The notes under the pieces were generated by a model. The model was not told the DNA's origin, did not search any database, and saw nothing but the letters and a program-made list of their open reading frames with translations. A stretch of 41,614 nt of DNA from Planctomycetota bacterium (GTDB lineage Bacteria; Planctomycetota; UBA1135), in assembly GCA_003696625.1 (NCBI GenBank), contig RFGR01000180.1, positions 1 to 41,614 on the forward strand, read 5' to 3'. Both the position numbers and the translations under genes were made by a program. Of this stretch, positions 1 to 41,614 are shown one piece after another. How positions within the stretch are numbered: the first letter of the stretch is position 1; each line of letters opens with the position of its first letter.

Positions 1-130
1 GTTAGACGGTTCCGGGCAACCGGCGCGGGCCGGTTGCTGGAACCCGCCCAGCGGGGGCCGCAAGCCCTTGGCTGATTGCGGGTTGGATCGATCGCGAGAG
101 GAGAATCCCGGCATACTCGGACACCCTACA
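1..130 (+). ncRNA. rnpB: RNase P RNA, 3' part (truncated by window edge)
   Basis: The stretch folds as the 3' half of a bacterial type-A RNase P RNA. A 6-bp stem (8-13/39-44) encloses an 8-bp stem (16-23/30-37), like P15/P16. A long-range helix 41-47/78-84, extended by 49-52/71-74, encloses a short hairpin with a CCGCAAG apex (55-67), like P18. TGGATCGATCG at 84-94 lies where the TAGATGAATGA element is expected, and AGAATCCCGGCATA near 102-115 resembles the conserved AGAAYCCGGCUUA 3' strand of P4. The P4-like segment has one extra C and a U-to-A change against the usual form, so the call rests on recalled consensus and needs a covariance search. The 5' half and exact 3' end are not visible. 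It runs convergently toward the methyltransferase gene. Confidence 0.6.
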
Positions 131-199
131 GTCGTTCGCCGGATTTGCCCATGGTATCGGGATGGGCGGCGGAGGGTAGGCGGGAATGAACCCTCAGCA

Positions 200-895
200 T
201 CATCTCGCCCTTCGCCCCGGCTTCCGGAACACCAGCAGGTGGTTGAACCCGCGCAGGAAGAAACCGGTCTCTTCGGCCGCCTTGCGGTAGTTGCCCTTCC
301 GCAGGTCGGCGTTGCTCCGCTCGACCGCGATGTGGTCCACCGGCTCGAAGCGCTGGACGAGTTGAAAGACGAAACGGGCACCGATCGGGACGAAAGCGCG
401 GCGGGTCCAGACGTCGCAGACGTACACCGCCAGATGGCGGTCGGGGCGGAGGACGCGGTCGATCTCGGCGAAGACTTGGTCCATGGCCTCGAAGTAGGCC
501 TCGTCGCGGGCGTCCAGCTCGCCGATGCACTCGGGCCGGCCCGAGTACCGCAGATTGCGCCCGTACGGTGGATCGACGAACACGAAGTCGGCCTTCTCGT
601 CCTCGAGCGGCAGGTGGCGCGCGTCCGCCCGGAACACTCCCTCGTGCGCCGGCTGGAGGTCGTAGCCGAGCGCACGCCGACCCAGTTCGCGGGCCACGTC
701 CACCGTCGTGCCGCTGCCGGCCATCGGATCGACCACCAGCCAGCCGGGCTCGGTGTAGCGCTGGAGCAGGTTCCAGACCACCCAGGCCGGGGTGGCGCCG
801 GCGTAGTCGTTGCTCCCCTGCTCCCGGCCCTCGTAGGTGCGGGAGCCGAAGCGCCAGAGGGTCGTGGCCTCGAGGCGGGGCGGACGGCGGGCCAT
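200..895 (-). CDS. DNA methyltransferase (N6-adenine/N4-cytosine, beta-type order)
   Basis: The 231-residue product has the SAM-binding motif DPMAGSGTT (residues 56-64) followed by the catalytic DPPY (108-111). This order is that of beta-class amino-methyltransferases acting on exocyclic amines of adenine or cytosine. The N-terminal part (SNDYAGATPAWVV) resembles the segment before motif I in site-specific enzymes; no separate target-recognition domain is evident, so it is a compact enzyme. No restriction endonuclease gene lies beside it, suggesting a solitary methylase. The ATG at 895 is preceded by a TATCCT box 7 nt upstream, so the mRNA may be leaderless. An RNA guanosine methyltransferase of the Trm11 type also carries DPPYG and is the main alternative; the substrate cannot be read from sequence. 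Confidence 0.82.
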   Translation of the reverse strand: MARRPPRLEATTLWRFGSRTYEGREQGSNDYAGATPAWVVWNLLQRYTEPGWLVVDPMAGSGTTVDVARELGRRALGYDLQPAHEGVFRADARHLPLEDEKADFVFVDPPYGRNLRYSGRPECIGELDARDEAYFEAMDQVFAEIDRVLRPDRHLAVYVCDVWTRRAFVPIGARFVFQLVQRFEPVDHIAVERSNADLRKGNYRKAAEETGFFLRGFNHLLVFRKPGRRAR

Positions 896-902
896 CGGCG
901 GC

Positions 903-908
903 AGGATA
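903..908 (-). promoter_or_regulatory. -10-like box before the methyltransferase gene
   Basis: TATCCT on the minus strand ends 7 nt before the ATG at 895. No Shine-Dalgarno sequence stands between, which fits leaderless initiation. No convincing -35 hexamer is seen. Confidence 0.4.
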
Positions 909-935
909 CGGCCGCCCTCCGGCCCCTGCCCCGGC

Positions 936-1079
936 TCAGAGCACCTGGACCTCGGTCTCGGCCGTGCCCAGCACCCCGCCCGTGTAGTCGTCGAGATACT
1001 CGACCACCGCCCGGTGCGTCCGCGCCGGCAACCCGGCCAGGAGCAGGTCGTAGCGCTCGCCCGAGCCGAGTTCCCACGA
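936..1079 (-). pseudogene. Coding-like 47-codon stretch directly after the cysteine synthase stop
   Basis: Immediately after the TAG stop of the cysteine synthase gene the same frame stays open for 47 codons to a TGA at 938-936. Its codons have almost exclusively G or C in the third position, like real genes here. The peptide begins SWELGSGERYDLLLAGLPAR and ends ETEVQVL, with the alternating hydrophobic pattern of the last strands of an Ig/FN3-like beta-sandwich of a secreted protein. There is no good ATG; TTG and GTG codons exist inside. It may be the 3' remnant of a decayed gene, a read-through extension of the synthase, or a real C-terminus interrupted by a nonsense change or sequencing error. 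Its function is unknown. Confidence 0.4.
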
Positions 1080-2174
1080 CTAGATCTCGGCCGCCGCCGC
1101 CGCCGCCCCGGCCGGGGCCGTCTCGCAGCGCTCGCATCTCCACGGGACGACGTCGAAGCCGTCCAGTTCGGCCTCGTCGGCGAAGTAGCCCTCGCGCGGC
1201 TCCTCCTCGCGACAGTAGTCGGTGCTCAAGTACTTCTTGTTGCAGTCCGGGAAGACCGTCGCCACCTGGGCGCCGTCGCCCAGTCGCTCGGCGGCCAGCA
1301 GGGCGCCGAGGAAGTTGGCACCGGAGCTGATCCCCACCGCCAGGCCCAGCTCCTGCGCCAGGCGCTGGGCCATGCGGATGGCGTCGCCGTCCCAGACGTC
1401 GAGGATCTCGTCCAGCGCCCCGAGGTCGACGATCGAGGGGATGAACTCGTCGCTGATGCCCTGGATGCGGTGCTTGCCGACCTTGCAGCCCGTGCGCATG
1501 GTCGGCGAGTTGGCCGGCTCCAACGGATGCACCCGCACCTCGGGCAGCTCGGCCTTGAGGTATTGCCCCACCCCCATCACCGTGCCGCCGGTGCCGACCC
1601 CGGCCACGAACGCCCCCGGCTCGGCCCCGCGCGCCCGCATCTGGGCCAGGATCTCCGGCCCGGTCCCGGTCGAATGGGCCTCGACGTTGGCGGCGTTGTC
1701 GAACTGCTGAGGAAGGAAGACGTTGCCCGTGTCGGCGGCGTACTCCCGAGCGAGGCTGATGCTGCCGAGAAAGCCGCCCTGGCCGGCCGAGACCGGCACC
1801 ACTTCGGCGCCCAGGCTGCGGATCACCTGCACCCGCTCGACGCTCATCCAGTCCGGCATGTAGATCCGCACCGGGTGGCCCAGCGCTCGGCCCAGCGCGG
1901 CGAAGGAGATGCCGGTGTTGCCGCTGGTGGCCTCGGCGATCACGTCTCCGGGCTGGATGGCGCCGGCCCGGTAGGCGGTGCGCAGAATGTGCAGCGCCAT
2001 CCGGTCCTTGATCGAGCCGGTCGGATTGGCCATCTCGTGCTTGGCCCAGACGGTGATCCGCAGGCCGCGGAAGCGCACCGGCAGCCGCAGCAGCGGCGTC
2101 CGGCCGACGAGCTGGCCGAGGGCGTGCAGACGATCCTCGACCGAGGACGGGACGGGACCGGGGGAACCTTCCAT
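1080..2174 (-). CDS. cysK: PLP-dependent cysteine synthase family protein
   Basis: This 364-residue fold-type II PLP enzyme is of the O-acetylserine sulfhydrylase/cystathionine beta-synthase family, which makes cysteine from an activated serine and sulfide. The Schiff-base lysine is K56 in [11 protein letters not shown]; the TSGNTGIS loop binds substrate carboxylate and [12 protein letters not shown] the PLP phosphate. A C-terminal tail follows the fold, with WRCERCE just before the end, a short Cys-x-x-Cys also seen in a subgroup of this family. The frame is open upstream through the tRNA gene, but the ATG at 2174 ([11 protein letters not shown]) starts the protein about 20 residues before the conserved VGRTPLLRL and is chosen here. 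GAGAAT lies 7 nt before it. CysK, CysM and cystathionine synthase cannot be told apart with certainty. Confidence 0.9.
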
Positions 2175-2220
2175 CCCCCTGATTCTCGCCTCGCCCGGCC
2201 GTTCTTGGAAGGAACTGGAA

Positions 2221-2245
2221 AGGGCCGCGCCCGAAGGCGCGGCCC
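2221..2245 (-). terminator. Rho-independent terminator after tRNA-Leu
   Basis: A perfect 10-bp GC stem (2222-2231/2236-2245) with a UUCG tetraloop on the minus strand is followed by TTTCC. It sits 6 nt past the encoded CCA of tRNA-Leu and ends that transcript before cysK. Confidence 0.8.
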
Positions 2246-2251
2246 GTGATC

Positions 2252-2340
2252 TGGTGCCGGGAACAGGGGTCGAACCTGCACGGGGTATTACCCCCACATG
2301 GCCCTCAACCATGCGCGTCTGCCAATTCCGCCATCCCGGC
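2252..2340 (-). tRNA. tRNA-Leu (anticodon GAG)
   Basis: The 89-nt minus-strand sequence forms a class II tRNA: a 7-bp acceptor stem (GCCGGGA at 2340-2334 with TCCCGGC at 2262-2256), discriminator A, encoded CCA at 2254-2252, anticodon stem CATGG/CCATG around loop TTGAGGG, and a long GC-rich variable arm typical of leucine tRNAs. The T-loop GGTTCGACCC is standard. GAG reads CUC and CUU codons. Confidence 0.97.
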
Positions 2341-2351
2341 GAGGGGCGGAA

Positions 2352-2357
2352 ATTCTA
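2352..2357 (-). promoter_or_regulatory. -10 box of the tRNA-Leu promoter
   Basis: TAGAAT on the minus strand ends 11 nt before the mature tRNA 5' end, placing the start point a few bases upstream of the tRNA. The same TAGAAT box recurs before protein genes in this window. Confidence 0.55.
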
Positions 2358-2375
2358 GCGGCCCCGGCGGCCGCG

Positions 2376-4430
2376 TCAATCCAGGGCCAGCTCGCCGGAC
2401 AGCACCAGACTGACCGAGCGCAGGTTCATCTCCAGGGCCAGGTTGAACCAGTCCAGGGCCCGGGCCGGCAGGAAGGCCCGCCGAGCCCGCCCGATCAGCT
2501 CCTCCTGGCGCCGCCCCCACTCCGGCTCCAGCCGTTCGAGCAGGGCCTCGTCCACCGCCTCCTGGAGCTGCTCGAGCTGGGCCTGGTTCAGGGCGGTCAG
2601 GCCGGGGAAGAGGAAGTCCCGCTGCTTCCGCTCCTCCTCCGGCCGCCAACGGGCGGCGAGCTGATCGGACTCCTCCAGGAACATCTGCCGAGCCACCTCG
2701 ACCGCGAAGCGCTCGCTCCACTCCCGGGCCTCGTCCGGGTCGAACCACACGAAGAGGTTGGCGCCGCGCTGAAGGAGACCGGTCGCCCGCTGGAAGGCCG
2801 GCAGCGCCGCCAGCTTGCGTTCGGCCGCGGCCGGATCCTCGGCCGCCAGGAAGGCGGTGTCCTCGACGTGGCGCAGGTACTTGAAGGAGTTGCTGATCAG
2901 CACGTACTGCCGCCGCCCGACTGTCAGCCGGTGCATGACGATCTCGCCGGTGCCGCGGATCAACGGGGTGGTGAAGGAGATCGCGTTCTCGCCGCCGCCG
3001 ACCGGCACCGACTCGACCACCGGCGCCTGCTGGCCGGAGAACATCAGGCCGATCTTGTCGCGGAAGAACTCCTCCAAGGCCTGGTAGGCGGCCTCGCTCT
3101 TCGGCCGGCCGATGACCACGAACAGCGGCGCCGGGAAGTCGTCGTGCTCGACCTCCAGCCCCTCCATCAGCGGGTAGTCGTCGCGCCGCATGGCCAGGAA
3201 CAGCCCGCTCTGGAAGCTCTCGCTGACGTCGTTCAGCAGGTGGGCCAGCCCCTGGTACTGGCCGGAGTTGACCAGCGCCTCGTCGATCAGCGCCCGCAGA
3301 TCCTCCGGGATCACCACCGACAGCTCGCGCAGGACGCTGCCGGGGTTGCCGGCGACGCCGGCGAAGAGGAAGGAGTCGGCCGGCACCATACCGGCGAACT
3401 CGGCCAGGGTGTTCGGCCCGAGCGAGCTGCTCTCGGCCCAACTCCGCTGGAAGGGGGTGAGCCGGGAGCGGTCGATCTCGCCCGAGAAGCGGCCCTCGAA
3501 CACCTGCCCCGGCCGCCAGTAGCCGGCGGCGTAACGGAGCAGGTCGGTGTTGAAGAAGACGCTCAGCGCCAGCGGCACCACCTGCCCCGGCTGCGGGTCC
3601 GGCCAGGAGCCGAAGCGACGACGCATCGGCTCCCAGCGCACGAAGACCTCGAGCGGCTGCTCGCCGGCGTTCAGGTAGGCCTCGACGTTGTCATGGAAGA
3701 CCGATGAGGTGGCGAGCGAGTTCTCGCCGCCCTGGAGGTCGAGCTGGCGGGCGCGGTCGATCCACTCCTTGCGGCTGGCGAGCAGGACGACGTCGCGGAT
3801 CCGGGACAGGAAGGCGTCCTGATAGCCGAAGGGGGCGAACTGCGGCAGCCGGTAGGTGTCGTCCCCCAGCTCCTCGATGCCGAGCGATTCGGGCAGCTTG
3901 GAGCGCATGAAGTCGTAACCGAGCATCGACACCGCCGCCTTGATCTTGAACGAGACCCGCAGCATCAGGACCCCGTCGAAGGTGGCGTCGAGCGTCGGCT
4001 GGCCGTTGCCGGCCAGGGCGACCTCCTGCAGCAGGTCGTCCTCCAGACTCAGGCCGGGCGGCAACGACTCGTGGATGCTGCCGAGCCGGGCGACGATCTC
4101 GGAGATCCCGAACTCCTGGTCCCACTCGGTGGCGAGACCGGCCGTCTCCATGTCCTTCCAGGCGCGGCTGGCCCGGAACTCCTCCCAGACCTTCGGCACC
4201 GGGAAGGAGGAGAAGCGCTGCCCGGCGCCCTTCCAGCGCAGGAAGTACTCGGCCTCGCGCGGGACGATCTCGGCGGTGTCGGCGAGCGGATCCTCGAAAG
4301 GGTCGAAGAAGAAGGTCAGGAACAGGAAGTAGAGGACCACCAGCCCCGAGAAGAGGCCGGTGACGATCCAGAGGAACTTCCGGCTGGTCAGGAACTCCCG
4401 CAGCCGGTAGGAGAAGCCGAGATCGACCAT
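2376..4430 (-). CDS. Membrane-anchored protein of unknown function
   Basis: This 684-residue protein has a short cytoplasmic N-terminus, one transmembrane helix at about residues 18-42 (WIVTGLFSGLVVLYFLFLTF), and a large domain presumed to be extracytoplasmic. Architecture and length recall the broad DUF3352-like group of single-pass proteins, but I see no signature motif and do not assign it. The C-terminal third is rich in charged helices (REEERKQRDF, EWGRRQEELIGRARR) that may form a coiled coil. The ATG at 4430 is divergent from the aminotransferase start at 4500, with 69 bp between them. It stands alone on its transcript, upstream of the separately promoted tRNA-Leu. No catalytic residues can be named. 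Confidence 0.8.
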   Translation of the reverse strand: MVDLGFSYRLREFLTSRKFLWIVTGLFSGLVVLYFLFLTFFFDPFEDPLADTAEIVPREAEYFLRWKGAGQRFSSFPVPKVWEEFRASRAWKDMETAGLATEWDQEFGISEIVARLGSIHESLPPGLSLEDDLLQEVALAGNGQPTLDATFDGVLMLRVSFKIKAAVSMLGYDFMRSKLPESLGIEELGDDTYRLPQFAPFGYQDAFLSRIRDVVLLASRKEWIDRARQLDLQGGENSLATSSVFHDNVEAYLNAGEQPLEVFVRWEPMRRRFGSWPDPQPGQVVPLALSVFFNTDLLRYAAGYWRPGQVFEGRFSGEIDRSRLTPFQRSWAESSSLGPNTLAEFAGMVPADSFLFAGVAGNPGSVLRELSVVIPEDLRALIDEALVNSGQYQGLAHLLNDVSESFQSGLFLAMRRDDYPLMEGLEVEHDDFPAPLFVVIGRPKSEAAYQALEEFFRDKIGLMFSGQQAPVVESVPVGGGENAISFTTPLIRGTGEIVMHRLTVGRRQYVLISNSFKYLRHVEDTAFLAAEDPAAAERKLAALPAFQRATGLLQRGANLFVWFDPDEAREWSERFAVEVARQMFLEESDQLAARWRPEEERKQRDFLFPGLTALNQAQLEQLQEAVDEALLERLEPEWGRRQEELIGRARRAFLPARALDWFNLALEMNLRSVSLVLSGELALD

Positions 4431-4458
4431 GGCGAGCCTATTGTGGACGCGCCGGGGC

Positions 4459-4464
4459 TAGAAT
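4459..4464 (+). promoter_or_regulatory. -10 box upstream of the class I aminotransferase
   Basis: TAGAAT ends 35 nt before the GTG at 4500. The intervening leader is almost all C and T, with no Shine-Dalgarno sequence. A -35 element is not clear. Confidence 0.45.
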
Positions 4465-4499
4465 CCCGTCCCCCTTCGGCCCCCTTTTCCCGCGCCGCC

Positions 4500-5711
4500 G
4501 TGCCCGAGACCTCCTCCTCCCTCCCCCTGGCGGCCCGGGTGGCCTCCCTCCAGCCCTCGGCCACCCTGGCCATGGTCGCCCGGGTCGAGGCCCTCCGCGC
4601 CCAGGGCGTCGAGGTGCTGAGCCTGACCGCCGGCGAACCGGACTTCACCCCGCCGAAGGCGGCCGAGGAAGCCGGGATCCGCGCCATCCGCGAGGGCCGC
4701 GGCCGCTACACCGCCGGCGCCGGCATGGCCGAGCTGCGGGCGGCGGCGGCGCGGATGATCCAGCGCGAGATCGGGGTCGAGTACGCGCCGGAGGAGGTGA
4801 TCGTCACCACCGGCGGCAAGCTCGGGATCAACCAGGCCCTCATGGCGTTGGTCGAGCCCGGCGACCGGGTCCTGGTGCCGGTGCCGTGCTGGACCTCCTA
4901 CCCCGAAATGGTGCGGATCGCCGGCGGCGAGCCGGTGCTCGTGCCCTGCGACCAGGGCTTCCTGCCGCAGGTCGAGGATCTCGACCGGGCCGCCGCCGGC
5001 GCCCGGGTGTTGCTGCTCAACACCCCGAACAACCCGACCGGAGTGGTCTATCCGGCCGAACTCTGCGCCGAGATCGGCGACTGGGCCCAGGCCCGCGGCC
5101 TGGCGGTGATCAGCGACGAGATCTACGCCGCCCTCACCTACCACGGCGCCCGGCACGTCTCCCCGATCGCCGCCTCGCCCGGGCTGCGCGAGAGCGCGGT
5201 CTGGATCGGCGGCATGAGCAAGGCCTACGCGATGACCGGCTGGCGCATGGGCTTCCTAGCCGCGCCGCGGCCGCTGGCCAGGGCGATCTCCTCCCTTCAG
5301 AGCCAGCTTGCGTCCAGCCCTAACGCGATCTCCCAGATCGCCAGCCTGGCCGCGCTCGAACGGGGTGACGAGGAGCGCGAGGCGATGCGCCGCGCCTTCG
5401 AGGCCCGCTGCGAGCTGGTCGCCGGCCGTCTGGCGGCGATGACCGGCGTGGTCTGCCCGCGGCCGCAGGGAGCCTTCTACGCCTTCCCGAACGTCTCCGC
5501 CTTCGCCGGGAAGACCGACCCGAGCACCGGTCGGGTCGTGCGGAACGGCGACGACCTGGCCGAGATCCTGCTCGAGGCCGACCGGGTCGGGGTGATCGGC
5601 GGCGGCGCCTTCGGGGCGCCGGAGTGCTTCCGGATCTCGTTCGCGGCCGCGGAGGAGGTGTTGGAGCGGGCGCTGGAGCGGATCGGGAACCGCCTGGAAT
5701 CCCTCCGCTGA
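4500..5711 (+). CDS. Class I aminotransferase, aspartate aminotransferase family
   Basis: The 403-residue fold-type I PLP enzyme transfers an amino group between an amino acid (probably aspartate, or glutamate/prephenate in related enzymes) and a 2-oxo acid. Visible signatures are AGEPDF (44-49), NTPNNPTG (174-181), SDEIY (205-209), the Schiff-base lysine K241 in GGMSKAYAMTGWR, and the carboxylate-binding arginine in FRISFAA near the end. The frame is open far upstream, but a GTG at 4500 gives VPETSSSLPLAARVASLQPSATLAM, matching the usual N-terminus of this family; the ATG at 4572 would cut into it. Length is normal. Aspartate and prephenate aminotransferases share these motifs, so specificity is open. 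Confidence 0.9.
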   Translation: MPETSSSLPLAARVASLQPSATLAMVARVEALRAQGVEVLSLTAGEPDFTPPKAAEEAGIRAIREGRGRYTAGAGMAELRAAAARMIQREIGVEYAPEEVIVTTGGKLGINQALMALVEPGDRVLVPVPCWTSYPEMVRIAGGEPVLVPCDQGFLPQVEDLDRAAAGARVLLLNTPNNPTGVVYPAELCAEIGDWAQARGLAVISDEIYAALTYHGARHVSPIAASPGLRESAVWIGGMSKAYAMTGWRMGFLAAPRPLARAISSLQSQLASSPNAISQIASLAALERGDEEREAMRRAFEARCELVAGRLAAMTGVVCPRPQGAFYAFPNVSAFAGKTDPSTGRVVRNGDDLAEILLEADRVGVIGGGAFGAPECFRISFAAAEEVLERALERIGNRLESLR

Positions 5712-5733
5712 AACTGGACCCATCCCCTGGATC
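5710..5733 (+). repeat. 24-nt dispersed repeat, copy 1
   Basis: The sequence beginning GAAACTGGACCCATCCCCTG at the aminotransferase stop codon matches 22 of 24 bases with 41479-41502 at the end of the POT transporter gene. Both copies lie at the 3' end of a plus-strand gene. The rest of the 98-nt gap to 5809 holds nothing recognisable apart from a GC-rich run. Confidence 0.4.
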
Positions 5734-5809
5734 GCTTCGGGGGGCCCGGGCGACCGGGCGTGGGGTTACGCCGGTCGGCCGAAAACGAGGCCAGCCGGTG
5801 GGACCGGAT

Positions 5810-6643
5810 TCAGCCGTCGACGAACGGGTAGCCCCGGTTCTCCAACACGACCGCCCACCCCGCAGCCTTCCGCCCCCTCCCGAGCAGCGGGCTCAGATCC
5901 GGGCAGGCGACGGTGTGCCGGCCGCGATCCAACGCCAGGAAGCTGTCCACGTCCCGCAGATACAGGTCGATGACCAGCGCATTGTCCCGGCCCGTGACCG
6001 CGAGCGCATCCAGCTTCTCCTTGGCGGATTCGGCCAAGCCGTCGAGCCGCAGGTCGGGGGAGTCGGGCTCGAGCTGGATCTCGTGGTGGTAGAAGGCCAC
6101 CTTGAGGCGGGTGTTCCGAATCCGGTCGAGCAACTTCTCGGACTTCAGCCGATCCTCGTGGAAGACCCAGATCGTGCCCTCCCGGAAGTCCATGTAGCTG
6201 GCCCAGACGTACTTATCGGCCCGCTCGACCTCGCGCATCGCGGCCTTGATCGCCGAGCCGGAGACCCGGTCGATCGGGCTGAAGGCCGTGGCCCGCAGTT
6301 CCTCGAGCGAGTAGCCGCGCTTCTTCAGAGGCCGCAGGAGCTTCTTGCGGATCGACTTGAAATCTTCAGTCGTCCGGATCGCCCAGACCCGCTTGTCCTT
6401 GTCGGTCAGGCTGGCGACCGGGGAACCGACCACCTGCAGACCGAATTCCTCCGAAAGTCGGTCCCGGACCTGAAGTTCCAGCTCGCCGGAGTAATCCCCT
6501 TGGAGACCGAGGAAGATCAAGCTCTCCTCGGCACCGAGCGCAACCTTGTTCGGACCGCCCGAGAACTGGGGAAGGGCGGTCAACGGGCCGGTGAACCCGC
6601 TCAGAACGAGCGGGAGGGCCAGCAGGGTGGGCAGCAGGCTCAC
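5810..6643 (-). CDS. Secreted protein of unknown function
   Basis: The 277-residue product starts with a probable signal peptide (MSLLPTLLALPLVLSGFTGP) and is otherwise soluble. It contains basic helices (EDFKSIRKKLLRPLKKRGYS at 92-111) and several strand-like stretches, with no motif I recognise. The start is GTG at 6643 with GGAG 8 nt upstream, a normal ribosome binding site, unlike the leaderless genes nearby. A TAAGAT box at 6738-6733 on the minus strand could be its promoter, giving a leader of nearly 90 nt. It is transcribed alone, convergent with the aminotransferase. Function cannot be stated. Confidence 0.75.
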   Translation of the reverse strand: MSLLPTLLALPLVLSGFTGPLTALPQFSGGPNKVALGAEESLIFLGLQGDYSGELELQVRDRLSEEFGLQVVGSPVASLTDKDKRVWAIRTTEDFKSIRKKLLRPLKKRGYSLEELRATAFSPIDRVSGSAIKAAMREVERADKYVWASYMDFREGTIWVFHEDRLKSEKLLDRIRNTRLKVAFYHHEIQLEPDSPDLRLDGLAESAKEKLDALAVTGRDNALVIDLYLRDVDSFLALDRGRHTVACPDLSPLLGRGRKAAGWAVVLENRGYPFVDG

Positions 6644-6762
6644 GTCGGGGCTCCGAAGGATGATCGGGGGGTCGTCCTGGGAGTCAGGGGGGTCCGCGGG
6701 GATGGCGAGCGGTCCGTCAGGTCGGACGGCTCATCTTAGGTGGGGTCGGGAATGCCGTTTCG

Positions 6763-6769
6763 AAAAAAA
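6763..6769 (-). terminator. T7 run after the HD phosphohydrolase gene
   Basis: Seven consecutive T residues on the minus strand lie 7 nt past the stop of the HD gene and could end the rsmD-to-HD operon. The stem before it is weak, so this is tentative. Nothing else is visible in the 6644-6776 gap except the possible promoter of the secreted protein. Confidence 0.3.
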
Positions 6770-6776
6770 GTTCCGG

Positions 6777-8165
6777 TCAATCGGGCCGAGCGGCGCCGGA
6801 ATCCGCCTCGAGCAGGTTGACAGCACCGGGGAACTCCTCTAGGCAGAGTTCCCGCACCGCGGCCAGGGCCCGCGGGTCGTCGGTCAGCGCCAAAACATAG
6901 AACTTCCATAGACGCTGATAGGAGCGCTCGAGATCCCCCAGCCGCGGTACCTCGTCGGCGTGGTCGGAGAGGGGCGCCAGATCGTCGGCGCCCGGCCAGC
7001 GGACGAGCAGCCGGGCCGACTTGAGCTGCATGTGGCCGGCCGGGCAGTAGAGCAGCACCGGAACCTCGCGGCCGACGGCGAAGCGGGCCGCCTCGCCCAT
7101 GCGCAGCTCGACCCGCCGTCGCTCCTCCGCGCTGCCTGCCCCGAAGAAGCGCTCGATCAGGTCCTGCTGGACCTCCCGGTTGGCGTAGACGGGATAGACT
7201 GCCGCCCGCTTGGGCAGCCGGCGGGTCTGGTAGGCCTCGACGAAGGTGCGGAGCCGGGCCCGTTGCTCCGGATCCGGGATTCGGGCCCGGGCCAGCCGGT
7301 CGAGCAACCCGGCGTCGGTGCTGCGCTGGAGCTGCTCGAAGCCGATCGCCCCCTCGAGCAGGGCGATCTCGACCGCCTTGGCCACCAGCGCCCCGGAGCT
7401 GATCTTGGCGTGGTGGTAGTAAACCCGCTCGCTGAAGTAGTAGCGGGCCTCGAGGCAGCGCACGACCTCGCTGAGCAGCGCCTCCTTCAGGTGGCCGCGG
7501 CTGACCAGATCGACGTAGAGCCGCTGCCCGGCCCGCTCGACCCGGAACATGCCGAAGATGCGCGGGTCGTAGGTCAGCTTGAGGCCGGTGTAGAGCGCGT
7601 CCCGGGCCAGGTAGTCGAGCATGTCGGCGTCGATCGTGCCGCTGACCAACGCCCGCCAGTGGGCCGGCGGCCGGGCCGCGGCCGGGACCGCTTCCGGCGC
7701 GAGGATCCCGAGCACCTCCCGGTGTAGGCCGGTCCGGCGCAGCGCCCGCCCGAGGTCGGTCTCCTCCGAGAACAGGCGCTGAAAGCGCTCCGGCACGTCG
7801 TGCCGGGGCAGCAGACCGGTCTGGTCCTCGATGTTGTGCCCGAACGGCAGGTGGGTGGCGTCGTGGACCAGGGCGGCCAACCGCACCACCCGCTCCTCGT
7901 GTTCGTCGTAGCCGCCGTAGGCCGGCCCCTCGCGGTCGCGGACGGCGTTGATGGCCGCGATCATCCGGCTGGCCAGGTGGGCGGTGCCGATCGAGTGCTC
8001 GAAGCGGCTGTGCTGGGCGCCGGGATAGACCAGGTAGGCGGTGCCGAGCTGGCGGATGTTCCGCAACCGCTGCATCTCCGGCGTGTCCAGGACGCGGACC
8101 TCCTCGGCGGTCAGCGGGATGTCGCCGTGGACCGGGTCGCGGAGGATCGTGTCGAAGCGCAGCAT
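6777..8165 (-). CDS. HD-domain phosphohydrolase, dGTPase/SAMHD1-like
   Basis: The 462-residue protein has the full metal-binding pattern of the dNTP triphosphohydrolase-related HD family (COG1078): DPVHG near the N-terminus (10-14), HSRFEHSIGT (52-61), HD at 101-102 in HDATHLPFGH, and a later aspartate in TIDADMLDYLARDA. Relatives cleave dNTPs to deoxynucleosides and triphosphate or hydrolyse other phosphoesters; the actual substrate here is not known. The C-terminal part extends the all-helical fold. Its ATG overlaps the stop of the pseudouridine synthase gene by one base (TGATG), so translation is coupled. It is the last gene of a five-gene minus-strand operon. Confidence 0.88.
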   Translation of the reverse strand: MLRFDTILRDPVHGDIPLTAEEVRVLDTPEMQRLRNIRQLGTAYLVYPGAQHSRFEHSIGTAHLASRMIAAINAVRDREGPAYGGYDEHEERVVRLAALVHDATHLPFGHNIEDQTGLLPRHDVPERFQRLFSEETDLGRALRRTGLHREVLGILAPEAVPAAARPPAHWRALVSGTIDADMLDYLARDALYTGLKLTYDPRIFGMFRVERAGQRLYVDLVSRGHLKEALLSEVVRCLEARYYFSERVYYHHAKISSGALVAKAVEIALLEGAIGFEQLQRSTDAGLLDRLARARIPDPEQRARLRTFVEAYQTRRLPKRAAVYPVYANREVQQDLIERFFGAGSAEERRRVELRMGEAARFAVGREVPVLLYCPAGHMQLKSARLLVRWPGADDLAPLSDHADEVPRLGDLERSYQRLWKFYVLALTDDPRALAAVRELCLEEFPGAVNLLEADSGAARPD

Positions 8166-9109
8166 CAGTCCTTGCCGGGAGGGTCATCTTCGGGCGCCCG
8201 CGCCAGCGCCGCCAGGTCGTCGCGCTCGGCCCGGGTCAGGGGGCGAACGGCGCCGCGCGGCAGACCGGCGAGGCCGAGGTCGCCGATCCGCACCCGCTTC
8301 AGCCGCCGGACCTTGAAGCCGACCCGCGCCAGCAGCCGACGCAGCTCACGGTTGCGGCCCTCCCGCAGCCGGATCTCGAGCGAGGTCGTGGTCGGGGTGC
8401 GGCGAACGATCCGGACCCGGTCGGGGCGGACCCGGGCCTCGGCCAGCCAGACCCCGCGGCGCAGCTCGGCCACCGCCGCCGCCGGCACCGCACCGGCGAC
8501 CTGGACCACGTAGGTCTTCGGCACCCCGTAGCGCGGATGGGCGACGAGCTGGGCGAAGTCGCCGTCGTTGGTCAGCAGCAGAAGTCCCTCGGAGTCCTCG
8601 TCCAGGCGGCCGACCGTGAAGACCCGGCCGGCGACCAGCGGCGCCACGAGGTCGGCGACGCGGGTTCGGGTCTCGCGTGGGTCGTCGGTGCAGAGCACCC
8701 CGCGCGGCTTGTGGAACAGGTAGTAGAGGCGGCGGGCCGGCCGCACCGGCCGCCCCTCGACCTTGATCTCGTCGCCGGGGCGGACCCGGTAGCCGGGTTC
8801 GAGCAGGATCTCGCCGTTCACCTCGACCGCTCCCTCCTGGATTAGGGCGTCGCAGCGGCGGCGGGAAGCCACCCCCTGCTCGGCCAGCCAACGGTTCAGG
8901 CGGACGCCGCGCGGGTCGGGCGGCGCCACCCCCTCGTCGGCGCTGCCGGCGGCGGCGACGGCGCCGTGGGCGCGGCGGCGTTGGGCCGGAGTGGCGCGGG
9001 CGTGCCCCTTGCCCGGGTGGCCGCTGGCGTGCTTGCGGCGCGGCTTCCGGGCCGGGCGGCGCGGTTTGCCGGCCTTCCGACCGGGACGGCGTCCGGGGCG
9101 GGGGCTCAC
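8165..9109 (-). CDS. rluB: RsuA/RluB-family pseudouridine synthase
   Basis: The 314-residue enzyme isomerises a uridine in rRNA. A very basic, Pro/Arg/Lys-rich tail of about 65 residues precedes an S4 RNA-binding domain (RLNRWLAEQGVASRRRCDAL, 70-89) and the catalytic domain, whose nucleophilic aspartate is D170 in GRLDEDSEGLLLLTNDG. YYLFHKPRGVLCT and GRNRELRRLL are further family motifs. The basic N-terminal tail is longer than usual and probably helps bind the ribosomal precursor. The GTG start overlaps the manA stop by four bases (GTGA). RluB (23S U2605) is the best fit; RluE, RluF and RsuA are close alternatives. Confidence 0.85.
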   Translation of the reverse strand: MSPRPGRRPGRKAGKPRRPARKPRRKHASGHPGKGHARATPAQRRRAHGAVAAAGSADEGVAPPDPRGVRLNRWLAEQGVASRRRCDALIQEGAVEVNGEILLEPGYRVRPGDEIKVEGRPVRPARRLYYLFHKPRGVLCTDDPRETRTRVADLVAPLVAGRVFTVGRLDEDSEGLLLLTNDGDFAQLVAHPRYGVPKTYVVQVAGAVPAAAVAELRRGVWLAEARVRPDRVRIVRRTPTTTSLEIRLREGRNRELRRLLARVGFKVRRLKRVRIGDLGLAGLPRGAVRPLTRAERDDLAALARAPEDDPPGKD

Positions 9110-10104
9110 AGCGCGGTCGCCTCGATCAACTCGAGGCCCTCGGGGTCGGGTTCGAGGAGCACCGGCCCGGTGTCGGCCGGCAGCAGGAAGACGTCGCCGA
9201 AGCGAAGGCCGCGGCGCGGGAAGGCCCCGTCCGGGTCGGCCACGGCGCCGCGGCCGCGGACCACCGCCAGGACGCAGGCGTAGCTGCGCGGCCGCAGCAG
9301 GTGCCGGGTCGGCAGCCGGAGCGCCCGGACCAGGAAGGGCTCGCAGTGGACGAGCAGCGCCGCCTCGCAGCCGGCTGGGTTGGCCCGGTACTCGGGCGCG
9401 AACGGCGGCGCCAGCGGATGGTCGAAGTCGATCGCCGCCAGCCCGGCCTCGAGGTGAAGCTGCCGCGGCAAACCGTCCAAACCGGTTCGGTCCCAGTCCC
9501 AGAGGCGGTAGGTGGTGTCACTGGTCTGCTGGATTTCGAGCAGCCGGACGCCGCGCCGGACCGAGTGCGGCTGCCCGGGAGGCACGAAGAGGAACTCCCC
9601 AGGCCGCGCCGGGTGGCGGTCCAGCAGCCGCGGACATTCGGGCGTGCCGGCGGCGGCGGCGAAGGCCTCGCGGGAGGTGCCCGGCGCCAGCCCGCAGAGA
9701 ACTTCGGCCCCGGGCTCGCAGCCGTCGAGGAAGGTCCAGCACTCGACTTTGCCGGGCGCGGCCGGGTCGTCGCCGCCGGGGTGGACCTGGACCGAGAGAT
9801 CGCTCCCTGCCTCGAGGAACTTGACCAGCAGCGGGAAGCGGCCGCCGGCGCCGGGCCGCGAGCGGCCGAGCAGCCGGCGGCCGGCGGCCGCCATCAGCTC
9901 GCGGAGACTGCTGCCGCCGAACTCGCCGCCGCGGACGACGGATTCCCGGCCGGGCAGATCGCTGACCTCCCAGGTCTCACCGAGAGGATCGGCGAAGGGC
10001 GGATCCCAGCCCAGGTCGGCCGCCAGCCGCCGGCCGCCCCAGACGGCGGGGACGCCGATGCGCTCGAAGAAGAGCGGTTCACGAGGGACGGGAGACCCGG
10101 GCAC
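9106..10104 (-). CDS. manA: Mannose-6-phosphate isomerase, class I
   Basis: The 332-residue cupin enzyme interconverts mannose 6-phosphate and fructose 6-phosphate, supplying mannose for glycans. Zinc-binding and active-site motifs are SVQVHPGGDD (104-113), GKVECW (118-123) and PPGQPHSV (175-182), followed by the family-typical EIQQTSDTTYRLWDWDR. The frame stays open upstream over the sprT-like gene, but a GTG at 10104 gives VPGSPVPREPLFFERIGVPA, which fits the family start, and it lies 8 nt after a TAGACT box. This start is therefore preferred, and the gene may have its own leaderless promoter inside the operon. Confidence 0.88.
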   Translation of the reverse strand: MPGSPVPREPLFFERIGVPAVWGGRRLAADLGWDPPFADPLGETWEVSDLPGRESVVRGGEFGGSSLRELMAAAGRRLLGRSRPGAGGRFPLLVKFLEAGSDLSVQVHPGGDDPAAPGKVECWTFLDGCEPGAEVLCGLAPGTSREAFAAAAGTPECPRLLDRHPARPGEFLFVPPGQPHSVRRGVRLLEIQQTSDTTYRLWDWDRTGLDGLPRQLHLEAGLAAIDFDHPLAPPFAPEYRANPAGCEAALLVHCEPFLVRALRLPTRHLLRPRSYACVLAVVRGRGAVADPDGAFPRRGLRFGDVFLLPADTGPVLLEPDPEGLELIEATAL

Positions 10105-10112
10105 GGCCCGGT

Positions 10113-10118
10113 AGTCTA
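10113..10118 (-). promoter_or_regulatory. Internal -10 box of manA, overlapping the sprT-like stop codon
   Basis: TAGACT on the minus strand ends 8 nt before the GTG of manA. Its first three bases are the TAG stop codon of the upstream gene. Confidence 0.45.
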
Positions 10119-10568
10119 GCCGCGGCCGGAGCGGCCGCGCCGGAACCAGCGGCCCCGGCCGGTGGGACGGCGGCGCCGGCGCCGCCGCTGGCGGAGGCCG
10201 GCCACGTCGAGGTCGTGGGTGGCGCGGGTGCTCTCGCCGGCCCGGCGCATCAGCGCCTTCCAGGCCGGCCCGTGCGCCGCCGCCCGCGGGCCGTGCAGCC
10301 GCCGCACGACCAAGTGCGCCGCCTCGTGCACGAGCACCGGCCGGACCTCGCCGGGGTGGCGGGCGAGCAGGCGCGGGTTCAGCTCGAGCACCATGTCGTC
10401 GAGCAGGGCGCGGCCGACCGTGGTCCGCAGCCGCGGATTCCAGCGGATCTCGATCGCCGCCCGCAGGTCGATCACCCCCCACAGCTCGAGCACCTCGTCC
10501 AGCGTCTCCTTGAGGCGGTGGTGCGGCCAGGCCGCGAGCAGCCCCGCCAGGCCCGGATCGCCGCTCAC
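10116..10568 (-). CDS. SprT-like zinc metallopeptidase
   Basis: The 150-residue protein carries the zinc-binding HEAAH motif (81-85) and a downstream AAHGPAWKALM with the third histidine (H99), the arrangement of SprT/SPRTN-like and WLM-like peptidases. The segment before it (ALLDDMVLELNPRLL) matches the usual strand-loop leading into the active site. The C-terminus is a dense arginine run, probably nucleic-acid binding. The start is taken as the GTG at 10568, which overlaps the rsmD stop by four bases (GTGA); upstream codons would extend it 11 residues into rsmD. It is small for the family. The substrate is unknown. Confidence 0.75.
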   Translation of the reverse strand: MSGDPGLAGLLAAWPHHRLKETLDEVLELWGVIDLRAAIEIRWNPRLRTTVGRALLDDMVLELNPRLLARHPGEVRPVLVHEAAHLVVRRLHGPRAAAHGPAWKALMRRAGESTRATHDLDVAGLRQRRRRRRRPTGRGRWFRRGRSGRG

Positions 10569-11143
10569 GACTCCGCCTCCGCCGGCGGCGCGTGCCACCA
10601 CCAGAGCGAGGTGGTGCCGTAGTCCCGCCGCGCCAGCCCCGGCAGCTCCGCCTGTTCGGCCGCGGCCAGGATGCCGCGGGGGGTGTGGACCACCGCCGCG
10701 CCGCCGGGCCGCAGGGCGCCGGCCAGGTCCAGGAAGAGCCGCCAGACCGTCGGCCGGCCGGAGCCGCGGAAGGCGGCGTAGGGCGGGTCGAAGAAGACCA
10801 GGTCCGGCGCCGGGGACGGCCCGGTGGCGAGGAACTCGCGGGCGTCCAAGCGCAACACCCGGACCCGGTCGCGGTAGCCGAGCAGCTCGGCACTGGCCTC
10901 GATCTGGCGGGCGGCCCGCGGGTGGCGCTCGACCGCCACCACCTCGGCGGCGCCGCGCGACAGGGCCTCGAAGCCGAGGATGCCGGAGCCGGCGTAGACG
11001 TCCCAGACCGTCGCCCCGGGCAGCAGCGGCCGCAGGTGGTCCATCAGCGCCTGGCGGGCCCGAGCCACCAGCGGTCGGGTGGCGCGGACCGCGGGCACCG
11101 GCAGCCTGCGGCCGCGGTGTTCGCCGGCGGTGATGCGCAGCAC
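10565..11143 (-). CDS. rsmD: 16S rRNA (guanine-N2) methyltransferase RsmD
   Basis: The 192-residue enzyme methylates G966 of 16S rRNA in the E. coli scheme. RITAGEHRGRRL at the N-terminus, the SAM motif WDVYAGSGILGFEALSRGA (47-65) and the catalytic FDPPY (118-122) are diagnostic. The frame remains open far upstream through pdxJ, but the GTG at 11143 gives the normal N-terminus and lies 7 nt after a TATTCT box. It heads the minus-strand operon rsmD - sprT-like - manA - rluB - HD. Its start codon is only about 21 bp from the pdxJ start on the other strand. Confidence 0.9.
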   Translation of the reverse strand: MLRITAGEHRGRRLPVPAVRATRPLVARARQALMDHLRPLLPGATVWDVYAGSGILGFEALSRGAAEVVAVERHPRAARQIEASAELLGYRDRVRVLRLDAREFLATGPSPAPDLVFFDPPYAAFRGSGRPTVWRLFLDLAGALRPGGAAVVHTPRGILAAAEQAELPGLARRDYGTTSLWWWHAPPAEAES

Positions 11144-11149
11144 GCCGCC

Positions 11150-11156
11150 TAGAATA
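11150..11156. promoter_or_regulatory. Overlapping divergent -10 boxes of pdxJ and rsmD
   Basis: The heptamer TAGAATA reads TAGAAT on the plus strand, ending 9 nt before the pdxJ ATG, and TATTCT on the minus strand, ending 7 nt before the rsmD GTG. Polymerase could bind in either direction but not both at once. Any -35 contacts would fall inside the opposite gene. Confidence 0.55.
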
Positions 11157-11164
11157 GGCCGCCG

Positions 11165-11896
11165 ATGCCCCGGCTCCACGTCAACATCGACCACGTCGCC
11201 ACGGTTCGCCAGGCCCGCCGCGGCGTCTCGCCTGATCCGGTCGCGGCGGCCGTGCTCTGCGAGCTGGCCGGCGCCAACGGCATCACGATCCACCTGCGCG
11301 AGGACCGCCGCCACATCCAGGACCGGGACCTGCGGCTGCTGCGCGAGATCGTCCGCGGCGTCCTCAACCTGGAGATGGCGTTGACCGACGAGATGATCGG
11401 GATCGCGCTTGAGACGCGACCGGACGCGGTCTGCATCGTCCCCGAGAAGCGGCAGGAGCTGACCACCGAGGGCGGGCTCGACGCCGCGGCCCACGAGAAG
11501 CGCCTGGCCGCCGAACTGCCGCGACTGGCGGAAGCCGGCATCGCCACCAGCGTCTTCGTCGATCCGCTGCCGGAGCCGATCGAGGCCTGCGCCCGGGCCG
11601 GAGCGCAGTTCGTCGAGCTGCACACCGGGCGCTACGCCAACGCCGGCGGCGCCGAGCGCGAGGCCGAGCTGCAGCGGCTGGAGACCGCCGCCCGCTACGC
11701 TCACGAACTCGGCCTGCGGGTCAACGCCGGCCACGGCCTCGACTACGACAACGTCCAGCCGGTGGCGGCGCTGCCGTTCGTCGAGGAGCTGAACATCGGC
11801 CACGCGATCGTCGCCCGGGCGGTGCTGGTCGGCCTCGACGCCGCCGTGCGCGAGATGCAGGACCGGATCCTCGCCGCCGAGCCGGCCGAGGGCTGA
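11165..11896 (+). CDS. pdxJ: Pyridoxine 5'-phosphate synthase
   Basis: The 243-residue TIM-barrel enzyme condenses 1-deoxy-D-xylulose 5-phosphate with 3-amino-2-oxopropyl phosphate to make pyridoxine 5'-phosphate. Nearly the whole family signature is present: [16 protein letters not shown] at the N-terminus, [58 protein letters not shown] and [13 protein letters not shown]. Length is normal. pdxA of the same pathway is also in this window (21281-22324), so the organism makes PLP by the DXP-dependent route. The glycosyltransferase gene follows after 5 nt. Confidence 0.97.
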
Positions 11897-11901
11897 GCGC
11901 C

Positions 11902-13002
11902 TTGCCGGCGCCGGCCGAGGTCCACGTCAACGCCCGCTTCCTCGGCGAGCCTTTGACCGGCGTGCAGCGGGTCGGGCGCGAGATCCTGGCCGAACTGGAC
12001 CGGATGGTCGCCGCCGGCGAGATCGACCGCGGGCGCTGGCGCATCGTCCTCCACCTGCCGGCGCCGCCGGCGGCCGACCCGGGCCTGCCCCACCTCGAGC
12101 TGCGCCCCGGCGGCGCCTTCCGCTCGCACGCCTGGGAGCAGCTCAGCCTGCCGCGGCGGGCGCCCGGGTTGCTGCTCAACCTGAAGGGCACGGCGCCGGT
12201 GCGGCACCCGCGGACGCTGCTGCACCTGCACGATGCGGTCACCTTCGCCTGGCCGCAGGCCTACTCGCGCGCCTTCCGCGCCTGGTGGGGCTGGGTGGTG
12301 CCGCGCGCCGCCCGCCGGGCACGGCTGCTGACCGCGGTCTCGGCCTTCACCGCCGGCGAGTACGAGCGCCGCTTCGGCATTCCGCGGCGACGGATCACGG
12401 TGCTGCCGAACGGCCACGAGCACGTCTTCGCCGCCGCCGCCGAGCCGGCGGTGCTGGCGCGGCTCGGCCTCGAACCGGAGGGCTACGTGCTCGCGGTCGG
12501 CAGCCTCGACCCGCGCAAGAACCTGGCCGGAGCGGCGGCGGCGGTCCGCTTGGCCGGAGTCGAGGGTCTGCGCCTGGTCGTCGCCGGCGGCCCGAACCCG
12601 CGCGTCTTCGCCGAGCGCGGGGCGGAGCTGCCGCCGGGCACCGTCCATGCCGGCCGCGTCTCGGACGGCGAGCTGCGCGCCCTCTACGAGCACGCCCTGG
12701 CCTTGATCTTCCCCTCCTTCTACGAGGGCTTCGGCCTGCCGCCGCTCGAGGCGATGGCGCTCGGCTGCCCGGTGTTGGCCAGCGACGCCGCCGCCCTGCC
12801 CGAAGTCTGCGGCCGGGCGGCGCTGCTGGCGCCGCCGGCGGCGGACGCCGAACGGGCCGAGCAGCTCCGGACCCTGGCCGCCGACCCAGCCCTGCGCGCC
12901 GAGCTGCGGGCAAAGGGCCGGGCGCAGGCCGCCGGCTTCACCTGGCGGGCCTGCGCCCGGGGAATGTGGCGGCTGGTCACCGCCGAACTGGAGCGGAGCT
13001 AG
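11902..13002 (+). CDS. GT4-type glycosyltransferase
   Basis: The 366-residue GT-B enzyme transfers a sugar from a nucleotide donor, probably retaining. The C-terminal Rossmann half has the donor-site E-x7-E motif (E275 and E283 in FYEGFGLPPLEAMALGCPV), preceded by VLAVGSLDPRKNLAG (196-210). The N-terminal half begins HVNARFLGEPLTGVQRVGRE, the start seen in GT4 proteins with a GVxR element. Translation starts at TTG 11902, 5 nt after the pdxJ stop. Acceptor and sugar are unknown; cell-surface polysaccharide or lipopolysaccharide assembly is likely, with manA across the divergent promoter as a possible link to mannose supply. Confidence 0.85.
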   Translation: MPAPAEVHVNARFLGEPLTGVQRVGREILAELDRMVAAGEIDRGRWRIVLHLPAPPAADPGLPHLELRPGGAFRSHAWEQLSLPRRAPGLLLNLKGTAPVRHPRTLLHLHDAVTFAWPQAYSRAFRAWWGWVVPRAARRARLLTAVSAFTAGEYERRFGIPRRRITVLPNGHEHVFAAAAEPAVLARLGLEPEGYVLAVGSLDPRKNLAGAAAAVRLAGVEGLRLVVAGGPNPRVFAERGAELPPGTVHAGRVSDGELRALYEHALALIFPSFYEGFGLPPLEAMALGCPVLASDAAALPEVCGRAALLAPPAADAERAEQLRTLAADPALRAELRAKGRAQAAGFTWRACARGMWRLVTAELERS

Positions 13003-13008
13003 CCGGCC

Positions 13009-13025
13009 GCGGCGGAGGCCGCCGC
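13009..13025. terminator. GC hairpin between convergent genes
   Basis: A perfect 7-bp stem (13009-13015/13019-13025) with a 3-nt loop lies between the glycosyltransferase stop and the convergent LolA-like gene. There is no T-run on either side, so it may slow polymerase or feed Rho-dependent ending rather than terminate by itself. Confidence 0.35.
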
Positions 13026-13034
13026 CACGGGCGG

Positions 13035-13844
13035 TCAGAAGTCGCCGCCGTCCTCGGCGCCGCCGGCGGCACCGCCGAGCATGGCGCCCATGTCGATCAC
13101 CGGCGCCCCCTCCGGCGGGGTGTAGGTGAATTGCTTCTTGTCCACCTTCTCCTTGTCGAGGAACTTGACGTTGCTCATCGTGATCACCATCAGATCCTTC
13201 TCGCCGTTGCCCATCGCCATCCGCGAGGGGAAGCCGGTCTTGGGGTCGAGGTGGAGGGAGAAGCGCTTCAGGTCCATATTGCCGAGCTGGGCGGCCCCGG
13301 GCATCTCCTTGAGGATGTCACCGGTGATCTTCACCTCGTTCTCGCTCTGCGAGACCTCGAAGTTGCCGTAGTAGTTCTCGAACAGCTCCCGCACCTGCTT
13401 GAGCTGGTCGCCGCTCAGGTTCATGCCCATGCCGGCGTCGCGCAGGGCGTTCATCTGCGACACCTTGGCCTTCATGATCTGCTGGCCGACCATCGGGTTG
13501 TCCTGCTGGACCCATAGGTTTTCGCCGTCGACGACGGTCAGCATCTCCATGACCATCGGCTCGGGCATCATCTCCATCTCGATGGTCATCTTCATGGTGG
13601 TCCGCATGTGCTCGGCGTCGAGCATCAGGACGTGGCCGGTGCTGGTCATCTGCAGCGGCATGTTCTGGGCGACCACGTCCATCGACATGGCCATGTCGTA
13701 GGAGACCGGCTTGTCGACGAGCTGGCCGATCTTGTCCACCCAGACCTGGACCTCTTGGGGCAGGGCGGCTTTCTCGGTCTCCTGGGCGGCGACGGCCGGA
13801 GCCAGGGAGAGGAGCAGGGAAGCAGTCAGAAGGGTCTTGTTCAT
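13035..13844 (-). CDS. LolA-like secreted protein, methionine-rich
   Basis: The 269-residue product has a signal peptide (MNKTLLTASLLLSLAPAVAA before QET) and a probable LolA/LolB-type half-barrel: an ENLWVQQ strand, LHLDPKTGFPSRM, and a closing KKQFTYTPPEGAPVIDM, the typical end of such domains. By analogy it may bind a hydrophobic ligand in the periplasm. Methionine is unusually common, 29 of 269 residues, with 15 of them between about residues 50 and 102 (for example EMEMMPEPMVMEML). The ATG at 13844 is chosen because it begins the signal peptide. It is the third of three tandem paralogs, 25 nt after the second. Confidence 0.7.
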   Translation of the reverse strand: MNKTLLTASLLLSLAPAVAAQETEKAALPQEVQVWVDKIGQLVDKPVSYDMAMSMDVVAQNMPLQMTSTGHVLMLDAEHMRTTMKMTIEMEMMPEPMVMEMLTVVDGENLWVQQDNPMVGQQIMKAKVSQMNALRDAGMGMNLSGDQLKQVRELFENYYGNFEVSQSENEVKITGDILKEMPGAAQLGNMDLKRFSLHLDPKTGFPSRMAMGNGEKDLMVITMSNVKFLDKEKVDKKQFTYTPPEGAPVIDMGAMLGGAAGGAEDGGDF

Positions 13845-13869
13845 GATTGGCGGGCGCCGCCCGCTGGGT

Positions 13870-14646
13870 TCAGGGGTTCTTGCCGTCGTCGTCGCTCTCC
13901 GCGGCGCCGGGGTCGTGCCGCTCTTCGATCTCGCCGGAGGGCTCGAAGACAAAGCGCCGGCGGTCGATCTTGGCCGGGTCGGGGAAGCGGACGTCGGTGA
14001 CCGTCAGGGAGAGAACGGTCTCGCCGGTGAAACGGCGCAGCTTCCAGGAGCGGAGGAAGCCGGTCTTGCGGTCGAGCACGACCTCGACCTCCTTCGGCAC
14101 GACGCCGGCCAACATCGGCACGAGCTTGCTCTTGCCGGCCTCGGTGACCGCGGCCACCAGGGTGACACTGTCGTCGCCGAGCTGGACCTCGTCGGGCTCG
14201 GTGTAATCGAGCAGGGCGAGGAGTTGCTGACCGGGATGCACCCGGCCGGCGAGGATGCTGCCGCGGGCCTGTTCGCGGACCTGCTCGAAGGTCAGCTCCT
14301 GGACCGCCCCTTGGCCGGTGGCCGGCAAAGTCATCTCGTTCCACTGCTTCTCGCCGTCGCCGACCGTGCGCATGATCCGGACCATCCGCTGGTCCTGCTC
14401 GGGCCAGTAGGTCTCGATCTCGGCCCGGTTGGCGTAGTGGGTGGCGTCGAGGTAGAGCAGCTCGGCGCGGCTGGTCATCTTGGTGCCGCGATAGGTCATC
14501 TCCATGGTCTGGACCAGCTCGACCGGCTTGTCGGACACGGCCTTGAGCCGGGCCAGCCAGGCCTCGGCGGTCTCCTGGGCGGTCAGGTTCGGAGCGGCCA
14601 GCGCGGCCAGCGCGGCGGGAACGGCGAGGGCGGGGAGGAGTTTCAT
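13870..14646 (-). CDS. LolA-like secreted protein
   Basis: The 258-residue product has a signal peptide (MKLLPALAVPAALAALAAPNLTA before QET) and the same layout as its neighbours: a helix after the leader, paired strands (TMEMTYRGTKMTSRAELLYL), EVVLDRKTGFLRSW, then a final DRRRFVFEP strand and an acidic tail. These are the features of LolA-like half-barrels, although identity with true LolA is low. The start ATG overlaps the previous stop by one base (TGATG). A role in lipid, lipoprotein or metal handling in the periplasm is inferred only from the fold. Confidence 0.7.
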   Translation of the reverse strand: MKLLPALAVPAALAALAAPNLTAQETAEAWLARLKAVSDKPVELVQTMEMTYRGTKMTSRAELLYLDATHYANRAEIETYWPEQDQRMVRIMRTVGDGEKQWNEMTLPATGQGAVQELTFEQVREQARGSILAGRVHPGQQLLALLDYTEPDEVQLGDDSVTLVAAVTEAGKSKLVPMLAGVVPKEVEVVLDRKTGFLRSWKLRRFTGETVLSLTVTDVRFPDPAKIDRRRFVFEPSGEIEERHDPGAAESDDDGKNP

Positions 14647-15446
14647 CAGAACTCTTCATCGGCCTCCGGGAGCAGTTCCCGAAGGGTCTGGCGGGCCTGG
14701 ACGGTGAAGTCGAGGGCCGGCGGCCCCGTCCAGGTGAAGGTCTCGGGGTCGATCTCGTCCGGGAAGCGGAGCCCGGAGACGGCGAAGGTGAACAGCCCTT
14801 CCGAGCCGGCGTCCAGCTCGGCGGCGAGCGGGAAGCCGCTGTCGGCGGCGAAGTCGAGCCGCAGGCCGACCCGTTCGGGCCCGGAGGGCGCATCGAGCAG
14901 ACCGGCGAGGTCCGCCTCCAGCCGGCGGACCCGGCCGGAGTCCCGCCGGGACTCGGTGAACTCGAGCCCGGCCAGGTGCTCGGCGAAGTCCTCGGCCGGC
15001 CCGGCGGCCAGCAGGGTCGCGAGCGCGGACCGGATCTCGGCGAAGAAGTCCAGCTCGATCCGGGCGGCCAGCCGCTGATCCTCGGCCTGCCAGCCGAGGA
15101 ACAGGTAGTCGTCGTCGGCGAGCAGGTCGAGGTCGGCCTGCCGGCCCTCGTCGCCGACCTCCTGCAGCTTCAGCCGGGCCGCGAACACCCGCGGGTGGAA
15201 CCAGCGCAGGTGCCCGGAGCCTTCGACGCCCTCCCCGCGGGCGACCAGGCGGAAGGCGAGGTCGCACTCCCACGGGCGCTGGAGGTTGTCGGCGGCGGCC
15301 CGCACCGCCGGCGGCAGCCCGGCCGCCAGGGCGGCGAGCGGGTCGGACGCCGGGGTCGAGGGGGTGGGATCCTGGGCGGCCAGCGCCGGCGCGGCGAGGA
15401 CCAGGACGAAGAGGGAGCGGGCTCGGAGCACGGAGGGCGCAGCCAT
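14646..15446 (-). CDS. LolA-like secreted protein, first of three paralogs
   Basis: The 266-residue product (from ATG 15446) has a signal peptide ending PALAAQDP, then alternating strands, the LDFAADSGFPLAAEL element matching DPKTGFPSRM in the third paralog, and a closing DEIDPETFTWTGPP. The ATG at 15446 overlaps a TAGAAT -10-like box (15450-15445); if that box is a real promoter the transcript would start past the ATG and the GTG at 15431 (VLRARSLFVLV) would be the true start, which also gives a cleaner signal peptide. It heads the three-gene paralog set, 84 nt after the DUF456 gene. Confidence 0.68.
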   Translation of the reverse strand: MAAPSVLRARSLFVLVLAAPALAAQDPTPSTPASDPLAALAAGLPPAVRAAADNLQRPWECDLAFRLVARGEGVEGSGHLRWFHPRVFAARLKLQEVGDEGRQADLDLLADDDYLFLGWQAEDQRLAARIELDFFAEIRSALATLLAAGPAEDFAEHLAGLEFTESRRDSGRVRRLEADLAGLLDAPSGPERVGLRLDFAADSGFPLAAELDAGSEGLFTFAVSGLRFPDEIDPETFTWTGPPALDFTVQARQTLRELLPEADEEF

Positions 15447-15530
15447 TCTAGGGCCGGTTCGGTCGGTGGGTGGCCTACGCCCGGCGCCGCCGGAGCGTCC
15501 GTCTTTTTCGGCCGGCGGCCGCCGGGCGTC

Positions 15531-16040
15531 TCAAGAGAAGAGCGCGAAGGCCAGCCAGCCGACCTGGAACAGCCCGATCCAAATCTTGGCCAGCCGCCCG
15601 AGCAGGGCGCCGAAGAAGGCGCCCAGGCCGACCTGGAGGCTGCGGCCGCCGCCCCGACGGGCGAACTGGAACTCGAACAGGGCGGCGCCGACGAACGAGC
15701 CGACCGCGCCGCCGAAGATCGTGCCGAACGGCGGAACCACCGGGGTGAGCAGGATCGCGCCGCCGACGCCGCCGAAGAAGGCGCCCCAGAGCCCGACCCG
15801 GGAGGCCCCGGTCCGGCGGGCCAGGCCCAAGGAGGCGACGAACTCGATCGCCTCGGCCGCCGCCGCCGCCCCGGCGACGATCCAGAAGTCGCTCCAGGGC
15901 AGGCCGAGCAGCGGCCCGAGCAGGGCCAGAACGGCCACGACCACGTTGCCGGGCAGGCCGAAGGGGATCAGGGCCAGGCCGCCGAGCGAGACCAGGCACA
16001 GCAGGACCTTGCCGGCGACGAGGAGGGCATCCGTGAACAT
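15531..16040 (-). CDS. DUF456 family membrane protein
   Basis: The 169-residue protein is almost wholly hydrophobic, with about four to five transmembrane helices and glycine-rich interhelical segments (GLWGAFFGGVGGAILLTPVVPPFG), the pattern of DUF456 (PF04306). LIPFGLPGNVVVA near residue 25 and AEAIEFVAS near 63 are also typical. The function of DUF456 is unknown. The gene begins at ATG 16040, 12 nt after the GNAT-like gene and likely co-transcribed with it. Confidence 0.75.
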   Translation of the reverse strand: MFTDALLVAGKVLLCLVSLGGLALIPFGLPGNVVVAVLALLGPLLGLPWSDFWIVAGAAAAAEAIEFVASLGLARRTGASRVGLWGAFFGGVGGAILLTPVVPPFGTIFGGAVGSFVGAALFEFQFARRGGGRSLQVGLGAFFGALLGRLAKIWIGLFQVGWLAFALFS

Positions 16041-16052
16041 GCGGGCGGCGGA

Positions 16053-17153
16053 TCAGTCGTGGAAGTCGGAGTCGCCCGGGGCGTAGGTCCAGGCGTCCGG
16101 ATCGAGGATCTCGGCGATCCAGTCATTGGCCGGATCCGCCGCCGCCTTGCACGGCAGCAGCGAGACCACCACCCGATCCGGCGGTTCGCGCCGGCTCGGC
16201 GCAAAGCCGGGCAAGCCGACCGCGGCCTCGGCCAGGGCCGAGCCGGGGCGGGGCGCCAACCGCAGGAAGGCGGCGCCGTCGGCGGCGGCCTCGCGCCCGG
16301 CCCGGGCGAGGAGGGCGGCGGCGAGAGCCGGATCGCCGCCGTCGAGGTGGTCGAGGACCGTGGCGACCGTCACCCCTCCTTCCTCCCGGCGCAGGCGGAG
16401 GACCAGGAAGCCGGCCGGGCCGTCGTCGTCCTCGGCCAGCCAGGCCGGACTCCGATCGACCGGACAGGCGCCGTAGCGGTGGCCGAGCACCGTCGCCGAG
16501 CGGATCCGGGCCACCCGCAGGCCGCCGCGCCGCCGGCGCCAAAGGCGGTCGAACTCCGGCCCGTAGGCGGTCACCGGGCGGATCCGGAACCGATCCTCGG
16601 CCGGGTGCGGGCGCCGCCGGCGGAGCCGGTCGAGCAGGAGGCCGAGGCCGGCGCCGGCCGGGCCGAAGAGCCGTCCCAGGGCAGGCCCCAGGCTGAGTCG
16701 GGCCTCCAGGAACGGCAACTCCAGGATCTGCCGGTAGCCGAACAGCCGCCGACCGAGGACCAGCGGGGCCTCGGCGATCCGGCCGCCGTAGGAGGCGACG
16801 ACGCCGCGATCGGCGGCCAGCCGCCCGAGACCGGCGGTGATCTCGCGGAAGGTCCGGAGCCCCCGCCACTCCGGCCGGATGGCGGTCTCGCAGGTCTGCA
16901 TCAGCCGGACCTCGCGGCCGGCGACTTGGAACGGCCAGACCACGCCGAGATTGGCGGCGACCGCCCGACCGTCCGGGGCCAGGGCGACGCAGCCGAGCCC
17001 CGGTCCGGCCGGGCCGGACAGGAACTTCCAGCGCTGGTGGTCGGGGCCGCGCGCCAAGCCGAAGACCGATCGGAAGAGGTCGTTCACCGCCGTCGCGTTC
17101 TCCTCCCCGAACGGCACGAAGCGGAGGCCGTCGCGGTCAGCCGGCCACGACAA
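16053..17153 (-). CDS. GNAT-like N-acyltransferase family protein
   Basis: The 366-residue product resembles the COG0454/PF13527-type acetyltransferases often found with surface-polysaccharide genes: an N-terminal FWxxKF-like segment (DHQRWKFLSGPAGPG), GCVALAPDGRAVAANLGV, then LMQTCETAIRPEWRGLRTFREI, corresponding to the acyl-CoA loop. The second half appears to be a degenerate repeat of the fold. The frame runs on far upstream antisense to the sulfatase gene, so a start must be chosen; TTG at 17153 (LSWPADRDGLRFVPF) is preferred because a TATATC box ends 6 nt before it. Substrate unknown. Confidence 0.65.
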   Translation of the reverse strand: MSWPADRDGLRFVPFGEENATAVNDLFRSVFGLARGPDHQRWKFLSGPAGPGLGCVALAPDGRAVAANLGVVWPFQVAGREVRLMQTCETAIRPEWRGLRTFREITAGLGRLAADRGVVASYGGRIAEAPLVLGRRLFGYRQILELPFLEARLSLGPALGRLFGPAGAGLGLLLDRLRRRRPHPAEDRFRIRPVTAYGPEFDRLWRRRRGGLRVARIRSATVLGHRYGACPVDRSPAWLAEDDDGPAGFLVLRLRREEGGVTVATVLDHLDGGDPALAAALLARAGREAAADGAAFLRLAPRPGSALAEAAVGLPGFAPSRREPPDRVVVSLLPCKAAADPANDWIAEILDPDAWTYAPGDSDFHD

Positions 17154-17159
17154 CCGAGG

Positions 17160-17167
17160 GATATACT
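17160..17167. promoter_or_regulatory. Overlapping divergent -10 boxes of the GNAT-like and sulfatase-like genes
   Basis: GATATACT contains TATACT on the plus strand (17162-17167), 11 nt before the ATG at 17179, and TATATC on the minus strand (17165-17160), 6 nt before the TTG at 17153. It is flanked by GGG and CCC, making the core nearly palindromic. Confidence 0.5.
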
Positions 17168-17178
17168 CCCGCCACGCG

Positions 17179-18906
17179 ATGGGGGCGGCCTGGTTCCTGC
17201 TCTTCGCCGTGGCGCTCGCCTCGGGCGCGGTCGGCGCCCTCTCGGCCGCCGCCGAGGGCTGGTCGGAATCCTGGTTCGGATCCGGAGACGGCTGGTTGTT
17301 CTGGCTCACCTGGCGCGAGGATCCCGGCGGTCGGCGGCTGGTCCTCGCCCTGGCCGCGGCCGCCACCTGGTGGATCTTCGCCTCGGCGGCCGTCCGGATC
17401 CAGGGCCTGGCCCGGATCGGGCGCGCCGCCCGCTTTCTGGCCGAGCGGCTCGGCCGGCCGGCGCCGGCACTGGCGGCGGCGGCGCTGGCCCTGCTCCCCC
17501 ACCTGGTCGTCCCCCTGGCCGGGCCGAACGCCGCCGGCCGGCCGAGCGTGGTCGTCGTCCTGCTCGACTCGGTCCGACTGGACCACGTCGGCTGGGGCGG
17601 GGCGAAGCGGCCGACGACTCCTCGGCTCGACGAGCTGGCCGCCCGGGGGCTGGTCTTCCGCCAGGCGATCGCTCCCGCCCCGTGGACCAAACCGGCCGTG
17701 GCCTCGCTGCTGACCGGGTTGACCCCGGGCCACCATCTGGCGATCGGCAAACCGGACCAGCTCGGCTTCGCGGTTCTGCCCCCCGACCGGCGCACGCTGG
17801 CCGAGGCCCTGGCCCGGGAGGGCTGGTTCACCGCCGCCGTTTCCGGGAATCCGAACATCGCCGCCCGCTTCGGCTTCGACCAGGGCTTCCTGCGCTTCTT
17901 TCACGACAGCTCCCGCCGGGCGCCGGAGCTGATCGAGATCGCCCGCCGTTTCCTGGCCGAGGCCGGGGACCGGCCCTTCTTCCTCTACCTGCACCTGAAC
18001 GACGCCCACTACCCCTACGAGGCCCCGGCGCCGTGGCGGGGCCGCTTCGCCGCCGGATCCGCGCCACCGCGCCTGGACGGTACCAGCTTGAACGCCTTTC
18101 GACTCGGCCGGCTCGACTGGGACGCGAAGGAGGCGGCGGCGCTGGCCGCGGCCTACGACGAGGAAATCCTCGCCCTGGACGAACAAGTCGGGTCCTTCCT
18201 CGAGGAGCTGCTGGCGACCGAGCCGAACCTGATCGCGGTGGTCCTGGCCGACCATGGCGAGGAGTTCCTCGATCACGGCGACCTCGGTCACGGCCACACC
18301 CTGAACGACGAGCTGCTGCGGGTGCCGTTGCAGCTCGCCTGGAGCGGTGAGCCGGGGCTGGCCGCCGGCGAGGTCGCGGCCCAGGTCGGCACCCTCGACC
18401 TGATGCCGACCCTGCTCGAGTTGTGCGGACTTCGCTGGCCGGAACGGGCGCGGCCGCTGGACGGCCGCAGCCTGCTGCCGGTCCTGCGCGGCGAGGCCGA
18501 GGAAAGGCCGGTGTTCGCCGAGACCGAGTCGCCGGGCAGTCCCCGCTCCGGCCTGACCGGGCCGCTGCGTTGCTGGCGGCGGCCGGAGGCCAAACTGATC
18601 CAGACCGACCCCTGGCGCCAGAAGGCGGGCCGAATCTGGCTCTACGACCTCGCCGCCGACCCCGGCGAGACCCGCAACCTGGCCGGCGCGCGACCGGAGT
18701 TGCGCCGGCGCCTCGCGGCGGAGTTGGCCGGGAGCGGGTTCCTCCAGCCCCTGCCGCGGCCGGCCGGCCCGGCTCCGCTGCTCGATCCGACGGTCCTGGC
18801 CGAACTCGCTGAAATGGGCTACGTGGACGCCCCGGAAGCCCTCGTCGAGCCGGTCGAACCGACCTTCGCGGCGGGGGCGGTTCCCTGGTGGGAGGAACCA
18901 GACTGA
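17179..18906 (+). CDS. Membrane-anchored sulfatase-like hydrolase/transferase
   Basis: The 575-residue protein has about three N-terminal membrane segments (residues 3-22, 54-73, 96-115), then an extracytoplasmic alkaline-phosphatase-superfamily domain. Metal residues are visible in VVLLDSVRLDH (D130, D135) and LADHGEEFLDHGDLGHGH. At the nucleophile position the usual C/S-x-P-x-R of formylglycine sulfatases is replaced by PWTKPAVASLLTG, with T170 as the candidate nucleophile, as in phosphoglycerol or phosphoethanolamine transferases. It may therefore act on phosphate rather than sulfate esters. The ATG at 17179 is preferred over upstream in-frame codons because these would run through the divergent gene. 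Confidence 0.82.
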   Translation: MGAAWFLLFAVALASGAVGALSAAAEGWSESWFGSGDGWLFWLTWREDPGGRRLVLALAAAATWWIFASAAVRIQGLARIGRAARFLAERLGRPAPALAAAALALLPHLVVPLAGPNAAGRPSVVVVLLDSVRLDHVGWGGAKRPTTPRLDELAARGLVFRQAIAPAPWTKPAVASLLTGLTPGHHLAIGKPDQLGFAVLPPDRRTLAEALAREGWFTAAVSGNPNIAARFGFDQGFLRFFHDSSRRAPELIEIARRFLAEAGDRPFFLYLHLNDAHYPYEAPAPWRGRFAAGSAPPRLDGTSLNAFRLGRLDWDAKEAAALAAAYDEEILALDEQVGSFLEELLATEPNLIAVVLADHGEEFLDHGDLGHGHTLNDELLRVPLQLAWSGEPGLAAGEVAAQVGTLDLMPTLLELCGLRWPERARPLDGRSLLPVLRGEAEERPVFAETESPGSPRSGLTGPLRCWRRPEAKLIQTDPWRQKAGRIWLYDLAADPGETRNLAGARPELRRRLAAELAGSGFLQPLPRPAGPAPLLDPTVLAELAEMGYVDAPEALVEPVEPTFAAGAVPWWEEPD

Positions 18907-18947
18907 ACTTGGAAATATGCGGTTTCTGCAGATTTTTTCGTTCATCT

Positions 18948-18977
18948 CTGACATTTTCCCCAAGTTTTCGCTAAAGT
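18948..18977 (+). promoter_or_regulatory. Sigma70-type promoter of glnA
   Basis: CTGACA (18948-18953) and TAAAGT (18972-18977) are separated by 18 nt, in a T-rich 104-nt gap that is the most AT-rich stretch of the window. The predicted leader is about 27 nt and has no clear Shine-Dalgarno sequence. Confidence 0.5.
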
Positions 18978-19010
18978 GATCGCGCAAACAGGCGAATTCC
19001 GCCAATCCCA

Positions 19011-20414
<1,404 letters not shown>

Positions 20415-21320
20415 TCAGTCCACCAGCCGCTCGCCGCCCGTGGCGGTGAGGGCGGCGTAGAGTTCTGCCAGGCGCCGGGTCATCGGGCCCGGCGCCCGGC
20501 CGTCTCCGATCGGGCGGCCGTCCAGCTCGGCGATCCCGGCCAACTCGCCCATGGTGCCGGTACAAAACATCTCGTCGGCGCGGTAGGCCCAGGTCAGGGA
20601 CAGGTCGCGCTCCTCGCAGGGGATCCCGTGCTCGCGGCATAGTTCGAGCACGGTGGCGCGGGTGATGCCCTCCGGGCAGGCGCGGGTGGTCGGCGTCCGG
20701 ACCACGCCGCCCTCGACCAGGAAGACGTGAGTGGCGTTGGTCTCGGCCAGGAAGCCGTCGCGATCGAGCATCAGGGCGTCGTCGGCGCCGGCCCGGTTGG
20801 CCTCGATCTTGGCCAGGATCGACTGGATCAGGTTGGCGTGGTGGATGTTCGGGTCGAGGCAGTCGGGCGGGAAGCGGCGCACGCTGCTCGTGATCAGGCG
20901 CAAGCCGCTCTTGTCGTACACCGGCGGCTTGTGCTCGGCGAGCACGATCAAGGTCGGGCCGGACTGGTTCAGGCGCGGGTCCATGCCCGAGGTGATCTTC
21001 ACGCCGCGGGTCAGGGTCAGCCGGATGTGGACGCCGTCGCGCATCCGGTTCGCCTCCAGGGTGCGCCGGATCTCGGTGATGATCGCCTCGTCGCTCGGAA
21101 TCTCGGCGAAGGCCAGCGCCTTGGCCGAGCTGCGCAATCGGGCGAGGTGTTCGCGTAGCTTGAAGACGCGGCCGTCGTAGACCCGCAGCCCCTCCCAGAC
21201 CGCGTCGCCGCCCTGGACGGCGGAGTCGAAGGGGCTGATCCCGGCCTGGTCCCGCGGCAGCAGGCGACCGTCGATGTTGATCAGGATGTCCCGGTTCCGC
21301 TCGTCGAAGCGCTGGAGCAT
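20415..21320 (-). CDS. Class IV aminotransferase family protein, Schiff-base lysine apparently replaced
   Basis: The 301-residue fold-type IV protein resembles branched-chain and D-amino-acid aminotransferases: INIDGRLLPRDQAGISPFDSAV, GDAVWEGLRVYDGRVFKLREHLARL and the PLP-phosphate region GFLAETNATHVFLV. The segment that normally holds the catalytic lysine (KxxNYL or IKSLNLL, followed by LAKxEA) reads PNIHHANLIQSILAKIEAN (157-175), so asparagine or histidine stands at the expected position. Transaminase activity is therefore uncertain. It starts at ATG 21320 inside the last 40 nt of pdxA, with a TAGACT box 6 nt upstream. It is the last gene of the sigma-factor cluster. Confidence 0.85.
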   Translation of the reverse strand: MLQRFDERNRDILINIDGRLLPRDQAGISPFDSAVQGGDAVWEGLRVYDGRVFKLREHLARLRSSAKALAFAEIPSDEAIITEIRRTLEANRMRDGVHIRLTLTRGVKITSGMDPRLNQSGPTLIVLAEHKPPVYDKSGLRLITSSVRRFPPDCLDPNIHHANLIQSILAKIEANRAGADDALMLDRDGFLAETNATHVFLVEGGVVRTPTTRACPEGITRATVLELCREHGIPCEERDLSLTWAYRADEMFCTGTMGELAGIAELDGRPIGDGRAPGPMTRRLAELYAALTATGGERLVD

Positions 21321-22324
21321 GCGCGGAGTCTAGCGGCGCACAGCTCCAGGACGCGGTCGAGGGCGTGGGCGAAGGAAGCCGGGTCGGCGCGGCCGGTGCG
21401 GGCGAGAGCGAAGGCCGTCCCGTGCATCGGACTGACCCGAAGCAGCCGGCCGCCGACGAAGACGGTGTAGGCGGTGGCACGCCCGAGCAGCTTGAGCGGG
21501 ATGAAGGCCTGGTCGTGGTAGAGGGCGATGACCAGGTCCCAGTCGCCGGCGGCGGCTTCGGCGAACACGACGTCCGGCACCGCCGGGCCGGCGGTCCGCA
21601 GACCCCACTCCTCTTCGGCCCGACGGATCGCCGGCCGCAGGATCCGGCGCTCCTCGTCGCCGAAGGCGCCGCCCTCGCCGGCGTGCGGGTTGAGGCCGGC
21701 CAGGACCACGCGCGGCTCCTCGAGCCCGAGCAGCCCGCGCGCCGCCTCGTGGGCCAGGCGGATGTGCTTCTGGACCAGGTTGATCTCGAGGCGGTCGATC
21801 GCGTCGCGCAGGCGTTGGTGGCGGGTGGCGAGCAGTACCCGCAGACGGCCGTTGCAGGCCAGCATGCCGTAGCGACGGCCGCCGCACAGCTCGCCCAGGA
21901 TTTGGGTTTGCCCCTCGTAGGGGTAGCCGGCGAGGTGCATGCTGCGCTTGGCCACCGGCGGAGTCAGCATCGCCTCGGCGCCGCCCTCGAGACAGATCGT
22001 GCCGGCCCGCAGCACCGCCTCGACCGCGGCCATCCCGGCCGCCGCCGACGGCGCGCCCGGCGGATCCTCCGGGACCGGGCTCTCCAGCTCGAGCACCGGC
22101 AGCGGCGCGGCCGGGTCGCGGGCGAAGCCGGCGGCGGGGTCGGGCACGCTCTCCAGCTCGAGCGCGAAGCCGCGGGCGGCCGCGATCCCGGCCAGGGCGG
22201 CGCGGTGACCGAGCAGGAGGGGCCGGCAGCGGCGCCGCACCTCGGGCCGGACCAGAACCTCGAGGGCGACCTCGGGACCGATCCCGCCCAGGTCGCCCTG
22301 GGGGACCACCAGGCGCGGCAGCAC
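21281..22324 (-). CDS. pdxA: 4-hydroxythreonine-4-phosphate dehydrogenase family protein
   Basis: The 347-residue NAD-dependent enzyme oxidises 4-phosphohydroxy-L-threonine in PLP synthesis. QGDLGGIGPEVAL replaces the usual PGDPAGIGPE. The three metal-binding histidines are present: H169 (ATRHQRLRD), H214 (LNPHAGEGG) and H270 (ALYHDQAF). The substrate-phosphate motif GHTE reads GQTQ (138-141), so the usual histidine is glutamine, which may shift specificity toward a PdxA-like paralogous function. The GTG at 22324 begins VLPRLVVPQGD, 14 nt after the preceding stop. The 3' end overlaps the aminotransferase gene by 40 nt. Confidence 0.88.
   Translation of the reverse strand: MLPRLVVPQGDLGGIGPEVALEVLVRPEVRRRCRPLLLGHRAALAGIAAARGFALELESVPDPAAGFARDPAAPLPVLELESPVPEDPPGAPSAAAGMAAVEAVLRAGTICLEGGAEAMLTPPVAKRSMHLAGYPYEGQTQILGELCGGRRYGMLACNGRLRVLLATRHQRLRDAIDRLEINLVQKHIRLAHEAARGLLGLEEPRVVLAGLNPHAGEGGAFGDEERRILRPAIRRAEEEWGLRTAGPAVPDVVFAEAAAGDWDLVIALYHDQAFIPLKLLGRATAYTVFVGGRLLRVSPMHGTAFALARTGRADPASFAHALDRVLELCAARLRACSSASTSGTGTS
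21327..21332 (-). promoter_or_regulatory. Internal -10 box of the class IV aminotransferase gene
   Basis: TAGACT on the minus strand ends 6 nt before the ATG at 21320 and lies inside the 3' coding end of pdxA. It may give a separate leaderless transcript. Confidence 0.4.
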
Positions 22325-22338
22325 GGCGGCCGGCGCGC

Positions 22339-22998
22339 TCAGGGCCGGTACCGGACTAGGAGGAGACCGCCCTGCAGATCGACCTCGACTGTCCGCGGGG
22401 TGAGGGCGGAACCCGCCGGCGGCGAGAAGGTGAGGCGGACCTGGCCGACCGCGTCCGGATAGGAGGCGTAGGTCTGGAGCGCGATCGGGATGTCCTGGGC
22501 CAGGATCGGCCGGTTGACGACGCTGGAGCCGGTGTCGATCCGGAGGTTGCCGCCGAGATAGCCGCTGGGCAGGAACTGCCACAGGTCGGTGGTGCCGCCG
22601 GCGACCACCCAGCGGTCGAGGACGACGGTGGCCTGGTCGACCAGACCGAGGCAGCGCCAGCCGCCCTCGGCGTCGAGATAACCGAAACCGCTGCCATAGG
22701 CGTCGAGCAGTTCGACCGCCAGCTCGGGGGTGCCGATCAGACCGAGGGTCGGCGGCGAGGCCTGGAGCAGGAAGGGGTCGGGCTGCGGCCGGTCGAACGG
22801 GACCCAGAACAGGTCCAGCAGGGCCGGGTCGACGATGCACGGCAGGCTGCCGACCACCGGATTGTCGCCGCGGTCGAAGCTGCTGCCGCCGAAACCGCCT
22901 CCGGTGCCGCTGGCCAGCGGCGGCACGGCCAAGGCGACGACGGCCGCCAAGACGATGCCGAGGAGGAGATCACGGGTGCGAAGGAAGCGGGCCATCAT
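22339..22998 (-). CDS. Exported protein of unknown function
   Basis: The 219-residue product has a basic N-terminus, one hydrophobic segment (LLLGIVLAAVVALAVPPLA, about 11-29) acting as signal peptide or anchor, and a glycine-rich linker before a beta-rich domain. No family motif is recognised. The two cysteines, in SLPCIVDP and GWRCLGL, could form a disulfide. The ATG at 22998 overlaps the anti-sigma stop by four bases (ATGA); the next codon is also ATG. Its place directly after the sigma/anti-sigma pair suggests a product controlled with, or sensed by, that system, but this is inference. Confidence 0.75.
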   Translation of the reverse strand: MMARFLRTRDLLLGIVLAAVVALAVPPLASGTGGGFGGSSFDRGDNPVVGSLPCIVDPALLDLFWVPFDRPQPDPFLLQASPPTLGLIGTPELAVELLDAYGSGFGYLDAEGGWRCLGLVDQATVVLDRWVVAGGTTDLWQFLPSGYLGGNLRIDTGSSVVNRPILAQDIPIALQTYASYPDAVGQVRLTFSPPAGSALTPRTVEVDLQGGLLLVRYRP

Positions 22999-24002
22999 GC
23001 TGCAAAGAAGGCCGGTTCGGATGCCTCGATCTCGAGGCGGAAAGCCCGGTCCTGCCGCAGGCGGCTGAGCAGTTCCGGGGCCTGGCGCAGCCAGCCGGGG
23101 ACTTGGCGCCAGACCTCGGGGTGACCGAGCCGGATCCGCCGCAGCATGGCGACCGCCGCGGCGAGATCGTCGAGGGAAAGGTGCTCCACGGCGATGTTGT
23201 AGAGCACGAACGCGAACTCCGGCCGGCGGCGCAGGAGTCCGGAGGCCACGACCCAGCGGTACATCCGCAGGGCGGAGCGATGGTCGCCCTGGCGGTCGTA
23301 GAGCAGGCCGAGCTGGATCGCGGCGTGGGCGCGGTTGACCGGGCGGTCGGTCCGGAGGAAGACCTCGCGGTATTCGGCCGCCGCCTGGTCGGCCTCGCCG
23401 AGGAGCTGGTGGACGAAGCCGCTGTAGAGGCGGGCTTCGGCGAAGCGGGGCTTGAGCTTGAGGGCTTCGTCGAGCAGGCGCCGGCCTTCGCGCAGGTGGT
23501 CGTCGCAGCGCCGGCGGAGATCGTCGGGATCGATCCGGCAGGCGCCGACGGCCCGGGCGGCGCGGGCGACCTCGGCCGCCTCGGTGCGTTCGAAGGAGTC
23601 GATCTCGACCGGCTCCTCGGCCACCCGGAGCAGGTAGTCGCCGTCGTTGGCGAGGAGAACGTAGGCCTTGCCGAGCTGGTAGAGGGCGTGGGCCAACCGG
23701 CGCAGGATCTCGGCGTCGGACAGGCCCTCGAACAAACCCTCGCCGCGCAGCCGCCGGAGCCGGCGGGCGAGGCTGCCGGGCACCGCCAGGTCCTGGTGGG
23801 CAAGGGCCTGCAGCCGCACGGCCTGGAAGAACTCGGCGCAGGACGGGCAGCTCTCCAGGTGGGCGAGAGCCCGGCGGGCGGAGCCATCAGGCAGCTCGCC
23901 GTCGAACAGCGCGCTCAGGTCGCGCTGGAAGGCGGTGCAGACGGTCCGCTCGGAGGAGCGGGCGGCGCGCATCGCGTCGAGGAAGCGGGAGCGGTCGTAC
24001 AT
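22995..24002 (-). CDS. Zinc-finger anti-sigma factor with TPR domain
   Basis: The 335-residue protein starts with a ZAS-type zinc finger, H-x3-C-x2-C (H48, C52, C55 in AHLESCPSC), preceded by a conserved CTAFQRDLSALFDGEL helix. Behind it lie helical repeats resembling tetratricopeptide repeats (LLDEALKLKPRFAEARLYSG, AAIQLGLLYDRQGDHRSALRMY). No transmembrane helix is seen, so it would be a cytoplasmic anti-sigma factor that senses through the TPR domain or a partner. Its ATG overlaps the sigma stop by one base (TGATG), with GGAGGGAG upstream. By known ZAS biology it should bind and inhibit the sigma factor encoded just before it. Confidence 0.85.
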   Translation of the reverse strand: MYDRSRFLDAMRAARSSERTVCTAFQRDLSALFDGELPDGSARRALAHLESCPSCAEFFQAVRLQALAHQDLAVPGSLARRLRRLRGEGLFEGLSDAEILRRLAHALYQLGKAYVLLANDGDYLLRVAEEPVEIDSFERTEAAEVARAARAVGACRIDPDDLRRRCDDHLREGRRLLDEALKLKPRFAEARLYSGFVHQLLGEADQAAAEYREVFLRTDRPVNRAHAAIQLGLLYDRQGDHRSALRMYRWVVASGLLRRRPEFAFVLYNIAVEHLSLDDLAAAVAMLRRIRLGHPEVWRQVPGWLRQAPELLSRLRQDRAFRLEIEASEPAFFAA

Positions 24003-24838
24003 CAGTTCGCTCCCTCCCGGCCGCCGAGTTCGGCCGACATCGCCAGTCGGTCGGCCGCGTCACGGCCGGCCTGGAACTTGCGTTTCATGATCGTGAAGAT
24101 CTTCCGGCGGGCCCGGAAGACCATCATCTTCAGGTTCTCGACCCGGACACCGAGCCGGTCGGCGGCCTCGCGATAGGGCAACGACTCGACCTCGACCAGG
24201 TAGAGGACCCGCTTCTCGCGCGGGGTGAGACAGCGGTAGGCCTCGAGGTAGAAGTGGAGGTAGATCCGCCAGGCCCCGACCAGCTCCTCGGCCGCCTCGC
24301 GCTCGGCGGTGGTGTCCAGCGGGTTGGCGGCCCGGTCGTCGGCCAGCTCGAGCGGTATCTGCTCCTCGGTCTCGCGCTCGCCGGCCCCGATCGGCAGCGC
24401 CCGGTCGCGCTGCGCCCGCCGGCTGTGCTTGAGCACGGTGTTGCGGATGATCGAGTGGGTCCAATTCCGGAAGGCGTTGGTGCGGTCCGGCTTGAACTTG
24501 AACGGGTAGCGATAGACGTTGAAGAAGACCTCCTGGAGCACGTCGGCCGGATCCACCGCGTAGAAGGAGCGCTTCAGGTGGTGGTAGATCAAGCGCAGGA
24601 AGTCCTCGTGGTTCAACTCGTAGAGCAGCGCGAAGGCCTCCTTGGAGGCCGTCTCCTTGTAGGCGGCCATCAGCGCCGTGGAGACGGCGTCGCGGTGCCG
24701 ACTCGGTTCGGCGCGGTAGTCGCGGGCGAGCTGGACCAGGTCGATTCCCCCCACCCCCTCGGGGTGCGCCGCCGCGAAGGCCTCGAGCCGATCGGCGAAG
24801 CTCTCCAGACGAGGGGGGTGCAGGCGGGTGAAGGTCAT
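24002..24838 (-). CDS. ECF-type RNA polymerase sigma factor
   Basis: The 278-residue protein has sigma region 2 (DVLQEVFFNVYRYPFKFKPD followed by RTNAFRNWTHSIIRNTVLKH, roughly 98-138) and region 4 (LTPREKRVLYLVEVESLPYREAADRLGVRVENLKMMVFRARRKI compressed here to its hallmarks LTPREKRVL and REAADRLGV, roughly 205-250). An N-terminal extension of about 75 residues precedes region 2 and a short tail follows region 4; both are longer than in minimal ECF factors. It is the first gene of a cluster with its anti-sigma factor, an exported protein, pdxA and a class IV aminotransferase, and probably regulates itself. Confidence 0.9.
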   Translation of the reverse strand: MTFTRLHPPRLESFADRLEAFAAAHPEGVGGIDLVQLARDYRAEPSRHRDAVSTALMAAYKETASKEAFALLYELNHEDFLRLIYHHLKRSFYAVDPADVLQEVFFNVYRYPFKFKPDRTNAFRNWTHSIIRNTVLKHSRRAQRDRALPIGAGERETEEQIPLELADDRAANPLDTTAEREAAEELVGAWRIYLHFYLEAYRCLTPREKRVLYLVEVESLPYREAADRLGVRVENLKMMVFRARRKIFTIMKRKFQAGRDAADRLAMSAELGGREGAN

Positions 24839-24850
24839 CGGGGGCGAATC

Positions 24851-24881
24851 AACCTAAACCTACGGTAAACCGCCGGTAACG
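24851..24881 (-). promoter_or_regulatory. Tandem TAGGTT boxes and GTTACCG repeats before the sigma gene
   Basis: On the minus strand two perfect TAGGTT hexamers stand head to tail (24862-24851), the nearer one 12 nt before the sigma ATG. Upstream lie two similar elements, CGTTACCG and GTTTACCG, 11 nt apart. The arrangement in the 82-nt gap shared with queG suggests a regulated, possibly autoregulated, promoter. Confidence 0.4.
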
Positions 24882-24920
24882 CAAATTCAGGAAAACCGGC
24901 GACCGGATCTGGCGGTCTCC

Positions 24921-26063
24921 ATGTTGAAATCCGGTGTGGACGCCTCCCAGCCCCCGCCCGCGCCGCTGGACCGGATCGCCGGTCTCGCCCGGGACTGCGG
25001 GCTCGAGCTGCGGGCGGCGGTCCCGGCCGGCCCGCTGTCGGCCGAGGTGCTCGACCGCCTGGACGCCTGGCTGGCGGCCGGCCATGCCGGGGAGATGGGC
25101 TGGCTCCCCCGCTCCCGACCGGCGCTGGCCGGACTGGACGCCTGGAAGCCCTGGGCAGGATCGGCCCTCCTCTTCACCGCCTCCTATGCCCGAGCGACGG
25201 GCGGCTTCCGCGGCGGCGGGCGAGTCGCTCGCTACGCGCTCGGTTGGGACTACCACAACGCCCTCGGCCGCCGGCTCCAACGCCTCGGCCGCCGCCTCCG
25301 GGCCGACGGCCTGGCCGACCGTTTCCGGGCGGCGGTCGACGCGGCGCCGGTCCTGGAACGGGAATGGGCGCTGCGCGGCGCCCTCGGCTTCCGGGGCAAG
25401 AACACCCTCCTGATCGACCCGGTCGCCGGCCCCTGGCAGTTCCTGGCCGAACTCCTCCTCGACACCGAACTCCCGGCCTGGGGACCGCCGGCACCGGCCG
25501 CCTCCTGCGGCTCCTGCCGGCGCTGCCTGGACGCCTGCCCGACCGCGGCCTTCCCCCGGCCCTGGCTTCTGGACGCCCGCCGCTGCATCTCCTATCTCAC
25601 GATCGAACACCGCGGGCCGATCCCGCGGGAGGTCCGCCCGGCGCTCGGCGATTGGGTGTTCGGCTGCGACCTTTGCCTCGAGTCGTGCCCCTTCGGCGCC
25701 CGGGAGGCCGGCGGCGAGGAGGTCTGGGGTACCCACCCCGCCCTCGGGCACAGCCTGGAGGATCTGCTCGAAATCGGGGAGCGGGAGTTCGAGGAGGTCT
25801 TTCGGGGCAGCCCGCTGCGCCGAGCGGGCCGGATCGGGCTGCAGCGAAACGCCTGCATCGCCCTCGGCAACCTGGGGCGGGGCGGGGAGGCGCTGCAGCG
25901 GGTCCTGGCCCGGCACGAGTCAGCTCTGGTCCGGGGCCACGCCGCCTGGGCGCTGGGCAGGCTGGGGGAGTTCGGACCGCTCCGCCGGGCCCAGCGTCGG
26001 GAGTCCGACCCGGAGGCCCTGGACGAGATCCGGACCGTCCTCGAGGGCCGCCAAGAGTCCTGA
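24921..26063 (+). CDS. queG: Epoxyqueuosine reductase
   Basis: The 380-residue cobalamin-dependent iron-sulfur enzyme reduces epoxyqueuosine to queuosine in tRNA, the last step of that pathway. The catalytic aspartate is D140 in VDAAPVLEREWA; GKNTLLIDPVAG follows. Two [4Fe-4S] clusters are marked by CGSCRRCLDACP (C196, C199, C202, C206) and CDLCLESCP (C249, C252, C256), with C222 as the likely eighth ligand. A C-terminal HEAT-like region (ALVRGHAAWALGRLG) binds the anticodon stem in known structures. Length is normal. It is divergent from the sigma gene; the ATG at 24921 has no evident Shine-Dalgarno sequence. Confidence 0.95.
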   Translation: MLKSGVDASQPPPAPLDRIAGLARDCGLELRAAVPAGPLSAEVLDRLDAWLAAGHAGEMGWLPRSRPALAGLDAWKPWAGSALLFTASYARATGGFRGGGRVARYALGWDYHNALGRRLQRLGRRLRADGLADRFRAAVDAAPVLEREWALRGALGFRGKNTLLIDPVAGPWQFLAELLLDTELPAWGPPAPAASCGSCRRCLDACPTAAFPRPWLLDARRCISYLTIEHRGPIPREVRPALGDWVFGCDLCLESCPFGAREAGGEEVWGTHPALGHSLEDLLEIGEREFEEVFRGSPLRRAGRIGLQRNACIALGNLGRGGEALQRVLARHESALVRGHAAWALGRLGEFGPLRRAQRRESDPEALDEIRTVLEGRQES

Positions 26064-26096
26064 TTTTTAGACTTGACAGGTCCTGTTTTTTGGACT
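26057..26096 (+). repeat. Tandem 17-nt repeat after queG, possible operator
   Basis: GTCCTGATTTTTAGACT (26057-26073) and GTCCTGTTTTTTGGACT (26080-26096) match at 15 of 17 positions with a 23-nt period, about two helical turns. Each unit has inverted GTCC/GGAC-like ends around a T-run. TTGACA lies between them (26073-26078). The first unit overlaps the queG stop. The remaining gap to 26278 has a pyrimidine-rich tract just before the next start and nothing else recognised. Confidence 0.45.
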
Positions 26097-26278
26097 ACCG
26101 AGCCGCCGCGGGTGGTGCTCATTCCCGCCGGCCGCCATTTTCCATCATCCTACAAATCCTTTTCTGGAATGGGTTTGAACGATTCTCTCGAGGGTGCGCC
26201 AGGTTTCCCCGGCAAGCGGTTTGCACATCGACCGCGTCCTTCCGTGCCCCCTTCCCCGGCTCCTTCCCCCTTCCCCCG

Positions 26279-26485
26279 ATGATCGAACCCGGCTACTACT
26301 CGGAGACGAAGTACTGTCCCCGCTGTGACCAGTACGTCCGCTATCTCCAGAGCATCCAGGCCTGCTACTGCGTCGAGTGCGGTTCGAAGGTCTCCCTCTT
26401 CAGCACCGCCGACCGGAAGGCCTTCCTCGCCAAGCTGAAGAAGGAAAAGGAGGCCCGGAACCCCGACCGCCGGCAGGTCTCCTGA
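26279..26485 (+). CDS. Zinc-ribbon microprotein
   Basis: The 68-residue protein carries two Cys-x-x-Cys knuckles, CPRC (13-16) and CVEC (32-35), in the pattern of a zinc ribbon: ETKYCPRCDQYVRYLQSI followed by CYCVECGSKVSLF. A short basic helix (RKAFLAKLKKEKEARN) ends the protein. Similar short proteins are conserved hypotheticals in several phyla; the function is unknown, with nucleic-acid or protein contact likely. The frame is open far upstream antisense-free over queG, but only the ATG at 26279 fits. No Shine-Dalgarno sequence is present; the preceding 40 nt are nearly all C and T. Confidence 0.75.
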   Translation: MIEPGYYSETKYCPRCDQYVRYLQSIQACYCVECGSKVSLFSTADRKAFLAKLKKEKEARNPDRRQVS

Positions 26486-26583
26486 AGCCATCGAGCCGCC
26501 CGGCGTGCCCCCGGCGCCGGGCGTGGCCCGCGCGGCGGCTTCTCCCCGTTTCCCGGCCCCTGCCGAGGCCGTCCGCGCGGGCC

Positions 26584-26589
26584 TAAGCT
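26584..26589 (+). promoter_or_regulatory. -10-like box before thiE
   Basis: TAAGCT ends 6 nt before the GTG at 26596. The 110-nt gap upstream holds a perfect CCCGGCGCCGGG palindrome and no TPP riboswitch signature that I can see. Confidence 0.35.
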
Positions 26590-26595
26590 CGCTTC

Positions 26596-27222
26596 GTGGC
26601 TCCTCCGACCTTCCGCCTCTGTTTCCTGCTGAGCCGCGATCTCTGCGCCGGGCGCGATCCGCTGCTCGTTCTCGAGGCGGCGGTCCGGGGAGGCGTCGAC
26701 TGCGTCCAGATGCGCGAGAAAGAGTTGGACGGCCCCGAACTCCACGCCTGGGGGCTCCGCCTGCGCCGGGCCTGCCGACGCCTCGGGGTGCCGCTGATCG
26801 TGAACGACCGGCTCGAGCTGGCCCTGGCCCTGGAGGCCGAGGGCGTCCACCTCGGCCAGGACGACCTCCATCCCGCCGACGCCCGCAGGCTGGCCGGTGA
26901 CCGGCTCTGGATCGGCTGGAGCACCCACGACCTCGAGCAGCTCGACGAGGCCGCCGAGGTCGGGGCCGACTACGCCGGCTTCGGACCGGTCTTTGCCACC
27001 CCGACCAAGGGATACGAGACCGGTCTGGGCCCGGAAGCCGTGGCCGCCGCCCTGGCGATCGCCCGCCTGCCGGTGGTGGCGATCGGTGGCATCCGGCCGG
27101 AGAACGCCTGGATGATCCCCGACCAGGCGGCGGTGGCGGTCTCGAGCGGGATCGGTCTGGCGGCGGATCCGGAGGCGGCCGCCCGGGGGATCCGGGCCGC
27201 CCGGAATCCAGAAAGGCTGTAG
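26596..27222 (+). CDS. thiE: Thiamine-phosphate synthase
   Basis: The 208-residue TIM-barrel enzyme joins hydroxymethylpyrimidine diphosphate and the thiazole phosphate to give thiamine phosphate. Family motifs are VQMREKELDG, VPLIVNDRLELAL, GVHLGQDDL, IGWSTHDLEQ, ADYAGFGPVFATPTK and PVVAIGGI. The GTG start at 26596 gives a normal N-terminus (VAPPTFRLCFLLSRDL) and follows a TAAGCT box by 6 nt. A small deviation is IGWSTH for IGVSTH. Some family members are TenI regulators, but the intact substrate motifs favour a real synthase. Confidence 0.93.
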   Translation: MAPPTFRLCFLLSRDLCAGRDPLLVLEAAVRGGVDCVQMREKELDGPELHAWGLRLRRACRRLGVPLIVNDRLELALALEAEGVHLGQDDLHPADARRLAGDRLWIGWSTHDLEQLDEAAEVGADYAGFGPVFATPTKGYETGLGPEAVAAALAIARLPVVAIGGIRPENAWMIPDQAAVAVSSGIGLAADPEAAARGIRAARNPERL

Positions 27223-27225
27223 AGT
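27220..27225 (+). promoter_or_regulatory. -10 box of the molybdenum hydroxylase operon, overlapping the thiE stop
   Basis: TAGAGT ends 8 nt before the ATG at 27234 and its first three bases are the thiE stop codon. This suggests a leaderless transcript separate from thiE. Confidence 0.45.
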
Positions 27226-27233
27226 GCCGGTCG

Positions 27234-29795
27234 ATGGCCCTCTCCCGGCGCGACTTTCTCTCTCGTTCGGCCGCGGCGGCCGCCGCGGCACCGGCCCTGG
27301 GCGCCCGGCCGCCCGCCGGCTCGCCGGCCGGCCCGACCGACCGGATCGGCCCCGAACCCGCCCCGCTGCGGCTGCGGGTGAACGGGGTCGAGCACGAGGT
27401 CGAGGCCGAGAGCCGGACGACCCTGCTCGAGGTGCTGCGTTGGCAGCTCGGCCTGACCGGCAGCAAGGAGGTCTGCGACCGCGGCACCTGTGGAGCCTGC
27501 ACGGTGCTGATCGACGGCCGGCCGGCCCTGGCCTGCATGACGCTCGCGGTGGATGCCGCCGGAGCCGAGATCACCACGGTCGAGGGGCTCGGCTCCCCGG
27601 AGTCCCCCGGCCGGGTCCAGGCCGCCTTCATCGCCAACGACGCCCTCCAGTGCGGCTTCTGCACGCCGGGCTTCGTGGTCGCCACCGAGGCGGCGCTCCG
27701 GTGCAATCCCCGGGCCGGGGTCGAGGAGCTGCAGCGGGCGGTGGCCGGCAACCAATGCCGCTGCGGCAGCCTGGCCCGGATTCGCGACGCCCACCGGGTC
27801 TTGAGCGGCGGCGAACCGGCGCCGGTGCCGCCCGGGAACCGCGCCGCCTGTCTGGAGCCCGACCGGCCGCGGGTGGACGCGCCGGAGAAGGTCTGCGGCG
27901 CCGCCCGCTACTCGGCCGACCGCGCCCGTCCGGGCATGCTCTTCGCCCGCCATGTGCTCTGTCCCTTCGGCCGCGCCCGGCTGGTCTCGGCCGACCTCGA
28001 CGCCGCCCGCCGCCTGCCCGGTGTGGTGGAGGTCGAACTCGGGGTCGGGGAGTGGTTCGAGTACAGCGGCGCCCCGGCCGGCCACGTCTGCGCCGAGTCG
28101 CCGGCGGCGCTGCGCGACGCGATCGCCGCCCTCCGCATCGACTGGGAGTTCGAACCGGTCGAGACCGACTGGCTCGCCCTCCACCGCCAACAGCACGGGC
28201 CGTTCCCGCCGCGCGAAGAGGACCTCGCCTCCTTCCGCGGCGCCGACCGGGCGGCCGCGGCGCTGGCCCGGGCCGAGGTCGTGGTCGAGGCGGTCTATCG
28301 CACCCAGGTCCAGGTTCACACCCCGCTCGAGCCGCACGGGGCGATGGTCGATCCGACCGAACAGCCGGTGAAGTGCTGGGTGACCACCCAGGGCACCTTC
28401 ACCTGCGTCGAGGCGATGCAGCGCGGCCTCGAACTTGATCCGGAAGACTTCGAAGTCCGCTGCGACCACGTCGGCGGCGGCTTCGGCAGCAAGTTCGGCG
28501 CCGGCCGCGAGGGACTGCTAGCGGCGCAGCTCGCCCACCGGCACGGACGGCCGGTGCGGGTCTTCAACGACCGCGAAAACGAGATGCTCGACACCGGCAA
28601 CCGGCCCGGCTCGCTCCAGTGGTACCGGGTCGGCGCGACTCGGGAGGGCAAACTGCTCGGCGGCTTCGTCCGCACCGTCGGCATCACCGGGATCGGCGGC
28701 GGCGGCGGCGTGACCACCCCGTTCCTCTACGACTTCGGCGCCCTGGCCCGTTCGCACGACGACCTGCGCACTCCGCACGGCGCGCCGCGGCCGTTCCGGG
28801 CCCCCGGCCGGCCGCAGGGGGTGTTCGGCATCGAGGTGCTGATGGACGAGCTGGCCGAACGGCTCGGCCTCGACCCGGTCGAGGTCCGACGCCGCAACGA
28901 GACCAGCGAGGTCCGACGCCGGATGCTGGCCGAGGGCGCCCGCTTGATCGGCTGGGACCGACGGCGGCCGAGCGGCAGCCAGCGCGGTCGGCTGCGCCGC
29001 GGGCTGGGCTGCGCCGGCGGCGACTGGGGCAACGGCAAGGGCCGCTGCGAGGTCCGGCTGACCGCGAAACCGGACGGCACGATCCACATCTTCAGCGGCA
29101 TGCAGGACATCGGCACCGGCGAGCGGACCGTGCTGATCGACCTGGCGGCGGCGGCGCTGGAGCTGCCGCGCGAACGCTTCGTCCTGCACCTGGCCAGTTC
29201 GAAGTACCCCTACGGCCCGGCCAGCGGCGGCTCGACCACCGCCCGCCTGACGGCGCCGGCGGTCCGCGACGCCTGCGCCAAGCTGAAACCGCACTTGCCG
29301 GCGCGGGAGGAAGTGACGGTCGAGGGCTCCTTCAACGACGACTACTGGGGCCGCGGCGGCTCCGAGGCCGTGCAGTTCGTCGACCTGGTGGTCGACGCCG
29401 AGACCGGGGTGGTCCGGATCGAGAAGATCGTCGCCCTGCAGGCCTGCGGCCAGACCGTGAACCGAAAAACGGCCGAGAACCAGATCCACGGCGGGGTCAT
29501 CCAGGGCATCGGCTACGCTCTGTTCGAAGACCGGGTCACCGACCCGCAGCTCGGCTTCATGGTGAACGCCGGACTGGAGCGCTACCTCTTCCCCGGCCCG
29601 CTCGACGTGCCGGAGATCGTGCCGGTGCTCTGGGCCGAAAGCGACGGCCTGGGCGTCCGCTCCCTCGGCGAGCCCTGCACCGTGCCCACCGCCGGCGCCA
29701 TCGCCAACGCGGTGGCCAACGCGATCGGTGCGCCGATCCGCGAGCTTCCGATCACCCCGGAGCGGGTCCTGGCGGCGCTGGAGGGACGGGCATGA
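27234..29795 (+). CDS. Fused Tat-exported aldehyde/xanthine oxidoreductase: 2Fe-2S subunit + Mo subunit
   Basis: The 853-residue protein starts with a Tat signal ([19 protein letters not shown]). Residues 45-195 hold the two [2Fe-2S] centres: C81, C86, C89, C101 and C140, C143, C175, C177. From about 210 the molybdopterin-cytosine-type large subunit follows, with GGGFGSKFG and, near the end, the catalytic glutamate E813 in SLGEPCTVPTAGAIANAVANAIG. In E. coli PaoABC these are separate proteins PaoA and PaoC; here they are joined in one chain. The cofactor-loaded complex is exported folded, so it should oxidise aldehydes or heterocycles in the periplasm. Substrate unknown. The next gene supplies the FAD subunit. 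Confidence 0.9.
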   Translation: MALSRRDFLSRSAAAAAAAPALGARPPAGSPAGPTDRIGPEPAPLRLRVNGVEHEVEAESRTTLLEVLRWQLGLTGSKEVCDRGTCGACTVLIDGRPALACMTLAVDAAGAEITTVEGLGSPESPGRVQAAFIANDALQCGFCTPGFVVATEAALRCNPRAGVEELQRAVAGNQCRCGSLARIRDAHRVLSGGEPAPVPPGNRAACLEPDRPRVDAPEKVCGAARYSADRARPGMLFARHVLCPFGRARLVSADLDAARRLPGVVEVELGVGEWFEYSGAPAGHVCAESPAALRDAIAALRIDWEFEPVETDWLALHRQQHGPFPPREEDLASFRGADRAAAALARAEVVVEAVYRTQVQVHTPLEPHGAMVDPTEQPVKCWVTTQGTFTCVEAMQRGLELDPEDFEVRCDHVGGGFGSKFGAGREGLLAAQLAHRHGRPVRVFNDRENEMLDTGNRPGSLQWYRVGATREGKLLGGFVRTVGITGIGGGGGVTTPFLYDFGALARSHDDLRTPHGAPRPFRAPGRPQGVFGIEVLMDELAERLGLDPVEVRRRNETSEVRRRMLAEGARLIGWDRRRPSGSQRGRLRRGLGCAGGDWGNGKGRCEVRLTAKPDGTIHIFSGMQDIGTGERTVLIDLAAAALELPRERFVLHLASSKYPYGPASGGSTTARLTAPAVRDACAKLKPHLPAREEVTVEGSFNDDYWGRGGSEAVQFVDLVVDAETGVVRIEKIVALQACGQTVNRKTAENQIHGGVIQGIGYALFEDRVTDPQLGFMVNAGLERYLFPGPLDVPEIVPVLWAESDGLGVRSLGEPCTVPTAGAIANAVANAIGAPIRELPITPERVLAALEGRA

Positions 29796-30778
29796 GGCGC
29801 TTCAGCTACCACGTCGCGGCCGACGCGGTCGAAGCGGCCCGGCTCGGCGCCGAGGGCTCGGCCCTACGCAAGGCCGGCGGCACCGACCTGCTCGACCGCA
29901 TGAAGGAAGGCCTGGAACGGCCGGCGACCGTGGTCGGGATGCACCGGGCGCTGCCGACCGGCCTGCGCCGGGAGGGCGAGTGGCTGTGGATCGGAGCCGG
30001 CACCACCCTGGCCGAGTTGGGCCGCAGCGCCGAGCTGCGCCGACTGCTGCCGAGCCTGGCCGAAAGCGCCGGCGAGGCGGCCACTCCGGCCATTCGGGAG
30101 GCCGCCACCCTCGGCGGCAACCTGTTCCAGCGGCCGCGCTGCTGGTACTTCCGCAGCCGCCACTACCTGTGCCGCAAGAAGGGCGGCGCCGTCTGCTGGG
30201 CCCAGGAGGGCCGGCACGAGCACCACGCCCTGTTCGACAACGACCACTGCGCGGTGGTGCACCCCGCGAACGCCGCGCCGGCCCTGATCGCCGCCGGCGC
30301 GGTCCTGCACCTGGTCGGCGGCGACGGCCGCCGGCGCCAACTGCCGCTGGCCGAGGCCTACACCCCGGCCGGAGACGATCCCGAGGTCGAGCACCGGCTG
30401 GCCGCGGACGAGATCGTGGTCGAGGTGGCGGTGCCGGCGGCCGCCCTCGGCCCGCGCAGCGCCCACGTCGAGATCCGACACAAACAGAGCTTCGACTGGC
30501 CGCTGGCGATGGCGGCCGCCAACCTGAACGGCAGACCGGGGCTGGTCCTCGGAGCGGTGGCCTCGACCCCGCGGCCGGTGCCGCTGCCGGAGCCGCCGCC
30601 GGCCGACGAGCCCGGCTTGCGGGAATGGGCCGCCGCCGCCGCCCGACGGGCGGTGGCCGACGCCACCCCGCTCCCGGGCAACGCCTGGCGGCTGCGGCCG
30701 GCGCGGGCGGCGGCCGAACGGGCGCTGCTCCGCGCCGCCGGTCTGGCGGTCGATCCCGGCCGGAAGGAGGAACGATGA
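29792..30778 (+). CDS. FAD-binding subunit with [4Fe-4S] cluster, PaoB/YagS-like
   Basis: The 328-residue protein is the medium subunit of a molybdenum hydroxylase, passing electrons from the 2Fe-2S centres to an acceptor. FAD motifs are RKAGGTDLLDRMK (26-38) and ATLGGNLFQRPRC (105-117). Four cysteines in an inserted loop, C117, C127, C135 and C153, match the spacing type of the PaoB [4Fe-4S] cluster, which xanthine dehydrogenases lack. It has no signal peptide and would be carried out with the Tat-signalled subunit. The ATG overlaps the previous stop (ATGA), so the subunits are made together. Confidence 0.9.
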   Translation: MRRFSYHVAADAVEAARLGAEGSALRKAGGTDLLDRMKEGLERPATVVGMHRALPTGLRREGEWLWIGAGTTLAELGRSAELRRLLPSLAESAGEAATPAIREAATLGGNLFQRPRCWYFRSRHYLCRKKGGAVCWAQEGRHEHHALFDNDHCAVVHPANAAPALIAAGAVLHLVGGDGRRRQLPLAEAYTPAGDDPEVEHRLAADEIVVEVAVPAAALGPRSAHVEIRHKQSFDWPLAMAAANLNGRPGLVLGAVASTPRPVPLPEPPPADEPGLREWAAAAARRAVADATPLPGNAWRLRPARAAAERALLRAAGLAVDPGRKEER

Positions 30779-31038
30779 GCCGCGAACGCGACACCCCCGC
30801 CGGTGCCCCGCCGCGCCGCTACCTGCCGGCCTGCGCCGAGCTGCGGGCGAAGACGATGTACTACCACCCCGAGGATCAGGCGCAGCCGCCGGGGATGGTC
30901 GTGGACAGCGACGTCAACGGCTACTGGTGCGCCCGGACGATGGACGCGATCGGTCCCGATCGGTCCGGCTGCGGCCCGAACGCCTGCCAGGCCGGTCGCG
31001 CCTGCTTCACCCCGCCGCCGGCAAGGAACCCGTCCTGA
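30775..31038 (+). CDS. Small cysteine-rich protein coupled to the molybdenum hydroxylase
   Basis: The 87-residue protein has five cysteines, C20, C52, C66, C71 and C77, in a conserved-looking C-terminal half (VNGYWCARTMDAIGPDRSGC then GPNACQAGRACF). It has no signal peptide or membrane segment. The start is very well supported: ATG overlaps the FAD-subunit stop (ATGA) and AGGAGG stands 5 nt upstream. Spacing suggests metal or iron-sulfur binding, perhaps an electron-transfer partner or maturation factor, but I recognise no family. Its last 32 nt overlap the convergent hydrolase gene. Confidence 0.75.
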   Translation: MSRERDTPAGAPPRRYLPACAELRAKTMYYHPEDQAQPPGMVVDSDVNGYWCARTMDAIGPDRSGCGPNACQAGRACFTPPPARNPS

Positions 31039-32149
31039 GGAAGGCGACGGTCGCCGCCACCACCTCCGGCGCGCGCATGATCCAGGTGTGCAGCCGGGGC
31101 ACGACCAGGAACCCGGCGGCGCCTTCGAGGCGGGTCTCCTCGACCGTGACGACGCCGTCGTCGTCGCCCGTGAGGAGGGGATTCCAGCCCTCGCCGTCGC
31201 CCTTGCCGCCGGCGATGATCGCGAACGGAATCGGCGGCGGCGGCAGCGCCAGCGGATCGCGCACCGCCAGCTCCCGGGCCACCGGCCCGGCCAGCCAGGT
31301 GAAGGGAAGGAAGTCCTCGAGCGCCGCGGCGACGGTCGAGCCTCGGCTCGGCGGCGCCAGCATCACCAGCCGACCGGTCCGGATGCGCTCGCGCCAAGGG
31401 TCGCCGGCGCGGGCCAGCAGCGCCCGCGCGACCAGGCCGCCGAGACTGTGGGTGACGAAGGAGACCTCTTCGACGCCCTCGGCCCGATCGAGCACTCCGG
31501 CGAGCTGGGCGGCGTGCTCGGCCAGGGAGCGGCGGGTGCTCGGGTAGGTGATCCGGGCGACGTCCCAGCCCTCGGCCCGCAGCGCCTGCTCCATCCGCTC
31601 CCAGGCGCCGGTGGCGCGGCCGAGGCCGTGCACGAGCAGGACCAGCCGCGGCCGCGGCGCCGGCAGCCGTCCAGCCAGCCGCACCCGTTCCAGGGCGGTG
31701 CGGCACTCCTCCCAACTGCCCCAAGCCTCGCGCCGATTGCGCGGGTCGAGCAGCCGAAAGTGCCCGGTATAGACCTGCTCCTGGATTCGCCAGCCGCCCA
31801 GCCACATCCGGTCGGCCCAGAGCTGCAGGCCGCCGAGGGTGGGCGCGCGCAGGTTGGGGCGGCCGCGGCCGAAGCGGGCCTCGAGGTCGGCGACCAGGGC
31901 CCGTTCGCACTCCTCGAGGGAGCCCTCGGCCAGGATCTCGCCGCCGGCGGCCTCGCCGCAGCGGACCAGACGGTGGACGCCGTCCTCCCGGCGCTCGATC
32001 GCCAGGCCGAGGACCGGGGGACGCAGCGGCGTGAAGTCGGTTCGGGACACGGGCGGCAGGGAGGCGGGCGGGTCGGCGGCGCAGCGGGCGAGCAGAGCGG
32101 CGGCCGCCCCGACCAGCAGAGCGGCGCGGAGCGGGCCGGCGAGCCTCAA
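31007..32149 (-). CDS. Alpha/beta hydrolase, exported
   Basis: The 380-residue product has an N-terminal hydrophobic leader (LRLAGPLRAALLVGAAAALLARC); C23 could be lipidated, but arginine before it makes the lipobox poor. The catalytic domain starts near residue 165 with VLLVHGLGRATGAW (oxyanion region) and the nucleophile S235 in VTHSLGGLVAR. The acid and histidine are probably in TGDDDGVVT and RLHTWIM near the end. It is lipase/PGAP1-like. A 140-residue N-terminal domain of unknown role precedes it. The TTG at 32149 overlaps the class V aminotransferase stop by four bases (TTGA). Confidence 0.8.
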   Translation of the reverse strand: MRLAGPLRAALLVGAAAALLARCAADPPASLPPVSRTDFTPLRPPVLGLAIERREDGVHRLVRCGEAAGGEILAEGSLEECERALVADLEARFGRGRPNLRAPTLGGLQLWADRMWLGGWRIQEQVYTGHFRLLDPRNRREAWGSWEECRTALERVRLAGRLPAPRPRLVLLVHGLGRATGAWERMEQALRAEGWDVARITYPSTRRSLAEHAAQLAGVLDRAEGVEEVSFVTHSLGGLVARALLARAGDPWRERIRTGRLVMLAPPSRGSTVAAALEDFLPFTWLAGPVARELAVRDPLALPPPPIPFAIIAGGKGDGEGWNPLLTGDDDGVVTVEETRLEGAAGFLVVPRLHTWIMRAPEVVAATVAFLRTGSLPAAG

Positions 32150-33441
32150 TCGTCGATGCCGTGGTCGGCGGCGGCGAGCAAGGCGTCGGCGAAGCGGTCG
32201 ATCTCCTGCTTCAGGGTGTAGACGTGCGGCGAGACCCGAACGCCGCGCACCTCCTCGTGGCCGATCGGCGTGCAGAGGATCCGGTGCTTGCGCCACAACC
32301 AGGCGTTCAGGGCGGCCGGCTCGATGCCCTCGATCTCGACGGTGGCGATGCCGCAGGAGAAGCGCGGATCGAGACTGGTATGGAGCCGCACCTTCGGGTG
32401 CTCGCGCACGGCTGCGGCCCAGCGGTCGCGCAGCCAGCGCAGCCGCGCTTCCTTGCGTTCGTCGCCGATGAGCTGGTGGAAGGTCAGGGCCTCGCCGACG
32501 GCCAGGGTGTTGGCCGCCGGGTGGGTGCCGATCTCCTCGAACTTGCGGATGTCCTCGCGCTGCTCGGCCGCCGCCGCCATCAGCGGCCAGACCTCCGGGA
32601 TCCGCTTGCGGCGCACGTAGAGCAGACCGGTGCCGTGCGGCGCGCACAGCCACTTGTGCAGGCTGGTGGCGTAGAAGTCGCAGCCGAGGTCCGACAACTT
32701 GAAGGCAAAGTGGGCGAAGGCGTGGGCGCCGTCGACCAGCAGCGGGATGCCGCGCTCGCGGGCCAGCGCCGCCACCCGCGCCACCGGCAGGATCTGGCCG
32801 GTCAGGTTGATCACGTGGCACATCAGGATGGCGCGGGTGCGCGGCGTGATCGCGGCGGCGAAGCGGCGCACGACCTCGTCGTCGTCCTCGGCCGGCACCG
32901 GAATCCGGATCAGGCTGAGCCGGATGCCCTCGCGCCGCTCGCGCTGGCGGAAGGTGTTCAGCATCCGCGGGTAGTCCTGGGTCGTGGTCAGGACCTCGTC
33001 GCCCGACTTCAGGTCGAGGCCGAACTGGAGGATCTGCAGGCTCTCCGAGGCGTTGCGGGTGAGCGCGATCTCCTCCGGATCCACCCCCCAGTGGCGCGCC
33101 AGCCGCTGCCGCACCCCCTCCTTGCGCGGCTCCAGGATCCGCCACAGATGGTGCGGCGGCAGCTCGTTGGAGAAGTCGAGGTGCCGCTTCATGACCTCCT
33201 GGACCATGTCCGGCGCCGGGCTGACGCCGCCGTTGTTCAGGTTGACGACGCTACGATCGACGGTGTAGGCGCGGGCGACCCCGGCCCAGAAGTCCTCGTC
33301 GCCGGCGAGGTCGGCCGGCGAGCCGGGAGCGGCGGCAAGGTCGGCCAGCCAGCGCGGCGGCCGGCCGGGGGCGAAAGCGGCCAGCGGAGCGGCGGCGAAG
33401 GCGCCGGCGGCGCCGAGGAAGGAACGGCGGGTGGTGGTCAT
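32146..33441 (-). CDS. Tat-exported class V aminotransferase-like PLP protein
   Basis: The 431-residue protein begins with a Tat signal (TTRRSFLGAAGAFAAAPLAAF) and continues as a fold-type I PLP enzyme of the isopenicillin N epimerase/cysteine desulfurase family: NLNNGGVSP, LTRNASESLQ, LLVDGAHAFAH and the Schiff-base lysine K263 in ATSLHKWLCAPHGTGLLYV. Tat export fits, because PLP must be bound in the cytoplasm before export. Natural substrates of such periplasmic members are unknown; epimerisation or C-S/C-N lyase chemistry on a peptide or amino acid is possible. It is followed by an exported hydrolase gene that overlaps it. Confidence 0.88.
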   Translation of the reverse strand: MTTTRRSFLGAAGAFAAAPLAAFAPGRPPRWLADLAAAPGSPADLAGDEDFWAGVARAYTVDRSVVNLNNGGVSPAPDMVQEVMKRHLDFSNELPPHHLWRILEPRKEGVRQRLARHWGVDPEEIALTRNASESLQILQFGLDLKSGDEVLTTTQDYPRMLNTFRQRERREGIRLSLIRIPVPAEDDDEVVRRFAAAITPRTRAILMCHVINLTGQILPVARVAALARERGIPLLVDGAHAFAHFAFKLSDLGCDFYATSLHKWLCAPHGTGLLYVRRKRIPEVWPLMAAAAEQREDIRKFEEIGTHPAANTLAVGEALTFHQLIGDERKEARLRWLRDRWAAAVREHPKVRLHTSLDPRFSCGIATVEIEGIEPAALNAWLWRKHRILCTPIGHEEVRGVRVSPHVYTLKQEIDRFADALLAAADHGIDD

Positions 33442-33488
33442 GGGCGGTCGGTCGGAGGCGGCGCCCGGGGATTTCCGGACGCCGGTGG

Positions 33489-33494
33489 ATTCTA
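33489..33494 (-). promoter_or_regulatory. -10 box of the class V aminotransferase gene
   Basis: TAGAAT on the minus strand lies 47 nt before the ATG at 33441. A 7-bp hairpin (33496-33502/33510-33516) stands just upstream of it. Confidence 0.4.
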
Positions 33495-33868
33495 TGGACC
33501 GGCCGGAATCCGGTCCGGATCGGTGGACCCTGATCGCCGGGAAGCCGTAACCCAGCCCCGTCGGTTCCGTCTTCCCGGGTGGCGGAAGGTTCCGGGCGCG
33601 GCCGGCCGCGCCCGGCAAGGCCCGGCGAAGGCGACCTTTCAGCCGCCGGGGTCCGATCGAGACGGGGATCCTGGCGGCAGCCAGCCAGCGCCCGGGCGGA
33701 AAGACGAACGATCCGAGCGGCCAGCAGCCGCCTGCGCCGGTCCTTTCGGACCGGTGGTCGGGGAGGGATCGCCTTTCGGTCGACCTCGGCCCGATTCCGA
33801 AGGAGGGAGGTTACGGTTCGCGCCGATCTCGAGGTCCACGGAAGCGGCCCAGATTCGCGGCCGACCGC
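33495..33868. other. Gene-free stretch with strong palindromes
   Basis: No convincing gene is seen between the two divergent promoters. It holds a perfect 24-bp palindrome at 33592-33615, a perfect 7-bp hairpin with TTTC loop at 33737-33743/33748-33754, and the hairpin at 33496-33516. I could not match a known riboswitch or small RNA. Open frames across it have poor composition and look like shadows. Confidence 0.5.
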
Positions 33869-33874
33869 TAGAAT
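33869..33874 (+). promoter_or_regulatory. -10 box of the ZIP-permease gene
   Basis: TAGAAT ends 21 nt before the ATG at 33896; the leader between is C/T-rich without a Shine-Dalgarno sequence. Confidence 0.45.
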
Positions 33875-33895
33875 CCCGGTCCCTTCCCGGCCGCC

Positions 33896-35725
33896 ATGGC
33901 CTTCCTCCTCACGCTCAGCATTCTGGCGCTCGCGGCCGGGCCGGCCCTGTTCCACCTGGCACGGCGCTCCCGCGCCTCATCGGCGGCCCTGGACGGCTTC
34001 GTCCGCGTCGCCGTGGGCGGGCTCCTGCTCGTGCACGTGATGCCGGACGCCTTCGCCCTGGCCGGCTGGGGCGCGGGGCTGGCCTTCCTCGGCGGGCTGC
34101 TCGTGCCGCTCGGGCTGCACCGGGCGCTGGAAGGGCGCGGCGGCGCCGGGCTGCTGGCCGAGCTGGGCCTGGCGATCGCCGCCCTCGGCCTGCACGCCTT
34201 CCTCGACGGCGCCGCCCTGGTCGAGCACGACCAGGCGGCCGGCTTCTCTACCCGCATGCTGGCGGCGGCGGTGATCCTGCACCGGCTGCCGGTCGGGGTC
34301 GGGGTCTGGTGGCTGGTGCGGCCGCGCTGGGGCCGGCCGGCGGCGGCCGCGGTGCTGGCCCTGCTCGCCGCCGCCACCGCCGGCGGCAGCCTGTTCTCGG
34401 ACAGCGCCCTGGCCGGCGCCTCCTCCGGGCTGCTGGCCGGCTTCCAGGCCTTCGTCGCCGGAGCGCTGCTGCACGTGGTGGTCGGCCACACCTTCCAGCT
34501 TCCCGGCGGCCTGGCCGGCGCCGGCGAGCGCACCGCCTCCGGCCTCGGCGGCCTGGGCGGAATCGGCCTGCTGGCGCTGTTCGGCTGGCTGCATGCACGG
34601 GCCGAGGGGGAGCTGGCCGCGCAGCCGGCCCTGGCCGCCTTCGTCCAGCTGGCGGCGCAGAGCGCACCGGCCCTGCTCGCCGCCTCGCTGACGATCTGGA
34701 TCACCAAGGCCTTCGTCCCCGGCCGGATGGTGCGCTTCTTCCACGGCCGAACCCGCTTCGGCCAGGCGCTGCGCGGCGCCGTCGCCGGCCTGCCGCTGCC
34801 GATCTGCTCCTGCGGGGTGATCCCGATGTACCGCGGTCTGATCCAGGCCCGCACCCCGGCGGCGGCGGCGCTGGCCTTCCTGGTCGCGGCGCCGGAGGTC
34901 GGCTGGGCGGCGATCCTGCTCTCGCTCGGCCTGCTCGGGCCGGAGATGACCGGCCTGCGCCTGGGCGGCGCGGCCTTGCTCGCGATCGGCGTCGGGATAC
35001 TGGTCGGCGGCGCGGCCGAGCGGAACCGACCGCCGACCGAGCCGGCACCGGCGGAGGAGGAGCGGCCGCCGCTCGGGGAGCGGCTGCGGGCCGGCTTCCG
35101 CTACGGCTTCGGCAAGGTGGTGGACGACACCGCCCCCTGGATCGTTCTCGGCCTGCTGGTCGCGGCCGTGCTCGAGCCGACCCTCGACGCCGACCTGCTG
35201 CTCGGCCTGCCGGCCGGGGTGGACGTGCTGCTCGCCACCCTGATCGGCCTGCCGCTCTACGTCTGCGCCTCCGGTTCGACGCCGCTGGTGGCGGTGTTGC
35301 TGCTCAAGGGCCTGTCGCCCGGGGCCGCGGTCGCCTTCCTGCTGACCGGCCCGGCCACCAACGTCACCACCGCCGGACTGCTGGCCCAACTCCACGGCCG
35401 GCGGGTCGCCGGCGCCTTCGCCGCGGCGATGATCGTGCTCGCGGCGGCTCTCGGCCTGGCCACGAACGCCTTTCTCGACAATCCGCGGGTGACCACGACG
35501 ATGCCGCTCCACCACCACGAGATCGGCCGACCGGCGGCGGCGGCGCTGGTCCTGCTCGGGTTGATCTACCTCGGCTCGCTGCTGCGCCTTGGCGTGCCCG
35601 GCTTCTTGGCCAAGGTCGTCCGGCCGCAGGACGAAGAGCGGCCGCCGGAGTCCTGCTGCGCCGCTGCCTGTCCCGAGCCGGCCCCGGCTCCCTCCCCCTG
35701 CTGTTCCCGGAACCCGAACCCGTGA
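33896..35725 (+). CDS. ZIP-like domain fused to SO_0444/ArsP-type permease, metal transport
   Basis: The 609-residue membrane protein appears to join two transporter modules. Residues 1-235 look like a ZIP metal transporter with HAFLDGAAL (100-108), HRLPVG (129-134) and HVVVGHTF (193-200), the histidine-bearing helices of that family. From about 255 a DUF318-type permease follows, with CSCGVIP (304-310) and PLYVCASGSTPLVA plus GPATNVTT, signatures of SO_0444/ArsP exporters. The last 25 residues form a cysteine-rich tail (ESCCAAACPEPAPAPSPCCS). Zinc, copper or arsenic export is likely. The M16 protease gene overlaps its stop by four bases. Confidence 0.85.
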   Translation: MAFLLTLSILALAAGPALFHLARRSRASSAALDGFVRVAVGGLLLVHVMPDAFALAGWGAGLAFLGGLLVPLGLHRALEGRGGAGLLAELGLAIAALGLHAFLDGAALVEHDQAAGFSTRMLAAAVILHRLPVGVGVWWLVRPRWGRPAAAAVLALLAAATAGGSLFSDSALAGASSGLLAGFQAFVAGALLHVVVGHTFQLPGGLAGAGERTASGLGGLGGIGLLALFGWLHARAEGELAAQPALAAFVQLAAQSAPALLAASLTIWITKAFVPGRMVRFFHGRTRFGQALRGAVAGLPLPICSCGVIPMYRGLIQARTPAAAALAFLVAAPEVGWAAILLSLGLLGPEMTGLRLGGAALLAIGVGILVGGAAERNRPPTEPAPAEEERPPLGERLRAGFRYGFGKVVDDTAPWIVLGLLVAAVLEPTLDADLLLGLPAGVDVLLATLIGLPLYVCASGSTPLVAVLLLKGLSPGAAVAFLLTGPATNVTTAGLLAQLHGRRVAGAFAAAMIVLAAALGLATNAFLDNPRVTTTMPLHHHEIGRPAAAALVLLGLIYLGSLLRLGVPGFLAKVVRPQDEERPPESCCAAACPEPAPAPSPCCSRNPNP

Positions 35726-38550
35726 AACGACTCCCGTTGCTCCTGCTGTTTGCGGCCGCCCTGGCGCCGACGCTGACCGCCCAGACGGCCCGCGGCGAGG
35801 CCCGCCCCTGGCCGCACGAAGCCTCCGACATCCCGGTCGACTCCCGGATTCGCTTCGGCGCCCTGCCGACCGGCCTGCGCTGGGCCTGGGCCGACCACGG
35901 CGAACCGGAGGAGCGCTGCTACCTGCGGCTGCACGTCAACGTCGGCAGCCTGGCCGAGGAAGACGAGGAGCAAGGCATGGCCCACTTCCTCGAGCACATG
36001 GCTTTCAACGGCACCGAGCACTTCCCGCCCGGCACCCTGATCGAGTGGTTCCAGGAGCACGGCATGTCCTTCGGCGCCGATACCAACGCCCACACCGCCT
36101 TCAGCGAGACGGTGTACAAGCTCGACCTGCCGGCGGCGGACGCCACGACCCTCCGCGAGGGTCTGCAGGTGCTGCGCGATTTCGCATCCGGAATGCTGCT
36201 CGAGGAGGAGGAAGTCGAGGCCGAGAAGGGGGTCATCGACGGCGAGCAGCGCGAGCGTGACTCGGCCGGGTTCCGCCTGTTCCGTCAGCAGATGGAACGG
36301 ATGTTCGCCGGCACCCGCTACCCCGAACGGCTGCCGATCGGCCGCCGGGAAGTGCGCGCCGCCTTCGACGCCGAGGCGGTGCGGGCCTTCTACCGCAAGT
36401 GGTACCGGCCCGAGCACATGACCGTGGTCGTGGTCGGCGACCTGCGCGGGCTCGACCCGGCGCCGCTGATCGAGGAGGCCTTCGCCGACTTCGCGCCGCC
36501 GCCCGGGCGGCCGCCGCTCGAACCCTGGGTGGGGCGGCCGCGGAGCTACGAGTTCGCCTTCGCCCTGACCGAGGAGGAGATCCCGAGCGAGACGATCAGC
36601 GTCTCCGTCCTCACTCCCTGGGAGGACGAGAAGCCGACCCGGTCGGAGTGGGTCGAGGATCTGCCGCTGCAGGTGGCGCACGCGATCGTCAACCTGCGCT
36701 TCTCGGAGCTGGCCAAGGAAGAAGAGGCTCCCTTCCTCGGCGCCGCCCTCGGCGGCGGCGACGAGATGGACGTCTTCCACTCCGAAACCCTGAACATCGA
36801 CTGCGCGCCGGAACAATGGCGCGAGGCCCTCGCCTTCTGCGAGCAGGAGCTGCGCCGGGCGCTTGAGTTCGGTTTCCAGGAGGCCGAGCTGGCCGAGATC
36901 CGCGCCGACATGCTGCGCGGCCTGGACGAGGCGGTCGAGCGCGAGCCGACCCGACACAGCAGCGCCTTGGTCGCCGATCTCCTGCGCGCCGCCGAAGAGC
37001 GCTACGTGCCGACCGACGCCGCCACCGACCGTGCGATCCTGCGGCCGGCGATCGAGGCGCTGACGGTCGAGCAGTGCCACGCGGCCTTGGTCGAGGCCTG
37101 GGACGCCGGCCCGCTGTCGATCACCGCCACCGGCCCGCTCGACCTGGGCGAGAACGCCGGCGCCGTCCTGCGCGCCGCCCTCGAGGAGAGCCGGGCGGTG
37201 CCGGTCGAGGCCGGCGACAAGATCGAGGAGGCGGTCTTCGCCTACGCTTCCGACTCGGCCGCGGCCGGTGAGGTCGTCGCCCACGAGGTGGTCGAGGACC
37301 TCGGCGTCCACCTGGTCCGATTCGCCAACGGGGTCCGGGTGAACATCAAACCGACCGACTTCAAGGAGAAACAGATCCTGGTCAGCGCCTCGCTCGGCGA
37401 GGGCAAGCTGGCGCTCGATCCCACCGTCGCCGCCCAGGCCGTGGACTACTTCGCCGACGCGGTCGTGAACGGCGGCGGCCTCGGCGCCCACGACAACGAG
37501 GAGTTGCGCCGGCTTCTGGCCGGGAGGACGGCGGCGGTTTCCTTCGCCACCGGCGAGGACCGGCTGATCCTGAGCGGCTCGACCACCGCCGAGGATCTGC
37601 TGCTCGAGTGCGAGCTGCTCGCCGCCTGGATCCGGGACCCGGGCTGGCGCGAGGACGGCATGATCCAGAGCAAGCGGCAGCTGCCGCTCGTGTTCCAGTC
37701 GCTCGAGCACCAGCACCAGGGACCGCTGCTGCGGGAGTTCCTGCCGCTCGTCTATCACGACGATCCGCGCTTCGGGCTGCCGGAGCAGGCGCTGCTGGCT
37801 GGGATCGAGGTCGCCGACGTCCGCGCCTGGATCGAGCCGCAGCTCGCCGACGGGCCGCTCGAGGTGACCTTCGTCGGCGACCTTGAGGTGGAGGCGGTGA
37901 TCGCCGCCTGCGCCCGCACCATCGGCATGCTGCCGCCGCGGCGGGAACTGCGGGCCTGGGACGAGCACCGGGTGGTGGCGCCGGCCGCGACCGGTCTCGA
38001 ACACCGCACCACCGTCGCCACCCAGATCCCGAAGTCGCTGGTCCTGATCCTCTATCCGGCCGCCGACGGCATGGCGGCGCCGCGCCGGCGCGGGCTCAAC
38101 TTCCTGGCCACGGTGCTGAACGATCGCCTGCGGATCGAGGTGCGCGAGAAGCTCGGCGCCGCTTACTCGCCCGGCGCCGGCGCCCAGCTCAGCTCGGTGT
38201 TTCCCGGCGTGGGCATGCTGATGATCCAGGCCATGGCCGACCCGGACAAGGTGGACACTCTGCTCGAGGCCTGCCTGGCGGCGGCCGACGACCTGGCCCG
38301 AAACGGGGTCACGAGCGAGGAGGTCGACCGCCTGCGCGGCCCGGTCCTGAACCAGATCCGCGACGCCCGGCGCACGAACGGCTACTGGCTGAGTGCCCTG
38401 GAAGACGCCCAACGCGATCCGGACTCGCTCGACGACATCCGCACCGTGACCTCCTTCTACGAGCAGCTCGACGCCGCCACCCTGAGCGAGCTGGCCGCGA
38501 AGTACCTCGGCCGCGACCGGGCCGACGTGCTGGTGGTGGATCCGGAGTGA
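35722..38550 (+). CDS. M16 zinc metalloprotease, PqqL-like, exported
   Basis: The 942-residue protein has a signal peptide (MKRLPLLLLFAAALAPTLTA) and two tandem M16 halves. The first has the inverted zinc motif HFLEH (88-92) and a downstream glutamate in EEEEVEAEKGVIDGEQRERD; the second half (from about 490, VRFANGVRVNIKP) lacks HxxEH and is structural. Size and start of the mature part resemble PqqL-type periplasmic peptidases, which cut peptides in a closed chamber. The GTG at 35722 overlaps the permease stop (GTGA) and begins the signal peptide. The frame is open 3.5 kb further upstream, but that part is antisense to other genes. Confidence 0.92.
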   Translation: MKRLPLLLLFAAALAPTLTAQTARGEARPWPHEASDIPVDSRIRFGALPTGLRWAWADHGEPEERCYLRLHVNVGSLAEEDEEQGMAHFLEHMAFNGTEHFPPGTLIEWFQEHGMSFGADTNAHTAFSETVYKLDLPAADATTLREGLQVLRDFASGMLLEEEEVEAEKGVIDGEQRERDSAGFRLFRQQMERMFAGTRYPERLPIGRREVRAAFDAEAVRAFYRKWYRPEHMTVVVVGDLRGLDPAPLIEEAFADFAPPPGRPPLEPWVGRPRSYEFAFALTEEEIPSETISVSVLTPWEDEKPTRSEWVEDLPLQVAHAIVNLRFSELAKEEEAPFLGAALGGGDEMDVFHSETLNIDCAPEQWREALAFCEQELRRALEFGFQEAELAEIRADMLRGLDEAVEREPTRHSSALVADLLRAAEERYVPTDAATDRAILRPAIEALTVEQCHAALVEAWDAGPLSITATGPLDLGENAGAVLRAALEESRAVPVEAGDKIEEAVFAYASDSAAAGEVVAHEVVEDLGVHLVRFANGVRVNIKPTDFKEKQILVSASLGEGKLALDPTVAAQAVDYFADAVVNGGGLGAHDNEELRRLLAGRTAAVSFATGEDRLILSGSTTAEDLLLECELLAAWIRDPGWREDGMIQSKRQLPLVFQSLEHQHQGPLLREFLPLVYHDDPRFGLPEQALLAGIEVADVRAWIEPQLADGPLEVTFVGDLEVEAVIAACARTIGMLPPRRELRAWDEHRVVAPAATGLEHRTTVATQIPKSLVLILYPAADGMAAPRRRGLNFLATVLNDRLRIEVREKLGAAYSPGAGAQLSSVFPGVGMLMIQAMADPDKVDTLLEACLAAADDLARNGVTSEEVDRLRGPVLNQIRDARRTNGYWLSALEDAQRDPDSLDDIRTVTSFYEQLDAATLSELAAKYLGRDRADVLVVDPE

Positions 38551-38645
38551 GGGTGCCGGCGGTCGCGGCGACGACCGCCTCCAAGGCGACCACCCTCCCG
38601 GCGGCCCCCCTCCCGGCGACCGCCGAAGCGGCGCCGTCTTCCCCG

Positions 38646-38665
38646 GGCCGGCCTGGCGGCCGGCC
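38646..38665 (+). terminator. GC hairpin between the M16 and radical SAM genes
   Basis: Two GGCCGGCC arms separated by TGGC form an 8-bp stem in the 150-nt gap. No T-run follows, so termination is uncertain. A TATCCT box at 38670-38675 directly after it may be the promoter of the radical SAM gene, 25 nt before its GTG. Confidence 0.35.
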
Positions 38666-38700
38666 GGGCTATCCTGACCGCATCCCCGGCCGCGACCGCC

Positions 38701-39579
38701 GTGATCCGGTACACCGGCAGCCTCTACCGGCCGCCTTCCGAGGCGGACTCGTTGATCCTGCAGGCCACCCTCGGCTGCAGCTACAACCAGTGCACCTTCT
38801 GCGGCATGTACCGGGACAAGCCGTTCCGGGTCCGGCCGCTGGCCGAGCTGGAGGCCGAGATCGAGTGGGCCCGCCGCCACCTGCCCGGCGTCCGCAAGAT
38901 CTTCCTGGCCGACGGTGACGCTCTGGTCGCCAAGGCCTCCTTCCTCGAGGCGCTGCTCGACCGGTTGGCGGCGGCCTTCCCGGCGCTGCGGCGGGTCAGC
39001 GTCTACGCCTCGCCTCAGTCCCTGCAGCTGCGCACGGTCGAGGAGATGGCCCGCCTGCGCGGGAAGGGCCTGACCCTCTACTACCTCGGCGTCGAGAGCG
39101 GCGACGACGCCACCCTCGCCGCCTTGCGCAAGGGGGTGGACGGAGCCGAGATGGTCGCCGCCGCCGCCAAGGCGACCGCCGCCGGGGTCAAGCTGAGCAC
39201 GATGATCCTGCTCGGCGCCGGCGGCCGTGCACGCTGGCGGGAACACGCCCGCGGCTCGGCCCGGGTGATCAACGCCATCCAGCCCCGCTTTCTGAGCACC
39301 CTGGTCATGACCCCGGTGCCGGGTACGCCGCTGGCCGAGGAGGCCGCCGCCGGCCGCTGGCGCGAGCCCGACCCGCTCGAGACCGCCCGCGAGCTGCGCG
39401 AGTTCCTGGCCGGCCTGGACCTGCGCGGCACGATCTTCCGCTCCAACCACGCCAGCAACTGGCTGGCTCTGGCCGGCACCCTGCCCAAGGACCGGCCCGC
39501 CCTGCTGGCCCTGCTCGACCGGGTCCTGGCCGATCCGGCGGCGGCCGTGTTCCGCCCCGGCTTCATGCGGGGGCTGTGA
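38701..39579 (+). CDS. Radical SAM protein of unknown specificity
   Basis: The 292-residue protein carries the cluster motif as C-x4-C-x2-C (C26, C31, C34 in TLGCSYNQCTFCGMYRDK), characteristic of a widespread COG1032-like group rather than the standard C-x3-C-x2-C. FLADGDALVAK, YYLGVESGDDATLAALRKGV and VMTPVPGTPLAEE are the conserved SAM-barrel segments. No second cluster or extra domain is seen. The GTG at 38701 starts VIRYTGSLYRPPSEADSLILQ, the normal N-terminus of this group. Neighbours do not reveal its job. Confidence 0.88.
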   Translation: MIRYTGSLYRPPSEADSLILQATLGCSYNQCTFCGMYRDKPFRVRPLAELEAEIEWARRHLPGVRKIFLADGDALVAKASFLEALLDRLAAAFPALRRVSVYASPQSLQLRTVEEMARLRGKGLTLYYLGVESGDDATLAALRKGVDGAEMVAAAAKATAAGVKLSTMILLGAGGRARWREHARGSARVINAIQPRFLSTLVMTPVPGTPLAEEAAAGRWREPDPLETARELREFLAGLDLRGTIFRSNHASNWLALAGTLPKDRPALLALLDRVLADPAAAVFRPGFMRGL

Positions 39580-39587
39580 GGCGCTGC

Positions 39588-39593
39588 TAGGGT
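39588..39593 (+). promoter_or_regulatory. -10-like box before the POT transporter gene
   Basis: TAGGGT ends 8 nt before the ATG at 39602, with no Shine-Dalgarno sequence between. Confidence 0.35.
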
Positions 39594-39601
39594 CTGCGGC
39601 C

Positions 39602-41512
39602 ATGGCCCAGCCCGTCTCCGCCGCCGACCAGACCGACGCGAAAGATCCGCTGCTCAAACAGCTCGCCGGCTTCCCCGGCCTGTTCTGGGTCGCGAACTGG
39701 ATGGAGGTGGTCGAGCGCTTCGCCTACTACGGCGTCCGCGTCGTCCTGCCGGTGTTCATGGTCGAGGCGGTCGAGAACGGCGGCCCCGAGTTCAACCACA
39801 TCCAGAAGGGGCAGATCTACGCGGTCTGGGCCCTGGTCCAGAGCCTGGTGCCGATTTTCACCGGCGGCTACGCCGACCGCTACGGCTACAAGCTGAACAT
39901 CGCCGTCAGCACCGTGCTGAAGATCATCGGCTACCTGCTGATGGGCTACTGCATCTCGCTGGCCGAGCTGGTCGCCGGCACCGGCCTGCGCGAGGCGCGG
40001 GCCGCCGGCACCGACACCAGCCTCGGCTGGTTTTGGGCCGGGGCGATGTTCCTGGCCCTCGGCACGGCAATCTTCAAACCCGGCCTGCAGGGCTTGATCG
40101 CCCACCAGATGCCGAAGAAGTACGCCGCCCTCGGCTGGTCCACCTTCTACCAGATGGTCAACGTCGGCGGCTTCGTCGGCCCGATGCTGGCCGGGGTGCT
40201 GCGGGTACTGGACTGGGACTACGTCTTCCTGGCCTGTGCCGGCGCCATCTGTCTCAACTTCATTCCGTTGCTGATCTTCAAGGAACCGGAACACCACGGC
40301 GAGAAGAGCGAGGCCGGCTTCTTCCGGGTGCTGCTCGACGCCGTCCGCGGCCTGCTCGAGCCGCGGCTGTTCTTCTTCACCATCGCCTTCTCCGGCTTTT
40401 GGCTGATGTTCTACCAGTTGTTCGACATCCTGCCGAACTTCATCGACGACTGGGTGGACTCCCGCGCCGCCGCCCAGTGGCTCGACGGGGCCGTCGGCGG
40501 CCTGCCGATCTGGTACTTGGTTGCGGTTCTGACCCTGATCGTCGGCGTCGTCCGCTGGTCCTGCGTCCGGGCCAACGGCAACCGCCTGAGCGGGCTCGAG
40601 ATCGTGCTCTGGCTGGCCGGCGCCGCCGCCGCCGCGCTGGCCCAGTCGGCCAACGATCTGCGCTTGAGCGTGCCGACGGTCAACGGCGGCAACCTGACCC
40701 AAGAGTGGATTATCAACTTCAACGCCCTCTTGATCAGCCTCTGCGCCTTCCTGATGGGTTACATCACCGGTAAGGTCCGGGCGCTGTCGGCGATCATCGT
40801 CGGCATCGGCATCTCGGCGGTGGCCATCTACTGCCTCGGCCTGACCATGAACGGCTGGTGGATCCTGGCCATGGTCGGCCTGTTCTCCTTCGGCGAGATG
40901 ACCGCCAGTCCGACCAAGATGCGCTACCTGGCCTCGATCGCGCCGCCGGGCAAGGAGGGCCTCTACATGGGCTACGTCAACTTCACCGTCGGCATCGGTT
41001 GGGCCTTCGGCAGCGTCATCGCCGGCGAGCTGTACCAGGCCGGCGGCGACAAGACGGTGCTCGCCCGTCGCTACCTGATCGAACACGCCGGCGTGCCTCG
41101 GGAGACCGTCGCCGCCCTGAACAAGATCGACGTGCTGCCCTTCTTCGAGAAAACGCTGGCGACCGACGCCTGGGGCACCCGCGAGCTGTTGTGGGACGCC
41201 TACGAGCCCTACGCGATGTGGCTGAGGTTCGCCCTGATCGGTCTGGCTTCGCTGATCGGCATCGCCCTCTACAACATCGTCACCCGCAAGGCGGACCGCG
41301 ACCCGGAGCACTCCTTCAACACCCGCGGCGAGGTGTGGGTGCGGTCGGCGCTGGTGCCGATCGTCCTGGTTCTGGCCGGAGTGACGTATCGGCGGATGTT
41401 CATCCAGGGGAAAGATTTGGTGGACTCGTTGGCGTTCGTCGTTTTGACGCTGATGTTCCTGCTCATGCTCCTCGTCTCGAAACTGGCCCCACCCCCTGGA
41501 TCACAATCCTGA
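39602..41512 (+). CDS. POT/PTR-family MFS transporter
   Basis: The 636-residue membrane protein has the proton-coupled oligopeptide transporter motif ERFAYYGVRVVLP near residue 39 and the MFS loop GGYADRYGYKLN near 90; GTAIFKPGLQGLIAHQ corresponds to helix 4-5. About 14 transmembrane helices are expected, with a loop around 470-520 (RRYLIEHAGVPRETVAALNK) that is longer than in short bacterial members. It should import peptides or related solutes with protons. The start ATG at 39602 gives a 20-residue polar N-terminus. Its 3' end carries the second copy of the 24-nt repeat. Confidence 0.88.
   Translation: MAQPVSAADQTDAKDPLLKQLAGFPGLFWVANWMEVVERFAYYGVRVVLPVFMVEAVENGGPEFNHIQKGQIYAVWALVQSLVPIFTGGYADRYGYKLNIAVSTVLKIIGYLLMGYCISLAELVAGTGLREARAAGTDTSLGWFWAGAMFLALGTAIFKPGLQGLIAHQMPKKYAALGWSTFYQMVNVGGFVGPMLAGVLRVLDWDYVFLACAGAICLNFIPLLIFKEPEHHGEKSEAGFFRVLLDAVRGLLEPRLFFFTIAFSGFWLMFYQLFDILPNFIDDWVDSRAAAQWLDGAVGGLPIWYLVAVLTLIVGVVRWSCVRANGNRLSGLEIVLWLAGAAAAALAQSANDLRLSVPTVNGGNLTQEWIINFNALLISLCAFLMGYITGKVRALSAIIVGIGISAVAIYCLGLTMNGWWILAMVGLFSFGEMTASPTKMRYLASIAPPGKEGLYMGYVNFTVGIGWAFGSVIAGELYQAGGDKTVLARRYLIEHAGVPRETVAALNKIDVLPFFEKTLATDAWGTRELLWDAYEPYAMWLRFALIGLASLIGIALYNIVTRKADRDPEHSFNTRGEVWVRSALVPIVLVLAGVTYRRMFIQGKDLVDSLAFVVLTLMFLLMLLVSKLAPPPGSQS
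41479..41502 (+). repeat. 24-nt dispersed repeat, copy 2
   Basis: It begins GAAACTGGCCCCACCCCCTG and differs from 5710-5733 at two positions. It lies within the last codons of the POT gene, ending 10 nt before the stop. Confidence 0.4.
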
Positions 41513-41513
41513 C

Positions 41514-41614
41514 TCACAGCGTCACCCGCCACCGCAGAAAATCCGCCACCGCCCACCTCCGCTCGGCCGCCCCGACGATCACCCCCGGCGTCGGCACCCC
41601 GGCCGCCACCGTCA
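41514..41614 (-). CDS. C-terminal end of an unidentified gene (cut by window edge)
   Basis: A minus-strand frame with strong G/C third-position bias ends at TGA 41516-41514, one base from the convergent POT stop. The visible 32 or so residues end ERRWAVADFLRWRVTL. The protein is not identifiable from this fragment. Confidence 0.55.
   Translation of the reverse strand, partial: TVAAGVPTPGVIVGAAERRWAVADFLRWRVTL

Follow-up and report, generated by a model that had tools for sequence, protein, structure and literature searches.

This locus carries a small gene that belongs to an uncharacterised, strongly conserved accessory family, which we regard as its main finding. The gene encodes a protein with four invariant cysteines, directly follows the genes of an exported molybdo-flavoenzyme, accompanies this subgroup of the enzyme across more than ten phyla, and is co-inherited with it; the family lies outside the coverage of Pfam and NCBIfam. 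As an oxidoreductase the enzyme itself is an ordinary member of the PaoABC-like type, and the fusion of its iron-sulfur (FeS) and molybdenum (Mo) parts is specific to its lineage. For the small protein we propose, at a probability of roughly one half, that it is a metal-centre component that hitchhikes with the exported complex and acts at the flavoprotein end, in either electron exit or stabilisation.

Locus organization and identity of the enzyme

The window, i.e. the whole stretch of 41,614 nucleotides that was analysed, comes from a 3.0 Mb genome that is 90.5% complete. It contains three same-strand genes with an ATGA overlap at both junctions, which are translationally coupled (Table 1). 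The first product opens with a twin-arginine signal (motif SRRDFLS), followed by Fer2 and Fer2_2 domains with eight cluster cysteines and by matches to MoCoBD_1 and MoCoBD_2, while Ald_Xan_dh_C was matched partially and below its cut-off. In phmmer alignments with PDB sequences, residues 2-186 pair with PaoA and residues 205-848 with PaoC, placing an LGEP motif opposite GVGE in the catalytic-glutamate region of the latter. The twin-arginine motif, the domain matches and these alignments bear out the first-pass annotation, made from the sequence of the window, which had read this Tat-signalled chain as a merger of PaoA-type and PaoC-type subunits. The second product is an FAD_binding_5 protein whose nearest PDB matches are 5y6q_B and PaoB, and it keeps all four [4Fe-4S] cysteines in alignment with both; it is, as had been claimed, a flavoprotein of the 4Fe-4S type.

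Table 1. Features of the locus and of related loci; positions are those of the window unless prefixed by a locus.
Feature	Position	Strand	Basis
ThiE-like gene	26596-27222	+	sequence, by eye only
Fused FeS/Mo chain, PaoA-like and PaoC-like, 853 aa	27234-29795	+	Fer2/Fer2_2, MoCoBD_1/2; PaoA and PaoC alignments
Tat signal region, MALSRRDFLS then Ala-rich stretch (end approximate)	27234-27302	+	sequence; RR motif recurs in relatives
2x[2Fe-2S] domains, residues 48-187	27375-27794	+	domain matches; Cys 81, 86, 89, 101, 140, 143, 175, 177
Molybdenum cofactor part, residues 207-853	27852-29792	+	domain matches and PaoC alignment
FAD subunit, PaoB-like, 328 aa	29792-30778	+	FAD_binding_5; PDB alignments
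[4Fe-4S] loop of FAD subunit, Cys 117/127/135/153	30140-30250	+	alignment with PaoB and 5y6q_B
Shine-Dalgarno AAGGAGG of small gene	30764-30770	+	sequence
Small four-cysteine protein gene, 87 aa; invariant C20, C52, C71, C77, R75	30775-31038	+	conserved sequence and position beside enzyme
Nitroreductase-family genes	L142:4508-5164, L084:5998-6651		PF00881; signal-like N-terminus in both
PaoB-like flavoproteins with one [4Fe-4S] Cys	L042, L045, L046, L050, L051, L056, L057, L060, L098, L122, L139, L147		

Thus far the locus shares with the PaoABC type a Tat-signalled FeS part with two [2Fe-2S] sites, PaoC-like Mo domains and a four-cysteine FAD subunit; it departs from that type in lacking three separate subunits together with a PaoD/XdhC gene within the operon. 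Because the FeS and Mo parts are fused and XdhC is encoded on another contig, we file it as a PaoABC variant. Judged by these sequence features, its product is an exported molybdo-flavoenzyme of the PaoABC type that is probably an aldehyde oxidoreductase. The fused chain scores 270 bits against the PaoC equivalog model (cut-off 1180) and 288 bits against the MOP-type model NF045668 (cut-off 1100). An identity as a MOP-type aldehyde oxidoreductase was rejected, given the latter score and the FAD gene overlapping the fused gene.

The fusion, earlier taken as a defining feature, proved to be an incidental lineage detail, as relatives nearly always have separate FeS and Mo genes. It is present in one of the 37 loci of the phylum that were fetched with the small gene (L032, from the window's own family) and, in the set of named organisms, in L070, a Planctomycetota MAG that is the window's nearest named relative, as well as in L076 and L085. 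The flavoprotein tree groups the window with L032 and L070 in a single clade with full support, and three changes are required to account for the trait, which puts the number of fusion events at about three, one of them in the clade to which the window belongs. Being rare and recurrent, with a single FeS-Mo chain known also in MOP-type enzymes, it was set aside as the key novelty.

The small gene begins four nucleotides after its Shine-Dalgarno sequence, an AAGGAGG that has no second perfect copy in the window at the right distance from an evident gene start, and overlaps the FAD gene by ATGA, in agreement with the earlier statement that the coupled third gene has the strongest ribosome binding site in the window. 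Its GC content by codon position (0.67/0.63/0.92), together with its conservation across phyla, shows it to be a real gene. Upstream of the operon, a ThiE-like (thiamine phosphate synthase) gene on the same strand ends about 12 nucleotides before the start of the fused chain, and the molybdoenzyme may, from this arrangement, share a transcript with it.

Distribution and linkage of the small gene

A search for the small protein gave matches in 81 of 294 Planctomycetota genomes. In all 29 fetched relatives the gene for the Mo chain precedes the FAD gene and this in turn the small gene, all on the same strand, and the 37 longer loci have in common a set of Tat-FeS, Mo, FAD and small genes, with an RR motif before the FeS domain in 36 and a contig-cut sequence in the 37th. 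The linkage was examined in both directions by running one profile search for the flavoprotein and another for the small protein over these 294 genomes. The small gene lies downstream of 82 of the 92 subgroup flavoprotein genes, at a median distance of 21 nt and a maximum of 811 nt, and contig ends truncate two of the remaining ten. Conversely, a subgroup flavoprotein lies upstream of 82 of the 84 small-gene matches, or 83 if a contig-cut case (G236) is counted, the remaining match (G197) being weak and partial. The assignment of the small cysteine gene to the enzyme, made earlier for the window, therefore holds in the phylum, where the gene is present rather than absent beside most flavoprotein genes of the subgroup.

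Its wider spread was scanned with the flavoprotein alignment as query in one genome per species, and the best 80 loci were kept. In 62 of these the FAD gene is immediately followed by the small gene, the two being no more than 30 nt apart in 47 cases; 15 loci are without the small gene and three end too early for a call. As deposited, the labels of the best 80 loci comprise Planctomycetota, Acidobacteriota, Myxococcota, Calditrichota, Sumerlaeota, Poribacteria, Binatota, Latescibacterota, Melainabacteria and Bacteroidota, among others. The named loci without the small gene include most of those from Pseudomonadota and Armatimonadota. One locus labelled Proteobacteria does carry it (L140, JAFMMO010000162.1), but its contig equals in length G177:C223, from the phylum of the window, and a zero-length branch joins the two, so that the bin probably belongs to a planctomycete and bears a wrong label. 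It is highly improbable that the small gene is unrelated to the enzyme and simply co-transcribed with it: its absence in some lineages is all that favours such a reading, which is contradicted by synteny, as the same neighbour recurs in more than ten phyla and the gene is almost never found elsewhere.

A plasmid search for the small protein gave no match, and no other operon-wide partner recurs around the enzyme, the clusters found being lineage-local. In several PaoABC-like operons of Pseudomonadota that are without the small gene (L142, L084, L081 and L133), a nitroreductase-family gene (PF00881) directly follows the FAD gene and might represent an alternative redox partner. The source genome and others of the phylum also have a second xanthine-oxidase-family operon (L159, at G000:C93:13-990, and L160, L161 and L163), whose flavoprotein is 4-hydroxybenzoyl-CoA-reductase-like with a different Cys-rich insertion, and which has no small gene.

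The first-pass annotation had further held that an XdhC/PaoD-type chaperone is absent, so that a role in maturation or electron transfer could fall to the small protein. The former is true of the window but not of the genome, in which a complete XdhC (PF02625 and PF13478) is encoded on another contig (C170) with no molybdoenzyme adjoining. In the phylum XdhC is present in 79 of the 82 genomes with the small gene and, at the same rate, in 107 of the 109 that have the flavoprotein family without it; Pfam finds neither an XdhC_CoxI nor an XdhC_C domain in the small protein. Since XdhC is present both in the source genome and in 79 of the 82 small-gene genomes, the small protein is no substitute for it, and chaperone replacement was dropped as the main idea. 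A stand-alone XdhC serving several molybdoenzymes has been proposed before (PMC2997495).

The four-cysteine family and its proposed role

Across 97 sequences of the family the four cysteines C20, C52, C71 and C77 and Arg75 (window numbering) are invariant, and Lys26 (96/97), Gly60 (96/97) and Thr55 (93/97) nearly so, giving the pattern C-x2-L-x2-K, W-C-x2-T-x4-G-P-D, C and R-x-C; a further cysteine of the window's protein, C66, lies outside the conserved set. The spacing C-x31-C-x18-C-x5-C is unlike that of known ferredoxins. Inspection by eye showed no signal peptide in family members, searches of 90 members against Pfam and NCBIfam gave nothing convincing or beyond chance, and the family profile found nothing among PDB sequences. 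A Foldseek comparison of the AlphaFold2 model with PDB folds likewise gave no match, the power of this comparison being low for so small a protein. With nothing significant in Pfam, NCBIfam or PDB sequences and folds, ferredoxin, HiPIP, rubredoxin and other named families were rejected as identities, and we found no description of a small four-cysteine fourth gene in the open-access literature. The model has a mean pLDDT of 84, rising to 90-95 over the Cys-bearing residues 41-80, which have little secondary structure; such a confidently modelled yet structure-poor segment would be expected around a metal site. A second model, of a distant family member, is weak (pLDDT 67).

In enzymes of this family electrons are passed from the Mo site over two [2Fe-2S] clusters to FAD, and electrons from substrate oxidation would take the same path here. 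The four invariant cysteines are predicted to be the ligands of a single metal centre, with an Fe-S cluster as the likeliest kind. Lacking a signal of its own, the small protein would join the complex while still in the cytoplasm and leave on the Tat signal of the FeS chain, in the manner of PaoB and PaoC, which are signal-less and are exported together with PaoA (PMC4273604). It would dock at the flavoprotein side and there either pass electrons from the FAD/[4Fe-4S] end to an outside acceptor or stabilise that end; for PaoABC the terminal electron acceptor is stated as unidentified (PMC3958847). Metal binding, location, partner and role of the small protein are all inferred in this proposal, and the existence of lineages in which the enzyme occurs unaccompanied by the small gene speaks against it.

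The main rival is a dedicated cytoplasmic assembly factor that works beside XdhC and stays outside the exported enzyme, e.g. in inserting [4Fe-4S] or FAD or in proofreading before Tat export. The lack of a signal peptide, the place as last gene of the operon like paoD, the strong Shine-Dalgarno sequence and the four conserved cysteines all suit such a factor, but we consider it somewhat unlikely, as its Moco step is already covered by XdhC in 79 of the 82 small-gene genomes and PaoABC-like operons of Pseudomonadota and others manage without the small protein. The flavoproteins provide a further argument. Of 102 flavoproteins accompanied by the small gene, 43 have lost between one and three of their four [4Fe-4S] cysteines, and 12 of them retain just one (Table 1), so few ligands that their cluster has almost certainly been lost; the small protein nevertheless keeps all four of its own cysteines there. 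Because it is kept in lineages without the flavoprotein cluster cysteines, it is not simply a [4Fe-4S] insertion factor.

All four cysteines are kept, on the other hand, in 24 of the 25 flavoproteins without the small gene in the tree set, the exception being a three-cysteine flavoprotein (L153). In raw counts this pattern is in line with a role of the small protein, be it redox or structural, that is in part redundant. Because the tree holds about ten cysteine changes and six small-gene changes, and an independent-pairs test is not significant (4 pairs, p ~1), we treat the correlation as a lead only. A more specific version of the exported component we hold to be unlikely. In it the small protein, as a new type of Fe-S protein, would act as fourth subunit, relaying electrons from the flavoprotein to the external acceptor and rendering the [4Fe-4S] cluster of the flavoprotein dispensable; if true, this would account for the near restriction of cluster decay to small-protein lineages. 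Still more doubtful is a reading in which the cysteines bind zinc or form disulfides and the protein is a peripheral subunit whose role in the exported complex is structural alone and not redox. The small size, the few secondary-structure elements, the unusual cysteine spacing and the retention of the protein whatever the state of the flavoprotein cluster would be in keeping with this, whereas the conservation of the Thr, the Gly-Pro-Asp and the Arg suggests more than a structural knot, although none of it is decisive.

Comparison with known systems

The single polypeptide with FeS domains preceding Mo domains recalls the MOP-type aldehyde oxidoreductases of Desulfovibrio (1sij, 1dgj; NF045668), which differ in having 907-aa chains and are not known to have a flavoprotein subunit. 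The aldehyde oxidase of Methylobacillus (5y6q) provides, with its medium subunit, the best PDB match of the flavoprotein (E 1e-39), but is built of separate small, medium and large subunits and has no small four-cysteine protein among its listed chains. PaoD/XdhC chaperones (PF02625, PF13478) resemble the small protein in that PaoD is likewise the operon's last gene and has no signal peptide, whereas the small protein has 87 aa against about 280 and is without an XdhC domain. The locus shares with PaoABC of E. coli, a periplasmic aldehyde oxidoreductase (5g5g, 5g5h), a Tat-signalled FeS part, a PaoC-like Mo part and a PaoB-like flavoprotein with four [4Fe-4S] cysteines; the E. coli operon carries paoD at the position of the small gene (PMC3909100), whereas here the FeS and Mo parts form one chain, XdhC stands alone elsewhere in the genome, and a small four-cysteine gene takes the place of paoD.
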